Source: Selenomonadales bacterium (GTDB taxonomy: Bacteria; Bacillota; Negativicutes; Sporomusales; UBA7701). From it: 64,000 nucleotides of DNA. Positions 1-64,000 of the stretch are shown in pieces (position 1 is the stretch's first letter; the number at the start of each line of letters is the position of its first letter). The notes under the pieces are model-generated. The model was not told the DNA's origin and searched no databases. It worked only from the letters and a program-made list of their open reading frames with translations. Where the stretch lies: contig JARKNV010000016.1 in assembly GCA_029976065.1 (NCBI GenBank), positions 1 to 64,000 of the forward strand. The letters run 5' to 3'. The translations under genes and the position numbers were made by a program.

Positions 1-552
1 GTCAAAAGCGTCTTCATCGAACGCAACCTCCGCCTCGTCGTCTACATCGCCCGCAAATTCGAAAACACCGGGGTCGGCATCGAAGACCTCGTCAGCATCG
101 GCACCATCGGCCTCATCAAAGCCGTCAACACCTTCGACCCCATCAAGCGGATAAAACTCGCCACCTACGCCTCCCGCTGCATCGAAAACGAAATCCTCAT
201 GTACCTCCGCCGCAACAGCAAAACCAGAGCCGAAGTCTCCTTCGACGAACCCCTCAACATCGACTGGGACGGCAACGAACTCCTCCTCTCCGACGTCCTC
301 GGCACCGACAACGACATCATCTACAAATCCGTCGAAGAAGAAGTCGACAAAGACCTCCTCTACACCGCCATCAACAAACTCTCCGGCCGTGAGCAGAAAA
401 TCATGGAACTGCGCTTCGGCCTCGCCGGCGACGGCCTGGAAAGAACCCAAAAAGAAGTCGCCGACCTCCTCGGCATCAGTCAATCCTACATCTCCCGCCT
501 CGAAAAGCGCATCATTAAGCGCCTCCGCAAAGAAATCTCCCGCCTCGAATAA
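1..552 (+). CDS. sigE: RNA polymerase sporulation sigma factor SigE (5' end outside window)
   Basis: The reading frame is open from base 1, so the N-terminus lies upstream; 183 residues are visible. They hold sigma-70 region 2 ([22 protein letters not shown], then the [19 protein letters not shown] stretch that contacts the -10 element and melts DNA) and region 4 with a helix-turn-helix near the C-terminus ([20 protein letters not shown]). The wording matches mother-cell sigma-E, made as an inactive pro-protein and cleaved by SpoIIGA. The next genes, sigG and spoIIR, form the sigE-sigG neighbourhood common in spore formers; spoIIR is the signal that triggers pro-sigma-E processing. Identification is strong; the pro-sequence cannot be checked. 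Confidence 0.95.
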
Positions 553-697
553 GGCGGCCGTTGATAAGCGAAACTTGGCTCGGCCGATTCGCCCGAGCCT
601 TAGTTGAGCTATCCGCGCCTGACGGCGCGGGAAAGCGCCCATCTGCGGCGTTGCTCCTCCGGTGCGCCTTGCATCTGGACGGTTCTGAACGGCCGCT
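553..697. repeat. Interspersed palindromic repeat, copy 1 (with insert)
   Basis: Begins GGCGGCCGTTGATAAGCG directly after the sigE stop and ends TTCTGAACGGCCGC, the two outer arms of the roughly 120-bp palindrome found eight times in this window. This copy has about 65 bases inserted after the left arm, containing two smaller hairpins: GGCTCGG/CCGAGCC and CCGCGCC-TGAC-GGCGCGG. The second recurs at 18772-18789. Confidence 0.75.
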
Positions 698-720
698 GCA
701 TCCAAGTAACGGGAATTCGC

Positions 721-744
721 GCCCCCTCCGCGGGGGCTTTTTTT
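721..744 (+). terminator. Rho-independent terminator after sigE
   Basis: GCCCCC-TCCGC-GGGGGC stem followed by seven T residues. It separates the sigE transcript from sigG, so sigG can have its own forespore promoter. Confidence 0.8.
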
Positions 745-826
745 GTTGCCCGAATAAAACCGCCCCTCCGTGGCAATAATGCTGATAGGAAATTAACAGG
801 GTTGGAAGCTTGTGGGAGGGACAGAC

Positions 827-1600
827 ATGCTAGTAAACAAAGTCGAAATCTGCGGTGTCAACACAGCCAAGCTCCCCGTCCTGCCGGCCGCGCGCATGCG
901 TGAACTCTTCGAAATCATGCAGACAGGCGGCGCCGATGCCCGCGAACAGCTCATCTACGGCAACCTCAGGCTCGTCCTCAGCGTCATCCAGCGGTTCAAC
1001 AACCGCGGCGAATTCGTCGACGACCTCTTCCAGGTAGGCTGCATCGGCCTCATGAAAGCCATCGACAACTTCGACCTCTCCCAGAACGTCAAATTCTCCA
1101 CCTACGCCGTCCCCATGATCATCGGCGAAATCCGCCGCTACCTGCGCGACAACAACCCCATCCGCGTCAGCCGCTCCATGCGCGACGTAGCCTACAAAGC
1201 ACTCCAGGTGCGCGACTCGCTTGTCAACAAATACTCCCGCGAACCCTCCATCAACGAAATCGCCGACGAACTCAAAATCCCCCGCGAAGAAATCGTCTTC
1301 GCCCTCGACGCCATCCAGGAACCCATCTCCCTCTTCGAACCCATCTACCACGACGGCGGCGACCCCATCTTCGTCATGGACCAGATCGGCGACGACCGCA
1401 ACCACGACTTCAACTGGCTCGAAGGCGTCGCCATCAAGGAAGCCCTCCGCAAACTCAGCGACCGCGAAAAACACATCCTCACCCTGCGCTTCTTCGAAGG
1501 CAAAACCCAAATGGAAGTAGCCGAAGAGATCGGCATATCCCAGGCCCAGGTGTCGCGCCTAGAGAAGGCCGCCCTTGGACATATGCGTAAATATGTATAG
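827..1600 (+). CDS. sigG: RNA polymerase sporulation sigma factor SigG
   Basis: A 257-residue sigma-70 factor, about the length of Bacillus sigma-G (260). Region 2 is seen at about residues 45-115 (VDDLFQVGCIGLMKAIDNFD; KFSTYAVPMIIGEIRRYLRD), region 3 at about 120-180 and a region-4 helix-turn-helix near 225-250 (QMEVAEEIGISQAQVSRLEK). The MIIGEIRRYLRDNNPIRVSRS wording is typical of the F/G forespore factors; position next to sigE favours G over F. ATG 827 is chosen because GGGAGGG sits just before it; a GTG at 812 lies upstream of that ribosome site. It directs late forespore transcription. Confidence 0.92.
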   Translation: MLVNKVEICGVNTAKLPVLPAARMRELFEIMQTGGADAREQLIYGNLRLVLSVIQRFNNRGEFVDDLFQVGCIGLMKAIDNFDLSQNVKFSTYAVPMIIGEIRRYLRDNNPIRVSRSMRDVAYKALQVRDSLVNKYSREPSINEIADELKIPREEIVFALDAIQEPISLFEPIYHDGGDPIFVMDQIGDDRNHDFNWLEGVAIKEALRKLSDREKHILTLRFFEGKTQMEVAEEIGISQAQVSRLEKAALGHMRKYV

Positions 1601-1605
1601 GGGGA

Positions 1606-1724
1606 GGCCGCCTGGGAAGTCCATCTGCGGCGTTGCTCCTCGGCTGCCATCCTCAGCGTACGTCCGTGTACGCTTCCGGTGTCAGCCTCCGGTGCGCCTT
1701 GCATCTGGAGCTTCCGAGGCGGCC
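1606..1724. repeat. Interspersed palindromic repeat, copy 2
   Basis: Outer arms are GGCCGCCTGGGAAGTCCA and its near complement ending CTTCCGAGGCGGCC. Relative to the other copies the arms have changed together (GTTGATAAG replaced by CCTGGGAAG, with the matching change in the right arm), so pairing is kept. Centre contains GCGTAC...GTACGC. It lies between sigG and spoIIR. Confidence 0.8.
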
Positions 1725-1784
1725 TCCGGCAAATCATAGAGAACGAGAAGAACCAAGAATCAATTATTTGGAGAGGAATCAAAA

Positions 1785-2381
1785 ATGACTAGAACCTTGA
1801 CCCGCATTCTCGTGCCCGTCCTCCTATTCGTCTTCGTCACCGGCGGCTGGAGCCTGCTCCTCGCCGGCGACAGCAGGGGGGAGGAGGCGTCCCCCGACAG
1901 CCTCATCCGCCTCCACATCGTCGCCAACAGCGACAGCGATGCCGACCAGCAGCTCAAATACCGCGTCCGCGACGCCGTCACCGCCTACCTCGCCCCCCGG
2001 CTGACCGCCGCCGCCTCCGTCGACGACGCCCGGCAAATAGTCGCCGCCAATCGCGACCAGCTCCTCGCCGTCGCCCGTCAGACCGTCGCCGCTGGCGGCG
2101 CCTCCTACCCCGTAGCCCTCGAAACAGGCTGGTTCGAATTCCCGCTCCGCACTTACGGCACCCTCGTCCTGCCGCCCGGCCGCTACGAAAGCGTTCGCAT
2201 CCTCCTCGGCGCCGCCGCAGGCAAAAACTGGTGGTGCGTCCTCTTTCCGCCCCTCTGCTTCGTCGACGGCACCACCGTCACCGCCGTTCCCGCCGTCGCC
2301 GGCAAAACCGACAAAGCCCCCGAAAAGCAGCAAACGATCGAGATCCGCTGGAAACTCGCCGAAATCCTCGGTCGCCCATAA
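1785..2381 (+). CDS. spoIIR: Stage II sporulation protein R
   Basis: The 198-residue product has an N-terminal signal/membrane segment (about residues 8-27), then the SpoIIR landmarks RLHIVANSDS (42-51), a YGTLVLPPGRYE strand and KNWWCVLFPPLCFVD. In Bacillus, SpoIIR is made in the forespore and secreted into the intermembrane space, where it activates the SpoIIGA protease that cleaves pro-sigma-E. Its presence beside sigE and sigG joins the signal and its target in one locus. The ribosome site GGAGAGG precedes the ATG. The C-terminal tail beyond about residue 170 is lysine/glutamate-rich and not conserved as far as I can judge. Confidence 0.9.
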   Translation: MTRTLTRILVPVLLFVFVTGGWSLLLAGDSRGEEASPDSLIRLHIVANSDSDADQQLKYRVRDAVTAYLAPRLTAAASVDDARQIVAANRDQLLAVARQTVAAGGASYPVALETGWFEFPLRTYGTLVLPPGRYESVRILLGAAAGKNWWCVLFPPLCFVDGTTVTAVPAVAGKTDKAPEKQQTIEIRWKLAEILGRP

Positions 2382-2468
2382 AGCCCCCCAAAATTTTCCC
2401 CTAAACAAATTCGCCCTTCCTGCCGATATAATCACTGAAAGGAAAAATCGGCGGGGGAGGGCGTACCC

Positions 2469-2612
2469 ATGCTCATCATCACCACCAAGGTGCAGCAGGC
2501 CGACAACCAGAACCGCGACAAACGCCGCGCCGTCGGCAAAGACAAAAACAAAAAACAGCCGTCGTTCAATAAAGTGCTGGCCACTGAAATGACCCAACCA
2601 CCCAAAAAATAG
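2469..2612 (+). CDS. Small basic hypothetical protein, 47 aa
   Basis: Open frame of 47 codons starting ATG at 2469 behind GGGGGAGGG. The product begins MLIITTKVQQADNQNRDKRR, is rich in lysine, asparagine and glutamine, has no membrane segment and no recognised domain. It is followed by a good terminator and stands alone between spoIIR and the sigma-54 regulator, as expected for a small monocistronic gene. Function unknown; coding status rests on ribosome site, compact unit and sensible composition only. Confidence 0.5.
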   Translation: MLIITTKVQQADNQNRDKRRAVGKDKNKKQPSFNKVLATEMTQPPKK

Positions 2613-2642
2613 CGGTCGCCGCAAATATATCGTCTCTCTCCC

Positions 2643-2673
2643 GGCCGCACGGCCTCCCGCCGTGCGGCCTTTG
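2643..2673 (+). terminator. Terminator after the 47-aa gene
   Basis: GGCCGCACGGC and GCCGTGCGGCC form an 11-bp stem with a short loop, followed by TTTGCT. Short U-tract. Confidence 0.65.
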
Positions 2674-2810
2674 CTGTTCCTCCTCCCGGCGGGCGGAAAA
2701 TTCGCACCGTTCAAAAAATTCTTGCAAGTGCAGGAAATGAACGTTTTTTGTCCAATGGAAAATATCAGGATACTAGTTGTATCAATACGGAACGGTTTGG
2801 AGGAGTAATC

Positions 2811-4778
<1,968 letters not shown>

Positions 4779-4809
4779 GCACCCTGTTCGGAAACGGAGC
4801 AGGCAAATT

Positions 4810-4846
4810 AATGGCCTGTAGTCGAAACAAGCGACCGCAGGCCATT
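4810..4846. terminator. Stem-loop between acoR and the sigma-54 promoter
   Basis: AATGGCCTG and CAGGCCATT pair perfectly, with an inner GTCG/CGAC stem; TCTTG follows. It probably ends the acoR transcript. It lies only about 9 bases from the -24 element, too near for a usual enhancer site. Confidence 0.55.
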
Positions 4847-4854
4847 TCTTGTCC

Positions 4855-4870
4855 TGGTACGAAACTTGCA
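4855..4870 (+). promoter_or_regulatory. Sigma-54 promoter of the TRAP/aco operon
   Basis: TGGTACG-AAAC-TTGCA matches the -24/-12 consensus (TGGCACG-N4-TTGCA) in all but one base with exact GG-GC spacing. It follows the acoR-like activator and faces dctP. Confidence 0.85.
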
Positions 4871-5015
4871 TAATAACAAAAACGATGCACTAATTGTAGC
4901 AACCGGACACGGCTTTGACTTTATCGTTCATCGTCAGGAGGTGAGTGCGGGCTCCGGAACCCGGTAACCAGCGGCCGACGATGGCCGCCAACCAGGAACA
5001 ATAAAAGGAGGTGGG

Positions 5016-5031
5016 GCACCCTAGCGGGTGC
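5016..5031 (+). promoter_or_regulatory. Hairpin between ribosome site and start of dctP
   Basis: GCACCC-TAGC-GGGTGC is a perfect 6-bp stem lying between AGGAGGTG (5006-5013) and ATG 5037. Unfolded the distance is 23 bases, too long; with the hairpin folded out it is about 7, the optimum. This supports ATG 5037 over GTG 5028, which lies inside the stem. Confidence 0.5.
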
Positions 5032-5036
5032 ACGGT

Positions 5037-6080
5037 ATGAAAAAAACGGGACTGCGTTTACTGGCTCTTCTCGTCGTCATTTCCTTCGTCATGGTGCAGG
5101 CCGGCTGCGGCGGCGGCGAAAAGAAACCGGCTGCGGCCGACTTCAAATTCAAGGACGAATACAAACTCACCATGAACGTCACCCCGCAGACCATGTGGGG
5201 TCAGGGCGCCACCAAATTCGCCGAACTCGCCAAAGAGTACACCAAAGGCAAAGTCAACATCAAAGTCTACCCCAACGCCATGCTGACCGGCGGCGACCAG
5301 ATGCGCCAGGTCGAAATGGTCCAGAACGGCTCCATCGACTTCATGGTAAACTCCACCATCAACATCGCCCCCACCGTGCCGGAATTCGACGTCTGGGGCC
5401 TGCCCTTCCTGTTCCCCAGCTACAAGGCCGTTGACGCCGCCATGGCGTCGCCCGCCGCCAACGACCTCTTCAAAACCCTCGAAAAACGCAACATGATCGG
5501 CCTCGCCTGGGGCGAAAACGGCTTCCGCGAAGTCACCAACAACAAAAAACCCATCAAATCTCCCGACGACATGAAAGGCCTCAAAATGCGCGTCGTCACC
5601 CCGATGTACATCGACATCATGCGGGCCCTCGGCGCCAACGCCGTCTCCATGAACTGGGGCGAAGTCTTCACCTCGCTGCAGCAGGGCGTCATCGACGGCC
5701 AGGAAAACCCGATCGCCGGCATAATCATCCCCAACAGAGTCTACGAAGTCCAGAAACACCTCACCAACTGGCACTACTCCTACGACGCCCTCGCCGTCGT
5801 CGCCAACAAGAAAACCTTCGACAGCTTCCCGCCCGAAATCCGCGACCAGCTGAAAAAAGCCGCCGTCGACGCCATGAAATGGGAAGTCGCCGAAAGCCGC
5901 AAGGCGCTCGATCAGGGCATCGTCCTCCTCAAGGAAAAAGGCATGACCGTCACCGACCTCACGCCGGACGAACTGGCGAAATTCCGCGAGCTGACCAAGC
6001 CGGTGTACGACAAATACGCCCCGAAGGTCGGCCCTCAGGTTGTCAAATCCTTCGAAGACGCCGTAGCCAAGGCCAAATAA
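5037..6080 (+). CDS. dctP: TRAP transporter solute-binding lipoprotein DctP
   Basis: 347 residues with a lipoprotein signal: a hydrophobic stretch ending VQAGC, so Cys is lipidated near residue 24. The body has DctP family features: YPNAMLTGGDQMRQVEMVQNG-type loop, WGENGFREVTN, and the GLKMRVV...MRALGANAVSMNWGEVFTSLQQGVIDGQENP region, which holds the arginine that normally clamps a substrate carboxylate. It captures an organic acid and hands it to DctQM. First gene of the sigma-54 operon. A GTG at 5028 is an alternative start (see hairpin 5016-5031). The adjacent 2-oxoacid/acetoin dehydrogenase suggests a keto or hydroxy acid as substrate (inference). Confidence 0.93.
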   Translation: MKKTGLRLLALLVVISFVMVQAGCGGGEKKPAAADFKFKDEYKLTMNVTPQTMWGQGATKFAELAKEYTKGKVNIKVYPNAMLTGGDQMRQVEMVQNGSIDFMVNSTINIAPTVPEFDVWGLPFLFPSYKAVDAAMASPAANDLFKTLEKRNMIGLAWGENGFREVTNNKKPIKSPDDMKGLKMRVVTPMYIDIMRALGANAVSMNWGEVFTSLQQGVIDGQENPIAGIIIPNRVYEVQKHLTNWHYSYDALAVVANKKTFDSFPPEIRDQLKKAAVDAMKWEVAESRKALDQGIVLLKEKGMTVTDLTPDELAKFRELTKPVYDKYAPKVGPQVVKSFEDAVAKAK

Positions 6081-6095
6081 CAACCGGACAAAGCG

Positions 6096-6127
6096 GGCGG
6101 GTGCTGCGGCCAACCGCAGCGCCCACC
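6096..6127 (+). other. Intercistronic stem-loop after dctP
   Basis: GGGTGCTGCGG-CCAA-CCGCAGCGCCC pairs imperfectly over 10-11 bp without a U-tract. Such loops behind binding-protein genes often protect the upstream mRNA end and lower downstream expression; that role is inferred. Confidence 0.5.
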
Positions 6128-6155
6128 CTCTCTTACCGGCCAGGGGGGAAAACCG

Positions 6156-6632
6156 TTGCGCTACCTTGACCTGTTCGAGGAATACCTGTGCGCGTTCCTG
6201 ATCGCGCTGATGGCGACCCTGGCGTTCGCCAACGTCATTGTCCGCTACCTCACCGATCAGTCGCTCGCCTTCACCGAGGAACTCATCATCAACCTGTTCG
6301 TGCTCGCGACCCTGCTTGGGACCTCTATGGCCTTCAAGCGCGGCGCCCATCTGGGCATGACCTTCATCGACACCGTGCTGTCGCCCAAAGCGCTGCGCTG
6401 GGTCGCCGGCCTCGTCGCCGTCTGCGGCATAGCCCTCTTCGTCGTCCTGTTCTACTACGGCGTGGATATGGTCATACAGGAATACGAAAGCGAAATGGTC
6501 ACCTACTCCATGGCTCTGCCCATGTGGTGGTTCGGCCTGTCCGTCCCGGTCGGCAGCTTCATCGTCGTAATCAGAGTCGTCCAGGCCGCGGTTCAGGAAC
6601 TCCGCGCCCTGAACGCCAAGATAGGGGGCTAG
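6156..6632 (+). CDS. dctQ: TRAP transporter small membrane subunit DctQ
   Basis: 158 residues with four hydrophobic segments, the DctQ pattern, including NVIVRYLTDQSLAFTEEL early and a WWFGLSVPVG segment late, which is a common DctQ signature. Starts with TTG at 6156 behind CAGGGGGGAA. It lies 75 bases after dctP and 3 bases before dctM. It forms the membrane complex with DctM that moves the substrate in with sodium ions. Confidence 0.92.
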   Translation: MRYLDLFEEYLCAFLIALMATLAFANVIVRYLTDQSLAFTEELIINLFVLATLLGTSMAFKRGAHLGMTFIDTVLSPKALRWVAGLVAVCGIALFVVLFYYGVDMVIQEYESEMVTYSMALPMWWFGLSVPVGSFIVVIRVVQAAVQELRALNAKIGG

Positions 6633-6635
6633 GCC

Positions 6636-7925
6636 ATGGACTTCATCAACCCCGGAGCCTTGCTCCTTGGAATGTTCGCCCTCCTCATCTTCCTGCGCGT
6701 GCCCATCGCCGTCGCCCTCGGCATATCGGGGATCACCGTCATCATCGTCGCCGACCTCGGCGCGCAGATGTTCGCGCCCGTCTTCTTCGCCAACATCTCC
6801 AAATTCTCGCTGCTGGCCATCCCCTTCTTCATCCTTGCCGGCATCCTCATGGGCCGGGCCCAGATCTCCGAGCGCATCATCCGGCTCGTCTCCCTCATCG
6901 CCGGGCCGTTCAGAGGCGGACTGGCCATCGTCACCGTCGTCACCGCCTGCTTCTGGGGCGCTGTCTCCGGCTCCGGGCCGGCCACCGTCGCCGCCCTCGG
7001 CACCATCCTCATCCCCGGCATGATAAAAGCGGGCTACGACAAAGGCTTCGCCGCCGCCATAATGTCGGCATCCAGCGGCATCGCCATCATCATCCCGCCC
7101 AGCATCGCCTTCATCGTCTACGGCGTCATCACCGGCGCCTCCATCAGCAAACTGTTCGCCGCCGGCTTCCTGCCCGGCATCCTCGTCGGCGCCGCCCTCA
7201 TCGTACCCGCCTACATCATCTCCGTCAAGCGCGGCTATGGCGGCGAAAAGGCGGGAACCCTCAAAGAAATAATCGTCGCCACTAAAGACGCCGCCTGGGG
7301 CCTCATCGCCCCCGTCATCATCCTCGGCGGCATCTACGGCGGCATTTTCACCCCCACCGAAGCGGCCGCGGTCGGCGTCTTCTACGGCCTGTTCGTCGGC
7401 GTCTTCGTCTACAAAACCCTCAAATTCCAGGACATTGTCGACCTGCTTGTCGAGACCGGCGTAGCCTCGGCCGTCGTCATGCTCGTCGTCGCCTTCGCCG
7501 GCATCTTCGGCTGGGCCATGACCACCCTCGGCGTCGTCGAAAAGATCTCCCAGCTCGCCCTCGCCGTTACCGACAACCCCGTCGTCCTGCTGCTCATCAT
7601 CAACTTCCTCCTCCTCATCGCCGGCATGCTCCTCGACGCCATCTCCATCATGTACCTTCTCCTGCCGCTCCTCATGCCCATCATGGCCCACTACGGCTGG
7701 GATCTCGTCTGGTTCGGCGTCATGATGACCGTCAACCTCGCCATCGGCCAGATAACCCCGCCGGTCGCCGTCAACCTCTACGTCGGCGCCAACATCGCCA
7801 AGATATCCATGGACGCCATCAGCCGCGCCGTCTGGCCGTTCGTTTTCGCCTCGATCGTCGCGCTGCTGCTCATCACCTTCGTACCGGAAATCTCCCTGAT
7901 CGTACCCAAACTTCTCCTGAAATAA
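6636..7925 (+). CDS. dctM: TRAP transporter large permease DctM
   Basis: 429 residues, the usual length, with about 12 hydrophobic segments. Typical motifs include FFILAGILMGRAQISERI, GAVSGSGPATVAALGTILIP, SASSGIAIIIPPSIAFIVYG and the C-terminal GQITPPVAVNLYVG. It is the sodium-coupled transport subunit that works with DctP and DctQ. ATG 6636 follows the dctQ stop by three bases, so the two are probably translationally coupled. Confidence 0.94.
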   Translation: MDFINPGALLLGMFALLIFLRVPIAVALGISGITVIIVADLGAQMFAPVFFANISKFSLLAIPFFILAGILMGRAQISERIIRLVSLIAGPFRGGLAIVTVVTACFWGAVSGSGPATVAALGTILIPGMIKAGYDKGFAAAIMSASSGIAIIIPPSIAFIVYGVITGASISKLFAAGFLPGILVGAALIVPAYIISVKRGYGGEKAGTLKEIIVATKDAAWGLIAPVIILGGIYGGIFTPTEAAAVGVFYGLFVGVFVYKTLKFQDIVDLLVETGVASAVVMLVVAFAGIFGWAMTTLGVVEKISQLALAVTDNPVVLLLIINFLLLIAGMLLDAISIMYLLLPLLMPIMAHYGWDLVWFGVMMTVNLAIGQITPPVAVNLYVGANIAKISMDAISRAVWPFVFASIVALLLITFVPEISLIVPKLLLK

Positions 7926-8004
7926 GGCGTCCGGCAGACCGTATATGCCAGGACCCGGGCATTTTATTGCCCAAAAACCGCCATTCGTGCTAGGAGGTGC
8001 AGAC

Positions 8005-8979
8005 ATGAAATACGATCGCGACACCCTCCGCCGTCTCTACCGGCGGATGCTCACCATCAGATTCTTCGAGGACAAAATCGGCGAACTCTTCCTCGGCGGC
8101 GAGATCCCCGGCTTCGTCCACCTGTACATCGGCGAGGAAGCCATCGCCGTCGGCGTATGCGAAAACCTCACCGACCGCGACTACATCACAAGCACCCATC
8201 GCGGCCACGGCCACTGCATCGCCAAAGGCGCCCAGCCCAAAGCGATGATGGCCGAAATCTTCGGCAAGAAAACCGGCTACTGCAAAGGCAAAGGCGGCTC
8301 CATGCACATCGCCGACTTCTCTGTAGGCATGCTCGGCGCCAACGGCGTCGTCGGCGGCGGCTACAACCTCGCCGTCGGCGCGGCCCTCGCCGCCCAGATG
8401 CGCAAAACCGGCCAGGTGGCCGTCTGCTTCTTCGGCGACGGCGCCTCCAACCGCGGCACCTTCCACGAAGGCCTCAACATGGCCTCCGCCTGGACACTGC
8501 CCGTCATCTTCGTCAACGAAAACAACCAGTGGGCCTCCACGACCCCCTACCGCACCACCAACAACATCGAAGACATCGCCGACCGCGCCCGCGCCTACGG
8601 CATCCCTGGCGTCGTCGTCGACGGCAACGACGTCTTCGCCGTCCTCGAAACCGCCAAGGCGGCCGTCGAACGGGCCCGCGCCGGCGGCGGCCCCACCCTC
8701 ATCGAAGCCAAGACCTACCGCATCAAAGGCCACTTCGTCGGCGACCCCGAGATGTACCGCACCAAAGAAGAAGTCCAGAAACACTTCGACGAAAACGACC
8801 CCATCAAAAACTTCACCCAAAAGGTTCTCGCCGCCAAACTGCTCACCCAGGCCGACCTCGACGCCATCCGCGCCGAAGCCGCCGCCGAAATCGAGCAGGC
8901 CATCGGCGAAGCCCGCCAGGCGCCCTATCCGGACGCAGCCGCACTATACGAAGATCTGTATGAGGAAGGGGTGAAATAA
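8005..8979 (+). CDS. acoA: Acetoin/2-oxoacid dehydrogenase E1 alpha, copy 1
   Basis: 324 residues with the thiamine diphosphate signature GDGASNRGTFHEGLN...ENNQW (GDG to NN). The opening RRMLTIRFFEDKIGELF and GFVHLYIGEEAIAVGV are those of the AcoA/PdhA family, and STHRGHGHCIAKG and YCKGKGGSMHIAD follow. It pairs with the beta subunit at 8981 to decarboxylate or cleave the substrate and load the acyl unit onto E2 lipoyl groups. ATG 8005 has AGGAGGTG before it; a longer frame from 7945 lacks a ribosome site. Substrate could be acetoin, pyruvate or a branched 2-oxoacid; the acoX and AcoR paralogues nearby favour acetoin. Confidence 0.9.
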   Translation: MKYDRDTLRRLYRRMLTIRFFEDKIGELFLGGEIPGFVHLYIGEEAIAVGVCENLTDRDYITSTHRGHGHCIAKGAQPKAMMAEIFGKKTGYCKGKGGSMHIADFSVGMLGANGVVGGGYNLAVGAALAAQMRKTGQVAVCFFGDGASNRGTFHEGLNMASAWTLPVIFVNENNQWASTTPYRTTNNIEDIADRARAYGIPGVVVDGNDVFAVLETAKAAVERARAGGGPTLIEAKTYRIKGHFVGDPEMYRTKEEVQKHFDENDPIKNFTQKVLAAKLLTQADLDAIRAEAAAEIEQAIGEARQAPYPDAAALYEDLYEEGVK

Positions 8980-8980
8980 A

Positions 8981-9955
8981 ATGCGGGAAATATCCTTTTC
9001 CGAAGCCACCCTCGAAGCCATGTCCGAAGAAATGTCCCGCGACGAACGCGTCTTCGTCATGGGTGAAGACATCGCCCGCCAGGGCGGCATCTTCGGCCAA
9101 TTCAAAGGCCTTCCCCAGAAATTCGGCCCCGACCGGGTCCGCGACACCCCCATATCCGAAACCGCCATCGTCGGCGCCGGCGTAGGCGCAGCCCTCGCCG
9201 GCATGCGCCCCGTCGTCGACATGCACTTCGCCGACTTCATCACTGTCTGCATGGACGAAGTCGTCAACCAGATGGCCAAAATCCGCTACATGTTCGGCGG
9301 CCAATGCACCATGCCCATCGTCCTCCGCGCCCCCGACGGCATCATCCGCTCGGCGGCCGCCCAGCACTCCCAGAGCCTCGAATCCTGGTTCCTCCACGTC
9401 CCCGGCCTCAAAGTCGTCATCCCCTCCAACCCCGCCGACGCCAAAGGGCTCCTCAAAGCCGCCATCCGCAGCGACGACCCCGTCCTCTACTTCGAACACA
9501 AAGCCCTCTTTCCCACCAAAGGCCCCGTCCCCGAAGGCGACCACCTCACCCCCATCGGCAAAGCCGGCGTCGTCCGTCCTGGCCGCGACATCACCATCGT
9601 CTCCTACTCCATGATAATGCACCGCGTCCGCGAAGCCGCCGACAAACTGGCAGGGGAGGGGATCGACGCCGAAGTCATCGACCTTCGGACCATCTCGCCC
9701 ATCGACACCGAAACCATCTTCGCCTCCCTCGTCAAAACCCACCGGCTGCTCATCGTCCACGAAGCCGTCAAAACCGGCGGCGTCGGCGCCGAAATCGCCG
9801 CCCGCGTCGCCGAAGACGCCCTCGACCTCCTCGACGCCCCCGTCGCCCGTCTCGGCGCCCCCTTCGTCCCCATTCCCTTCAGCCCCGCGCTCGAAAGCCT
9901 CGTCAAAATCGACGCCGAAAAAATCGCCCAAAAAGCACGGGAAATCTGCCAATAA
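8981..9955 (+). CDS. acoB: Acetoin/2-oxoacid dehydrogenase E1 beta, copy 1
   Basis: 324 residues; transketolase-like pyrimidine-binding half ([41 protein letters not shown]) and C-terminal half ([32 protein letters not shown]). It starts one base after the E1 alpha stop. It completes the alpha2beta2 thiamine enzyme. Closest relatives within the window are the beta subunits at 12009 and 31444. Confidence 0.9.
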
Positions 9956-10053
9956 TCAGCCTCGCGTGCGGGGGAGCCGGCCCGGCCGAAACGCCGGCGC
10001 CCCTGCGGGACGGGACAACCATGGCCGGCGACAACTTATTGGAGGTGCTCAGC

Positions 10054-10890
10054 GTGAGCCAGTGCCAGACCATACTTGACTGCTTCCGGCGAGTGCTGCC
10101 CTTCCTGGGCGACATCCTCACCGCCGACGTCGGCGTATGTCTCACCGACTGCGAGAAAGTCCTCCTCTACAAACCCGGCAAGAGCGTCGACCTCAAAATC
10201 CAGGTCGGCAGGGAGCTCGTCCCCCAAATGGCCGCCTACCAGGCCATCCACGAGCAGCGGCGCATCTTCACCCGCATCGACGCCTCCCTCCACGGCATAC
10301 CCTTCGTCGCCGTCGCCGCCCCCATCCATGATGAAAGCGGCACAATCGTCGGCGCCGCCATCCTTACCGAATCGATCGAGCGGCAGGACGCCCTGCGGCA
10401 GGTCGCCGACAAACTCAACGACAGCATCGCCACCCTCGCCGGCGGCACCCGGCAGATCGCCGCCCAGACCGAGGAAATCGCCGCCCTCAGCGGCGAACTC
10501 GCCGGCAGCGCCCGCCAGTCGCAAGCCAAGGTCGACCAGACCGACCAAGTCCTCAGCCTCATAAAAAACGTCGCCGGCCAGACCAACCTCCTCGGCCTCA
10601 ACGCCGCCATCGAAGCCGCCCGCGTCGGCGACCTCGGCCGCGGCTTCGGCGTCGTCGCCGAAGAAATCCGCAAACTCGCCGCCGGCAGCGCCGACTCCAT
10701 CAAACAGATCGAAGGCGTCATCAAAGAAATAAAACACGACAGCAACACCGTCGCCCGGCAGCTTGAGGTCATCGACGGCCTCATCGCCGGCATCGCCGGG
10801 GAAGTGCAGACCATCGCCGCCGCCGCCCAGGCAACCAGCACCCTGTCCAGAGAACTGGAAAAAATGGCCGCCGATATCGCCGGCAGCTGA
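10054..10890 (+). CDS. Soluble methyl-accepting chemotaxis-type signalling protein
   Basis: 278 residues with no membrane segment. Residues about 1-120 form a small sensor (GAF/cache-like, with a [20 protein letters not shown] strand pair), and the rest is the coiled-coil MCP signalling domain with the highly conserved tip [15 protein letters not shown] and [15 protein letters not shown] 10054 is chosen for GGAGGTG six bases upstream; an ATG at 10021 in frame lacks a site. It sits inside the operon between two E1 modules, so it may tell the chemotaxis machinery about the operon's substrate or a product inside the cell. The ligand is unknown. Confidence 0.88.
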
Positions 10891-10927
10891 CATAACAGCG
10901 CATACCACCCCCTCCCGCGGGCTCGCG

Positions 10928-10963
10928 GCGGACCCGGTCGGCCGTCCCGGCCGCCGGTTCCGC
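10928..10963 (+). other. Stem-loop between the first and second E1 modules
   Basis: GCGGACCCGGTCGGCC and GGCCGCCGGTTCCGC form a GC-rich stem with a four-base loop and no U-tract. Possible processing or attenuation point; role inferred. Confidence 0.4.
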
Positions 10964-11016
10964 CCGTCCCCGTCTATCCATCCGCCCCGACTTATCCACG
11001 AGGCTGGTGCATAAAC

Positions 11017-12012
11017 ATGAATACAAGCAAATATAGCCTGGAAACCCTGCTGCGCTTCTACCGCGAAATGCAGCGCATCCGGCAGTTCGATCTCAAAGCC
11101 GCCGCACTCTTCGCCCAGGGCCGCCTGGCCGGCAACATCCACACCTGCGTCGGCCAGGAAGCCACCGCCGTCGGCGCCTGCCAGGCCCTCGAACCCGGCG
11201 ACCTCATCACCTCCACCCACCGCGGCCACGGCCACTGCCTCGCCAAAGGCTGCCGGGCCGCCGTCATGATGGCCGAACTCTTCGGCAAAGCCACCGGCTA
11301 CTGCAAAGGCAAAGGCGGCTCCATGCACATCGCCGACCTCGGCCTCGGCATCCTCGGCGCCAACGGCATCGTCGGCGCCGGCATCCCCATCGCCGCCGGC
11401 TCGGCCCTCGCCACCAAAATCAAAGGCGGCCGCGAAGTCACCCTCGCCTTCTTCGGCGACGGCGCCGCCAACGAAGGCGTCTGCCACGAAGCCCTCAACA
11501 TAGCCTCCGCCTGGTCCCTGCCCGCCATCTTCCTGTGCGAAAACAACAAATACGGCGTCTCCGTCGCCATCGACCGCGTCACCAACATCGCCGACCTCGC
11601 CGACCGCGCCCGGGCCTACGGCATCCCCGGCCTCGTCGTCGACGGCAACGACGCCGTCGCCGTCCACGAAGCCGTCGCCGCCGCCGCCGCCCGCGCCAGG
11701 GCAGGGGAGGGGCCCACCCTCATCGAGGCCAAAACCTACCGCCACCGCGGCCACTACGAAGGCGACCCGCAAACCTACAAACCCGCCGACGAAGCCGCCG
11801 CCTGGAAAAAACGCGACCCCCTCGCCATCCTCGCACACGCCGTCCTCGCCCTCCGGCCCGACGCCGCCGGCGACCTGGCCGCCATCGAAGAAAGCGTCGC
11901 CCGGGAAATCGAGGACGCCGTCGCCTTCGCCGAACAGTCGCCCTACCCCGACCCGGCCGAAGCCGTCCGCGACGTCTACGCCGCCGACAACGAAAGGAGC
12001 GTGGCGCGATGA
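11017..12012 (+). CDS. acoA: Acetoin/2-oxoacid dehydrogenase E1 alpha, copy 2
   Basis: 331 residues with the TPP motif GDGAANEGVCHEALN...ENNKYG and the STHRGHGHCLAKGC stretch. It differs from copy 1 near the active-site entry: NIHTCVGQEATAVGACQAL in place of GFVHLYIGEEAIAVGV, which may mean a different substrate. ATG 11017 has no strong ribosome site close by (AGGCTGG is 12 bases upstream), so start is moderately sure. The stop overlaps the start of the following beta gene (ATGA), indicating coupled synthesis. Confidence 0.9.
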   Translation: MNTSKYSLETLLRFYREMQRIRQFDLKAAALFAQGRLAGNIHTCVGQEATAVGACQALEPGDLITSTHRGHGHCLAKGCRAAVMMAELFGKATGYCKGKGGSMHIADLGLGILGANGIVGAGIPIAAGSALATKIKGGREVTLAFFGDGAANEGVCHEALNIASAWSLPAIFLCENNKYGVSVAIDRVTNIADLADRARAYGIPGLVVDGNDAVAVHEAVAAAAARARAGEGPTLIEAKTYRHRGHYEGDPQTYKPADEAAAWKKRDPLAILAHAVLALRPDAAGDLAAIEESVAREIEDAVAFAEQSPYPDPAEAVRDVYAADNERSVAR

Positions 12013-12995
12013 GGACCATCACCTACGGCCAGGCCGTCAGCGAAGCCCTCCGCGAAGAAATGCGCCGCGACGAAAACGTCTTCGTCATGGGCGAAGACAT
12101 GGCCGTCATGGGCAGCGTCTTCGGCCTCACCAAAGGCTTCCTCGAAGACTTCGGCCCCCAGCGGGTCCTCGACACCCCCATCTCCGAAGCCGGCTTCACC
12201 GCCATGGCCGTCGGCGCCGCCCTGCGCGGCCTCCGGCCGGTCGTCGAAATAATGTACGTCGACTTCACCCCCGTCTGCTTCGACCCCCTCGCCAACCAGG
12301 CCGCCAAAATGCGCTACATGACCGGCGGCCAGGCCTCCGTCCCCCTCGTCCTCCGCTGCCCCGGCGGCGCCGGCCGGCGCAACGCCGGCCAGCACTCCCA
12401 GAGCCTCGAAGCCCTCTTCACCCACATCCCCGGCCTCAAAGTCATCGCCCCGTCCACCCCGGCCGACATCAAAGGCCTTCTCAAAACCGCCATCCGTGAC
12501 GACGACCCCGTCGTCTGCATCGAGCATAAACTCCTCTACGCCACCAAAGGCGAAGTACCCGACGGCGAACACCTCGTCCCCCTCGGCGCCGCCGCCGTCA
12601 AGCGTCCCGGCCGCCACGTCACCCTCGTCGCCTGGTCCCGCCAGGTCCACTCCGCCCTCGCAGCCGCCGACATCCTCGCCGGCCAGGACATCGACGCCGA
12701 AGTCCTCGACCTCAGGAGCCTCGTCCCCCTCGACTGGGACGCCCTCGCCGCCTCCGTCCGCAAAACCCACCGCGTCCTCGTCGTCCATGAAGCCGTCAAA
12801 CGCGGCGGCTACGGCGCCGAGCTCGCCGCCCAGATCGGCGAGGAGCTCTTCGATTACCTCGACGCCCCCGTCACAAGAGTCGCCGGCCTCAACGTCGTCC
12901 CGCCCTTCAGCCCGGCGCTCGAAGACCTCGTCTACCCCAACCCCGGCGGCATCGCCGCCGCCGTCTCCGCAACCCTCGGCCGGCAACCGGCGTAA
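12009..12995 (+). CDS. acoB: Acetoin/2-oxoacid dehydrogenase E1 beta, copy 2
   Basis: 328 residues, transketolase family beta subunit with NVFVMGEDMAVMGSVFGLTKG, GQHSQSLEALFTHIPGLKV and VHEAVKRGGYGAELAA. Starts at the ATGA overlap with the alpha gene. It is followed after 30 bases by the E2 gene, so this pair is the one genetically nearest to acoC. Confidence 0.9.
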   Translation: MRTITYGQAVSEALREEMRRDENVFVMGEDMAVMGSVFGLTKGFLEDFGPQRVLDTPISEAGFTAMAVGAALRGLRPVVEIMYVDFTPVCFDPLANQAAKMRYMTGGQASVPLVLRCPGGAGRRNAGQHSQSLEALFTHIPGLKVIAPSTPADIKGLLKTAIRDDDPVVCIEHKLLYATKGEVPDGEHLVPLGAAAVKRPGRHVTLVAWSRQVHSALAAADILAGQDIDAEVLDLRSLVPLDWDALAASVRKTHRVLVVHEAVKRGGYGAELAAQIGEELFDYLDAPVTRVAGLNVVPPFSPALEDLVYPNPGGIAAAVSATLGRQPA

Positions 12996-13025
12996 ACCAT
13001 AAACAATTTCCGAGGAGGAAGAAAT

Positions 13026-14312
13026 ATGGCGACAAACTTCGCAATGCCCCAGCTTGGGCTCACCATGACAGAAGGCACCGTCAGCAAGTGGTTCAAACAA
13101 GTCGGGGAAAAGGTAGCCGCCGGCGAAGTCCTCGCCGAAATCTCCACCGACAAAATCACCAACCAGATCGAAGCCCCCGCTGACGGCGTCCTGCTGGCCG
13201 TCTTCGTCCCCGAAGGCGGCGTCGCCCCCGTCAAAGCCGTTCTCGCCGTCATCGGCGCCTCCGGCGAAAAAGTCGATCTCGCCGCCCCGGAAGTCGCCGC
13301 CGCTGCCGCCCCTGCCTCCGCCGCTCCGGCCCAGGCGCCCGCCGCCGGCCCCGCAGTCGCCGCCGCCGAAGCGGGCGGCCGCGTCATCGCCTCGCCCCTC
13401 GCCAAAAAACTCGCCAAAGAAAAAGGCCTCGACCTTGCCCTCATCACCGGCACCGGCCCCAATGGCCGCATCGTCGAACAGGACATCCTCGACTACGCCG
13501 CCCGCCAGGCCGCGGCCCCCAAAGCCTCGCCCCTGGCCGCCAAAATAGCCGCCGAGCGCGGCGTCAGCCTCGCCGCCATCGGCAAAGACAGCCGCATCAT
13601 GGCCGCCGACGTCCTCGCCGCCCTGCCGGCCCAGGCGCCCGCCGCCGCCGTTCCCCTCACCGGCATGCGCAAAATCATCTCCGACCGCATGAGCCGCAGC
13701 TGGCAGACCACCCCCCACGTCCACCACACCGTCGAAGTCGATATGTCCGCAGCCTTGAGCCTCAAAGACAAGCTCGCCGGGATGGGGACCAAGCTTTCCC
13801 TCACCGAACTCATCGTCAAATGCACCGCCCAAGCGCTCACCGAATACCCCATGGTCAACAACGCCTTCGTCGACGGCGCGCTCGTCATCAACCAAGCCAT
13901 CAACATCGGCGTCGCCGTCGCCCTCGAAAACGGCCTTATCGTACCCGTCGTCCGCGACGCCGACAAGAAAACCCTCGGCCAGCTGCGGACCGAAATCGCC
14001 GACCTTGCCGCCAAGGCGCGGGAAGGCAGGCTGCTACCCGACGAATACAGCGGCGGCACCTTCACCGTCAGCAACCTCGGCATGTACGGCGTCGACCACT
14101 TCACCCCCATCATCAACCCGCCCGAAAGCGGCATCTTCGGTGTCTGCCGCACCGTGGAACGCCCTGTCGTCGTCGCCGGCGCCATTGTCATCCGCCCGAT
14201 GATGAACCTCTGCCTCGGCTACAACCACCGCGTCGTCGACGGCGCCCTGGCCGGCAAATTCACCGCCCGCGTCCGCGAACTCCTCGAACAGCCGCTGCTG
14301 CTGCTGGTCTAG
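13026..14312 (+). CDS. acoC: Dihydrolipoyl acyltransferase E2
   Basis: 428 residues. Residues 1-80 are a lipoyl domain with the lipoylated lysine in STDKITNQIEAPADG (Lys43). An Ala/Pro-rich linker follows, then two peripheral subunit-binding motifs in a row (about 120-157, SPLAKKLAKEKGLDL; and about 163-200, SPLAAKIAAERGVSL), then the catalytic acyltransferase domain ending with NHRVVDGALAG, which carries the active-site His and Asp. Two binding motifs instead of one could let the core hold more than one peripheral enzyme at a time; this fits an operon with two E1 pairs. Ribosome site GAGGAGG precedes ATG 13026. Confidence 0.92.
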   Translation: MATNFAMPQLGLTMTEGTVSKWFKQVGEKVAAGEVLAEISTDKITNQIEAPADGVLLAVFVPEGGVAPVKAVLAVIGASGEKVDLAAPEVAAAAAPASAAPAQAPAAGPAVAAAEAGGRVIASPLAKKLAKEKGLDLALITGTGPNGRIVEQDILDYAARQAAAPKASPLAAKIAAERGVSLAAIGKDSRIMAADVLAALPAQAPAAAVPLTGMRKIISDRMSRSWQTTPHVHHTVEVDMSAALSLKDKLAGMGTKLSLTELIVKCTAQALTEYPMVNNAFVDGALVINQAINIGVAVALENGLIVPVVRDADKKTLGQLRTEIADLAAKAREGRLLPDEYSGGTFTVSNLGMYGVDHFTPIINPPESGIFGVCRTVERPVVVAGAIVIRPMMNLCLGYNHRVVDGALAGKFTARVRELLEQPLLLLV

Positions 14313-14337
14313 ATAGAATGTCCCCCAGGAGGTTAAT

Positions 14338-15728
<1,391 letters not shown>

Positions 15729-15729
<1 letters not shown>

Positions 15730-16394
15730 TGCGCCGCTGCCTCCTCCTCCAGCCCGGTCTCGTTAACTACGACACCGGGCTGGTTCTGCAGAACGAAGCC
15801 CGCTCCCTCGTAGAAAGCGGCCGCTACGACGGCATCCTCATCCTCCTTGAGCACCCCGCCGTCGTCACCATCGGCCGCGGCGGCGGCGACGAAAACCTCG
15901 TCGCCCACCCCGCCTGGTTCCAGGCCAAGGGCATCGCCGTCGCCCATACCGACCGCGGCGGCAACGTCACCGGCCACAACCCCGGCCAGCTCGTCGGCTA
16001 CCCCATCTTCAACCTCGCCAAATGGCGGCAGGACGTCCACTGGTACGTCCACACCCTCGAGGAAGCCGTCATCCGCACCCTCGCCCGCTACGGACTAAAA
16101 GCCGGCCGCAAAGCAAAATACACCGGCGTCTGGCTCGCCGACGACAAAATCGCCGCCATCGGCGTCAGCGTCCGGCGGTGGATCACCGGCCACGGCCTCG
16201 CCCTCAACGTCGCCAACGACCTCGCCCTCTTCGACGCCATCGTCCCCTGCGGCATCAGCGAATTCGGCGTCACCAGCCTCCAAAAGGCCGGCGCCGCCGC
16301 CGCCCTCCCCGCCGTCGCCGCCGCCCTCGCCGAGGAAATAGCCGCCCTCTTCGAGCTTGAATACGTCCAACCCCAAGGAGATGAAAACCAGTGA
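15729..16394 (+). CDS. lipB: Lipoyl(octanoyl) transferase
   Basis: 221 residues of the LipB family: an [13 protein letters not shown] strand, [15 protein letters not shown], the lysine in the [17 protein letters not shown] region, and the catalytic Cys in [13 protein letters not shown]. It moves octanoyl groups from acyl carrier protein to the lipoyl domains of E2. The usual RGGxVTxHGPGQ motif reads [12 protein letters not shown] here, a Gly-to-Asn change beside the active site that is worth noting. The start shares one base with the lpdA stop. Confidence 0.9.
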
Positions 16395-17260
16395 CCACCG
16401 CGGAAGCCCCGCGCCCGCCCTGGCTCGTCCAGCGCGTCGCCCCCGGCGCCTTCGAAAAAGTAAGCGCCCTCCTCGGCGGCCTCGGCCTTCATACCGTCTG
16501 CCAGAGCGCCCATTGCCCCAACATCGGCGAATGCTTCGGCCACGGCACCGCCACCTTCCTCGTCCTCGGCGGCGTCTGCACCCGCGGCTGCACCTTCTGC
16601 GCCGTCCCCAAAGGCGTCCCCGTCCACGCCGACCCCGGTGAGCCCGCCCGCGTCGCCCAGGCTGCCGCCGCTTTAGGCCTCCGCCACGCCGTCGTCACCT
16701 CCGTCACCCGCGACGACCTCCCCGACGGCGGCGCCGCTCACTTCGCCGCTGTCATCCATGCCCTGCGCACCGCCTGCCCCGGCATCAGCGTCGAAGTCCT
16801 CACCCCTGACTTCGCCGGCAGCGAAGCCGCCCTCGGCGTCGTCCTCGCCGCCCGCCCCGACGTCTTCAACCACAACCTCGAAACCGTCCCCCGCCTCTAT
16901 CCCGCCGTCCGGCCCGGCGCCGGCTACCAACGCTCCCTCGCCCTCCTCGCCGCCGCCGCCCGCGAACCCCTCCTCGTCAAAAGCGGCCTCATGCTCGGCC
17001 TCGGCGAACAGGCAAGCGAAATCCACGCCGTCCTCGCCGACCTCGCCGCCGCCGGCGTCCGCGCCGTCACTCTCGGCCAGTACCTCCGGCCCTCGCCCCG
17101 CCACCTCCCGGTCGTCGAATACCTCCACCCCGACCAATTCCGCCGCTACGAGGAAGCCGCCCGCGCCATAGGCTTCAGCCACGTCGCCGCCGGCCCCCTC
17201 GTCCGCAGCTCCTACCACACCGCCGCCTTCGTGAACGGCCCGAAAAATTGTAACCCTTGA
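16391..17260 (+). CDS. lipA: Lipoyl synthase (radical SAM)
   Basis: 289 residues with both iron-sulfur cluster motifs of LipA: the auxiliary cluster cysteines 37, 42 and 48 in [12 protein letters not shown], and the radical-SAM cysteines 63, 67 and 70 in CTRGCTFC, plus the C-terminal RSSYHT serine that ligates the auxiliary cluster. It inserts two sulfur atoms into the octanoyl chain bound to E2. GTG start overlaps the lipB stop (GTGA). Together lipB and lipA let this operon make and lipoylate its own dehydrogenase. Confidence 0.94.
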
Positions 17261-17284
17261 CACAAACGCCTCGTCTGTTATTAA
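17257..17284 (+). promoter_or_regulatory. Sigma-A type promoter of the DUF815 gene
   Basis: TTGACA (17257-17262), a 16-base spacer and TATTAA (17279-17284). The -35 box overlaps the lipA stop codon. Confidence 0.6.
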
Positions 17285-17343
17285 ATAGATGTAATATCGG
17301 TTTCCGCCCTCCGCGGACACCTAAACACTGACGAGGTGATCCC

Positions 17344-18576
17344 ATGTTTTCCGCACTCAATGACCTGGTAATATTCCGCAGCCTCCTCGACGACCCGGTC
17401 GTCAAACAGCTCCTGGCCCGCGACGAAAGGGCGGGGGAGGGGGGAACCCTGTCGCCTGCCACCGTCGGCGCCCTCATCGCCCTCGCCGAGCAATACGGCC
17501 TCGCCGGCAACATCCTCGGCGACTATCTCATCTATCTCCTCGTCGTCGACGAGAATCCCTTCAGCATCACCGCCGAAAAACAGCGCGGCCAGGTCGGCGC
17601 AAGCCTTCTCGCCGCCGGTGCCCACGACCTCGCCATCTTAAGGCGTCTTTACGACCGCGCCGCCGCCCTCGCCGGCGGTCTCCTCGCCGGCTACCGGCCC
17701 ACCGTCGCCAGCGACCTCCTCGCCTTCACCGCCCTCAAACAAAGCTGGGCCGATCCCGCCGCCGCCGACCCCGCCGCCTGCGCCGCCCTGCTCGCCCGCC
17801 ACTACGGCGTCTACGGCTGTGGACAGATGGCCAACCACGTCGCCTTCCGCTGGGACCGCAAAAACGGCCTCATCGGCATAACCCAATACGACAAAACCAC
17901 CTTCGACGACATCATCGGCTACGAGCGCCAGAAAAACACCCTCAAAGAAAACACCGAAGCCTTCCTCGCCGGCCGCCCCGCCAACAACGTCCTCCTCATC
18001 GGCCCCCGCGGCACCGGCAAATCCTCCACCGTCAAAGCCCTCGTCAACGCTTATGCCATCAGAGGCCTGCGCCTCGTCGAAGTCGCCAAGAGCGACCTTC
18101 TCCACCTTCAGGACGTCAGCGACCTCCTCGGCAGCCGCGGCAAAAAATGCATCCTCTTCCTCGACGACCTCTCCTTCGAAGAATCCGACGGCGACTTCAA
18201 GCACCTCAAAACCGTCATCGACGGCTCCCTCCAGACCAGGCCGGCCAACGTCCTCATCTACGCCACCTCCAACCGCCGCCACCTCGTCAAGGAAACGTGG
18301 CAGGACCGCCAGGGCGGCGACGACGAAATCCACCGCTTCGACTCCCTCAACGAAAAAATCGCCCTCGCCGACCGCTTCGGCCTTACAATTACCTTCCCGT
18401 CCCCCGACCAGCAGGAATACCTCAACATCGTCCACAAACTCGCCCAGAAGCACAAAATCACCCTCGGCGAAGAACAACTCAACAAAGAAGCCCTGCAGTG
18501 GGAATTCAGCCATTCGGGGAGGTCGGGCCGAGTGGCCCGCCAATTCATCCAGCATCTTCTAGGCAAAATAGTTTAG
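17344..18576 (+). CDS. DUF815 family AAA ATPase
   Basis: 410 residues. Residues about 1-170 are helical; the rest is a DUF815 ATPase with Walker A GPRGTGKSS (about 219-227), Walker B CILFLDDLSFE and a sensor stretch ATSNRRHLVKE. The family is common in spore-forming and other bacteria but its job is not established; an AAA-type remodelling or loading role is inferred. GAGGTG precedes the ATG, and an own promoter is seen upstream. It is followed by palindromic repeat copy 3. Confidence 0.88.
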   Translation: MFSALNDLVIFRSLLDDPVVKQLLARDERAGEGGTLSPATVGALIALAEQYGLAGNILGDYLIYLLVVDENPFSITAEKQRGQVGASLLAAGAHDLAILRRLYDRAAALAGGLLAGYRPTVASDLLAFTALKQSWADPAAADPAACAALLARHYGVYGCGQMANHVAFRWDRKNGLIGITQYDKTTFDDIIGYERQKNTLKENTEAFLAGRPANNVLLIGPRGTGKSSTVKALVNAYAIRGLRLVEVAKSDLLHLQDVSDLLGSRGKKCILFLDDLSFEESDGDFKHLKTVIDGSLQTRPANVLIYATSNRRHLVKETWQDRQGGDDEIHRFDSLNEKIALADRFGLTITFPSPDQQEYLNIVHKLAQKHKITLGEEQLNKEALQWEFSHSGRSGRVARQFIQHLLGKIV

Positions 18577-18579
18577 CGT

Positions 18580-18697
18580 ACGTTGATAAGCCCCCATCTG
18601 CGTTGTTGTTCCGCCTGGCGCTTGCTAGCGTACGGCCCGAGTACGCGTCGCGGCACGCCAGGCGGAGCCGCCTAGCATCTGGGGACTTCTGAACGCC
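18580..18697. repeat. Interspersed palindromic repeat, copy 3
   Basis: Arms CGTTGATAAGCCCCCATCTG and CATCTGGGGACTTCTGAACG; centre GCGTACGGCCCGAGTACGC. It starts four bases after the DUF815 stop. Confidence 0.8.
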
Positions 18698-18727
18698 CGC
18701 TCGCAGATAGGGGCCGATATTAACAAG

Positions 18728-18789
18728 AGCTCTATCAAGGCCCGGGCTATGCCCGCGCCTTGATAGAGCTGCCGCGCCCGACGGCGCGG
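18728..18789. repeat. Tandem palindromes downstream of repeat copy 3
   Basis: AGCTCTATCAAGGC (18728-18741) and GCCTTGATAGAGCT (18757-18770) are perfect 14-bp arms with an inner GGGC/GCCC stem. CCGCGCC-CGAC-GGCGCGG follows at 18772-18789 and recurs in the insert of repeat copy 1 near 614-631. The 18577-18903 gap holds only this, repeat copy 3 and a terminator. Confidence 0.7.
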
Positions 18790-18810
18790 AAACCTTCTAT
18801 CCCGAATAAT

Positions 18811-18836
18811 AAAACTGCCGTAAGGCAGTTTTTTCG
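18811..18836 (+). terminator. Rho-independent terminator
   Basis: AAAACTGCC-GTAA-GGCAGTTTT followed by further T residues; ends the DUF815 transcript. Confidence 0.8.
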
Positions 18837-18903
18837 TTTTCCGAAGGTTTTTGCCATACCTTGACGAAATTTTCTACTTCGACAGAACTTGGGAGGTGGA
18901 ACG

Positions 18904-19788
18904 GTGATTCCCTATCGGCGGCTTGCGGCAATCGTCGTCGCGCTCATCCTCGTCCTGGCGGTTCAGGCCACGGCCTTCGCCGCCATCCTGGTCATCCCCG
19001 AGCCGGGCGCCGACCCGGCCCACGTCGCCCTCGTCCGGGAAGCCGCCGACGCCTTCACCGCCATCGTCGCCGCCGAACTGGGCGTCACCCTCGACAACGA
19101 CGTGCGCCTCTTCGTCTGCCCCACCGGCGAAAGCTACCGCGCCGTCCTCGTCCGCGAACTGCGCCAGCGCCCCGACCTCGCCGCACGCGCCGCCGAAGTC
19201 ACCGCCGGCATGTCCGGCGGGCGCATCAAAGCCGTCGCCGTCAACTTCGGCGCTTTAAACGGCGGCACGGCCGGCGTCCGCGCCTGCAAAACCGCCGCCC
19301 ACGAACTCTTCCACCAATTGCAGTACCAACTCGCCGGCCACAACCTCGGCAAATCCTTCTACTGGCTCAAAGAAGGCGCCGCCGACCTCTTCGGCGCCGC
19401 CGTCGCCGAAAAGCTCGGCTACCAGAGCCTCGACCAATGGAAGCTCGACCGGCTCGACACCCTCCGCCAAGCCGGCGACCACGTATCCCCGCAGGAAATC
19501 CTCGCCACCAATCTCGACAAATGGACCGGGCTGCTCGAAGACAATCGGCACCCCTACGAAATAGCCGACCTCCTGGTCCTCTGCCTCATGGACCGGACGC
19601 AACCCGGCGGCCGCCGCGCCATCGGCGAATACTACCGCCTCCTCGGCCAGGGCCTCGAAAACGGCCAAGCCTTCGAGCGGGCTTTCGCCATCCGCCCGGA
19701 AAACCTCGTCGCCGGCTTCCGGACCTGGTTCGCCCACACCTCCGCCCGGGCGGCCGGCAACAAGCTCCCCGCCAACGCCGCCAACTGA
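18904..19788 (+). CDS. Secreted zinc metallopeptidase-like protein (HExxH)
   Basis: 294 residues with an N-terminal signal peptide (hydrophobic residues about 8-28, ending ATAFA). The zinc motif HELFH lies at about 133-137 and a third-ligand type motif KEGAADLFG (Glu about 157) 20 residues later, the gluzincin arrangement seen in peptidase MA-like proteins. It probably acts outside the membrane or in the cell envelope; the target is unknown. GTG 18904 is chosen because GGGAGGTGG sits just ahead; a TTG at 18889 is further upstream. It converges on mgtC across a shared terminator. Confidence 0.75.
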   Translation: MIPYRRLAAIVVALILVLAVQATAFAAILVIPEPGADPAHVALVREAADAFTAIVAAELGVTLDNDVRLFVCPTGESYRAVLVRELRQRPDLAARAAEVTAGMSGGRIKAVAVNFGALNGGTAGVRACKTAAHELFHQLQYQLAGHNLGKSFYWLKEGAADLFGAAVAEKLGYQSLDQWKLDRLDTLRQAGDHVSPQEILATNLDKWTGLLEDNRHPYEIADLLVLCLMDRTQPGGRRAIGEYYRLLGQGLENGQAFERAFAIRPENLVAGFRTWFAHTSARAAGNKLPANAAN

Positions 19789-19814
19789 AAAACCGCCGGT
19801 CGACCGGCGGTTTT
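19789..19814. terminator. Bidirectional terminator between convergent genes
   Basis: A 26-base perfect palindrome, AAAACCGCCGGT-CG-ACCGGCGGTTTT at its core, with A and T runs at its ends; serves both the metallopeptidase gene and mgtC. Confidence 0.85.
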
Positions 19815-19824
19815 CCTCATTCTT

Positions 19825-20493
19825 TCACTTCTTATCGATATCCAGCACCCCTTCGATGCCGCACAACTCCCTGATCACCTGGTCGAGCTCGTTCTTCTCC
19901 GACAGCTTCACCGTCACCGGAATATAAATCTTTCCCGGCTCCTCCGCGTCCTCGATCTGGATCTGGAGGATACCCACCCCCAGACCGCCCAGGCACGAGC
20001 CGATGCGGCCGATCTGTCCCGGCTTGTCGAGCGACTTGATCAACAGGTCCCTCACCCGCGGACTGCGCTTCGCGTACAACTGGTCGATCTTCGGCAGCAC
20101 CTCCAGCGCCAGCACCACCAGCACCGTCGTCGCCACCGCGCCCACCAGCGCGCCCACCCCGGCCGCGATGCCCACGCTCGCCACCACCCATAGGCTGGCG
20201 GCCGTCGTCAGGCCCTTGATCGTCGGCCCCTCCTTCATAATCGCCCCGGCGCCGAGGAAACCGATCCCGCTCACCACCTGGGCGGCCAGGCGGGCCGGGT
20301 CGGCATTCGTCATCCCCTGCACGTTGTAGTACAGGTTAAGCGACAAAACCGCCACCAGGCACGACCCCAGACACACCAGGATATGCGTCCTCAGGCCCGC
20401 CGTCTTGCCGCGGTGCTGCCGCTCGAAACCGATGATCCCGCCCAGGACAACCGAAAGCACCAGGCGCATCACCATCGTATAATCGTCAACCAA
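19825..20493 (-). CDS. MgtC/SapB family membrane protein
   Basis: 222 residues. The first 140 hold about five hydrophobic segments with family motifs GGIIGFERQHRGKTAGLRTH and QVVSGIGFLGAGAI; the last 80 form a soluble ACT-like domain (IPVTVKLSEKNELDQVIREL). Relatives are linked to magnesium limitation and membrane potential control, often without being transporters. Its start overlaps the phoU stop by eight bases, so the two form one minus-strand operon. Confidence 0.88.
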   Translation of the reverse strand: MVDDYTMVMRLVLSVVLGGIIGFERQHRGKTAGLRTHILVCLGSCLVAVLSLNLYYNVQGMTNADPARLAAQVVSGIGFLGAGAIMKEGPTIKGLTTAASLWVVASVGIAAGVGALVGAVATTVLVVLALEVLPKIDQLYAKRSPRVRDLLIKSLDKPGQIGRIGSCLGGLGVGILQIQIEDAEEPGKIYIPVTVKLSEKNELDQVIRELCGIEGVLDIDKK

Positions 20494-21175
20494 GCGTGTC
20501 GCCTCCTCCCGGGCCCTTCTTCTTCATCGGCTCGCCCTCGACGATATAATAAACCAGCTCGGCGATATTCGTCGCCCGGTCGGCCACCCGCTCGATATAG
20601 CGGATCGCCACATGGTAATCCATGATCGTCTCCTGTATCCAGGGGTGGACCGACAGCACGCACACCATATCGCGGAACAAATCGCGGTTGCTCTTGTCCA
20701 CCGAAGTATCCTTATCGATAACCGGCCACGTAAGCGAACAATCCAGCGTATCATAGCAGCGCAGCGACCCGCGCAGCATCTCCAGCGACTTCTCCCGCAT
20801 GACCGCCACCGGCTCGGCCAGCTGTCCCAGCGGCTCCATATTCATCGCCGCAAACTTCTTCTGCACCAGCTTCGCGATCTGGTTCGCATAATCGCAGATC
20901 CGCTCCAGCTCCATCGCGATCTTCAGACTGCTTGTCAGAAAATTCACCTCGTCGCGGCTGTACAGCTTCGCGGCCAGGCTTGCCAGGCAATGCTCGTTGA
21001 TCTCTTGATACATCGCGTCGACCTGCTTCTCGATATCCCGGGCGCCGGCCGCCGTCGCCGCGTCGTTATCCACCAGCGCGCGCACCGCCAAGCTCACCGC
21101 TTCCGTCGTCTTGTCCCCCATGGCCAGCACCCGGTTCTTCAGCCAGGGGAAACCATGGCGTAAATCGTAGTCCAT
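20486..21175 (-). CDS. phoU: Phosphate-specific regulator PhoU
   Basis: 229 residues made of two PhoU three-helix repeats, with the metal-site motif ERICDYANQIAK in the first and ERVADRATNIAELV in the second. PhoU restrains the PstSCAB importer and the PhoR kinase when phosphate is plentiful. No pst genes are visible here, so it may be a stand-alone PhoU. The start at 21175 (MDYDLRHGFPW) is preceded by AAAGAGGTG; the frame extends 18 codons further without a site. Confidence 0.88.
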   Translation of the reverse strand: MDYDLRHGFPWLKNRVLAMGDKTTEAVSLAVRALVDNDAATAAGARDIEKQVDAMYQEINEHCLASLAAKLYSRDEVNFLTSSLKIAMELERICDYANQIAKLVQKKFAAMNMEPLGQLAEPVAVMREKSLEMLRGSLRCYDTLDCSLTWPVIDKDTSVDKSNRDLFRDMVCVLSVHPWIQETIMDYHVAIRYIERVADRATNIAELVYYIVEGEPMKKKGPGGGDTLG

Positions 21176-21372
21176 ACGAGTCACCTCTTTGGTATACCGG
21201 ATATCCGTAATATATTCAACACAAAACATGAATTTTCATGCAACTTTCAAAAAAAATATCCGGACATCTAGACGACTTTTTGCATAATTTTCCGCAAAAA
21301 GAGAGGATTGCCAGCCCCGCTTAGCGAAATAAACCCCGATGAAAACCACCCTGACCCAAGAGTGATAACGCC

Positions 21373-22194
21373 ATGCGCAACCTTCGCGACCTTCGCTGTT
21401 TTCTCCTCGACATGGACGGCACCTTCTACCTCGGCGAACGACTATTGCCGGGGTCGCTCGACTTTATGCGCTACCTGGAGCATAGCGGCAGGGACCACCT
21501 CTTCCTCACAAATAACTCGTCCCGGTCCGCTGTTTTTTATGCCGAAAAACTGACCGCCATGGGCTGGCCTGCCGAGCCCCGCGACATCCTCACCTCCGGC
21601 GAAGCCGCCGCCCGCCACCTTGCCGGCCTCGGCTCCGCCCGGCGCGTCTGCCTCCTCGGCACCCCCGACCTCGAAGCCGAATTCGCCGCCCACGGCTTCA
21701 TTCTCACCGCCGCCAACCCCGACTACGTCGTCCTCGGCTTCGACAAAACCCTCACCTACGACAAACTCGCCACCGCCTGTGCCCTCATCCGCGGCGGCGT
21801 CCCCTTCGTCGCCACCCACCCCGACATCAACTGCCCCACCGAAACCGGCTTCATCCCCGACTGCGGCGCCATGATCGAACTCATCGCCGCCTCCACCGGC
21901 GTGCGGCCCCTCATCATCGGCAAACCGCACCGCGCCATCATCGACGCCGTCCTCGCCCAAACAAACCACCCCCCGGCCGCCATCGCCATCGTCGGCGACC
22001 GCCTCTACACCGACATCGCCACCGGCAAAAACGCCGGCATCACCTCCATCCTCGTCCTCAGCGGCGAAACCAAGGCCGCCGACCTCGGCGGCGCCTCCGT
22101 CGCCCCCGACTACATCTTCGCCGACCTCGGCACCCTGCAGCTGGCCCTGGCCGCCGACGACCAACGGGAAGGCCCTTCCCGGTCCGGCGGCTGA
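21373..22194 (+). CDS. HAD-IIA family sugar/nucleotide phosphatase (NagD-like)
   Basis: 273 residues with HAD motif I LLDMDGTFYLGE, motif II LTNNSSRS, the motif III lysine in IGKPHRAIID and motif IV VGDRLYTDIATGKNAG. This is the NagD/phosphoglycolate and 4-nitrophenyl phosphatase class IIA group. The exact substrate cannot be told from sequence. No strong ribosome site precedes the ATG. It is followed 40 bases later by the ABC importer genes. Confidence 0.88.
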   Translation: MRNLRDLRCFLLDMDGTFYLGERLLPGSLDFMRYLEHSGRDHLFLTNNSSRSAVFYAEKLTAMGWPAEPRDILTSGEAAARHLAGLGSARRVCLLGTPDLEAEFAAHGFILTAANPDYVVLGFDKTLTYDKLATACALIRGGVPFVATHPDINCPTETGFIPDCGAMIELIAASTGVRPLIIGKPHRAIIDAVLAQTNHPPAAIAIVGDRLYTDIATGKNAGITSILVLSGETKAADLGGASVAPDYIFADLGTLQLALAADDQREGPSRSGG

Positions 22195-22233
22195 CCATAG
22201 TTTCACACCTATTTTATTTAGGGAGGTAGCACC

Positions 22234-23271
22234 GTGAAAAAACCCGTCCGTCTCCTTATCGCGCTCCTCGTAATCGCCGCCATGGCCCTCGTCCTCGTGG
22301 CCGGCTGCGGCGGGGGCGACAAAAAACCGGCGGAAACCCCCAAAGCCAAAGGTCCCTCCGGCACCGTAATGATCTACACCTCCATCTACCCCGATATCAT
22401 CGAGCTCATCAAACCCGCCCTCAAAAAGCAGTTCCCCGACCTCGAAGTCCAATGGTTCCAGGCCGGCACCGAAAAAGTAATGGCCAAAATCGCCGGCGAA
22501 ATCGAAGCCAAGAAAATCCAGGCCGACCTCATCATGGTCGCCGACCCCTCCTACTACCTCACCCTCAAAAATCAGGGCCTGCTCCTCAAATACGAATCCC
22601 CCAACCGCAAAGACGTCAAAATCAATAAAGACGCCGAAGGCTACTGGACCGGCGTCCGCATCTCCAACATGATCATCGCCTACAACCCCGAAAAGACCCC
22701 CAATCCCCCCAAAACCTGGAAAGAACTCCTCGACCCGCAATGGAAAGGCAAAATCTCCATGCCCAGCCCGCTGCTCTCCGGCACCGCCTACGTCGCCGCC
22801 GGCGAACTGTCCGACAAATACGGCTGGAAATACTTCGAAGACCTCAAAGCCAACGGCCTGAAAGTCGAAGAAGGCAACGCCGCCATCCAGAACAAACTCC
22901 TCCGCGGCGAATACGCCGCCGTCATGATCCTTGAGGAAAACATCCTCAAAATGGCCGGCAAAGGCGAACCCGTCAAGGTCATGTACCCCGAAGACGGCAC
23001 CATCGTAGTCCCCAGCCCGATCGCCATCTTCAACACCTCCAAGAACCAGGAAGCCGCCAAGGCCGTCCTCGACTTCTTCCTCTCCAAGGAAGGCCAGGAA
23101 GTCATCGTCAAAGGCTGGATGCACTCCGTCCGCGACGACGTCCAGCCGCCCAAAGGCGCTCCCGCCCTCAGCACCTTTATCGACAAAGCCATCAAGCCCA
23201 ACTGGGAAAAACTCTCCAAAGAAAACGAAAAGACCAAGGAGACCTTCCGCAGCAAAGTGCTCGAAAAATAA
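22234..23271 (+). CDS. ABC importer solute-binding lipoprotein (FbpA/iron- or phosphonate-type)
   Basis: 345 residues with a lipobox VAGC (Cys near residue 25). The body is a type II periplasmic-binding fold: VMIYTSIYPDIIELIKPAL, GVRISNMIIAYNP, and the PKTWKELLDPQWKGKISMPSP region typical of the Fe(III)/2-aminoethylphosphonate/putrescine group. The substrate is not certain. Strong ribosome site GGGAGGT. Palindromic repeat copy 4 separates it from the permease gene. Confidence 0.88.
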   Translation: MKKPVRLLIALLVIAAMALVLVAGCGGGDKKPAETPKAKGPSGTVMIYTSIYPDIIELIKPALKKQFPDLEVQWFQAGTEKVMAKIAGEIEAKKIQADLIMVADPSYYLTLKNQGLLLKYESPNRKDVKINKDAEGYWTGVRISNMIIAYNPEKTPNPPKTWKELLDPQWKGKISMPSPLLSGTAYVAAGELSDKYGWKYFEDLKANGLKVEEGNAAIQNKLLRGEYAAVMILEENILKMAGKGEPVKVMYPEDGTIVVPSPIAIFNTSKNQEAAKAVLDFFLSKEGQEVIVKGWMHSVRDDVQPPKGAPALSTFIDKAIKPNWEKLSKENEKTKETFRSKVLEK

Positions 23272-23320
23272 CCCTAACCAAAGCAGGGGAGGGGGGAGGA
23301 CTCTTCCCCCTCCTTCAGTG

Positions 23321-23445
23321 GGACCGCTGATAAACCCCCATCTGCGTTGTTGCTCCTCGGCTGGCCCACTCGACGTACGCAACCAAGTACGCCGTCGTGG
23401 GCCAGCCTCCGGTGCGCCTAGCATCTGGGGGTTTCTGAACGGTAC
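23321..23445. repeat. Interspersed palindromic repeat, copy 4
   Basis: Arms GGACCGCTGATAAACCCCCA and TGGGGGTTTCTGAACGGTAC pair with each other; the centre has GGCTGGCCCAC...GTGGGCCAGCC. It lies inside an operon, between binding protein and permease. Confidence 0.8.
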
Positions 23446-23526
23446 GTACAATCCAGAATAATCCTGGGCAATTCATAATTCTTAAATCCGGGGAGCGTAT
23501 GCCTCCCCCATACTCAGGGGGTTCCC

Positions 23527-25212
23527 GTGAACAAACCGAGCATCCTCCGCAACATCGACGCCAAATGGGCGGCCATCGCCGCCGCCGTAGGCGTCCTTCT
23601 GCTGTTCGTCGTCTTCCCCATGCTCTACCTCATCTGGCGCAGCATCTTCGTGAACGGCGCCTTCGACCTCGCCACCTACGAAAAGGTCTACGCCCAGTCG
23701 GCCAACTGGAAGGCCTTCATCAACACCATCTACGTCTCGCTGGCCGTCACCTTCGTCAGCGTCGCCGTCTCCTTCCCCCTCGCCTGGCTCGTCGGCCGCA
23801 CCGACCTTCCCGGCAAGGGCTTCTTCCGCACGACCTTCATCGCCTCCTACATGATCCCCCCCTACGTCGGCGCCATCGCCTGGACGCAGCTCGCCAGCCC
23901 CAACGCCGGCTACCTCAACGACTGGCTCGTGGTCACCTTCGGCCTCGCCAAATCTCCCTTCGACATCTACGGCATGGGCGGGCTCATCTGGTGCCTCACC
24001 CTCTTCTACTCGCCCTTCGCCTTCATCACCATCTCGCGGGCCCTCGAAAAAATGGATCCCAGCCTCGAAGAAGCCTCGCGGGTTGCCGGCGCCTCGCCCC
24101 TCGGCACCCTCTGGCGGGTCACCCTGCCCCTCATGTTCCCCAGCATCATCGCCGGCGGCGTCCTCGTCTTCATCGGCGTCGGCTCGGCCTTCGGCATCCC
24201 GGCCATCATCGGCATGCCCGCCCAGATCGAAGTCCTCACCACCCGCATCGTCACCTACGTCTACCTCGGCACCGGCGCCGGCGTCCGCGACGCCACCGCC
24301 CTCGCCGTCTCCCTCATGCTCGCCGCCAACTTCATCCTCTACGCCTCCACCTGGCTGATAGCCCGCAAAGACTACGTCACCATCAGCGGCAAGAGCACCC
24401 GCCCCGTCCTCGTCGAGCTCGGCAAATGGCGCTGGCCGCTCGCCGGCCTCGTCAGCCTCTACGGCTTCATCGCCATCATCCTGCCCATGGGCTCCATCGT
24501 CATAACCTCCATGATCAAATCCCTCTCCCGGCCCATCACCCTCAGCAACCTCACCTTCCGCAACTGGCTCGCCGCCCTGGAAAACGACCAATACATGACG
24601 CCGCTGTGGACCAGCTTCGTCTGCGCCGCCGTCGCCGCCACCGTCGCCACCGCCATCGCCCTCTTCGTCGCCTACCTGCTCGTCAAAACCAGGATGCGCG
24701 GCCGCACCATCCCCGACAGCCTCTCCACCCTCGGCGGCGCCACCCCCAGCATCGTCATCGCCCTCGCCCTCATCATCACCTTCTCGGGCGAATTCGGCCT
24801 CAACCTCTACAACACCCTCGCCATCCTCATCGTCGCCTACATGGTCAAATACCTCACCATGGCCGTGCGCACCATCGCCGCCTCCATGAGCCAGGTCCAC
24901 TCCTCCCTCGAAGAAGCCGCCCTCAACTCCGGCGCCACCTGGCTCCAGTCCCTGCGCGACATCATGATGCCCCTCATCGGCCCCTCCCTCGTCGCCGGCT
25001 GGTTCCTGGTATTCATGCCCTCCTTCTACGAACTGACCATGTCCATCATCCTCTACGGCTCCAAAACCAAAACCATCGGCGTCCTCCTCTACGAACTCCA
25101 GACCTACGCCGACCCGCAGGACGCCTCCGTCCTCGCGGTCATCATCCTCTTCATCATCCTCGTCGGCAACATCATCCTGCGCAAAGTATCCAAGGGCGCC
25201 ATCGGCATATAA
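23527..25212 (+). CDS. ABC importer permease, two fused transmembrane domains
   Basis: 561 residues with 12 or so hydrophobic segments in two halves. Each half has the EAA loop that docks the ATPase (EEASRVAGASPLGTLWRVTLP near residue 180; EEAALNSGATWLQSLRDIMMP near 465). Fused permeases are usual for the FbpB iron(III) group. GTG start behind GGGGG. Works with the lipoprotein at 22234 and ATPase at 25240. Confidence 0.9.
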   Translation: MNKPSILRNIDAKWAAIAAAVGVLLLFVVFPMLYLIWRSIFVNGAFDLATYEKVYAQSANWKAFINTIYVSLAVTFVSVAVSFPLAWLVGRTDLPGKGFFRTTFIASYMIPPYVGAIAWTQLASPNAGYLNDWLVVTFGLAKSPFDIYGMGGLIWCLTLFYSPFAFITISRALEKMDPSLEEASRVAGASPLGTLWRVTLPLMFPSIIAGGVLVFIGVGSAFGIPAIIGMPAQIEVLTTRIVTYVYLGTGAGVRDATALAVSLMLAANFILYASTWLIARKDYVTISGKSTRPVLVELGKWRWPLAGLVSLYGFIAIILPMGSIVITSMIKSLSRPITLSNLTFRNWLAALENDQYMTPLWTSFVCAAVAATVATAIALFVAYLLVKTRMRGRTIPDSLSTLGGATPSIVIALALIITFSGEFGLNLYNTLAILIVAYMVKYLTMAVRTIAASMSQVHSSLEEAALNSGATWLQSLRDIMMPLIGPSLVAGWFLVFMPSFYELTMSIILYGSKTKTIGVLLYELQTYADPQDASVLAVIILFIILVGNIILRKVSKGAIGI

Positions 25213-25239
25213 CCAGAAACCGGCAAAGGAGTACAGAAC

Positions 25240-26286
25240 ATGGCGGAAATCAAAATTCAATCTGTTACGAAACAATTCGGCGACGTCAAAGCCGTCGACA
25301 ACTTCGTCGCCACCGTCGGCGACGGCGAATTCGTCTCCATCCTCGGCCCCTCCGGCTGCGGCAAAACCACCATGCTCCGCATGGTCGCCGGCTTCGAAAA
25401 ACCCACCGCCGGCGAAATCTACATCGGCGACAAACTCGTCAGCTCGCCCGCCAAAGGCATCTTCGTCCCCCCCGAAAAGCGCAGCATCGGCATGGTCTTC
25501 CAATCCTACGCCGTCTGGCCGCACATGACCGTCTTCGAAAACGTCGGCTACCCCCTTAAAATCAAAGGCTTGCCCAAACACGAAATCGCCGACCGCACAA
25601 ATAAAGCCCTCGAACTCGTCCACCTCGGCGGCCTCGCCCAGCGCCTGCCCAGCCAGCTCTCCGGCGGCCAGCAGCAGCGCGTCGCCCTCGCCCGCGCCCT
25701 CGTCGCCGAGCCCGACCTCCTGCTCCTCGACGAACCCCTCTCCAACCTCGACGCCAAACTCCGCGAAAGCATGCGCTTCGAAATAAAGGAACTGCAGAAA
25801 AAACTCGGCGTCACCGTCATCTACGTCACCCACGACCAGGCCGAAGCCATGGCCATGTCCGACCGCATCATCGTCATGAACGCCGGCGTCATCCACCAGA
25901 TCGGCAACCCCGCCGAAGTCTACGAAACCCCGGCCGACAAAACCATCGCCGACTTCATCGGCCTCGTCAACTTCCTCCGGGCCGAAGCAGGGGAGGGGGG
26001 AGTCACCATCCCCGCCCTCGGCCGCACCGTGCCCGCCCCCGCCGGCCTCGCCGCCGGCCAAGCCGTCGCCGCCGTCCGTCCCGAACACATCGCCCTTGCC
26101 GCCCCCGGCCAAGGCCTCACCGGCACCGTCGTCCACAAATCCTACCTCGGCGACGCCGTCGACTGGCGCATCGAAATCGGCGGCGAAGAACTCCGCGTCA
26201 TCGCCCCCGCAGCCGCCTTCAACGAATACGGCCCCGGCGGCCAAATCGGCCTGGAAGTCGACAAAGTAATGATCTTCCCCGCCTAG
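25240..26286 (+). CDS. ABC importer ATP-binding protein (FbpC/PotA-like)
   Basis: 348 residues. Walker [10 protein letters not shown] (about 39-47), Q-loop [12 protein letters not shown], signature [15 protein letters not shown], Walker [13 protein letters not shown] and H-loop VTHDQAEA are all intact. A C-terminal TOBE-like regulatory domain follows (about 240-348). It powers uptake by the permease at 23527. Ends 19 bases before palindromic repeat copy 5. Confidence 0.93.
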
Positions 26287-26304
26287 TTGTTGCCGTTTAC
26301 AGGG

Positions 26305-26429
26305 GCAGGCCGTTGATGACCCCCATCTGCGTTGTTGTTCCGCCAAGCGCTTGCTAGCGTACTAACGTGTACGCGTCGCGGCGCGCTTGACGGAGCCGCC
26401 TAGCATCTGGGGGCCCTGAACGGCCTGCG
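26305..26429. repeat. Interspersed palindromic repeat, copy 5
   Basis: Arms GCAGGCCGTTGATGACCCCC and GGGGGCCCTGAACGGCCTGC; centre GCTAGCGTACTAACGTGTACGC. Located between the ABC operon and glpP. Confidence 0.8.
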
Positions 26430-26470
26430 CACAGTCCATAAGTCCACGAGGAAAAAGGAGTGAGGCCACG

Positions 26471-27034
26471 ATGGCCAACCTCATCGCCAATCTCTGCCCC
26501 GGTCCCGTCGTCCCCGCCGCCCGCAACTACGACGACTTCCGCCACGCCCTCGCCCACACCGCCGCCCCCGGCATCATCCTCCTCTTCGGCGACATCAACT
26601 CCCTCCCCGGCCTGCTCGCCGAAGCCAAGAAGCACGGCAAGCGCCTCCTCGTCCACCTCGACCTCCTCGACGGCGTCGGCAAAGACCGGGCCGGCCTCAA
26701 ATGCCTTGCCAGGCTGGGCGTCACCGCCCTCATCACCACCAAGCAGCAGCTCGTCAAACCGGCGCGGGACGAAGGCATGATCGTCGTCCAGCGCCTCTTT
26801 ATCATGGACAGCGAAGCCCTGCGCACCGCCGTCAAAATCCTCGCCCAGGCCAAACCCGACGCCGTCGAAATCCTGCCGGCCTCCGTGCCCTCCTGGGTAT
26901 TCCGCGACCTCAGCAGCCACACCGGCCTGCCCCTCCTGGCCGGCGGCCTCGTCGCCACCCGCGCCGACATCGACGCCGCCATCGCCGCCGGCGTCTGCGC
27001 CGTCAGCACCTCCAACCGCGACCTCTGGCAATAA
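26471..27034 (+). CDS. glpP: GlpP-like glycerol-3-phosphate responsive antiterminator
   Basis: 187 residues of the GlpP family, a TIM-barrel-like fold: ILLFGDINSLPGLLAEAKKHGKRLLVHLDLLDGVGKD is distributed as in the family, followed by LITTKQQL, VQRLFIMDSEAL, EILPASV and GGLVATRADI. In Bacillus GlpP binds glycerol-3-phosphate and the leader RNA of glp genes, allowing read-through. No glpFKD genes are in the window; its target may lie elsewhere. AAAGGAGTGAGG precedes the ATG. Confidence 0.85.
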   Translation: MANLIANLCPGPVVPAARNYDDFRHALAHTAAPGIILLFGDINSLPGLLAEAKKHGKRLLVHLDLLDGVGKDRAGLKCLARLGVTALITTKQQLVKPARDEGMIVVQRLFIMDSEALRTAVKILAQAKPDAVEILPASVPSWVFRDLSSHTGLPLLAGGLVATRADIDAAIAAGVCAVSTSNRDLWQ

Positions 27035-27054
27035 CCCGACAACGGAGGAAACAA

Positions 27055-27915
27055 ATGTCAGCCTTCGCCCTTGCCCTCGTCCTCGCGGCCGCCTTCGCCC
27101 ACGCCGCCTGGAACTACCTCGCCAAAAAAATCTGCGGCGGCACCCCCTTCGTCTGGATGATGGCCGTCATGTCCGCCATCATCTACGCCCCCGTCGCCGC
27201 CTGGATCTACCATACATACCAGCCCGCCGTCGGCCTGCCGCAGCTCGGCCTCATCGCCGGCACCGCTGTCCTCCACGCCATCTACTTCGTCCTCCTCGAC
27301 AAAGGCTACCAGATCGGCGACCTCTCCGTCATCTACCCCCTCGCCCGCGGCACCGGGCCGCTACTCGCCATGCTCGCCGCCATCCTCCTCCTCGGCGAGC
27401 GGCCCTCCTGGCTCGCCATCGCCGGCGGCCTCGCCATCGGCGCCGGCATCCTCGTCCTCACCGGCAACCCCGCCAAACTCGGCGACCCCGCCAACCGGCG
27501 GCCCGTCATTTTCGCCATACTATGCGGCACCGTCGTCGCCGCCTACACCATCTGGGACAAAGTAGCCGTCAGCACCTTCCTCATCCCGCCCCTCCTCTAC
27601 GACTGGGCCGCCAACCTCGGCCGCGTCCTCATCCTCACCCCCGCCGCCCTGCGCGACAAAGACGGCATCCGCGAACAATGGCGGCGCAACAAACTCCCCA
27701 TCGCCGGCGTCGCCGTCCTCTCGCCCCTGGCCTACATCCTCGTCCTCACCGCCATGGTCTTCAGCCCCGTCAGCTACATCGCCCCCGCCCGCGAAATCAG
27801 CATCCTCATCGGCACCCTCGCCGGCACCCACATCCTCCACGAAGGCAACGCCGGACCGCGCCTCGCCGCCGCCGGCGTCATGGTCGCCGGCCTCGTCGCC
27901 CTCGCCCTCGGCTGA
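27055..27915 (+). CDS. EamA/DMT family transporter
   Basis: 286 residues with about ten hydrophobic segments in two EamA repeats; motif VIYPLARGTGPLLAML ends the first repeat and SYIAPAREISILIGTLAG the second. Members export or import metabolites such as amino acids; the substrate is unknown. It starts 20 bases after glpP with GGAGG, so they share a transcript. Confidence 0.88.
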   Translation: MSAFALALVLAAAFAHAAWNYLAKKICGGTPFVWMMAVMSAIIYAPVAAWIYHTYQPAVGLPQLGLIAGTAVLHAIYFVLLDKGYQIGDLSVIYPLARGTGPLLAMLAAILLLGERPSWLAIAGGLAIGAGILVLTGNPAKLGDPANRRPVIFAILCGTVVAAYTIWDKVAVSTFLIPPLLYDWAANLGRVLILTPAALRDKDGIREQWRRNKLPIAGVAVLSPLAYILVLTAMVFSPVSYIAPAREISILIGTLAGTHILHEGNAGPRLAAAGVMVAGLVALALG

Positions 27916-27956
27916 ACCGCCGCCGCCCCATCGCTTCCCCCAGGCAAAAAAGCCCC

Positions 27957-27973
27957 CTGTCCCGCATATACTG
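27957..27973 (+). promoter_or_regulatory. Shared promoter-like motif upstream of the second AcoR gene
   Basis: CTGTCCCGCATATACTG, nearly identical to TTGTCCCTCATATACTG at 47531-47547 ahead of the YlmC/YmxH gene. The CATATACT core resembles -10 elements of mother-cell sporulation sigma factors. Assignment is tentative. Confidence 0.35.
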
Positions 27974-28064
27974 TGACAAGCGGGCCAGGGCCGAAAGCGA
28001 AAAATCCGCAGCCTGTCGCGCACCGCCGGCAGGCTCGTATAATCTCCGCGAGGAGGGACCAGCC

Positions 28065-30080
28065 ATGGAAATCTTCAGGAGCGCGTCAAAGCCTGACAAA
28101 ACCTCGGCCTGGAAAACCTTCGTCACCTCGGGAGAAATCATCGCCGGCGCCGTCTCCGCCCTCATCGCCGAATCGTGGCGCAAATGCGCCCGCACCGGCG
28201 TAAACCCCGCCAACGGCACCGGCCGCATCGTCCTCGAAAACGCCGCCCTCAAACGCCTCGTCGACAAAAACCGTATCCTCGTCAGCCTCGCCAAACCCTT
28301 CATGCAAAACCTCTACCAATTCTTCCGCGCCTCCGGCTTCATCATCGTCCTCACCGACGCCGCCGGCTACATCCTCGAAAGCTTCGGCGACAGCGACCCC
28401 CTCAAAAACGCCCGCGCCATCAACTTCCTCCCCGGCGCCGACTGGCAGGACGTCAGCGTCGGCACCAACGCCATCGGCACCGCCCTCGCCACCGGCGCCC
28501 CCATCCAGGTCTCCGGCTCAGAGCACTTCTGCCTGCGCCACCACGCCTGGACCTGCTCCGCCGCACCCATCACCGGACAAGGCGGCAAAATCATCGCCGT
28601 CCTCGACCTCTCCGGCCCCGCCGACGCCTGCACCCCCCACACCCTCGCCATGGTCGTCGCCGCCGCCGAAGCCATCTCCATGCAGCTCGCCCTCCGCGAA
28701 AAAAACCGCGAACTCGCCCTGGCCAACAAACGCCTCACCAGCATCTTCAACACCATGTCCGAAGGCGTCATCCTCGTCGACCGCCACGGCGTCGTCGACG
28801 AAATCAACGCCGTCGCCGGCCGGATAATCGACCGCCCCAACGCCGACCTCGTCGGCCGGCCCATCGAAAAACTCCTCGGCGGCTCCGCCCCCTTCACCCG
28901 CCGCATGCTCGCCGAAAAACAACCCTACGCCGACGTCGAACTCCTGCTTCCCGGCCAACACGGCCCCAGCCACTGCCTCCTCTCCGGCGAACCCGTCACC
29001 GACGGCCAGGGGGAAGTAAGCGGCGGCGTAATCGTCGTCCGGCCCATCAAACAAGTCCGCAGCCTCGTCAACCGCTTCAGCGGCTACTTCACCACCTTCT
29101 CCTTCGGCGACATCATCGGCCGCAGCCCCGCAATCCTCGAAACCGTGCACCTCGCCCGCCTCGCCGCCGCCGGCGCCGCCAACGTCCTCCTCCAGGGCGA
29201 AAGCGGCACAGGCAAAGAACTTTTCGCCCAGGCCATCCACCACCACGGCCCCCGCAGCGACGGCCCCTTCGTCGTCGTCAACTGCGGCGCCGTCCCCCGC
29301 GAACTCATCGGCAGCGAACTGTTCGGCTACGAAGAAGGCGCCTTCACCGGCGCCGCGCGCGGCGGCCGGCCCGGCAAATTCGAACTCGCCGGCGGCGGCA
29401 CCATCTTCCTCGACGAAATCGGCGACATGCCTCTCGAACACCAGGCCGCCCTCCTCAGAGTCCTCCAGGAACGCCGCCTCGTCCGCATCGGCGGCAGCCG
29501 CGTCATCCCCGCCGACGTCCGCGTCATCTGCGCCACAAATAAAAACCTCGCCGCCGAAGTCGGCAAAGGCACCTTCCGCCACGACCTCTACTACCGCCTC
29601 AACGTCATCGCCCTCACCATCCCGCCCCTCAGAGACCGCGGCGACGACGCCGGCCTCCTCTTCGGCCACTTTCTCGCCAGGCTCGGCCGCGAGCGCGGCC
29701 GCACCTTCGCCGCCGAATCCGCCGTCCTCGACGCCGTCCGCGCCTACCACTGGCCCGGAAATGTCCGCGAGCTCCACAACGCCGCCGAACGGGCCGTCAG
29801 CCTCGCCGAAGGCGACGCCATCCTCCTCCGGCACCTGCCCCCCGAAACGTACGCCGGCGGCGGTCCGCTCGCCCACCGGGGGGTCCACGGCCTTGCCGCC
29901 GCCGTCCATATGGGCTCTTTACGCGAGCAAACCCGCCGGCAAATGGACGACCGCGCCCGCCGGGAACTCGCCGCCCTCCTCGGCGAATGCGGCGGCAACA
30001 TCAGCCGGCTCGCCAAGCGTCTCGGCATCGCCCGCAGCACCGTATACCGCCGCCTGCGCCACCTCGGCTTTGGTCCATGA
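28065..30080 (+). CDS. acoR: AcoR-type sigma-54-dependent activator, second copy
   Basis: 671 residues with the same plan as the protein at 2811: GAF-like sensor (about 25-220, with GTNAIGTALATGAPIQVSGSEHFC), PAS (about 225-335), sigma-54 AAA domain with Walker A GESGTGKE (about 377) and GAFTGA, and a C-terminal Fis-type HTH (ISRLAKRLGIARSTVYRRLR). ATG 28065 follows GAGGAGG. It precedes a palindromic candidate enhancer, a sigma-54 promoter and the third E1 pair, the obvious targets. Sensor domains of the two copies differ, so they may read different signals. Confidence 0.9.
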   Translation: MEIFRSASKPDKTSAWKTFVTSGEIIAGAVSALIAESWRKCARTGVNPANGTGRIVLENAALKRLVDKNRILVSLAKPFMQNLYQFFRASGFIIVLTDAAGYILESFGDSDPLKNARAINFLPGADWQDVSVGTNAIGTALATGAPIQVSGSEHFCLRHHAWTCSAAPITGQGGKIIAVLDLSGPADACTPHTLAMVVAAAEAISMQLALREKNRELALANKRLTSIFNTMSEGVILVDRHGVVDEINAVAGRIIDRPNADLVGRPIEKLLGGSAPFTRRMLAEKQPYADVELLLPGQHGPSHCLLSGEPVTDGQGEVSGGVIVVRPIKQVRSLVNRFSGYFTTFSFGDIIGRSPAILETVHLARLAAAGAANVLLQGESGTGKELFAQAIHHHGPRSDGPFVVVNCGAVPRELIGSELFGYEEGAFTGAARGGRPGKFELAGGGTIFLDEIGDMPLEHQAALLRVLQERRLVRIGGSRVIPADVRVICATNKNLAAEVGKGTFRHDLYYRLNVIALTIPPLRDRGDDAGLLFGHFLARLGRERGRTFAAESAVLDAVRAYHWPGNVRELHNAAERAVSLAEGDAILLRHLPPETYAGGGPLAHRGVHGLAAAVHMGSLREQTRRQMDDRARRELAALLGECGGNISRLAKRLGIARSTVYRRLRHLGFGP

Positions 30081-30084
30081 GGCA

Positions 30085-30138
30085 GTGTAGCGGGGGCGTA
30101 TTGCGTGCTAATACATAAACGCTACACCCCCGCTACAC
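30085..30138. promoter_or_regulatory. Long inverted repeat, candidate activator-binding site
   Basis: GTGTAGCGGGGGCGTA (30085-30100) and TACACCCCCGCTACAC (30123-30138) pair over 16 positions with one mismatch. The motif TGTAGCG is also repeated directly within the right arm. It lies 184-237 bases upstream of the -24 element, the usual place of enhancer sites for sigma-54 activators, and just behind the activator gene; it could also be the terminator of that gene, though no U-tract follows. Confidence 0.5.
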
Positions 30139-30145
30139 AACAGGG

Positions 30146-30264
30146 GCGGCCGTTGATAAAGGCCCATCTGCGGCCTACCCTTTACGGGTGCAGCGTACGT
30201 CTCGTGTACGCTTCCGGTGTCAGCCTCCGGTGCGCCTAGCATCTGGACCTTTCTGAACGGCCGC
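30146..30264. repeat. Interspersed palindromic repeat, copy 6
   Basis: Arms GCGGCCGTTGATAAAGGCCC and CCTTTCTGAACGGCCGC; centre GCGTACGTCTCGTGTACGC. Confidence 0.8.
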
Positions 30265-30285
30265 TGCTCATTATACGAACACTCG

Positions 30286-30307
30286 CCACCCTCACGGGTG
30301 GTTTTTT
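30286..30307 (+). terminator. Rho-independent terminator
   Basis: CCACCC-TCAC-GGGTGG followed by six T residues; separates upstream transcription from the sigma-54 operon that begins just after it. Confidence 0.85.
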
Positions 30308-30321
30308 CATTTTCAGTGGCT

Positions 30322-30337
30322 TGGCACGCCCCATGCA
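30322..30337 (+). promoter_or_regulatory. Sigma-54 promoter of the third E1/acoX operon
   Basis: TGGCACG-CCCC-ATGCA: a perfect -24 element and a -12 element with one mismatch, correct GG-GC spacing. It is flanked by an AcoR-type gene upstream and acoA copy 3 downstream. Confidence 0.85.
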
Positions 30338-30455
30338 ATAACAATCCCCGTAAGGGCCCGGCCTCGCCCTGCCGCCCCGGGGGCAGGCGACACCGTCTCC
30401 AGCGCCGTCGGCTCCTGAACGGGCCCCCCGCTGCCATTAAGAAGGAGGGAAAGAA

Positions 30456-31418
30456 ATGCAACCGACCAAAGAAAACCTGCTTGCCTTCTATCAAACCATG
30501 GTAACCATCAGAACCTTCGAAACCAAAGCCGCCGAACTCTTCGCCGCCGGCAAACTGCCCGGCTTCGTCCACCTCTACATCGGCGAAGAAGCCGTCGCCA
30601 CCGGCGTCTGCGCCAACCTCACCGCCCAAGACTACATCACCAGCACCCATCGCGGCCACGGCCACCTCATCGCCAAAGGCGGCAAAGTCGACCTCATGAT
30701 GGCCGAACTCTACGGCAAAGCCACCGGCTACTGCAAAGGCAAAGGCGGCTCCATGCACATCGCCGACGTCGACCTCGGCATCCTCGGCGCCAACGGCATC
30801 GTCGGCGCCGGCCAGCCCATCGCCGCCGGCGCCGCCTTCGCCTGCAAGTACAAGCAAAACGGCGCCGTCGTCGTCTGCTTCTTCGGCGACGGCGCCGCCA
30901 ATCGCGGCACCTTTCACGAAGCCATGAACCTCGCCTCCATCTGGAAACTGCCCGTAGTCTTCGTCTGCGAAAACAACATGTACGGCATCTCCAACTGCCA
31001 GCGCGACCACATGAACATCTGCGACATCGCCGACCGCGCCGCCGCCTACGGCATCCCCGGCGTCACCGTCGACGGCAACGACGTCGTCGCCGTCTTCGAA
31101 GCCGCCGCCGAAGCCGTCAAGCGGGCCAGGAGCGGCGACGGCCCCAGCCTCGTCGAATGCAAAACCTGGCGGTGGCGCGGCCACTTCGAAGGCGACCCCG
31201 CCACCTACAAAAACCCCGCAGAACAAAAAGCCTGGATCGGGAAAGACCCCATCCCCCGGCTGGCGCAAAAAATCCTCGACCTCAAACACGCCACCGACGC
31301 CGACCTGGCCAAAATCGGCGCCGCCGTCCAAGCACGGGTCGCCGCCGCCGTAGCCTTCGCCGAAGGCAGCCCCGACCCCGACCCCGCAGAAGTGCTCAGC
31401 GACGTCTATGCCGGTTGA
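30456..31418 (+). CDS. acoA: Acetoin/2-oxoacid dehydrogenase E1 alpha, copy 3
   Basis: 320 residues with TPP motif GDGAANRGTFHEAMN...ENNMYG. The entry region GFVHLYIGEEAVATGV is nearly that of copy 1, so copies 1 and 3 are more alike than either is to copy 2. AAGGAGGGAAAG precedes ATG 30456. First gene behind a sigma-54 promoter. No E2 or E3 gene follows in this operon, so its product must use the E2/E3 encoded at 13026-15729 or one elsewhere in the genome. Confidence 0.92.
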   Translation: MQPTKENLLAFYQTMVTIRTFETKAAELFAAGKLPGFVHLYIGEEAVATGVCANLTAQDYITSTHRGHGHLIAKGGKVDLMMAELYGKATGYCKGKGGSMHIADVDLGILGANGIVGAGQPIAAGAAFACKYKQNGAVVVCFFGDGAANRGTFHEAMNLASIWKLPVVFVCENNMYGISNCQRDHMNICDIADRAAAYGIPGVTVDGNDVVAVFEAAAEAVKRARSGDGPSLVECKTWRWRGHFEGDPATYKNPAEQKAWIGKDPIPRLAQKILDLKHATDADLAKIGAAVQARVAAAVAFAEGSPDPDPAEVLSDVYAG

Positions 31419-31443
31419 GCAGCGAAAAGAAAGGGTGACGAAA

Positions 31444-32412
31444 ATGACAACCATGACCTACGCCGAAGCCGTCCGCGACGGCATCAGAGTGGAAATGAAG
31501 CGCGACCCCGCCGTCTACCTCTGCGGCGAAGACGTCGGCAAATTCGGCGGCTGTTTCGGCGTCACCGCCGGCCTCGTCGACGAATTTCCCGGCCGGGTAC
31601 TCGACACGCCCATCACCGAAACCGCCATCATCGGCTCCGCCGTCGGCGCGGCCGCCGTCGGCCTCCGCCCTGTGGCGGAAATAATGTTCATCGACTTCAC
31701 CGGCGTCTGCATGGACGAACTCTTCAACCAGGCCGTCAAAATGCGCTACATGTTCGGCGGCAAAGCCAAAGTCCCCCTCGTCCTCAAACCCAGGGGCGGC
31801 GGCGGCGTCGCCGCCGCCGCCCAGCACTCCCAATGCCTGGAAGCCTGGTTCACCCACATCCCCGGCCTCAAGACCGTCCTGCCCGCCACCCCCGCCGACG
31901 CCAAAGGCCTCATGGCCGCCGCCATCCGCGACGACAACCCCGTCATCTTCATCGAACACAAACAGCTCCTCGGCATCAGCGGCGACGTCCCCGCAGGCGA
32001 ATACCTCGTCCCCCTCGGCAAAGCCGACATCAAGCGTCCCGGCAGCGACGTCACCATCGTCGCCTGGTCGTGGATGGTCCACCGCGCCCTCGCCGCCGCC
32101 GCCGCTCTCGCCAACGACGGCATAAACGCCGAAGTCATCGACCTCCGCACCCTCGTCCCCCTCGACAAAGACGCCATCCTGGGTTCTCTCGCCAAAACCA
32201 ACAAACTCGTCATCGTCCACGAAGCCGTCAGGACGGGCGGCTTCGGCGGCGAAATCGCCGCCGTCGTCGCCGAAGAAGGCTTCGACCTCCTCGACGCCCC
32301 GATAAAACGCGTCACCGCCCCCGACACCCCCGTCCCCTTCAGCCCCGTCCTCGAAAAAGCCTTCCTCCCCGGTGAAGGAAAAATCATCCAGGCTGTCAAA
32401 GAAATGTTCTAA
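31444..32412 (+). CDS. acoB: Acetoin/2-oxoacid dehydrogenase E1 beta, copy 3
   Basis: 322 residues with AVYLCGEDVGKFGGCFGVTAG, AAQHSQCLEAWFTHIPGLK and VHEAVRTGGFGGEIAA. ATG 31444 is preferred (AAAGGGTGACG ahead); an in-frame ATG at 31408 would overlap the alpha gene. Forms the alpha2beta2 E1 with the product of 30456. Confidence 0.9.
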   Translation: MTTMTYAEAVRDGIRVEMKRDPAVYLCGEDVGKFGGCFGVTAGLVDEFPGRVLDTPITETAIIGSAVGAAAVGLRPVAEIMFIDFTGVCMDELFNQAVKMRYMFGGKAKVPLVLKPRGGGGVAAAAQHSQCLEAWFTHIPGLKTVLPATPADAKGLMAAAIRDDNPVIFIEHKQLLGISGDVPAGEYLVPLGKADIKRPGSDVTIVAWSWMVHRALAAAAALANDGINAEVIDLRTLVPLDKDAILGSLAKTNKLVIVHEAVRTGGFGGEIAAVVAEEGFDLLDAPIKRVTAPDTPVPFSPVLEKAFLPGEGKIIQAVKEMF

Positions 32413-32421
32413 GCAAACTAA

Positions 32422-32456
32422 GCCCGGCGGACGGGACGCCTTCCCGCCCGCCGGGC
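32422..32456 (+). other. Stem-loop between acoB copy 3 and acoX
   Basis: GCCCGGCGGACGGG and CCCGCCCGCCGGGC pair with one mismatch; no U-tract. Likely an mRNA end-stabilising or processing structure. Confidence 0.45.
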
Positions 32457-32483
32457 CATCCCCGCACTCCAAGGAGGACCAGC

Positions 32484-33488
32484 GTGACAACGGTAGGAAT
32501 CATCGCCAACCCCGCCTCGGGCAAGGACATCCGCCGCCTCGTCGCCCACGGCACCGTCTTCGACAACCTCGAAAAAGTCAACATCGTCCGGCGGATACTC
32601 CTCGGCCTCGCAGCCGCCGGCGTCGACAAAGTAATCTACATGCCCGACTACTACGGCATCGTCCCCCGCGCCGTCGACGGCCTCGGCAGCCGCGACCGCC
32701 CGCCGCTCGACATCGTCCCCGCCGACATCCCCCTCACCTGCACCCAGCAGGACTCTGCCGCCGCCGCAGCCGCCATGCGCGACCGCGGCGCCGGCTGCAT
32801 CGTCACCCTCGGCGGCGACGGCACCAACCGCATGGTCGCCAAAGGCTGCGGCGACGTCCCGCTCCTGGCCGTCTCCACCGGCACCAATAACGTCTTTCCC
32901 GCCATGATGGAAGGCACCATCGCCGGCCTCGCCGCCGGCGCCGTCGCCAGCAGCCGCGCCGCCGGCCCCGCCGTCCTGCGCCGCAGCAAAAAACTCCTCG
33001 TCAGCCTCGACGGCCGGCTCGCCGACATCGCCCTCGTCGACGCCGTCGTCCTTGACGGCAGCTTCATCGGCTCGCGCGCCATCTGGGACCTCGCCTCCGT
33101 CACCCAAATCGTCCTCACCCGCGGCGAACCCCACACCATCGGCATATCCGCCATCGGCGGCCACCTCGCCCCCGTCGGCCCCTGCGAAGACCGGGGCCTC
33201 GCCCTCGAACTCGGCGACAACGCCGCCGGCGTAATGGCCCCCATAGCCCCCGGCGTCATCGTCCCCGTCCGCGTCAAAAACTGCCGCTACCTCGCTCTCG
33301 GCGAGCGCGTCCCCGTCGCCGGCGCCCCCTGCGTCATCGCCCTCGACGGCGAGCGGGAAGTCGAGGTCAGGGCCGGCCAAACCGCCGCAATAGAGCTCAC
33401 CTTCGCCGGCCCGCTCGTCGTCGACGCCCGCACCGCCCTCGCCGCGGCCGCCGCCGCCGGCGCCTTCAGCATCCCCGCCGCCGAATAA
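32484..33488 (+). CDS. acoX: AcoX-like ATP-NAD kinase family protein
   Basis: 334 residues. The N-terminal half has the NAD/diacylglycerol kinase fold signature GIIANPASGKDIRR and VTLGGDGTNRMVAKG, with STGTNNVFPAMMEGT following. This is the AcoX group found in acetoin catabolic operons; its role there is not established and a true NAD kinase activity is not proven. GTG start behind AAGGAGG. Its place after an E1 pair supports acetoin as the operon's substrate. Confidence 0.85.
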   Translation: MTTVGIIANPASGKDIRRLVAHGTVFDNLEKVNIVRRILLGLAAAGVDKVIYMPDYYGIVPRAVDGLGSRDRPPLDIVPADIPLTCTQQDSAAAAAAMRDRGAGCIVTLGGDGTNRMVAKGCGDVPLLAVSTGTNNVFPAMMEGTIAGLAAGAVASSRAAGPAVLRRSKKLLVSLDGRLADIALVDAVVLDGSFIGSRAIWDLASVTQIVLTRGEPHTIGISAIGGHLAPVGPCEDRGLALELGDNAAGVMAPIAPGVIVPVRVKNCRYLALGERVPVAGAPCVIALDGEREVEVRAGQTAAIELTFAGPLVVDARTALAAAAAAGAFSIPAAE

Positions 33489-33508
33489 AAAACCGAAGGA
33501 GGAAAACC

Positions 33509-33814
33509 ATGAGCCTCAAAGCAGCCTTCATCTTCGTCGCCCCCGACGCCGACCCCGCCGTCCATCGCGCCCTCGTCGACACCCCCGCCGTCAAACTCAC
33601 CGCCGTCGGCGTTAAAAATTACCCCCAAGCCGTAGAAATCGCCCGCCAGCTCGTCGCCGAAGGCATCCTCGCCATCGAACTCTGCGGCGGCTTCGGCCAC
33701 GAAGGCGCCGCCCTCGTCCGCCAGGCCGTCGCCGGCCAAGCCGCCGTCGGCGTCGTCCGCTTCGACAACCATCCCGGCCTCGGCGGCCAAAGCGGCGACG
33801 AAATCTTCCGCTGA
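33509..33814 (+). CDS. Small conserved protein, DUF6506-like
   Basis: 101 residues, soluble, no signal peptide. Sequence pattern KAAFIFVAPDADP, then VGVKNYPQAVEIARQLV, AIELCGGFGHEGAA and VGVVRFDNHPG. I believe this is the DUF6506 family often found near catabolic operons, but that assignment is from memory and not certain. It starts 20 bases after acoX (AGGAGG), and is last in the sigma-54 operon. Confidence 0.75.
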   Translation: MSLKAAFIFVAPDADPAVHRALVDTPAVKLTAVGVKNYPQAVEIARQLVAEGILAIELCGGFGHEGAALVRQAVAGQAAVGVVRFDNHPGLGGQSGDEIFR

Positions 33815-33836
33815 AATCCGCCTGGGGCACAATAAA

Positions 33837-33867
33837 AGCCGGGGCAGGCGAGCGGCCTGCCCCGGCT
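33837..33867 (+). terminator. Strong stem-loop ending the acoX operon
   Basis: AGCCGGGGCAGGC and GCCTGCCCCGGCT, 13-bp perfect stem with a five-base loop; only a weak U-tract follows. It also faces the convergent gene at 33883. Confidence 0.65.
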
Positions 33868-33882
33868 GAAATAGCCCCGTTG

Positions 33883-34203
33883 CTATGCATCGATATCGAG
33901 CTCAAAATTGTCACCCGATATTTGCAGATGAAATTCACTGTCATTGTCTTTATGCCATTGATACCACTCGCGCCACTCGCGGGCGTGAGCCTCCCGCCAG
34001 CGCCTGTCGCCGCGATGCTCCTTCCACTCTCGGTCGTATTCCTTCCATTCCCGTTCGTGCGCTTTCCATACCTGCTTGTGATGGTCCTTGCGAACCTGGT
34101 AATGGTGAGCGGCCTGAGGGCCATGGTGCGCATCCGCGTACGCGACTACGGGAAAGATGCCGGTAGCTACGACAACCGCCAGGAAAACCAGAAACTTTTT
34201 CAT
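33883..34203 (-). CDS. Small exported His/Trp-rich protein
   Basis: 106 residues. A clear signal peptide (MKKFLVFLAVVVATG..., cleavage likely after VAYA) is followed by a strongly charged region with repeats of the type KAHEREWKEYDREWKEHRG: W(K/R)E spaced by about seven residues. An extended helix rich in His, Trp, Glu and Arg is expected. Its upstream site AAGGGA is 13 bases from the ATG. Function unknown; metal or polyanion binding is possible but not shown. Codon use is less GC-biased than the flanking genes. Confidence 0.7.
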   Translation of the reverse strand: MKKFLVFLAVVVATGIFPVVAYADAHHGPQAAHHYQVRKDHHKQVWKAHEREWKEYDREWKEHRGDRRWREAHAREWREWYQWHKDNDSEFHLQISGDNFELDIDA

Positions 34204-34326
34204 CGACGAAACACCGTCCCTTGATATGTATTTGCCTTAATGATAATGCAAAATAATGACAAAGATTAGACAAAAAATGGACCAACGGCCAGAAACTGAA
34301 CTGGCCGGCCCCAAAATAATGTATTC

Positions 34327-34374
34327 AGGCCAAAGGAAAAGAGCGGGACAATACCCGCTCTTTTCCTTTGGCCT
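34327..34374. repeat. Perfect 21-bp inverted repeat
   Basis: AGGCCAAAGGAAAAGAGCGGG and its exact complement separated by ACAATA. No U-tract on either strand. A second pair, TAGCCGTCCG/CGGACGGCTA, follows at 34375-34419. The 34204-34524 gap holds only these structures as far as I can see. Confidence 0.8.
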
Positions 34375-34524
34375 TAGCCGTCCGCGGCCCGCCCCCTCCA
34401 GGCCCCGCCCGGACGGCTACCCCCTTGTCCGCAAAAACGTTACCAGCGTTTGCGCCGACAAAACACCCCGTCCGGCAGGGGAGGCCGCCGGCTTGGGTGG
34501 CGACGGGGCCATTGGCGCCGTCAA

Positions 34525-34713
34525 TCAGAGGTCGGCCTTTTTGGCGTAATCGACAAAATCGCCAACAAGGCTCTTGACCTTCCGGGAAAAAGTCGCTGTG
34601 GCCGGTTCCGGCCCGCCGGCCTCGGCCGGCGGCGCGCCCTCCGGCTGGTCGGCGGGGTTGCCGGCGGCGGGTTCGTCGGGAGCGGATAGCGGCGAAAATT
34701 CTTTTTCCGGCAC
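34525..34713 (-). CDS. Small hypothetical protein, 62 aa
   Basis: GTG start at 34713 behind GAGGGG on the minus strand. The first 40 residues are Pro/Ala/Glu-rich and disordered-looking; the end FSRKVKSLVGDFVDYAKKAD is an amphipathic helix. No known domain. The same frame stays open far upstream opposite the kinase gene, but that part has no start support. Coding status is moderate. Confidence 0.45.
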   Translation of the reverse strand: MPEKEFSPLSAPDEPAAGNPADQPEGAPPAEAGGPEPATATFSRKVKSLVGDFVDYAKKADL

Positions 34714-34983
34714 GGTAATCACCCCTCGGCTAGTTCTCCACCCCGGGTAAAACACGACAATTTGCAAGACAACAAATACAATATATGGAAAAAATTTACT
34801 GTTGGTTTTATAATATAAATGACGGCCGTTTGCGTCAACATTTTGAAAATATTGAACTTTTTTCGGGAAGGGTGAGGACCTATCGCCGCCATCACGCAGA
34901 TTCTCGAGGCGATAAAAGCCGAGGTCAACAAAGGAGCGGTCGCCGAACTGGCCAGCGCCGGCGAGCCCGCATCCTACCTGCGG

Positions 34984-36777
34984 ATGGCGGACGACGAACT
35001 CGAAACCGAGTTCGAAGGCATGACCCAGGCGGTCATCGACACCGTCAGCCGCGACTCCTTCGCCCACCTGAAAAGCCACCTCAGCTGGCTGTGCAAGCTC
35101 CGTCTTGAGCAAGGAGTGAGGCTCGCCGACATCATGGCCGTCTTCGACCTCTACGAAAAATCCCTCAAAGACGCCATGTCGAGCTTCCTGCGCGACGACC
35201 TCGTCACCCTCAACAGCCTGCGGCGGGAAATAGACGCCTTGCTCGACCGGGCCAGGGTATACGTGACCGACTACTTCTTCGTCCTGTACGAGGAAACGGT
35301 CTTCAAACAACTGGAACAGCTGCGCATCATCAACGAAATATCCACCAGGCTCGTATCCTCCCTCGACCTCGACCGGGTGCTCAACTTCATCGTCAAAAAC
35401 GCCCTCCGCCTCTTCAAAGCCAACTGCGGCAGCGTATCACTCATCAGCAACGGCGGCGATTTCGTCACCAAGGCCGCCCACGGGTGGAAGGCGAAGGGCT
35501 CGCCCCGGCTCATCGCCCAGTGCGCCCTGCCGGCGCCGGACATGCTTATCGCCACGAGCCGCGACGCCGACGGCTCCTGCCTCAAGGACGTAATCGGGCT
35601 GGAAGGGCTGGAGATAATAATCCTCCTTAAACTGCGGGTCGAAACGCGGGTCATCGGGCTTCTGGCAATAGGCTTCCACGCCTTGCGCAAATTTACTCCC
35701 GCCGACCAGCGGGTGCTGCTCACCTTCGCCAACCACGCCGCCATCGCCGTCCACAACGCCCAGATGTACGGCCACACCGACCGCAAACTGCAGGAACGCA
35801 TCCAGGAGGCCAGCATCCTGCTCGAACAAAACCGGGCGCTGCTCCACTCGATGCGCGAAGGAGTCATCGCCATCGACGCGGCCGGCACCGTCACCCTCGC
35901 CAATCAGGAAGCCGTCCGCCTCCTGGGCCGGACCGGCGATCCCGTCGGCAGGCACATAAACGAAATAATCGCCGACTCCCGGCTGCCGGCCGTCGTCGTC
36001 TCCCGAACGGCCGAATACGACCGGGAGCACAAGCTCGGCGACACGGTGGTCATCACCAACCGCGTGCCAGTGATCGTCAACGGCGAGGTTATCGGCGCCA
36101 TCGCCACCTTCCGCGACAAGCAGGACGTCAAGCACATGGCCGAAGAGCTGATCGGCGTGAAAAACCTTCTCGAATCCATGCGCGCCCAGTCCCACGAGTT
36201 CATCAACAAACTCCACGCCATCTCCGGCCTCATCCAGATGGAGCAGTACGACAAGGTGGTCGAGCTCGTCCAGCAGATCTACGAAGCCAAACAGGAACTC
36301 ATCGGCTTCATCGTGCAGCGCATCCGGGACAAAGCCACGGCCGGGCTGTTGCTGGGCAAGGTCAGCCAGGCATCGGAAAAGGGCGTCACCCTCAGGATCG
36401 CCCCGCGCAGCCGGCTTGCGAAACTGCCGGATCAGTTTTCCAGCGCCGCGATGGTCACCGTGCTCGGCAACCTGATCGCCAACGCCATGGAAGCCGTCGT
36501 CGACCAGGCGGTGGACAGGCGGTTCATTGAAGTCCGCATCGCCCAGGGGAAGAAATACCTCAACATTGTTGTCGCCGACCGCGGCTGCGGCATCCCGCGC
36601 TCGATCATCCGCCAGGTCTTCAAGCGCGGCTTTTCGACCAAGCAGGGCAACCGCGGCATCGGCCTGGCCCTCGTCCGGCAGGAAGTCGAGGCGAGCGGCG
36701 GCAAGGTGGCCGTCCATTCCCGCGAAAACCAGGGCAGCACCTTTGCCGTGAAAATACCCGTAAAACGAGGTGAGTAA
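34984..36777 (+). CDS. Sensor histidine kinase, CitA/DcuS-like, GAF-PAS
   Basis: At least 597 residues. An N-terminal helical region (about 1-105, RsbRD-like in look), a GAF domain (about 115-265), a PAS domain (about 275-390), then the CitA/DcuS-type dimerisation helix with phospho-acceptor His404 in QSHEFINKLHAISGL, and the ATPase domain with N-box NLIANAMEA and G-boxes DRGCGIP and GNRGIGLALV. No membrane segment, so it senses a cytoplasmic signal. ATG 34984 has no ribosome site; the frame is open back to 34876, and GGGAAGGGTGAGG precedes ATC 34882, so the true start may be a rare codon there. It pairs with the regulator at 36781 and probably controls the CDC48/oxalate oxidoreductase genes. 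Confidence 0.88.
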   Translation: MADDELETEFEGMTQAVIDTVSRDSFAHLKSHLSWLCKLRLEQGVRLADIMAVFDLYEKSLKDAMSSFLRDDLVTLNSLRREIDALLDRARVYVTDYFFVLYEETVFKQLEQLRIINEISTRLVSSLDLDRVLNFIVKNALRLFKANCGSVSLISNGGDFVTKAAHGWKAKGSPRLIAQCALPAPDMLIATSRDADGSCLKDVIGLEGLEIIILLKLRVETRVIGLLAIGFHALRKFTPADQRVLLTFANHAAIAVHNAQMYGHTDRKLQERIQEASILLEQNRALLHSMREGVIAIDAAGTVTLANQEAVRLLGRTGDPVGRHINEIIADSRLPAVVVSRTAEYDREHKLGDTVVITNRVPVIVNGEVIGAIATFRDKQDVKHMAEELIGVKNLLESMRAQSHEFINKLHAISGLIQMEQYDKVVELVQQIYEAKQELIGFIVQRIRDKATAGLLLGKVSQASEKGVTLRIAPRSRLAKLPDQFSSAAMVTVLGNLIANAMEAVVDQAVDRRFIEVRIAQGKKYLNIVVADRGCGIPRSIIRQVFKRGFSTKQGNRGIGLALVRQEVEASGGKVAVHSRENQGSTFAVKIPVKRGE

Positions 36778-36780
36778 ACG

Positions 36781-37485
36781 GTGGCCACGGAAAAAACGAT
36801 CGGCGTCGTTATTCTCGAAGACGACCCGATGGTGCTGGAACTGCACCGCCAGTACATCGGCAGGGTCGACGGCTTCGGCCTGCTGGGGTGCGCCGCCGAC
36901 GGCGACGCCGGCCTCAGGCTCATCGGCCGGCAGCGGCCGCACCTGGCGGTCGTCGACATCTATATGCCGGGCCTCAGCGGCCTGGAAATACTCAAGCACA
37001 TCCGCAGGCAAGGCTGGAACACCGACGTCCTCCTCGTCACCGCCGCCCACGATACCGACTCGGTGCAGCAGGGCATCCAATACGGCGCCGTCGACTACAT
37101 CATCAAACCGTTCACCTTCCCCCGCTTCAAAAAAGCGCTCGACCATTACCGCCGCTACTTCGAAAAACTGCGGAACGGCGACAGATCGGTCTCCCAGCAG
37201 GATATCGACACCCTGAAGGCCGCCGCCGGGCAGACCGTCAAAAAAGGTGCCCTGCCCAAAGGGCTGCAGCGGAGCACCCTCGACCTCATCCTCGAACTCC
37301 TCAGCCACAAAAGCAGCTACTTCACCGCCCCCGAAATCGCCGCCTCCCTCGGCATCTCCCGCATCACCGTCAAGCGCTACCTCAACTTTCTCCACGAAAG
37401 CGGCTATTTGCAGGAAACCCTTGCCTACGGCCCGGTCGGCCGGCCGCAGCAGAAATTCCAGGTGACCAAAGGGCTGACCAACTGA
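36781..37485 (+). CDS. Response regulator, CitB/DcuR family
   Basis: 234 residues: receiver domain with acidic pair EDD (13-15), phosphorylation site Asp59 in VVDIYMPGLSG and the lysine of IIKPF; a linker; and a C-terminal winged-type HTH (FTAPEIAASLGISRITVKRYLNFL). This is the citrate/C4-dicarboxylate regulator class. GTG start three bases after the kinase stop, behind GAGGTGAG. A terminator follows, then AT-rich repeated sites ahead of the next operon that could be its targets. Confidence 0.9.
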   Translation: MATEKTIGVVILEDDPMVLELHRQYIGRVDGFGLLGCAADGDAGLRLIGRQRPHLAVVDIYMPGLSGLEILKHIRRQGWNTDVLLVTAAHDTDSVQQGIQYGAVDYIIKPFTFPRFKKALDHYRRYFEKLRNGDRSVSQQDIDTLKAAAGQTVKKGALPKGLQRSTLDLILELLSHKSSYFTAPEIAASLGISRITVKRYLNFLHESGYLQETLAYGPVGRPQQKFQVTKGLTN

Positions 37486-37497
37486 GCTGCAGCCACA

Positions 37498-37530
37498 AAC
37501 ATAGCGGCATTCTGCCGTTATGTTTTTTTT
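37498..37530 (+). terminator. Rho-independent terminator after the two-component genes
   Basis: AACATAGCGGCA-TTC-TGCCGTTATGTT with one mismatch, followed by a run of T. Confidence 0.85.
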
Positions 37531-37556
37531 GTGCATAGGGCTTGTTCGTGAACTGT

Positions 37557-37616
37557 ATTTACAATAAGAACCTAATTTTACAAATAGTGTAAATATTGCC
37601 GCGACTTATTTATAAT
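37557..37616 (+). promoter_or_regulatory. AT-rich repeats and promoter ahead of the CDC48/oxalate oxidoreductase operon
   Basis: ATTTACAATA (37557-37566) and TTTACAAATA (37577-37586) are direct repeats 20 bases apart, two helical turns; TGTAAATATT (37588-37597) is the inverted form, making TTTACA-AATAG-TGTAAA a palindrome. TATAAT at 37611-37616 is a perfect -10 box and the palindrome's right half sits at the -35 position. Likely activator sites for the neighbouring response regulator (inference). Confidence 0.55.
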
Positions 37617-37656
37617 CGGGGCAAGGGAGCAACGATCTCTAGAGGAGGGCACCGGT

Positions 37657-39807
37657 TTGGACAACGACAAAACCCAGTCCTTTAGAGTGGCCGACGCGAT
37701 GCCGGAAGACGTCGGCCAGGGATATATCCGGCTCGACAACGAGGACATGGATAAGCTGGGCCTGATAATCGGCGACATCGCCGAGATCCAGGGACGGAAA
37801 ACCACCGTCGCCAAGGTCGTTCCCTGCTACACGCCCTTCAAGCGCCAAAACCTCGCCCAGCTCGAAGCCGTCATCCGCCAGAACGCCGGGGTGGGCCTCG
37901 ACGAGCGGATCGTCATCCGCAAAACCGCCCACAAAGGCGCCCAGACCCTTGTCCTCAGTCCGCTGGACACCACGATAGATTTCAGCGCCGGCCAGGATAT
38001 CAAGCATCTCGAGCGAATCCTCAACGGCCTGCCGGTGATCATCGGCGACAAAGTCAAGGTAACGCTCGCCGGAGCCCGCGCCCAGTACTTCACCGTCCTC
38101 GGCACGGCTCCCCAGGGAGCGGTGGTCGTCAACGCCGCCACCAAAATCACCGTCACCAAGCCCGACGCCCAGGAAGACCTCAGCTACTGCGCCTCATACG
38201 AAGACGTTGGCGGACTCGACAAAGAACTGCAGCGCGTCCGCGAGATGATCGAGCTGCCGCTCAAATACCCCGAGATATTCCGGCAGCTGGGGGTGGAAGC
38301 GCCCAAAGGCGTGCTGCTGTACGGCCCGCCCGGCACCGGCAAAACGCTGATGGCGCGGGCGGTGGCCAGCGAGAGCCGGGCGGCCTTCCTCCACGTCAAC
38401 GGCCCGGAAATCGTCAACAAGTTTTACGGCGAAAGCGAAGCCAGGCTGCGCGAACTGTTCGAGACCGCCCAACGGCGGGCCCCGGCGATCATCTTCATCG
38501 ACGAAATCGACGCCATTGCCCCCAAGCGCACCGAAGTCATCGGCGACGTCGAAAAGCGGATCGTCGCCCAGCTGCTGGCCCTCATGGACGGGCTCAAGAG
38601 CCGGGGCGAGGTAATCGTCATCGGCGCCACCAACGTGCCGGACATGGTCGATCCCGCCCTGCGGCGGCCCGGACGCTTCGACCGCGAGATATCCACCAAT
38701 CCCCCCGACTGGCAGGGGCGGCTCACCATCCTCAAGATCCATACCCGCACCATGAAGCTCGACGGCTCGGTGGACCTCGACCGGCTGGCCCGCGTCACCC
38801 ACGGCTTCGTCGGCGCCGACCTCGCCATCCTCTGCAAAGAGGCCGGCATGAACGCCATCCGCCGCATCCTGCCTGTGCTCGACTTCGGCGCCGACCGGCT
38901 CCGGCCCGACGAGCTCGACAAGTGCAACATCACGGCCGACGACTTCCTCCAGGCCTTCCGCGAGGTCGAGCCCACGGCCACGCGGGAATTCTTCGGCGAC
39001 CGGCCCACCACCCAGTGGCATCAGGTCGGCGGCCTGGACGGCATCAAAGAAAAACTCCAGGCCGTCATCGAACTGCCGCTGGCCTTCCCCGACCTCTTCC
39101 GCCGCACACGGCAGCGCATGCCCAAAGGCGTGCTCCTCACAGGCGGGCCGGGCACCGGCAAAACGCTCGTCGTCCGCGCCCTGGCCGGCTCCAGCGGCGC
39201 CCACTTCATCGCCGTCGACGCCTCCACCCTCCACTCCCGCTGGCTGGGCGAAGCCGAAAAAGGCCTGCGGCAAATATTCAAACGGGCCAAGCAAGTCGCC
39301 CCCTGCATCCTCTTCTTCGACGAAATCGACGCCCTCGCCCCCGTCCGCGCCGGCGACCGGCAGGGAGGGGGAAGGCTCGTCAGTCAGCTCCTGCTGGAGC
39401 TCGACAACCTCATGGACGCCGCCGGCGTAGTCGTCGTCGCCGCCACCAACCGGCCCGACCTCCTCGACCCCGCCCTCATGCGCTCCGGGCGCTTCGACTA
39501 CCGCATCGAACTGCCGAAACCCGGCCCGGCCGAGCGGGAGGAAATCTTCCGCATCCACACCGACGGCGTCCCGCTCGGCGCCGACATCGACTTATCCCTG
39601 CTGGCCGGGCGCACCGACGGCCTGGTGGGCGCCGACATCGAAACACTGTGCAAACACGCCGCCATGGCGGCCATCAAACGCTACATCGCCGCCGGCCGCG
39701 AGAGCGGCGAAGAGGGGCCGGTCGTGCGGGCCGACGACTTCACGGCCGCCTTCCGGGAAACGGGTGCGTCTTCGCAAACGGAATTAAAAGGGGGTGGCAC
39801 ATGGTAG
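37657..39807 (+). CDS. CDC48/VAT-type AAA ATPase with two AAA domains
   Basis: 716 residues. Residues 1-180 are the double-psi barrel N-domain of the CDC48 family (starts FRVADAMPEDVGQGYIRLDN). Two complete AAA modules follow: D1 with GPPGTGKT (about 224) and FIDEIDAIAPKR; D2 with GGPGTGKT (about 497) and FFDEIDALAPVR, each with arginine fingers (RRPGRFDREI, MRSGRFDYRI). Such unfoldases are universal in archaea and eukaryotes and patchy in bacteria. TTG start behind AGAGGAGGG. It is followed after 49 bases by the oxidoreductase genes and shares their promoter, suggesting a role in assembly or turnover of that enzyme (inference). Confidence 0.92.
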   Translation: MDNDKTQSFRVADAMPEDVGQGYIRLDNEDMDKLGLIIGDIAEIQGRKTTVAKVVPCYTPFKRQNLAQLEAVIRQNAGVGLDERIVIRKTAHKGAQTLVLSPLDTTIDFSAGQDIKHLERILNGLPVIIGDKVKVTLAGARAQYFTVLGTAPQGAVVVNAATKITVTKPDAQEDLSYCASYEDVGGLDKELQRVREMIELPLKYPEIFRQLGVEAPKGVLLYGPPGTGKTLMARAVASESRAAFLHVNGPEIVNKFYGESEARLRELFETAQRRAPAIIFIDEIDAIAPKRTEVIGDVEKRIVAQLLALMDGLKSRGEVIVIGATNVPDMVDPALRRPGRFDREISTNPPDWQGRLTILKIHTRTMKLDGSVDLDRLARVTHGFVGADLAILCKEAGMNAIRRILPVLDFGADRLRPDELDKCNITADDFLQAFREVEPTATREFFGDRPTTQWHQVGGLDGIKEKLQAVIELPLAFPDLFRRTRQRMPKGVLLTGGPGTGKTLVVRALAGSSGAHFIAVDASTLHSRWLGEAEKGLRQIFKRAKQVAPCILFFDEIDALAPVRAGDRQGGGRLVSQLLLELDNLMDAAGVVVVAATNRPDLLDPALMRSGRFDYRIELPKPGPAEREEIFRIHTDGVPLGADIDLSLLAGRTDGLVGADIETLCKHAAMAAIKRYIAAGRESGEEGPVVRADDFTAAFRETGASSQTELKGGGTW

Positions 39808-39856
39808 TGGGCATAATCCCCGGCGATCATTACCAAAGCAAAAAGGAGGAGAAAAA

Positions 39857-40552
39857 ATGACACTGGCGGTTGCTATCGACCCCAACATGCTGGAAGTCAC
39901 CGTATGGACGAGAGGCGTAACCCTGGCGAAGGAGGCCCGCGACACCGCCACCCTGCTGGCCAAGGCCGGCAAAGCGGAGGGCAAATACGTCCAATCGTTC
40001 GACAACTACGTCGACCTGCCCGACCGGATCGGCGTCCCCTGCAAGAGCTACGCCCGCCTAAGTCCCGACCCCATCGAAACCTTCTATGAATACGAGAACT
40101 ACCGTCCCGACATCGTCGTGCTGGCCGAGGAAACGCTCGTCAAAGGCCACAACATCCTCAAAGGGGCCAAGCCGGGCTGCGTCGTCGTCATCAACACCGC
40201 CCGCGACCCCGAGAAACTGCTCAAATGGATCTCGCCCAAAGAAAACCTGAAGCACCTCAAAGCCGTGGCCTGCATCGACGCCAACGCCCTCGGGGCCGGC
40301 GTAATGCTCACCTTCGACGGCACCGAAGGCTCGGGCGACGACACCAAGATCGGCGCCGGCGTCGGCGCGGCCATCGCCGGGGCGGTCGCCAAGGCCACCG
40401 GCTGCGTCAGGCTCGAATCGCTCGTCGGCGTCGCCGAAAACAAAGCGGCCGTCAAGCAAGGCTACGAAAAAGCGACCGTCCTGCCGGTGTGCCGGGGCGA
40501 AGCCTTCGCCTGCGGCCTGCCGGAAGACCCTCAGGAAATCAAGTGGAAATAA
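39857..40552 (+). CDS. Oxalate oxidoreductase, gamma subunit
   Basis: 231 residues of the 2-oxoacid:ferredoxin oxidoreductase gamma (domain III) family, with a glycine-rich CoA/ferredoxin-enzyme fold: IVVLAEETLVKG, CVVVINTARDPEKLL, AVACIDANALGAGVML. It builds the shell of the complex and holds no cluster. As far as I recall the Moorella enzyme has gamma and delta fused; here they are separate genes. AAAAGGAGGAG precedes the ATG. The assignment to oxalate rests on the alpha subunit at 40881. Confidence 0.85.
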   Translation: MTLAVAIDPNMLEVTVWTRGVTLAKEARDTATLLAKAGKAEGKYVQSFDNYVDLPDRIGVPCKSYARLSPDPIETFYEYENYRPDIVVLAEETLVKGHNILKGAKPGCVVVINTARDPEKLLKWISPKENLKHLKAVACIDANALGAGVMLTFDGTEGSGDDTKIGAGVGAAIAGAVAKATGCVRLESLVGVAENKAAVKQGYEKATVLPVCRGEAFACGLPEDPQEIKWK

Positions 40553-40586
40553 CCCGGGCCCGGAAATTTTACTAGGAGGTGCCTAC

Positions 40587-40877
40587 ATGTCGAAGACTTA
40601 CAAACAAGTCCCCTTTGCGGCCATAGTACCTTCGCCCACCGTGGCCAACGAGCACATGGTGACAGGCAACTGGCGTTACCTGCGCCCCGTCATCGACAAA
40701 GGCCAGTGCACCCAGTGCAAGACCTGCTGGATATTCTGCCCCGATGCCTGCGTCAACTTCTCCCCGGACGACGGAGTCGACTTCAACCTCAAATACTGCA
40801 AAGGCTGCGGCGTATGCAGCAGCGTCTGCCCGGTCGGCGCGATCAGCCGGGTGCCCGAGCTGGATTTTGACGAATAG
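40587..40877 (+). CDS. Oxalate oxidoreductase, delta (ferredoxin) subunit
   Basis: 96 residues with two 4Fe-4S motifs, CTQCKTCWIFCPDAC and CKGCGVCSSVCPVGA. It relays electrons from the beta-subunit cluster to an external ferredoxin. AGGAGGTG before the ATG; only three bases separate it from the alpha gene. Confidence 0.92.
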   Translation: MSKTYKQVPFAAIVPSPTVANEHMVTGNWRYLRPVIDKGQCTQCKTCWIFCPDACVNFSPDDGVDFNLKYCKGCGVCSSVCPVGAISRVPELDFDE

Positions 40878-40880
40878 GGA

Positions 40881-43104
<2,224 letters not shown>

Positions 43105-43137
43105 CGCCGGCCAAACAGCAGGCGGACACAGTCCCTG

Positions 43138-43172
43138 GCGCCCCCGTGAACAAAAGGCGCCGGGGGCTTTCT
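43138..43172 (+). terminator. Terminator after the oxalate oxidoreductase genes
   Basis: GCCCCCG and CGGGGGC pair around a loop containing GGCGC, then TTTCTCTT. Moderate strength. Confidence 0.65.
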
Positions 43173-43217
43173 CTTCTCGTTCTTCAGTGTTAGCTAGGCA
43201 AGAAAGGGAGATGCCAA

Positions 43218-44813
43218 GTGCAAGGTTTGCCAGAACTGACAATTGGACGCTGGCTCGTCGCCTGGATCCCCATTTTCCTCGTCCTCGTCCTCATGATGGG
43301 TCTACGGATGAGCGGCGGTAAATCCGGCGCGGTGTCCTGGGTGGCTTCTTTGCTGATTGGCGCCTATTTCTTTGGCGGCGACCTGAAGCTCCTCGCTTCG
43401 GGCACCGTCAAAGGCTTATGGACGACAGTCTGGGTCCTCTACATCATCTGGGGGGCGATGACCCTCTACAATGTCGTCGACGTAACCGGCAGCTTCAAAG
43501 TGATCGCCTCCACCTTCACCCGCCTGACGCACGGCAACAAACTCCTCCAACTGCTCGTGCTCGGCTGGGCCTTCCCGTCCTTCATCCAGGGCGTATGCGG
43601 CTTCGGCGTGCCTGTCGCGGTAAGCGCGCCCCTGCTCGTCGGCCTGGGCTTCGACCCCATCCTCGCCGTCGTCACCGCCCTCATCGGCCACTCCTGGGCC
43701 GTGACCTTCGGCTCGCTCGGGTCCTCCTACTCCGTCCTCGTGCGCCTCACCGACCTCGACCCCACCAGGCTGGCCACCTTCGGCGCCTTATTCCTCGGCA
43801 TCGCCTGCGTCATGGTCGGTTTCTCCATCGCCCACTACTACGGTGGCTGGCGGGCCATGAAGGAATCGGTGCCCGCCGTCCTCTGCCTCGGCCTGTCGAT
43901 GGGCGCCATGCTCAACATCATGTGCAACTTCGTCACCCCCTACGTCGCCTCGTTCACCGCCGGCATGGTCGGCCTCCTCGTCGGCGGCCTCGTCGTCACC
44001 AAACTCGGCGCCTACCGGCCCAAGGACGGCCTGCTCCTCCAGGAGGCCGGGGCCGAGCCGTTCGGCTTCCACCGGGCCTTTTCAGCCTACTACCTGCTCA
44101 TCGGCGTCGTCTTCGTCGTCTACCTCGTCCCGCCCCTCAAGAACTGGCTCAACACCCTGTGGGAGATCGGCATGCCCTATCCCGAGACGAGGACCGTCTT
44201 CGGCTACACCAACAAAGCGGTCAAAACCTACGCCGGCATCAAAATGTTCACCGCCCCCGGCACGCTCATCTTCGCCTCCGCCTTCCTCGCCTACCTCTAC
44301 TACCGGCTGGCGAAACTGTGGCCCAAAGGCGGCGGCAAAACCGTCCTCAACAAATCGGTCAAGCAGGCCATCGGCGCCACCCTCACCGTCATGACCATGA
44401 GCATGATGGCGGTCGTAATGATGGAAACCGGCATGACCAGCTACCTCGCCAACGGCATGGCCAAATACTTCGGGGTGGCCTACGCCGTCGTCTCGCCCTT
44501 CATCGGCGTCCTCGGCGCCTTCATGACCGGCAGCAACACCAACTCCAACATCCTCTTCACCGGCCTGCAGCGCGAAGTCGCCACCCTGCTGTCCGTCAGC
44601 CCGTTCGTCATCCTCGGCCTGCAGACGGCCGGCGGCGCCATCGGCAACATGTTTTGCCCGATGAACGTCGCCCTCGGCACCGGGGTGACCAACACCGTCG
44701 GCCGCGAAGGCGAATGCCTCAAAGCGACGACGCTGTATACCGTCGTCCAATGCCTGGTGATCGGCGCGATCGCCTGGCTGATGCTGTACGTGCTCTTCCC
44801 GGGCATCAAGTAG
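43218..44813 (+). CDS. LctP-family organic acid permease
   Basis: 531 residues with about 13 hydrophobic segments; L-lactate permease family motifs FIQGVCGFGVPVAVSAPLLVGLGF and GSNTNSNILFTGLQ and a C-terminal PMNVALGTGVTNTVGREGE. Family members carry lactate or glycolate with protons. Next to oxalate oxidoreductase it may bring in oxalate, glycolate or glyoxylate (inference). GTG start behind AAAGGGAG. Confidence 0.88.
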   Translation: MQGLPELTIGRWLVAWIPIFLVLVLMMGLRMSGGKSGAVSWVASLLIGAYFFGGDLKLLASGTVKGLWTTVWVLYIIWGAMTLYNVVDVTGSFKVIASTFTRLTHGNKLLQLLVLGWAFPSFIQGVCGFGVPVAVSAPLLVGLGFDPILAVVTALIGHSWAVTFGSLGSSYSVLVRLTDLDPTRLATFGALFLGIACVMVGFSIAHYYGGWRAMKESVPAVLCLGLSMGAMLNIMCNFVTPYVASFTAGMVGLLVGGLVVTKLGAYRPKDGLLLQEAGAEPFGFHRAFSAYYLLIGVVFVVYLVPPLKNWLNTLWEIGMPYPETRTVFGYTNKAVKTYAGIKMFTAPGTLIFASAFLAYLYYRLAKLWPKGGGKTVLNKSVKQAIGATLTVMTMSMMAVVMMETGMTSYLANGMAKYFGVAYAVVSPFIGVLGAFMTGSNTNSNILFTGLQREVATLLSVSPFVILGLQTAGGAIGNMFCPMNVALGTGVTNTVGREGECLKATTLYTVVQCLVIGAIAWLMLYVLFPGIK

Positions 44814-44825
44814 GAGGTGGCGGCA

Positions 44826-45044
44826 ATGACTCAGGCGAATCCGCAGACAAGCGCGCCGCAGGTATCGAAAGCGGCCGCATTCAAGAAAGAGTACAAACTC
44901 GCGGGCATGGTCATTTCGGTTATCGTCATGTGGCTCGATTACTTCCTGATCCACCAGGGCCTGATCGGCAACGACCTGGGCATCGTCAGCGGCGGCATGG
45001 TCGTCATGCTCGTCGCCGCGGCGATAGCCTACTACTTCGGTTAG
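44826..45044 (+). CDS. Small membrane protein, 72 aa
   Basis: Two hydrophobic segments (about residues 27-43 and 50-70) after a charged N-terminus with FKKEYKLAGM. It starts 13 bases after the permease stop behind AGGAGGTGG and ends at a hairpin, so it is probably co-made with the permease as a small partner. No family recognised. Confidence 0.75.
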   Translation: MTQANPQTSAPQVSKAAAFKKEYKLAGMVISVIVMWLDYFLIHQGLIGNDLGIVSGGMVVMLVAAAIAYYFG

Positions 45045-45068
45045 TCATCCGCCCTGCGGGCGGATGAC
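45044..45068 (+). terminator. Stem-loop after the small membrane protein gene
   Basis: GTCATCCGCCC-TGC-GGGCGGATGAC, an 11-bp perfect stem overlapping the last base of the stop codon; no U-tract. Confidence 0.6.
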
Positions 45069-45132
45069 GGCGGGGACTCGCCCGGCCCGGCCGCGCGGGT
45101 CCCGATTCTTTTCCGGGAAGGGGCTGGGGAAA

Positions 45133-46065
45133 ATGCGTTTCCTGCTGGCCGGCGGCGCCGGCGAGGTGGGCAGGCACGTGAGCCGCTACATACTGGAACA
45201 TGGGCATGAAGTCGTAGTGTTCGACAAAGCGCCCTGGGCGGAGGCGGGCGGGCTCGGCCCCCCGGCCGTCATCCGCGGCGATCTGCAGGACAAAAAGCTC
45301 CTTGCGGACGCCCTCGCGGGCACCGACATCGTCGTCAACCTCGCCTGGAGCTTCGCCGACGATGCCGCCACCATCTTCCGCGACGACCTCGGCGGCCACA
45401 TCAGCCTCCTCGAAGCCGCCGCCGGCCGGTGCCAACGCTTCATCTACGCCAGCACGGCCGCCGTCTACGGCGTTCCCCCGGGCGAACCGGTCACCGAAGA
45501 ACACCCCTGCCTGCCCCTCAAAGCCCGCAAGCCGCTCTACGCCCTCGGCAAGTTCGCCGCCGAGCAGCTTTGCCATATCTATCATCACGGCAAGGGGCTG
45601 CCGGCCACCGTCGTCCGCTTCTGGTGGGCGTTCGGCGACACCATCGGCGGCCGGCACCTGCGGGACATGATCGCCGCCGCCGAACGCAACGAACCGCTCA
45701 AGGTCGTTTCCGGCGCCGGCGGCACCTTCGTCACCATGGACGACCTCGCGGCCTTCATCCTCGCCGCCGCAGACGCGCCCGCCACCGCCGGCGGCGTCTA
45801 CAACCTCGGCAGCCTGTTTCTAACCTGGGCGGAGATCGCCGCCACGATCATCGACCTCGTCGGCTCGCGCTCCCTCCTCGTCGAATCGTCCGGCGGCGCC
45901 TGGCAGGGGCCGGCCTTCCTCAACGAACGCTGGCGGCTCAGCTGGGAAAAGGCCGCCCGGCACACCGGCTACAAGCCCCTGCTGGAAAATGGCGCCCTCC
46001 GCCGGGCCTTCGCCCGGGCCCTCGCCGGCTGCGCCGGCCGGGCCGCCCTGGGGGTGGTCCGGTGA
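45133..46065 (+). CDS. NAD-dependent epimerase/dehydratase (extended SDR)
   Basis: 310 residues with the Rossmann motif LLAGGAGEVGRHV at the N-terminus, FIYASTAAVYGVP and YALGKFAAEQLC (the catalytic Tyr-x-x-x-Lys), as in UDP-sugar epimerases. The substrate cannot be told. ATG 45133 follows AAGGGGCTGGGGA. Its stop overlaps the GTG of the next gene. Confidence 0.85.
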   Translation: MRFLLAGGAGEVGRHVSRYILEHGHEVVVFDKAPWAEAGGLGPPAVIRGDLQDKKLLADALAGTDIVVNLAWSFADDAATIFRDDLGGHISLLEAAAGRCQRFIYASTAAVYGVPPGEPVTEEHPCLPLKARKPLYALGKFAAEQLCHIYHHGKGLPATVVRFWWAFGDTIGGRHLRDMIAAAERNEPLKVVSGAGGTFVTMDDLAAFILAAADAPATAGGVYNLGSLFLTWAEIAATIIDLVGSRSLLVESSGGAWQGPAFLNERWRLSWEKAARHTGYKPLLENGALRRAFARALAGCAGRAALGVVR

Positions 46066-46571
46066 ACGGCGAGCGGGAGGGCGGTTGCCCGCCGCCGCCT
46101 TCCCCGCGGGCCGGCCTGCGCATCTTCTGCGGCGCCACCCTCGGCACGGCGGTCCTCACCTCCCTAGCCATGACCGCCGCCGTCCCCGTGCTGATCGCCT
46201 CCTTCGGCGCCTCCGCCTGCCTCATCTTCGCCGTGCCCCACGGCCCCTTCTCCCGGCCGCGCAACGTCATCCTCGGCCACGCCCTCGCCGCCCTCGTCGG
46301 CGTTGCCGTCGTCAACACCCTCGGCTGCACCTGGTACGGCGCCGCCCTCGCCGTCGGCGGCGCCGTCGCCGCCATGCTCTACAGCGGCACCCTCCATCCG
46401 CCGGCCGCCGCCACCGCCCTCATCGCCGTACTCACCAACCAGGGCCTCCTCTACCCCTTGGTGCCGGTGGCCGCCGGCGCCGCCGTCCTGTCGCTCGCCG
46501 GGCTGGTATTCAACCGCCTTGCCGAGGCCGCCGCCGCCAAGCACAGCCGCACCGCAGGCCGGGGAGGGTGA
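46062..46571 (+). CDS. HPP family membrane protein
   Basis: 169 residues with four hydrophobic segments and the family-defining LHPPAAATAL motif; FGASACLIFAVPHGPFSRPRN is also typical. Members include nitrite transporters of chloroplasts; bacterial roles are mostly unknown. GTG start overlaps the epimerase stop (GTGA), and the next gene follows after four bases. Confidence 0.88.
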   Translation: MNGEREGGCPPPPSPRAGLRIFCGATLGTAVLTSLAMTAAVPVLIASFGASACLIFAVPHGPFSRPRNVILGHALAALVGVAVVNTLGCTWYGAALAVGGAVAAMLYSGTLHPPAAATALIAVLTNQGLLYPLVPVAAGAAVLSLAGLVFNRLAEAAAAKHSRTAGRGG

Positions 46572-46575
46572 AAAC

Positions 46576-47469
46576 ATGCCCCTCAGCGACCTAACGCCGT
46601 CCGGGTCGGGAGCATGGTACTCCGGCCTGGTGCTGCTCGGGCTGGTCACCGGCGTTCTGACCGGCCTGCTTGGCATCGGCGGCGGCTTTCTCACCACCCC
46701 GGCCCTCAATATCCTCTTCGGCATCGCCTACCCGGTGGCGGTGGGCACCAGCCTCGCGCAGATCATGGCCGCAACCCTGCTTTCCACCCTGGGGCACTGG
46801 CGGCGGAAGAACGTCGACCTCAAGCTTGGCCTGCTCATGGCCGCCGGCAGCCTGGCCGGCGCCGAGATCGGCGTACGGCTGCTGCAGGCGATAACCGCCC
46901 TCGAACCGGTAACAATAAGCGGCCGGCCGCAGCCGCTCGTCGACCTCGTCCTCAACAGCTGCTACCTTGTCCTCATGGCCGGCGTAGCCGCCTTCATGCT
47001 GCGGGAAAGCCTGGCCTGCCGGTCCGGGGAACCGCAAACCGCGCTGGCCGACCAACTGCGAACCTTAACCATCCGGCCCGTCATCTCCCTCCCCGCGTCC
47101 GGCATCGAACAAATAAGCATCTGGGTACCCGGCGGCATAAGCCTCGCCGTTGGCTGCCTGGCCGGCCTGCTCGGCATCGGCGGCGGCTTCGTCGGCCTGC
47201 CGCTGATGCTCTACCTCATGGGCCTGCCCACCCGCCAGGCGGTGGGCACGAGCACCCTCCAGGTCTTCGTCGCCAGCGCTTACGGCGGCCTCCGCCACTG
47301 GCAGCAGGGCCACGCCGACCTTTTCGTCGCCTTATGGCTGATCCTCGGCGCGGTTATCGGCATAAGAATAGGCCTGAAGCTATGCGCCCGCGTCGACGCG
47401 CGCGCAATCAGACAAGGCTTCGCCGTCCTGCTGCTCCTGGCCGCCCTGCTGGTCGCCTCCCGGTTATAG
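46576..47469 (+). CDS. TauE/SafE family sulfite/organoanion exporter
   Basis: 297 residues, about eight hydrophobic segments in two repeats, each with the family motif GLLGIGGGF (residues near 30 and 200). TauE/SafE proteins export sulfite, sulfoacetate or similar anions. Preceded by GGGGAGGG. Last gene of the epimerase-HPP-TauE unit. Confidence 0.88.
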   Translation: MPLSDLTPSGSGAWYSGLVLLGLVTGVLTGLLGIGGGFLTTPALNILFGIAYPVAVGTSLAQIMAATLLSTLGHWRRKNVDLKLGLLMAAGSLAGAEIGVRLLQAITALEPVTISGRPQPLVDLVLNSCYLVLMAGVAAFMLRESLACRSGEPQTALADQLRTLTIRPVISLPASGIEQISIWVPGGISLAVGCLAGLLGIGGGFVGLPLMLYLMGLPTRQAVGTSTLQVFVASAYGGLRHWQQGHADLFVALWLILGAVIGIRIGLKLCARVDARAIRQGFAVLLLLAALLVASRL

Positions 47470-47530
47470 AAACAAAAATCGATCCTCCGGTCGCGGAAAA
47501 TCTAAATAATTTCCTTGGCACACTTTCCCC

Positions 47531-47547
47531 TTGTCCCTCATATACTG
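47531..47547 (+). promoter_or_regulatory. Promoter-like motif ahead of the YlmC/YmxH gene
   Basis: TTGTCCCTCATATACTG, matching the motif at 27957-27973 in 15 of 17 positions. The CATATACT core resembles sporulation-sigma -10 boxes, which fits the sporulation link of the next gene. Confidence 0.4.
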
Positions 47548-47583
47548 TTAGCGAAACAAGCAGGGAAGGGCGGAGGGGGCACC

Positions 47584-47847
47584 ATGATTAAAACCAGCGA
47601 CCTTAAAATCAAAGAAGTGGTCAATGTCATCGACGGCAAGCGGCTGGGAGCCATCACCGACATCGAGATCGACATCGAAAGCGGCCGTCTCACCGCCATC
47701 GTCGTGCCCGGCCCCGGCCGCTTCCTCGGCCTGTTCGGCCGCAACGAAGACATCGTCATCCCCTGGGACAAAATCAGCAAAATCGGCGTCGACTGCATCC
47801 TCGTCGAAAGCCCGCAGTTTGCGGACCTAAAACACATCGAAAAATGA
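47584..47847 (+). CDS. YlmC/YmxH family PRC-barrel protein
   Basis: 87 residues, one PRC-barrel domain: KTSDLKIKEVVNVIDGKRLG, ITDIEIDIESGRLTAIVVPG and DIVIPWDKISKIG. The group is found across spore formers and named for sporulation-linked YlmC/YmxH; molecular role unknown. GGGCGGAGGGGG precedes ATG 47584. Ends in a terminator. Confidence 0.88.
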   Translation: MIKTSDLKIKEVVNVIDGKRLGAITDIEIDIESGRLTAIVVPGPGRFLGLFGRNEDIVIPWDKISKIGVDCILVESPQFADLKHIEK

Positions 47848-47851
47848 TTGA

Positions 47852-47875
47852 AAAAAGCGGCGCAAGCCGCTTTTT
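47852..47875 (+). terminator. Rho-independent terminator
   Basis: AAAAAGCGGC-GCAA-GCCGCTTTTT. Confidence 0.88.
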
Positions 47876-47972
47876 CCTTTTCCCCTCGCAAAAAAACTTC
47901 CGCCCCGACAGGGAACCCGCGGCAAAAATGAGAATAATAGCCTTATAAAATACCCTCCCGGAGGCAACAACA

Positions 47973-49388
47973 ATGACCGACAAATACGACCTCGCCCTCA
48001 TCGGCCTCGCCGTCATGGGCGAAAACCTCGCCCGCAACATCGCCGGCCGCGGCCACCGCATCGCCGTCTACAATCGCACCGCCGACCGCACCCGCGCCTT
48101 CCTCGCCGGCCCCGCCGCCGGCCTGCCCATCGGCGCCGCCTACACCCTCGCCGACCTCGCCGCCATGCTCGCCAGGCCCCGCAAAATCTTCCTCATGGTC
48201 AAAGCCGGCCAGCCCGTCGACGACATGCTCGCCGCCCTCCGGCCCCACCTCGAGCCCGGCGACATCGTCATGGACGGCGGCAACTCCCACTACCCCGACA
48301 CCCGCCGCCGCCACGCCGCCCTTGCCGCCGAAGGCATCCGCTACCTCGGCGTCGGCGTATCCGGCGGAGAGGAGGGCGCCCTCACCGGCCCCAGCATCAT
48401 GCCCGGCGGCGACCCCGACGCCTACGCCGCCGTCGCCCCCGTCCTCACCTCCATCGCCGCCCGCGCCGCCGGCCGTCCCTGCTGCGCCTACGTCGGCCCC
48501 GACGGCGCCGGCCACTACGTCAAAATGGTCCACAACGGCATCGAATACGGCGACATGCAGCTCATCGCCGAAGCCTACGCCACCATGAAAGACCTCCTCG
48601 GCATGAGCGCCGCCGAAATGCAGCCGGTCTTCGCCGCCTGGAACGCCGGCCGCCTCCAATCCTACCTCATCGAAATCACCGCCGCCATCCTCGGCCACGC
48701 CGACCCCCTCACCGGCCGGCCCCTCGTCGACCTCATCCTCGACAAAGCCGGGCAGAAGGGCACCGGCAAATGGACCTCCCAGGACGCCCTCGACCTCGGC
48801 GTCCCCGTGCCCACCATCACCGAAGCCGTCTTCGCCCGCTGCCTCTCCGCCTACAAAGACGAGCGCGTCGCCGCCGCCGGCCTCCTCGCCGGCCCGCGGG
48901 ACACCTGGCAGGGCGACCGGGCCGCCTTCCTCGCCGCCCTCGAAGCCGCCCTCTACGCCGCCAAAATCTGTTCCTACGCCCAGGGCTTCGCCCTCCTCCG
49001 CGCCGCCGCGCAGAACTACGCCTGGGACCTCAAATACGGCGAAATCGCCCTCCTCTGGCGGGGCGGCTGCATTATCCGCGCCGCCTTCCTCGAAGACATC
49101 GCCGCCGCCTACGGCCGCAACCCCGCCCTGGCCAACCTCCTCACCGACCCCTTCTTCACCGCCGCCCTCGAAAACAGCCACGCCGGCCTGCGCGAAGTCG
49201 TCGCCGCCTGCCAGACCCGCGGCATCCCCGTCCCCGCCTTCAGCGCCTCCCTCGCCTACTACGACGGCTACCGCCGCGCCGTCCTGCCCGCCAACCTCAT
49301 CCAGGCCCAGCGCGACTACTTCGGCGCCCATACCTACGAACGGACCGACCGGGAGGGAACATTTCATACGGATTGGATGAAGAAATAG
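47973..49388 (+). CDS. gnd: 6-phosphogluconate dehydrogenase, decarboxylating
   Basis: 471 residues, the long NADP-type form. N-terminal GLAVMGENLARNIAGRG dinucleotide motif with NRT after the second strand, GGNSHYPDT, the substrate motif VSGGEEGALTGPSIMPGG, catalytic KMVHNGIEYGDMQLI, and the C-terminal REGTFHTDW. It converts 6-phosphogluconate to ribulose-5-phosphate. A divergent gluconate-type kinase lies convergently next to it, so the two form a gluconate shunt. CGGAGG precedes the ATG. Confidence 0.94.
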   Translation: MTDKYDLALIGLAVMGENLARNIAGRGHRIAVYNRTADRTRAFLAGPAAGLPIGAAYTLADLAAMLARPRKIFLMVKAGQPVDDMLAALRPHLEPGDIVMDGGNSHYPDTRRRHAALAAEGIRYLGVGVSGGEEGALTGPSIMPGGDPDAYAAVAPVLTSIAARAAGRPCCAYVGPDGAGHYVKMVHNGIEYGDMQLIAEAYATMKDLLGMSAAEMQPVFAAWNAGRLQSYLIEITAAILGHADPLTGRPLVDLILDKAGQKGTGKWTSQDALDLGVPVPTITEAVFARCLSAYKDERVAAAGLLAGPRDTWQGDRAAFLAALEAALYAAKICSYAQGFALLRAAAQNYAWDLKYGEIALLWRGGCIIRAAFLEDIAAAYGRNPALANLLTDPFFTAALENSHAGLREVVAACQTRGIPVPAFSASLAYYDGYRRAVLPANLIQAQRDYFGAHTYERTDREGTFHTDWMKK

Positions 49389-49650
49389 GTTCATTTGCGG
49401 CCAATAGTCTTGCTCGGAAAACGCAGGCTAATGCGCCGGAGCTACGGCCGAACGCGCCGTAGGCTTGGGCCGACACAGCCGTACCGTCGCCAACTGTCGT
49501 CCGTGACAGGTTGCTCCTCGCCCGTCCGTACATGGCCGGGCGTACGTTGTGTTACCGGCTCCTTCGCCAACGGCGCGTAACGGCCTCCGCACGGCGCAAC
49601 CGCCTGCGTTTTCCGCCGCCTACGGCGGTCCCCTCAAATAATGAACTGCC
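49389..49650. other. Non-coding stretch rich in short palindromes
   Basis: No credible gene. Contains CTACGGCCGAACGCGCCGTAG, CGTACATGGCCGGGCGTACG and CCGCCGCCTACGGCGG-type palindromes, similar in style to the interspersed repeat that follows at 49651. Possibly a decayed copy or another repeat family. Confidence 0.5.
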
Positions 49651-49829
49651 GCGGCCGTTCAGAAAGGTCCAGATGCAAGGCGCACCGGATAAGCAGACAC
49701 ACAACGTTTTAGCGTTGATGTGGTCGCTTATGCCCGAAAAGGTGCGAGCGCGCCGCGACGCGTACTGGGACGTACGCTAGCAAGCGCTCTGAGGAGCAAC
49801 GCCGCAGATGGGCCTTTATCAACGGCTGC
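49651..49829. repeat. Interspersed palindromic repeat, copy 7 (long, reversed)
   Basis: Arms GCGGCCGTTCAGAAAGGTCC and GGGCCTTTATCAACGGCTGC, in reverse orientation relative to copies 1-6. The centre is longer (about 100 bases) and carries its own ATAAGC...GCTTAT and GCGTAC... stems. Confidence 0.8.
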
Positions 49830-49838
49830 CCATTAAAG

Positions 49839-49867
49839 AAGGCGTGACCATAGGTCACGCCTTTTTC
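49839..49867 (+). terminator. Terminator of gnd overlapping the end of the kinase gene
   Basis: AAGGCGTGACC-ATA-GGTCACGCCTT followed by TTT. It reaches into the last codons of the convergent FGGY kinase gene. Confidence 0.8.
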
Positions 49868-51393
49868 TCCTGCAACTTAGCCACCGCCGCGAACTCCGGC
49901 GCCAGCTTCGCCGCCAGCTCCTCGAACAGCCGGTACTGCTCCCGGTACACGCGGTGGTTCGCCGCGTCCGGCTCGTAGCGCGCCGCCGCCTTCACCAGCC
50001 CCGCCGCCGCGTCTAGGTCGGGAATCAGTCCCTGGGCGTACAGCCCCAACAGCGCCGCCCCGTACACCGACCCCGTCGGCTCCGCGGCCACCTCCACCGG
50101 CTGGTTGAACACATCGGCCATAATCTGCAGCCACAGTGGCGAACGGCTGAAACTCCCCGCAGCTCGCACCCCGGAAACCTCCCCGGCCGCCTCGCGCACC
50201 GGGCGGTAGATTCCGTACAGGCAGAACATCACGCCCTCCAGCATCGCCCGCACCAGGTGGGCCCGCGTATGGCTCAGCCCCAGGCCGAAGAAAACGCCCC
50301 GCGCCCGCGCGCTCCACAGCGTCGCCCGCTCCCCGGCCAAAAACGGCAGCGCCACCAGCCCCTCCGCGCCGGCCGGCACCGTCGCCGCCATCGCCGTCAG
50401 CAAATCGTACGCGTCCCCGCCTTTAGCGCGGGCCGCCTCCTTTTCCGGCTCACCCAGCGTATCGCGCACCCAGCGGAGTGCGATCCCGCCGCTGTTCATC
50501 GCCACCCCCGCCAACCAGTGGCGGTCCGTCAGGTTATAGCACCACGTCAGGCACTCCGGATGCACATACGGCGCAGCCTTCACCGTCCGCACCGCCCCGC
50601 TCGTGCCCACCATCGCCGCCACCCGGCCGGGCGACACCGCCCCCGCCCCCAGGTTCGACAGCGCCCCGTCGCCCGCCCCCAGCACCACCGGCAGGGAAGG
50701 GGGGACCCCCATCGCCGCCGTCGCCTCGGGGGTAAGCCCCGTCTCGATATGCGTCGTCGGAAAAACCGGCGAAAGCTGCTCCGGCCTCAGTCCGAGAAGC
50801 TCCAGCAGCTCCGGGTCCCAGCGCCAGGCGTGGATATCGTACAGCCCCGTCCCCGACGCGATCGACCGGTCCACCACGAACCGCCCCAGCATCCGGAAAA
50901 GAATATACTCCTTGATCGAAACGAACCTCGCCGTCCGCCGAAAAATATCCGGCCGCTCCTCCTTGAACCACATGATCTTCACCAGCGGGTACTGCGGGCT
51001 CAGCATGCAGCCCGTCCGCGCATAAATCGCCCGCTCGTCGCGCTCGCGGCCGATCCGCTCCACATACCGCTGGCCGCGCGTATCCGCCCAGATCAGCAGC
51101 CGGTACAGCGGCTGCCCCGCCTCGTCCACCGGCATGATGCTATGAAAAAAAGTGCTGAAGCACATGCTCGCCTGCGTGCCCGCCGGCAGCGCCGCCGCCG
51201 CCAGCGCCTCGCGCACCGTCGCCGTCAGCGCCCGGTAAATCTCCTCCGCGTCCTGCTCCGCCCAGCCCGGCTGCGGCGTATACAGCGCATACTCGCGGCT
51301 CCGGCCCGCGATCACCGTTCCGTCCGCGCGGTACACCACCGCCCGGCAGCCCGTAGTGCCTACATCCGCGCCGATTATAACCTTTTCGCTCAT
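49855..51393 (-). CDS. FGGY family carbohydrate kinase, gluconokinase-like
   Basis: 512 residues. First ATP-fold domain begins IIGADVGTTGCRAVVYRADG; the second domain has GAGDGALSNLGAGAV, MVGTSGAVR and GGIALRWVRD, and an FSRSPLWLQIMADV motif, all as in FGGY kinases of the gluconate/xylulose branch. Gluconokinase is preferred because gnd is adjacent and convergent, which would take gluconate to ribulose-5-phosphate. Start at 51393 (MSEKVIIGADVG) is preferred; the frame extends 40 codons upstream only because it reads through palindromic repeat copy 8. Confidence 0.85.
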   Translation of the reverse strand: MSEKVIIGADVGTTGCRAVVYRADGTVIAGRSREYALYTPQPGWAEQDAEEIYRALTATVREALAAAALPAGTQASMCFSTFFHSIMPVDEAGQPLYRLLIWADTRGQRYVERIGRERDERAIYARTGCMLSPQYPLVKIMWFKEERPDIFRRTARFVSIKEYILFRMLGRFVVDRSIASGTGLYDIHAWRWDPELLELLGLRPEQLSPVFPTTHIETGLTPEATAAMGVPPSLPVVLGAGDGALSNLGAGAVSPGRVAAMVGTSGAVRTVKAAPYVHPECLTWCYNLTDRHWLAGVAMNSGGIALRWVRDTLGEPEKEAARAKGGDAYDLLTAMAATVPAGAEGLVALPFLAGERATLWSARARGVFFGLGLSHTRAHLVRAMLEGVMFCLYGIYRPVREAAGEVSGVRAAGSFSRSPLWLQIMADVFNQPVEVAAEPTGSVYGAALLGLYAQGLIPDLDAAAGLVKAAARYEPDAANHRVYREQYRLFEELAAKLAPEFAAVAKLQEKKA

Positions 51394-51411
51394 AATAGGC
51401 CTCCCGGTGTT

Positions 51412-51534
51412 AAGGCCGTTGATAAGCGCCCATCTGCGGCGTTGCTCCTCAAAGCTCTTGCTAGCGTACATCCGAGTACGCGTCGCGGCGCGCTTTTCCG
51501 GTGCGCCTTGCATCTGGGCACTTCTGAACGGCCT
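51412..51534. repeat. Interspersed palindromic repeat, copy 8
   Basis: Arms AGGCCGTTGATAAGCGCCCA and TGGGCACTTCTGAACGGCCT; centre TTGCTAGCGTACATCCGAGTACGC. The clearest copy of the family. It lies just upstream of the kinase start, so it is transcribed in that gene's leader unless the promoter is inside it. Confidence 0.85.
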
Positions 51535-51779
51535 ATTTTCATTCTACCTTAACAGGCCCGACCGATAACTCGATCTTGCCCTCTCTTACACATCTCCTTC
51601 AATTATAAAACGTCGTCCCCCGCGCGGCAACCCAAGCCCTCCACCGCCCAACCCAAATCATATGCGCCGCCCTCCCGGCCCATGCCCGGACCCCGGCCGC
51701 AAATACCCGCATTATGTAACAGCGGCCGCCCTCCTTCGCCTGACGAAAAAAGTCGAACCCGCCCGCGCCGCCGTCAGCG

Positions 51780-51822
51780 AAAAAAAGATAACCGCTAACC
51801 ATGCCAGACAGTTAGCGGCTAT
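51780..51822 (-). terminator. Minus-strand terminator with no known gene upstream
   Basis: On the minus strand, ATAGCCGCTAAC and GTTAGCGGTTAT pair (one mismatch) and are followed by a run of T. There is no gene on the minus strand between here and nrdR, so it may end a short antisense or leader RNA. The rest of 51535-51840 shows no gene I can support. Confidence 0.45.
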
Positions 51823-51846
51823 TTGTCGGAAATTAAATTTGTAAAA

Positions 51847-51904
51847 TATTCAAATATTGTGTAGAAATTTCTTCAGCAAGCAGGATTTACACAATATGTG
51901 GCGT
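51847..51904 (+). promoter_or_regulatory. Two NrdR-box-like sites upstream of nrdR-nrdD
   Basis: TATTCAAATATTGTGT (51847-51862) and ACACAATATGTGGCGT (51889-51904) each resemble the 16-base NrdR box (ACACTATATATAGTGT-like) and are 42 bases apart, four helical turns. A possible promoter (TTTACA 51886-51891, TATTAC 51908-51913) overlaps the second box. Fits autorepression of nrdR and repression of nrdD by NrdR with dATP. Confidence 0.6.
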
Positions 51905-51914
51905 AAATATTACT

Positions 51915-51939
51915 AGGACCTACTAAATATAGTAGTCCT
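51915..51939 (+). other. Leader hairpin ahead of nrdR
   Basis: AGGACCTACTA and TAGTAGTCCT pair with one bulged base around AATA; TCTTTT follows. It sits just after the predicted transcription start and could be a weak attenuator. Confidence 0.45.
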
Positions 51940-52023
51940 CTTTTAGACTCTGGCCCCGTTCCCCATGTTCCGGAAGCCATTTTACCACACCCCGGATCAA
52001 ACGGAAATAGGAGGGACAAGCCC

Positions 52024-52497
52024 ATGCGTTGCCCATTCTGCAGCTATGGCGAAAGCAAAGTGATCGACTCGCGGGCCGCCGAAGAAGGCAGCTCCATCCG
52101 GCGCCGGCGCGAATGTCTGCAATGCATGCGCCGCTTCACCACCTATGAAGTAGTCGAAGAATCGCCCCTCATGGTCATCAAAAAAGACGGCCGCCGCGAA
52201 CTCTTCGACCGCAGCAAACTTCTCAACGGCATCCTCCGGGCCTGCGAAAAGCGGCCCATCCCCCTCAGCGTCGTCGAAACCGTCGTCGACAAAGTCGAGA
52301 AAGAACTGCGCAACCTCATGGAGAGGGAAGTATCCTCCCGACACATCGGCGAAACAGTAATGCGCCATATCAAGGACATCGACCAGGTCGCCTACGTCAG
52401 GTTCGCCTCGGTCTACCGGCAGTTCGCCGACATCAACAACTTTATGCAAGAACTGGAAACACTCATGAAAACGCAGTCGGTGAAAAGCCACAACTAA
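52024..52497 (+). CDS. nrdR: Transcriptional repressor NrdR
   Basis: 157 residues. N-terminal zinc ribbon CPFC...CLQC ([30 protein letters not shown]), then an ATP-cone (about 47-140). NrdR senses ATP/dATP and represses ribonucleotide reductase genes. GGAGGG precedes ATG 52024. It is directly followed by nrdD, and NrdR boxes lie upstream, so the circuit is self-contained. Confidence 0.95.
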
Positions 52498-52513
52498 ATG
52501 AGGTGAAGAACAA

Positions 52514-54538
52514 ATGATGTTCGCAAAAATCCTGAAACGCGACGGACGAGAAGTACAATTCGACGAATCAAAAATCACTGAAGCCATCTTCAAAGCAGCC
52601 AAAGCAGTCGGCGGCGCAGACAAAGAAATGGCCATCCAGCTCACCCTGGACGTCCTCAAATACCTCAAACAGAAATACAACGGCGGCCTCTTCGGCGTCG
52701 AAGACGTCCAGGACGCCGTCGAAAAAGTTCTCATCGAACAAGGCCACGCCCGCACCGCCAAGGCCTACATCATCTACCGCAACCAGCGCACCCGCATCCG
52801 CGACGCCAAATCCGACCTCATGGACGCCGTCGCCGAAATCCTCGTCGAAACCAACCGCGAAAACGCCAACGTCTCCAACTCCCCCTCCGCCAAAATGCTC
52901 CAGATAGCCAGCGCCGCCAGCAAAGCCTACTACCTCAACCGCCTCATCCCCGAAAACATGGCCATCGCCCACAAGCGCGGCGACATCCACATCCACGACC
53001 TCGACTTCTACGGCAAAACCCTCACCTGCATCCAGATACCTTTAGGCAAACTCCTCACAAATGGCTTCAACAACGGCCACGGCTTCATCCGTCCGCCCAA
53101 GCGGCCCTCGTCCGCCACCGCCCTCGCCGCCATCATCCTCCAATCCTCCCAGAACGACATGCACGGCGGCCAATCCTTCGGCTTCTTCGACCGCGACATG
53201 GCCCACTTCATGGCCAAAGCCGACGACGACGAAGTCTTCCAGGCCATGGAAGCCCTCATCTACAACCTCAACTCCATGCACAGCCGCGCCGGCGCCCAGG
53301 TGCCCTTCTCCAGCCTCAACATCGGCTGCGACACTTCCCCCGCCGGCCGCTCCGTCGCCAAAAACATCCTCCTCGCCTTCGAAAAAGGCCTCGGCCGCGG
53401 CGAAAACCCCATCTTTCCCAACATCATCTTCCGCGTCAAAGAAGGCGTCAACCTCAATCCCGGCGACCCCAACTACGACCTCTTCAAACTCGCCATCCGC
53501 GTCGCCGCCAAACGCCTCAACCCCACCTTCAGCTTCATGGACGCCTCCTTCAACGCCCCCTTCGCCGACCAGGTCGCCTACATGGGCTGCCGCACCCGCG
53601 TCATGGCCAACCGGCGCGGTCCCGAAGTCACCGAAGGCCGCGGCAACCTCAGCTTCACCTCCATCAACCTCCCGCGCCTCGCCATCAAAGCCGAGCGCAA
53701 CCTCATGAAATTCTACCAGGGCCTCGCCGAAATCGTCGAACTCACCGCCGACCAGCTCTACCACCGCTACCGCGTCCAGGCCGCCCTCAAAGTCAAGGAC
53801 ATGCCCTTCCTAATGGGCCAGGGCCTGTGGATCGAATCCGACAAACTCCGCACCTGCGACTACATAGAAGACGTCATCAAACACGGCACCCTCTCCGTGG
53901 GCTTCATCGGCCTCGCCGAAACCCTCGTCGCCCTCACCGGCTCGCACCACGGCCAAAGCGAGGAATCCCAGGCCCTCGGCGAAGAAATCGTCGCCTTCCT
54001 CCGCAACCAGATCGACAAAGCCTGCGACCGCTACGACCTCAACTACACCCTCCTCGCCACCCCCGCCGAAGGCCTCTCCGGCCGCTTCCTCGGCATCGAC
54101 CGCAAAGAATACGGCATCATCCCCGGCGTCACCGACAAAGACTACTACACCAACTCCTTCCACATCCCCGTAAGCTTCCCCATCAGCGCCTACGACAAAA
54201 TGCGCCTCGAAGGCGTCTACCACAAATACACCAACGCCGGCCACATCAGCTACGTCGAATTCGACGCCCCCCCCGTCAACAACCTCGGCGCCATCGAAGA
54301 CATCATCCGCCACATGAAAGCCTGCGACCTCGGCCTCGGCGCCATCAACTTCCCCATCGACTTCTGCGACTCCTGCGGCCACCTCGGCGTCATCGACACC
54401 GACGCCTGCCCCGTCTGCGGCACCACCTCCATCCGCCGCGTCCGCCGCATCACCGGCTACCTCAGCACCGTCGACCGCTTCAACGACGCCAAAGTCTCCG
54501 AGCTCAAACACCGCGTCATCCATAAAATCCAATCATAA
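52514..54538 (+). CDS. nrdD: Anaerobic ribonucleoside-triphosphate reductase (class III)
   Basis: 674 residues. N-terminal ATP-cone (about 1-95), the catalytic barrel with conserved Cys residues (LQSSQNDMHGGQS region and MGCRTRV), a C-terminal zinc site (CDSCGHLG...CPVCG) and the glycyl-radical loop RRITGYLS (Gly near 647) followed by a family-like tail. It makes deoxynucleotides without oxygen and must be activated by NrdG. GAGGTGAAG precedes the ATG. The activase gene that follows is broken by an insertion, and replaced by a second nrdG 390 bases downstream. Confidence 0.94.
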   Translation: MMFAKILKRDGREVQFDESKITEAIFKAAKAVGGADKEMAIQLTLDVLKYLKQKYNGGLFGVEDVQDAVEKVLIEQGHARTAKAYIIYRNQRTRIRDAKSDLMDAVAEILVETNRENANVSNSPSAKMLQIASAASKAYYLNRLIPENMAIAHKRGDIHIHDLDFYGKTLTCIQIPLGKLLTNGFNNGHGFIRPPKRPSSATALAAIILQSSQNDMHGGQSFGFFDRDMAHFMAKADDDEVFQAMEALIYNLNSMHSRAGAQVPFSSLNIGCDTSPAGRSVAKNILLAFEKGLGRGENPIFPNIIFRVKEGVNLNPGDPNYDLFKLAIRVAAKRLNPTFSFMDASFNAPFADQVAYMGCRTRVMANRRGPEVTEGRGNLSFTSINLPRLAIKAERNLMKFYQGLAEIVELTADQLYHRYRVQAALKVKDMPFLMGQGLWIESDKLRTCDYIEDVIKHGTLSVGFIGLAETLVALTGSHHGQSEESQALGEEIVAFLRNQIDKACDRYDLNYTLLATPAEGLSGRFLGIDRKEYGIIPGVTDKDYYTNSFHIPVSFPISAYDKMRLEGVYHKYTNAGHISYVEFDAPPVNNLGAIEDIIRHMKACDLGLGAINFPIDFCDSCGHLGVIDTDACPVCGTTSIRRVRRITGYLSTVDRFNDAKVSELKHRVIHKIQS

Positions 54539-54551
54539 GAAGGGTATCCTC

Positions 54552-54653
54552 ATGAAAATCCGTCTCGCAGGCTACGCCCCCGAAAGCGTCGTCGACGGTC
54601 CCGGCATCCGCTTCGTCCTCTTCGCCCAGGGCTGCGAACATGGCTGCCCCGGC
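54552..54653 (+). pseudogene. nrdG: 5' fragment of the resident nrdG, cut by an inserted element
   Basis: Starts ATG behind AAGGGTATCC, 13 bases after nrdD, in the GC-rich style of the host. It encodes MKIRLAGYAPESVVDGPGIR and continues to GCEHGCPG, i.e. two of the three radical-SAM cysteines. At the codon where the third Cys is expected the sequence turns AT-rich (TTATCTGTAAAAAG) and the frame ends at 54723-54725. The remaining four fifths of the gene is not in the window; it should lie beyond the far end of the element. Confidence 0.88.
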
Positions 54654-54724
54654 TTATCTGTAAAAAGTAGATATGAGACAACGAGGAGTAGAGACCCTGT
54701 ATTTATGAGTAATACAAAGCGTTG

Positions 54725-54752
54725 ATTACTGAACGGGTGGATGTTCAGTAAT
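54725..54752. repeat. Inverted repeat near the element's left end
   Basis: ATTACTGAAC and GTTCAGTAAT, 10-bp perfect arms around GGGTGGAT, about 70 bases inside the boundary. Could be a recombinase-binding site or a hairpin that stops transcription coming from nrdD. Confidence 0.55.
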
Positions 54753-54837
54753 ATAACTAGCTGTTGTGCGAACCTATTGTTAAATTAATAAGTATTGTAA
54801 CTATCCTAATACCCTGAAAAAATTCACTATAAATTAA

Positions 54838-54867
54838 TTGAAGTTACAAGGTTCTTACAAGCATAAT
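54838..54867 (+). promoter_or_regulatory. Promoter of the element-borne nrdG
   Basis: TTGAAG, an 18-base spacer and CATAAT (five of six matches to the -10 box), 61 bases before the ATG. Confidence 0.5.
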
Positions 54868-54927
54868 TGTTCGCGCATCTTTTATTGGTGATAGTATTGC
54901 TCAGAAATATTTGTCGGTGGAGGAAAT

Positions 54928-55437
54928 ATGATCCGGTATGCGAAAATATTACTAGAATCTGTAGTGGATGGCCCCGGAATTCGTATAGTTGCTTTCCTTC
55001 AAGGATGCGTCAGGCATTGTGAAGGGTGTCATAACCCCGAGCTTTTGCCAATGGCGGGAGGAAATGAGATTGGCGAACGAGAATTTGCCGAGTTTTTGCT
55101 GAGCAAAGTTAATGGTCTTCATCGCGGCATTACGTTTTCGGGTGGAGACCCGCTTGCACAGGCTGACGCGCTTACAAAGGTAATTTCAGTTATTAAACAA
55201 AAGAAACCTCAACTTAACATCTGGGTGTATACTGGATTTACTTTTGAAGCAGTAAAGCATCTCCCTGTTATGAAATTAATCGATGTATTGGTCGACGGAC
55301 CGTTCGTCATGGCGGAAAGGGATCTAAGCTTAGCATTTCGCGGTTCTTCTAATCAACGAATAATTGATGTGAAAACCTCGCTTGCTCTAAATCGGGCTGT
55401 CGAAATTAGCATCGATTACGAAGCTAAAGTAGGTTAA
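54928..55437 (+). CDS. nrdG: Replacement anaerobic reductase-activating protein NrdG (element-borne)
   Basis: 169 residues, a full-length class III reductase activase: radical-SAM cysteines 27, 31 and 34 in CVRHCEGCHNPE, GGDPLAQ motif and DVLVDGPF near the C-terminus. It generates the glycyl radical on NrdD. Its codons are AT-rich like the recombinase genes and unlike nrdD, and it differs from the host fragment (LLESVVDGPGIRIVAF against YAPESVVDGPGIRFVLF). GGTGGAGG precedes the ATG; it has its own promoter and terminator. It should restore the function lost by the insertion, though it must work with the host NrdD. Confidence 0.9.
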   Translation: MIRYAKILLESVVDGPGIRIVAFLQGCVRHCEGCHNPELLPMAGGNEIGEREFAEFLLSKVNGLHRGITFSGGDPLAQADALTKVISVIKQKKPQLNIWVYTGFTFEAVKHLPVMKLIDVLVDGPFVMAERDLSLAFRGSSNQRIIDVKTSLALNRAVEISIDYEAKVG

Positions 55438-55458
55438 TTGTTAAGACTACAAAAGTTC

Positions 55459-55490
55459 AAGACCAAACCATTAGGTTTGGTCTTTTTTTT
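55459..55490 (+). terminator. Strong terminator after replacement nrdG
   Basis: AAGACCAAACC-ATTA-GGTTTGGTCTT followed by a run of T. Separates nrdG from the recombinase operon. Confidence 0.92.
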
Positions 55491-55561
55491 ATTGGACGTT
55501 TCTAACAATAATTGGTAAAATTATAGCGAAGTAAGTCGGAAAAAAGAAGGCCGGATTTAGA

Positions 55562-56926
55562 ATGATTAGTAAAGAACAGATAGATATATATATTAATAAA
55601 ACGATATCTGGACTCCATTATGTTCGGCTTGTTAAAAATGAACAGGGCAAAATGAAAGGGTTTTTGTTGATTGATAATAATAACAAACCGATTCTCGATG
55701 TTTATCTATACATCAAAAGATGTATTATGCTGGGAGCGGCGTTTAATACATTTAAGCGATATATTTACGACCTGATGCATTTTTACGACTTTATGCTTAT
55801 CAACAACTTATCTCCCCGGTCAATAACGATAAACCATCTAAATAATTTTGCAGGGGTTTACCTTCGAATCGTTGATAAGACTTTCACAGCTCGCGATCCG
55901 CTCGAAAGGTCTATGTTGAAGTCAATACCTATTAGGAAAGTATACGAGTCATCGAAGACAGTGGATATAAGCTGGCAAGGCCCTGATGCCTTTGCGCTAA
56001 ATGCAATTCAAAGGATGTTATCCAGTGTTAAAGAATACTTCAGATTTTTGGTTGAGTCAAACAAGGTATCTCAGGCACAGTATGATTCTTTATTTTTCCG
56101 TAACTCGGCAATCTATATACTGAAAGCGTCTAAAGTTCCTTTTCGAAAAAACGAAACAACCCCGATAGAGTATTCGCAAGTATTTCAACCTGATGAAATG
56201 AAAACAATTTTTGAGTATCTGCAGAGAAGTAAAGAAAACCCGTGCTCAAAACTGTATTTTTATTTACTCAGAATCACGGGTATGCGAGAGAGCGATCCAA
56301 GGCGGCTTAGGTTTAGCTCGGTGGGTAAAAAGAAAAATGATGCCGGAACTATTACTTACGATTTCACATCATTGAAAGCAGATATTATGTTGATTGATCC
56401 CAAAGAGAAAATCTGGCGTATTCAAATAAAGTACCATCCAGATGATCCGATAGATTTGGCATTAAAACGGCGGAAGGAACGTTACGTAGAGTTCTCTGAT
56501 AAACTGGGCCAGTTCGAATTTCTAATGACAAGAGCCCTAATATATCGGGAAACAGTAATGAGGAGAAACGACAAAAATCATCCGTATTTATTAGTGGGAC
56601 GTAGCGGGAATCGCTTGCTTAGCCGTAATATGAGTGTATTATTTAACAAGGTGCTTCATCAGTGCGGATTAGAAAAACGAACAGGAAGAAGCCAATTGGT
56701 ACTGCATTCTTTTAGACACACTTTTGCTTCCAATTGGATAAAAAGGATTAATCAAGGGCTAAAAAAAGACATTGAACTGCATCTTTTAAGTAAAATTCTT
56801 GGACATGCATCTTATAAATATACATTGGAACAATATTGCCATTTTTTTGAGGAAGACTATCGAACGATTCTTAAAAGAATGGAGCACGTGCAATTTAATG
56901 ATTCCAGTGCATATCGCGTTGAATAA
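55562..56926 (+). CDS. Tyrosine recombinase 1 (TnpA-like)
   Basis: 454 residues. N-terminal SAM-like DNA-binding part (about 30-200) and C-terminal catalytic domain with first Arg in ITGMRESDPRRL (about 240), LHSFRHTFASNW (His-x-x-Arg near 382-385), LGHASYKYTLEQY with the His and nucleophile Tyr (about 428). All catalytic residues seem present. Starts the recombinase operon (AAGAAGGCCGG ahead of ATG) and overlaps the next gene. Confidence 0.9.
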   Translation: MISKEQIDIYINKTISGLHYVRLVKNEQGKMKGFLLIDNNNKPILDVYLYIKRCIMLGAAFNTFKRYIYDLMHFYDFMLINNLSPRSITINHLNNFAGVYLRIVDKTFTARDPLERSMLKSIPIRKVYESSKTVDISWQGPDAFALNAIQRMLSSVKEYFRFLVESNKVSQAQYDSLFFRNSAIYILKASKVPFRKNETTPIEYSQVFQPDEMKTIFEYLQRSKENPCSKLYFYLLRITGMRESDPRRLRFSSVGKKKNDAGTITYDFTSLKADIMLIDPKEKIWRIQIKYHPDDPIDLALKRRKERYVEFSDKLGQFEFLMTRALIYRETVMRRNDKNHPYLLVGRSGNRLLSRNMSVLFNKVLHQCGLEKRTGRSQLVLHSFRHTFASNWIKRINQGLKKDIELHLLSKILGHASYKYTLEQYCHFFEEDYRTILKRMEHVQFNDSSAYRVE

Positions 56927-59366
56927 GATTACCAGTTTATCAAAAGGACTAATCAGAACCATTTATGCTGGAGAATGGGAAAGACAAAATAGACGCCTCG
57001 CCGATGATCTAAAATGGATAGTCAAAAACATGGATTCTGTAGAGGCAATTATTGAGCTGCCACCTGATGAATGGCCAAACAGAAAGACTTTTCCAAAAAT
57101 AATCATGTTATTAGCTATCCATTATCATATTCCCATCAAGCCAGATACTGCAGCCCGGTTGCATTTGTTCAAAGCAAAAGAAATATGTCTTTTATTTGAG
57201 CTGATAAGTGACAAAGATGTAGCGTTGATAGAAAGAACGATAAAAGAAAAGCATCAGACCGACTGTTATGTTTTGGTTCTTAAAGCCATTATGGTTCTCG
57301 GCCTGAAAAATTTCTCGGAAATCACATTCGCGCATATAGAGCAATTAAGAATACAGATGAAAGGCATCATCGGACGTATTGAATATATCCTGTTTGCCCG
57401 AGCGGAAGAGAATCACGTGCCATATTTGGAGTTTCTAGATTTCGCAATGACTATATATTCTTTCAACATTAGAATGATAATGTGTTTGTACAGATCCGTT
57501 TTACGGCAATACCCAAAACATGAAGATTTCATTCTTAGCGCATCTCAAGCTGACATTTTGGGAAAACACTCATGCTTCATTTTTTGGGCACGATATCACA
57601 TGCGTCCGCTTGCTGGGAGGCAGTTTCCAGTCTTATTAGGAATACATAACGCTCCTCAAATATTGCAATACTTTAAGATGGCTGATTCCCCTTTTTTTGA
57701 AGTAGCGGCAAATAAGCTTAAAGGTTCAAGTAAACGGATAGAAGGATTTTATAAATTCGTTGTGCGGGCTATATTATATTTCGGTGCCAAGAATGTTTAT
57801 GATTTAGCTGAAATTAATTTGAGAGATTCTCAAATGGACAAGTATCAATCTAATAACGAAAGTTATGAAGTTATTCTTTATAAAATTTTGCAGTCAATTA
57901 CTAAAAAGGAAATTAAGTATCTTAGAAACTTGAAAATGTTTGGATATAATCAAAAGCAGCAACCGCAATTGACTACACCCAGTGACCCCTTAATAGAACA
58001 ATTCATAAATGTTAAATATAAAGATTGGACGAGAAATAAAGCAGCTGTGTTATTAAGTCTAAAGATTTTTGAGGAATGGAGTAGATATAAATATAATTTC
58101 TTCGGTATCGAGAATATTCCTGACACCGTTATACTCGAGTACAAGGAGTATTTGAAGGTACAAGAGTGTAGTCAGAGGGTCAAAAATTTGAGATATAACG
58201 TGGCCTGCATGTTTTTGAAGTGGTACAAGAAAGGACATCCCAATTCTAAGTTAATTATTCCCAAGAACTACACGCGCGAGTTCGTTGGTTTGGCTGTGCC
58301 AAGAATGTTTAATAATCGTGAACATGCAACAAAAATTCTTCGTGAAGCATTCAAATACGAACCGAAAGATGAGTATAGATACTTAGCAAAACAGGCGATA
58401 ATAATTGGCTTTGCCACTGGGATTAGGATAAGTGAAATCATTTGGTTAGGACCCGATTGTTACGTAGAAGGAGAAATTTTTGTACAAGTTAGAGAGAAAC
58501 AAAATCAAGTTAACAAACCTGCATCAGTCTATCCCTACGGTATTCCAGTCCTTCAGGAGCTCATTCATAGATTTGGATTAAGAACGAAATTCCAATGTTT
58601 TAATGAAAAGAAGAATCAACACTTCTATATTCTTTTCGAGATTGAACAACGCCCGTTAGAGCATCGCTACATTTACGAAGTTATGAGAGAGCTAATTACT
58701 AATGCGGGGCTGAGCGATGATTTGGGTAATGCTGTACACTATAAAAACATAAAAATGCATGCCGCCAGGCATCAAAAGCTTTCAGATATATACGAAATAA
58801 GCGATTGCAGTCTCACCGCAACCAAAATGGAAAGTGGTCATAGAAGTATCGAGATGTTAGAGGTATATACCCAGCAACAGCGTAACAAAATGATGCGAGA
58901 AATTGCTCAGGCTCTTGAACGCGGGCGTATTACCGGTAAAGGTGCCAGGATCGTGGAAGCTTTCTATTCGAGTACGATTTCACCAAATCGATTTACTGAA
59001 GTTCTTGCGAAAATGAATATTGCGGAGCATAAGTCAATAAATAGCTTAATGATAAAGGATTTGGGGTTTGGTTTCTGTATTGATAGTCAATGCTCCGCAG
59101 GGATATGTGTATCGTGTGATTGGTACTTTGCCTGTACAGAAAACATTCCGGACTTAATAAAACTGTATAAAAATAATCAAATACTTCTGGCTCTTTCGCT
59201 TGAACAAAGCTCAATAAATAAGGACAGTAGCGTAAATCTTGAAGTATTAACACTATCACTGTTATATGCCCGTAAATGGCTCGTTGACCTTGGGGTAAAT
59301 GAAGATTCACTTGAAAATTTAAGTGCTGAATCTGGAGATGAAAATGGATGCGGGATTGATACTTAA
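56898..59366 (+). CDS. Tyrosine recombinase 2 (large, TnpB-like)
   Basis: About 822 residues. The last third has the tyrosine-recombinase pattern: TGIRISEIIWLG (Arg near 515), MHAARHQKL (His-x-x-Arg near 620), SGHRSIEMLEVYTQQ (His and Tyr). A long N-terminal region of about 450 residues has no family I recognise. The C-terminus carries a Cys-rich stretch CIDSQCSAGICVSCDWYFAC typical of TnpB-type proteins. ATG 56898 overlaps the previous gene by 29 bases; the frame stays open upstream to 56799. It ends 20 or so bases inside the third recombinase gene. Confidence 0.82.
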   Translation: MIPVHIALNKITSLSKGLIRTIYAGEWERQNRRLADDLKWIVKNMDSVEAIIELPPDEWPNRKTFPKIIMLLAIHYHIPIKPDTAARLHLFKAKEICLLFELISDKDVALIERTIKEKHQTDCYVLVLKAIMVLGLKNFSEITFAHIEQLRIQMKGIIGRIEYILFARAEENHVPYLEFLDFAMTIYSFNIRMIMCLYRSVLRQYPKHEDFILSASQADILGKHSCFIFWARYHMRPLAGRQFPVLLGIHNAPQILQYFKMADSPFFEVAANKLKGSSKRIEGFYKFVVRAILYFGAKNVYDLAEINLRDSQMDKYQSNNESYEVILYKILQSITKKEIKYLRNLKMFGYNQKQQPQLTTPSDPLIEQFINVKYKDWTRNKAAVLLSLKIFEEWSRYKYNFFGIENIPDTVILEYKEYLKVQECSQRVKNLRYNVACMFLKWYKKGHPNSKLIIPKNYTREFVGLAVPRMFNNREHATKILREAFKYEPKDEYRYLAKQAIIIGFATGIRISEIIWLGPDCYVEGEIFVQVREKQNQVNKPASVYPYGIPVLQELIHRFGLRTKFQCFNEKKNQHFYILFEIEQRPLEHRYIYEVMRELITNAGLSDDLGNAVHYKNIKMHAARHQKLSDIYEISDCSLTATKMESGHRSIEMLEVYTQQQRNKMMREIAQALERGRITGKGARIVEAFYSSTISPNRFTEVLAKMNIAEHKSINSLMIKDLGFGFCIDSQCSAGICVSCDWYFACTENIPDLIKLYKNNQILLALSLEQSSINKDSSVNLEVLTLSLLYARKWLVDLGVNEDSLENLSAESGDENGCGIDT

Positions 59367-61365
59367 AAAGCAAGCACAAAATGAATTTTATTCTCTGGAT
59401 TATTATGAAGAAGTAGCGAATTTCGTTTTAAGAAGCGTTAATTCTGGACGCAAACGTATTTATATAAACAAAACAACATTTTTCCGCCAACTGTCCTCAA
59501 TAATTTCGGGAAAAATTGAAATGCAGGCTCCTCATGAAGAATTTCTCAAACGGAACAGAAACTTGTATTATACTGGCATAGTTTTGCATCTTACCGGACA
59601 CACAACACTTTCCCAAGAGTATTTAAACCAACATGAGCCTTTGCCAAAACAGTACTCTGGCGAAGAAGCGGCAGAATATCTTAGCATTGGAAAAATGCTT
59701 CATTATTCCAATACAGTTATAATACAGTCTCTTCGGGCACTGAACAAAGTGCTTCTCTGGGAACGAATTTCACTCAAAGATATTAGCATTGATAAAATTA
59801 TTGCTATCCCGGATTTTAATAAATGTATTCTTAACATTTTGACTGGAATGGGGATAATTCAGCGAATTCCTGCAAATACGAGTGTTATAGATTTTTCCTC
59901 TATCTTAATTTGTTCTCCGGAATTGGAAGAATTATATCTAGAATATCTGGGAAAAATTAGCGGCGATATTGAAGGGACAAAACGGAAAAAGGAAAAGGGC
60001 GCTCGATTCTTATTAGACTTTTTGGCGCTGCAAAATGTTACGAATATTAAACAGATTGATGTAAGTCACATTATCAACTTTATTAATTGGCTGAAAGACA
60101 AAGCGCCCGCTAAGTTTGGAAGTTCACGCTCAAGCGAAACTATTATTACTGATATATCCCGATTAAAATCGTTTTTGACTTTTATGGACGAAAAGCAATT
60201 ACTTTCCGAAAGCTTGAGAGAGTTTATCCTTGATCCCAATGAAGGTCTAGACAGTTTTCGGCAAAAAAAAATAGACAAGCGCCATAAACCGATACCAAAA
60301 AGCGAAATTGAAAGAATCGAACGTATGCTGTATGAGATGGATGAAACCGGAGAGAATTGGCTTGTGAAGAGAGCCCTAATACTCGCATATTTATCTGCTG
60401 GCCGGCCATCTGAGATTCTTTCCCTCTGGTTGGATTGTATTCGCGGCACTCCAGAAGTACCCTTGTTATATTTTCACCGAGGAAAGCATTTTACTGAAAG
60501 ATACGTTCCGATGACCGAAGAAATGTCGAGAATTGTACAAGAAGTATTAAACAACGGCCTATTAAGACTACCAATAGAAATCGAATACGACAATTATTCC
60601 GTGAAGAGGCTTTTCGGTTACCGGGGGAACATCCCGACGAATGCCCATCTAAATAGAGTGTTTAATAGACTACAACTATCTGCTTCGCCACCTCTTGTTA
60701 GCTCTCGGGGGCAGGGGAAATATAGTATTTACGTCCTTCGCAGGATAAGGATTACAAAATGGCTCGAAGCTGGCATTCCGGAGACCGAGGTGGCCCAAAT
60801 GGCGGGACACTTTTCCGGTGTCGATAATCACAATGCGTATTTGGTAGGAGCCGAAACGCGAAAGATTAATTGCATGAGGGCTTATAACAAATTCTATAAG
60901 GAACAATTGAATCCCTCGGAAGAGAATAGTTATGGGGACAAGCCTCTTGAAACCGTTTTTTCTGCAGAGAATTTTATAGCGGAATTAGCTGCTGTTGCCG
61001 AAAGAATTGAAAACACAGGACTACGAAACGTATTGATGGAAGAAGTGATGCTGAGGCAACCGGAAGTTTTACTTCCCGTCCCCTGTGGATTCTGTATGTA
61101 TGGATCTGAATCACCTTCCTGTAACCTTATAGATAAATGCCTATCATGCAAAAAAATACTAATAGATTTGGAACAAGTGAGGCAGTGGGCTGAACGGCTG
61201 TATAAGATAAGAAAGCGTCAGGAAAAAAAGGGAATGGCAGTATTTTTGAGTAAAACCGATGTTATCTTATCACGGCTAAAAGCACTATGCATTACGAAAC
61301 TAAGCATGACTCTTAAAGAGATTTCGGAGCAGTTCAAGGAAATAAAAGTCAAGTGTGAAAACTAG
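59344..61365 (+). CDS. Tyrosine recombinase 3 (TnpB-like, C-terminal zinc finger)
   Basis: 673 residues. Catalytic part has SAGRPSEILSLW (first Arg near 365) and MAGHFSGVDNHNAYL (His and Tyr); the usual His-x-x-Arg box reads YVLRRIRITKW, so the first His is replaced, a change seen in some TnpB proteins. The C-terminus has CGFCMYGSESPSC and CLSCKK, a likely zinc site. ATG 59344 is preferred, GGAG six bases upstream; GTG 59323 is the upstream alternative. Overlaps gene 2 by 23 bases, so all three are coupled. Confidence 0.85.
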   Translation: MDAGLILKKQAQNEFYSLDYYEEVANFVLRSVNSGRKRIYINKTTFFRQLSSIISGKIEMQAPHEEFLKRNRNLYYTGIVLHLTGHTTLSQEYLNQHEPLPKQYSGEEAAEYLSIGKMLHYSNTVIIQSLRALNKVLLWERISLKDISIDKIIAIPDFNKCILNILTGMGIIQRIPANTSVIDFSSILICSPELEELYLEYLGKISGDIEGTKRKKEKGARFLLDFLALQNVTNIKQIDVSHIINFINWLKDKAPAKFGSSRSSETIITDISRLKSFLTFMDEKQLLSESLREFILDPNEGLDSFRQKKIDKRHKPIPKSEIERIERMLYEMDETGENWLVKRALILAYLSAGRPSEILSLWLDCIRGTPEVPLLYFHRGKHFTERYVPMTEEMSRIVQEVLNNGLLRLPIEIEYDNYSVKRLFGYRGNIPTNAHLNRVFNRLQLSASPPLVSSRGQGKYSIYVLRRIRITKWLEAGIPETEVAQMAGHFSGVDNHNAYLVGAETRKINCMRAYNKFYKEQLNPSEENSYGDKPLETVFSAENFIAELAAVAERIENTGLRNVLMEEVMLRQPEVLLPVPCGFCMYGSESPSCNLIDKCLSCKKILIDLEQVRQWAERLYKIRKRQEKKGMAVFLSKTDVILSRLKALCITKLSMTLKEISEQFKEIKVKCEN

Positions 61366-61374
61366 AAGGCGAGT

Positions 61375-61782
61375 GTGGTCCTAATGAGTAAAAGAAGAAT
61401 AGTAATAGAGCAGCCCCGAAGAGGCCAAGCCGGCGCACAGGCATTACGTCGCCATAAGCAGGAAGTTGTTGCCGAAAATAAGCGGAAGGTGCTCGAAGGG
61501 TTAAAGCGTCTTAAGGATCAGGGAATACCGTTAGTTGTGGAGGAATTTGCTCGCAACATAGAGTTGTCGATATCAACCCTCAACAGACCACCATATTCAT
61601 TTCTAATAAAGCAATATCGAGATGACGAAAGAACATGGTTGGCACCAAATACTGCCCATACTATTGCGGAACTTACGGCAAAGTTACGCAAAGCTGAGGA
61701 AGATCGTAAAATAGCTGAAGAGAAATATCTGCGATTAAAAAAAGAAATTACCTCGTTCCATAGGTTATTTGACCAGTTATAA
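61375..61782 (+). CDS. TnpC/DUF6262-like accessory protein
   Basis: 135 residues. Basic N-terminus, a DIRT-like HTH region (VVEEFARNIELSISTLNRPPY), and a C-terminal coiled coil from about 95 on (ELTAKLRKAEEDRKIAEEKY). This is the layout of TnpC of Tn554 and the DUF6262 group, which orients or stimulates transposition. GTG 61375 has AAGG at the right distance; ATG 61384 is the alternative. Nine bases after recombinase 3, last gene of the recombinase operon. Confidence 0.82.
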   Translation: MVLMSKRRIVIEQPRRGQAGAQALRRHKQEVVAENKRKVLEGLKRLKDQGIPLVVEEFARNIELSISTLNRPPYSFLIKQYRDDERTWLAPNTAHTIAELTAKLRKAEEDRKIAEEKYLRLKKEITSFHRLFDQL

Positions 61783-61864
61783 TAATGCGCTATTTCTTTC
61801 GTTTCCGATCTGCAATTTTTTGTTACGAGACCTAGCCCCCAATTAAATTTCTCCATAAAGAAAA

Positions 61865-61897
61865 AGTAGACTGGAATATTCCAGCCTACTTTTTTTG
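61865..61897. terminator. Bidirectional terminator between recombinase operon and XRE gene
   Basis: AGTAGACTGGAATATTCCAGCCTACT with one mismatch pair, followed by seven T on the plus strand and A run on the other side; overlaps the XRE stop codon. Confidence 0.88.
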
Positions 61898-62140
61898 CTC
61901 AGATTCAAACAGCAGGTTTGATGGTTCCATATCTAATCCTTTAGCTATCAAAAATAGAACTTCGAGAGAAAATGACTTGTAGCTTTGGGCCGCTTCAATC
62001 TTAGAAAGATAACTTTTACTTATTCCAATTTTATCTGCAAAAAAATCTTGTGTCCAACCACGTTTAGTTCTATAAAACGCGATCCGGCGGCCGATAGCCC
62101 GGTATCGCTCAGTAAACTCGCCCTTGGCCAAATGGCTCAC
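61886..62140 (-). CDS. XRE-family transcriptional regulator
   Basis: 84 residues; one Cro/C1-type HTH (about 16-72): GRRIAFYRTKRGWTQDFFADKIGISKSYLSKIEA. It probably represses itself and the divergent gene through the palindrome at 62173-62197. GAGGTGAGCC precedes the start on the minus strand. Confidence 0.9.
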   Translation of the reverse strand: MSHLAKGEFTERYRAIGRRIAFYRTKRGWTQDFFADKIGISKSYLSKIEAAQSYKSFSLEVLFLIAKGLDMEPSNLLFESEQKK

Positions 62141-62163
62141 CTCAATATAATTGTAGAGCCATT

Positions 62164-62622
62164 ATGACAAGCCATGTTGCACCTATGGTGCAACATGTGG
62201 TATATTCATTGTGTTATTTGCTTTCCCAGAAGTGGTGGGATAAAGATATCTTTCAAATGGGAAGGAAATATTTTGATAAGAGTTTGCCCCGGATCGATGT
62301 AGCTTTTAGAGTTAGACATAGCAGAGGAGGGGCATTAATGTGGCTAGTTGATGCTTTGGTCCAGGAGTACGTCAGAGCAGGCGTAAAAATTGAGGCCTAT
62401 GAAAAAAAACTTGATGATAGTAACATAGATGAATACATTAGAAGGGAATTCAGGGGGTTTCTGGTATTCCTATACCGGCAGCGCAGGTTAATTGAAAAAG
62501 CTTTGGCGGTCAATGGGTACGACCTCGAAAAGTCATTGCTAGAGAGGACGGCCGAAGACGCAATCACCAAGGCTTACAGGGATGGATTTGTCACGCCCCA
62601 TGGCGATGTTGATAAAGAATGA
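62164..62622 (+). CDS. Hypothetical protein (start uncertain)
   Basis: Open frame of 152 codons. The 5' part (62164-62206) coincides with the operator/promoter, so true translation probably begins later, perhaps TTG 62209 or ATG 62257; no good ribosome site is visible for any. The protein from about residue 32 is a mixed charged helical sequence (FRVRHSRGGALMWLVDALVQ, EYIRREFRGFLVFLYRQR) with no family I recognise. Divergent from the XRE gene and upstream of the OLD ATPase, it is a candidate part of the same cargo module. Confidence 0.55.
   Translation: MTSHVAPMVQHVVYSLCYLLSQKWWDKDIFQMGRKYFDKSLPRIDVAFRVRHSRGGALMWLVDALVQEYVRAGVKIEAYEKKLDDSNIDEYIRREFRGFLVFLYRQRRLIEKALAVNGYDLEKSLLERTAEDAITKAYRDGFVTPHGDVDKE
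62173..62206 (+). promoter_or_regulatory. Palindromic operator embedded in a promoter
   Basis: CATGTTGCACC-TAT-GGTGCAACATG is a perfect 11-bp-arm palindrome. TTGCAC (62177-62182), 18 bases and TATATT (62201-62206) form a plus-strand promoter, with the palindrome filling the -35 and spacer, so a bound repressor would block it. The divergent XRE gene is the likely source of the repressor. Confidence 0.65.
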
Positions 62623-62630
62623 AGTAAAAC

Positions 62631-62777
62631 ATAGAAAAGGGCAGATGGATACACCAGAAGTACGTAGCTTCCTTGGAGGGCTCCGCCCTGGCGCTAGAGG
62701 TATTAACGTTTCTACGGGCGGCTGAAAGAGTCAAATACGAAGGAGAGAGAGCAAATAATCCCCCCGATGTTGATTGA
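62631..62777 (+). CDS. Possible small gene or gene remnant, no normal start
   Basis: A frame of 48 codons reading IEKGRWIHQKYVASLEGSAL and LEVLTFLRAAERVKYEGERA has a protein-like amphipathic pattern. It begins 8 bases after the preceding stop in another frame and has only ATA or TTG as start candidates. It may be a broken or frameshifted piece of an element gene. Weak. Confidence 0.25.
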   Translation: MEKGRWIHQKYVASLEGSALALEVLTFLRAAERVKYEGERANNPPDVD

Positions 62778-62904
62778 CTCCGAACTATTGGTAGACCTAG
62801 TTGTGTAATCGATCCGGATACCCGGGCTTTAATTAGACTGAAAAAAATATACTGGCCGAGCTAAATTTTTCTTATCCTGACAGGAAATGGTTCGACAATA
62901 ATAG

Positions 62905-62948
62905 AAGCTGCACATAGCTACATTTTGTAAGCTGTGGCAGCTTTTGTC
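62905..62948 (+). terminator. Terminator-like stem-loop upstream of the OLD gene
   Basis: AAGCTGC (62905-62911) and GCAGCTT (62938-62944) with inner AGCT pairs, then TTTG. Separates the hypothetical gene from what follows. Confidence 0.55.
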
Positions 62949-63000
62949 GTTTCGCCGATATTATGGAATATGGCTTCAGAAAAGGCAGAATGGTTAGTCT

Positions 63001-63090
63001 TTAGGGGTGAAGGAAAATCTCTGACAAACGGGTGAAATCCAAGGAATCCGCGAACATTTCGCTAGTAACGAAGGTTACTGGCTACGTATA
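63001..63090 (+). ncRNA. Structured non-coding stretch ahead of the OLD gene
   Basis: No start-anchored coding frame. Two tandem hairpins: GCGAA-CAT-TTCGC (63050-63062) and AGTAAC-GAAG-GTTACT (63064-63079), preceded by a purine-rich segment with GGGTGAAGGAAAATC and GGGTGAAATCCAAGGAATC, a near-repeat. Could be a regulatory leader or a small RNA of the defence module; the class is not recognised. Confidence 0.3.
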
Positions 63091-63121
63091 AACCATCTTA
63101 TTAATTTGAGAGGGTGAAATC

Positions 63122-64000
63122 GTGAAGCTAAATAGAGTAAAGGTAAATAATTACCGCACGCTGGACGGTCTAGAGATCAAACTACATGATTCATGTAATT
63201 TCCTTGTTGGCGAAAATAATCTCGGCAAATCTAATTTTTTAGATCTTCTTTATACGATTTTTAGTGAATATAAGTTTCGCGAAACTGATTTTCAAGATGA
63301 AAATAATCCTATTTTCATAGAAATCACTTTTGCCCTAAATGATGTTGAAATAGGTATATTACGTGATTTATTTGATCCACTTGATGACAGCAAGCTAAAC
63401 TTGATCGTTGAACAAGCCTCTCCTGATGACAACATTGTATTCGTTCATAAGGAAACCAATCAAAACATACCGGCATCGGAAGCTAGATGCCTTAATTATA
63501 TAGGATACGATTCTCTTAGAAATCCTTCCAATGAATTGAGCTTTACTGGTAAAAAAGGTGTTGCGGCATTTCTTAATTTCCTGGTAAACAATTACCTGGA
63601 GACTAACAGTCTTATTAATACCTCCTTTCTTAAGGAAGTGGAACTGGAAAAACTAATTACATATCTTAATGGCAAACTCAATAAGGTTAAGCCTCTTAAA
63701 GATTTCTCCATAAAAGCGATGATTGATCCCGAACCACAAAATATTCTGACCAAACTAGTTTTACTATGTGACAGTAATAAGTTGAGTTTGACAGAAGTTG
63801 GCTGCAGCGGCGTTCAATTTTCGGCTCTAATTATACTTTCCATCCTGGAAAGAATTCTGCGTATTAATAAAAGCAAATTAAAAAAGAACATATTAGATGA
63901 TGGTAACGGTAAAAAACATATACCTGTCGTTCTCGGGGTAGATGAACCCGAAATTCATTTGCATCCTTTCATGCAACGCACGCTCATCAAATATTTGATA
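63122..64000 (+). CDS. OLD-family AAA ATPase, likely anti-phage (3' end outside window)
   Basis: 293 residues visible, frame open at the window end. N-terminal KVNNYRTLDGLEIKL strand pair, Walker A GENNLGKS (about 30-37), an ABC-like signature in GCSGVQFSAL (about 240) and Walker B VVLGVDEPEIHLHP (about 275). This is the OLD/RecF-SMC-like ATPase type found in GajA, PARIS AriA, retron-linked and class 1 OLD nucleases. The TOPRIM nuclease half and any partner gene would lie beyond 64000. GTG start behind GAGAGGGTG. Confidence 0.85.
   Translation, partial: MKLNRVKVNNYRTLDGLEIKLHDSCNFLVGENNLGKSNFLDLLYTIFSEYKFRETDFQDENNPIFIEITFALNDVEIGILRDLFDPLDDSKLNLIVEQASPDDNIVFVHKETNQNIPASEARCLNYIGYDSLRNPSNELSFTGKKGVAAFLNFLVNNYLETNSLINTSFLKEVELEKLITYLNGKLNKVKPLKDFSIKAMIDPEPQNILTKLVLLCDSNKLSLTEVGCSGVQFSALIILSILERILRINKSKLKKNILDDGNGKKHIPVVLGVDEPEIHLHPFMQRTLIKYLI

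Follow-up and report, generated by a model that had tools for sequence, protein, structure and literature searches.

The OLD-type ATPase gene at the end of the stretch of DNA analyzed here (the window) is very probably gajA, the first gene of a Gabija anti-phage system (gajA-gajB) within the cargo of a 26.6-kb three-recombinase island that lies in nrdG and brings a substitute nrdG of its own. This reading is based on gene content, the integrity of domains and residues, the island ends, the interrupted and empty insertion sites, and base composition, from which we infer mobility, the function of both nrdG and Gabija, and regulation. Gabija is among the commonest anti-phage systems, and the defense cargo appears to be an ordinary system of known type; the unusual part appears to be the apparent nrdG swap, of which there is one clear case. 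The importance of the locus lies in the carrier rather than in Gabija: it adds a family of three-recombinase islands with varied defense-type cargo and one case in which the gene broken by the island appears to be replaced by an island-borne one.

The window is positions 1 to 64,000 of a contig of 111,858 bases. Beyond the window, the sequence was followed as far as contig position 100,000, and positions above 64,000 are contig positions in the same numbering as the window. For comparison, 380 genomes sampled from the same class were used.

The gajA and gajB genes

The gajA gene is located on the plus strand at positions 63122 to 64867 and encodes 581 residues, 293 codons being within the window (63122 to 64000). 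It overlaps by 11 bp the gajB gene (contig 64857 to 66659), which encodes a UvrD-like helicase of 600 residues. Both proteins gave full-length best matches to the Gabija models of PADLOC (E = 3.5e-196 for GajA, residues 1 to 574; E = 9.9e-219 for GajB). Pfam searches detected AAA_15 and OLD-like TOPRIM (PF20469; E = 3e-18) domains in GajA and the UvrD N and UvrD C domains in GajB. The preliminary description, which was limited to the window, had recognized an OLD-family ATPase at its end and had suggested the core of an OLD/TOPRIM defense system (Gabija, PARIS, or retron type), to be checked by seeing whether the downstream sequence encodes a TOPRIM domain and, among other candidates, a UvrD-like helicase; the ATPase gene is complete beyond the window, and both features were found there.

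The TOPRIM active site of GajA is complete, residues E386, G417, D440, and D442 corresponding to E379, G409, D432, and D434 of the TOPRIM active site of Bacillus cereus GajA (PMC10781630). These four residues are invariant across an alignment of 27 GajA/OLD proteins. The Walker A motif of GajA (GENNLGKSN) and the helicase motifs of GajB (APAGYGKT and VDEFQD) are intact. An AlphaFold2 model of GajA reached a pLDDT of 82.6 with 27 sequences (55 with three sequences). The predicted fold (residues 1 to 575) matched the Gabija GajA structure 8sm3 (Z = 19.7; 400 residues; 3.9 Å) and, equally well, the OLD nuclease of T. scotoductus (6p74; Z = 20.5), and the nuclease of retron Eco8 was likewise similar to the model. 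Since the fold fits Gabija GajA and OLD nucleases alike, it cannot separate Gabija by itself, whereas the adjoining GajB does.

The resemblance to the Eco8 and T. scotoductus nucleases could be taken to indicate a stand-alone OLD nuclease or a retron or PARIS component, as could the single OLD-type proteins, 27 to 31% identical to GajA and without an adjoining GajB match, that are encoded by many genomes of the class. Such an identity is nevertheless most improbable for the ATPase, whose gene overlaps that of a UvrD helicase with GajB as its best match and whose closest relatives also have an adjoining GajB, as found in the two nearest pairs of the class (34 to 36% identity for GajA and 34 to 41% for GajB). 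A retron or PARIS identity was rejected because no reverse transcriptase or AriB-like gene was detected from gajA to the far end. The OLD-type ATPase and the UvrD-like protein are, as judged from their sequences, a complete two-gene Gabija system of a known anti-phage type with predicted defense activity.

Genes and noncoding DNA adjoining gajA-gajB

Upstream of gajA, the gene at 61886 to 62140 on the minus strand encodes an XRE-family regulator of 84 residues, as initially proposed (Pfam HTH_3, PF01381; E = 7e-13). A terminator-like 17-bp inverted repeat (61861 to 61894) is located between it and the last gene of the recombinase module. The operator thought to be shared by the XRE gene and the divergent hypothetical gene is real, since a perfect palindrome, CATGTTGCACC-TAT-GGTGCAACATG (62173 to 62197), overlaps a promoter-like site on the plus strand (TTGCAC-18-TATATT). 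For the hypothetical gene, the plus-strand frame described at 62164 to 62622 was confirmed, although the first third of it is probably noncoding. A start at 62164 (152 residues) is doubtful because the palindrome and the promoter-like -10 are inside the longer frame and because a ribosome site, AGGAGGGG, is found just before the ATG at 62338. The true start is probably at 62338, giving a plus-strand gene for 94 residues (62338 to 62622), and the best homologue, from the same genus (50% identity), begins at residue 59 of the longer frame. The 94-residue protein has no Pfam match and belongs to no family; its relatives were found in one congener only, in unrelated surroundings. At the operator, the XRE protein would control its own gene and the gene encoding the 94-residue protein, neither of which would be part of Gabija.

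The following ~500 bases (62623 to 63121), previously noted as a structured stretch of noncoding or broken DNA, are noncoding. Their second half, directly upstream of gajA (62800 to 63121, plus strand), is stably folded relative to shuffled sequence (z = -4.2, versus -2.5 to +1.3 for background windows), and part of this stability comes from a terminator-like hairpin at 62929 to 62943. For 62623 to 63121, there was no match to an Rfam family, and no convincing DNA relative was found. Until shown otherwise, we provisionally read this stretch as a terminator and a leader. On the other side, an HD-domain gene (contig 66668 to 67231) begins 8 bp behind gajB. Relatives of the HD protein (42 to 47% identity) are encoded by Subdoligranulum and Methanomethylovorans plasmids, without Gabija nearby.

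The proximity of all these parts, the stable folding of the stretch before gajA, and the 8-bp distance between gajB and the HD gene could be taken to indicate an extended Gabija system including the XRE regulator, the 94-residue protein, a structured RNA, and the HD protein. We regard this as improbable, since the two nearest gajA-gajB pairs lack homologues of the XRE, 94-residue, and HD proteins, since the relatives of the 94-residue and HD proteins do not adjoin gajAB in the congener or on the two plasmids, and since the structured RNA has no detected relative. Conservation of 62164 to 63121 together with the ATPase, suggested earlier as a check, was therefore not borne out, and the initial view that the small upstream protein is not a known partner holds, this protein being absent beside Gabija elsewhere.

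The remaining cargo (contig 67440 to 81006) is a catabolic block. It encodes a sigma-54 activator, a cyclase, a soluble chemoreceptor-like protein, an amidohydrolase, an aldehyde ferredoxin oxidoreductase with a ferredoxin, a BKACE enzyme, an aldehyde dehydrogenase, an MFS transporter, CoA-transferase A/B, and a thiolase. The thiolase gene, which is the last of the cargo, contains an in-frame TAA (contig 80776 to 80778) within an apparent N-E-A-F-A motif of the family and is open again behind it, owing either to a broken gene or to a sequencing error.

Island ends and interrupted nrdG

The island spans 26,604 bp (contig 54654 to 81257). Sequence inspection and tblastn identified the 5' part of the host nrdG gene directly behind nrdD (54552 to 54653, plus strand; codons 1 to 34, ending with GCEHGCPG) and the 3' part at the other end of the island (contig 81258 onward, starting with CHNPQTH). 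Joining the two halves restores an unbroken NrdG of 176 residues, and nrdG is uninterrupted in four congeners (82 to 92% identity). The insertion is located between the last two Cys codons of the iron-sulfur motif CxxxCxxC, beside the last one (GGC TGC CCC GGC, island, TGC CAC AAC CCC). The left end of the island, TTATCTGTAAAAAGT (54654 to 54668), matches the inverted right end, TTATCCGTAAAAAGT (contig 81237 to 81251), at 14 of 15 positions. Spacers of 6 bp are present at both junctions, CCCGGC on the left and AAGGAA on the right, between the right end and the TGC of the host. Our guess is that AAGGAA could be the footprint of the nrdG gene of an earlier host with Lys-Glu between the cysteines; it stays a guess because such codons are rare (2 of ~77 NrdG genes seen). 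The GC content of the left half of the island is 0.36 to 0.43, versus 0.53 to 0.70 for the left flank, and climbs toward the right end.

The anatomy of the locus, with gajAB in a recombinase island, matching ends, and a broken host gene, supports the assignment of gajAB as cargo of a recombinase-bearing integrative island, which may be mobile, and agrees with the preliminary proposal that the element moves defense genes.

Recombinase module and related islands

Three overlapping genes (55562 to 61365) followed by a gene encoding a small coiled-coil protein form the recombinase module, on the plus strand. Recombinases A (ginA-like; 55562 to 56926; 454 residues), B (ginB-like; 56799 to 59366; listed as 855 residues), and C (ginC-like; 59323 to 61365; 680 residues) are tyrosine recombinases according to PF00589. 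The alignment indicated that the catalytic residues are kept in A (RHRY residues present) and B and that Tyr replaces the His of HxxR in C. The start of the large recombinase B is probably further in, since its relatives have 671 to 695 residues. The ginD/TnpC-like coiled-coil protein (61375 to 61782; at most 135 residues) is 28 to 41% identical to its positional counterparts in two related islands. The three recombinases and the coiled-coil protein would together insert the island between the last two Cys codons of the nrdG motif.

The two related islands, in genomes G303 and G074 of the class sample, share this four-gene module and its gene order, with 27 to 35% identity for recombinases A and B, and their ends start with similar TTAT/TATCT motifs. 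The G303 island splits a DinG/Rad3-like helicase gene, carries type III restriction-modification genes and a candidate-defense ATPase detected by PADLOC, and contains no copy of its own target gene. The G074 island splits dinB and carries E1-E2/JAB defense-type genes, a metallo-beta-lactamase-fold-like gene, and a Y-family polymerase gene. This polymerase (L015:669-1946, L014:4482-5507) is a possible second substitute for a target gene, which gives only a hint of dinB replacement. Searches for recombinase relatives yielded one fragment in the genome contigs and the two islands in the class sample (27 to 28% identity). No close relative was found in the phylum sample or in viral contigs, and plasmids contained only distant integrases. 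Two plasmid loci, in Prescottella and Shinella, were inspected and are not three-recombinase islands of the same kind. On the Prescottella equi plasmid (L071:4415-12066), two recombinase genes are near genes for an AAA ATPase and for an ATP-dependent helicase, which may form a further Gabija-like pair that is mobile.

The island-borne nrdG gene

The island contains its own nrdG gene at its left end (54928 to 55437, plus strand; 169 residues), with an intact CxxxCxxC motif and a score above the cutoff of NCBIfam TIGR02491 (146.5 versus 126.1 bits). The product is 45% identical to the host NrdG, indicating that the gene is no recent copy of the host gene, and ~51% identical to NrdG elsewhere in the order. 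Its GC3 (0.37) is the same as in the recombinase genes (0.36 to 0.39), versus 0.79 to 0.86 for host nrdD and nrdG, and thus the island nrdG and the recombinase genes have probably traveled together. The gene has the same direction as host nrdD and starts 390 bp behind it. The only structure seen between the insertion point and the island nrdG is a 9-bp hairpin, which is not followed by a T run, so that read-through into the gene is possible. No intact nrdG other than the island gene was found in the assembly, a statement limited by the 88% completeness and 6% contamination of that assembly. Among viral contigs, a few NrdG relatives were near a single integrase and none adjoined a three-recombinase set. 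A literature search on nrdG as a target or on target-gene replacement returned nothing relevant, with little weight since subscription papers were outside its scope.

These features suggest that insertion would destroy the host activase of the class III ribonucleotide reductase and that the island nrdG, which has the orientation of host nrdD and comes next after it, would take over. The island thus appears to break the host nrdG gene and to supply a putative substitute. A class II, B12-dependent ribonucleotide reductase is encoded by the same genome; the cell may therefore survive without the class III enzyme, nrdG may be dispensable, and the substitute may be useful rather than vital. If the loss of nrdG is tolerated in this way, the island nrdG might be a chance passenger, as might also be argued from the G303 island, which breaks its target and brings no copy. 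We consider this unlikely, though less so than the alternatives weighed above for gajAB, because passenger and target are the same gene, because the island copy is located beside the recombinase genes in the direction of nrdD, and because it retains an intact motif and the base composition of the recombinase genes.

Beyond this locus, gene swap may define a class of recombinase islands that target the Cys-motif codons of important host genes, each bringing a divergent, co-oriented replacement, a tentative proposal that we hold to be possible but not probable. If it were true, the host would depend on the island, since loss by sloppy excision or deletion would cost it the gene, and the defense cargo would be stabilized much as by an addiction module. 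In the three-recombinase family, the cargo differs (Gabija, type III restriction-modification, or E1-E2/JAB genes) and the insertion sites are in the middle of conserved genes (nrdG, dinG-like, and dinB). Substitution as a strategy would explain both the use of highly conserved, otherwise costly targets and the persistence of the islands. Our searches recovered no closely related island, so that the case for mobility and for a substitute gene as a regular feature comes from one clear example. The anatomy of target-gene replacement by a divergent island copy is well supported; as a function or a general habit, it is unproven.

Comparison with known systems

Gabija was described as the GajA-GajB system of B. 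cereus VD045, in which the two proteins assemble as a 4:4 complex that cuts phage DNA once activated in infection (PMC10781630, PMC8136825). The locus resembles that system in its two-gene order, in the combination of an OLD ATPase-TOPRIM nuclease and a UvrD-like helicase, in the catalytic residues, and in the predicted fold. It differs in being far in sequence from the tested system (~18% structure-based identity between the GajA proteins) and in being known here from sequence and predicted fold. By analogy, the ATPase-nuclease GajA and the helicase GajB would act as in VD045, their complex cutting phage DNA upon activation during infection.

The GInts contain three tyrosine recombinase genes and a small fourth gene, are bounded by direct imperfect attL/attR repeats of 10 to 17 nucleotides, and are excised as circles, a reaction that needs all four genes (PMC5385486). 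In E. coli, GInts are known carriers of defense genes (PMC10121019). Like the GInts, the island has, at one end, three tyrosine recombinase genes and a small fourth gene, together with variable cargo that includes defense genes, precise insertion, and a 6-bp spacer; as read from the sequence, the cargo lies directly behind the fourth gene and the far end is short and AT rich. Unlike the GInts, it has inverted 15-bp ends (14/15) instead of direct repeats, is inserted in the middle of a gene, and comes with a copy of its target gene. Inspection of both island junctions revealed no direct repeat of 10 to 17 nucleotides common to the two. The reference for comparison was the GInt at the ssb end of E. 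coli EC-16-35, with integrase-type A and B, hypothetical C, small D, and avs4. Similarity according to hhalign was very weak (84% probability for A-A, 7% for C-C, and none for B and D). The weak similarity and the lack of direct repeats led us to call the carrier GInt-like rather than to file it as a GInt. The EC-16-35 element itself (L074:7572-19700) contains avs4 and an AbiGi-like gene, and the same set is present in FDAARGOS_1264 (L075).

Tn554 has two tyrosine recombinases, TnpC, imperfect inverted ends, and a 6-bp footprint, and RIT elements share only three recombinases, with no fourth gene (PMC10214605). The island is like Tn554 in its tyrosine recombinases, its TnpC-like small protein, its 6-bp footprint, and the imperfect match of its inverted ends, and unlike it in having three recombinase genes instead of two. 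With RIT elements, it has the three recombinases in common, and it differs from them in having a small fourth gene, in an order conserved in the two related islands. We know of no target-gene replacement in the Tn554 family or in RIT elements. The island is a previously undescribed form of a known kind of carrier.
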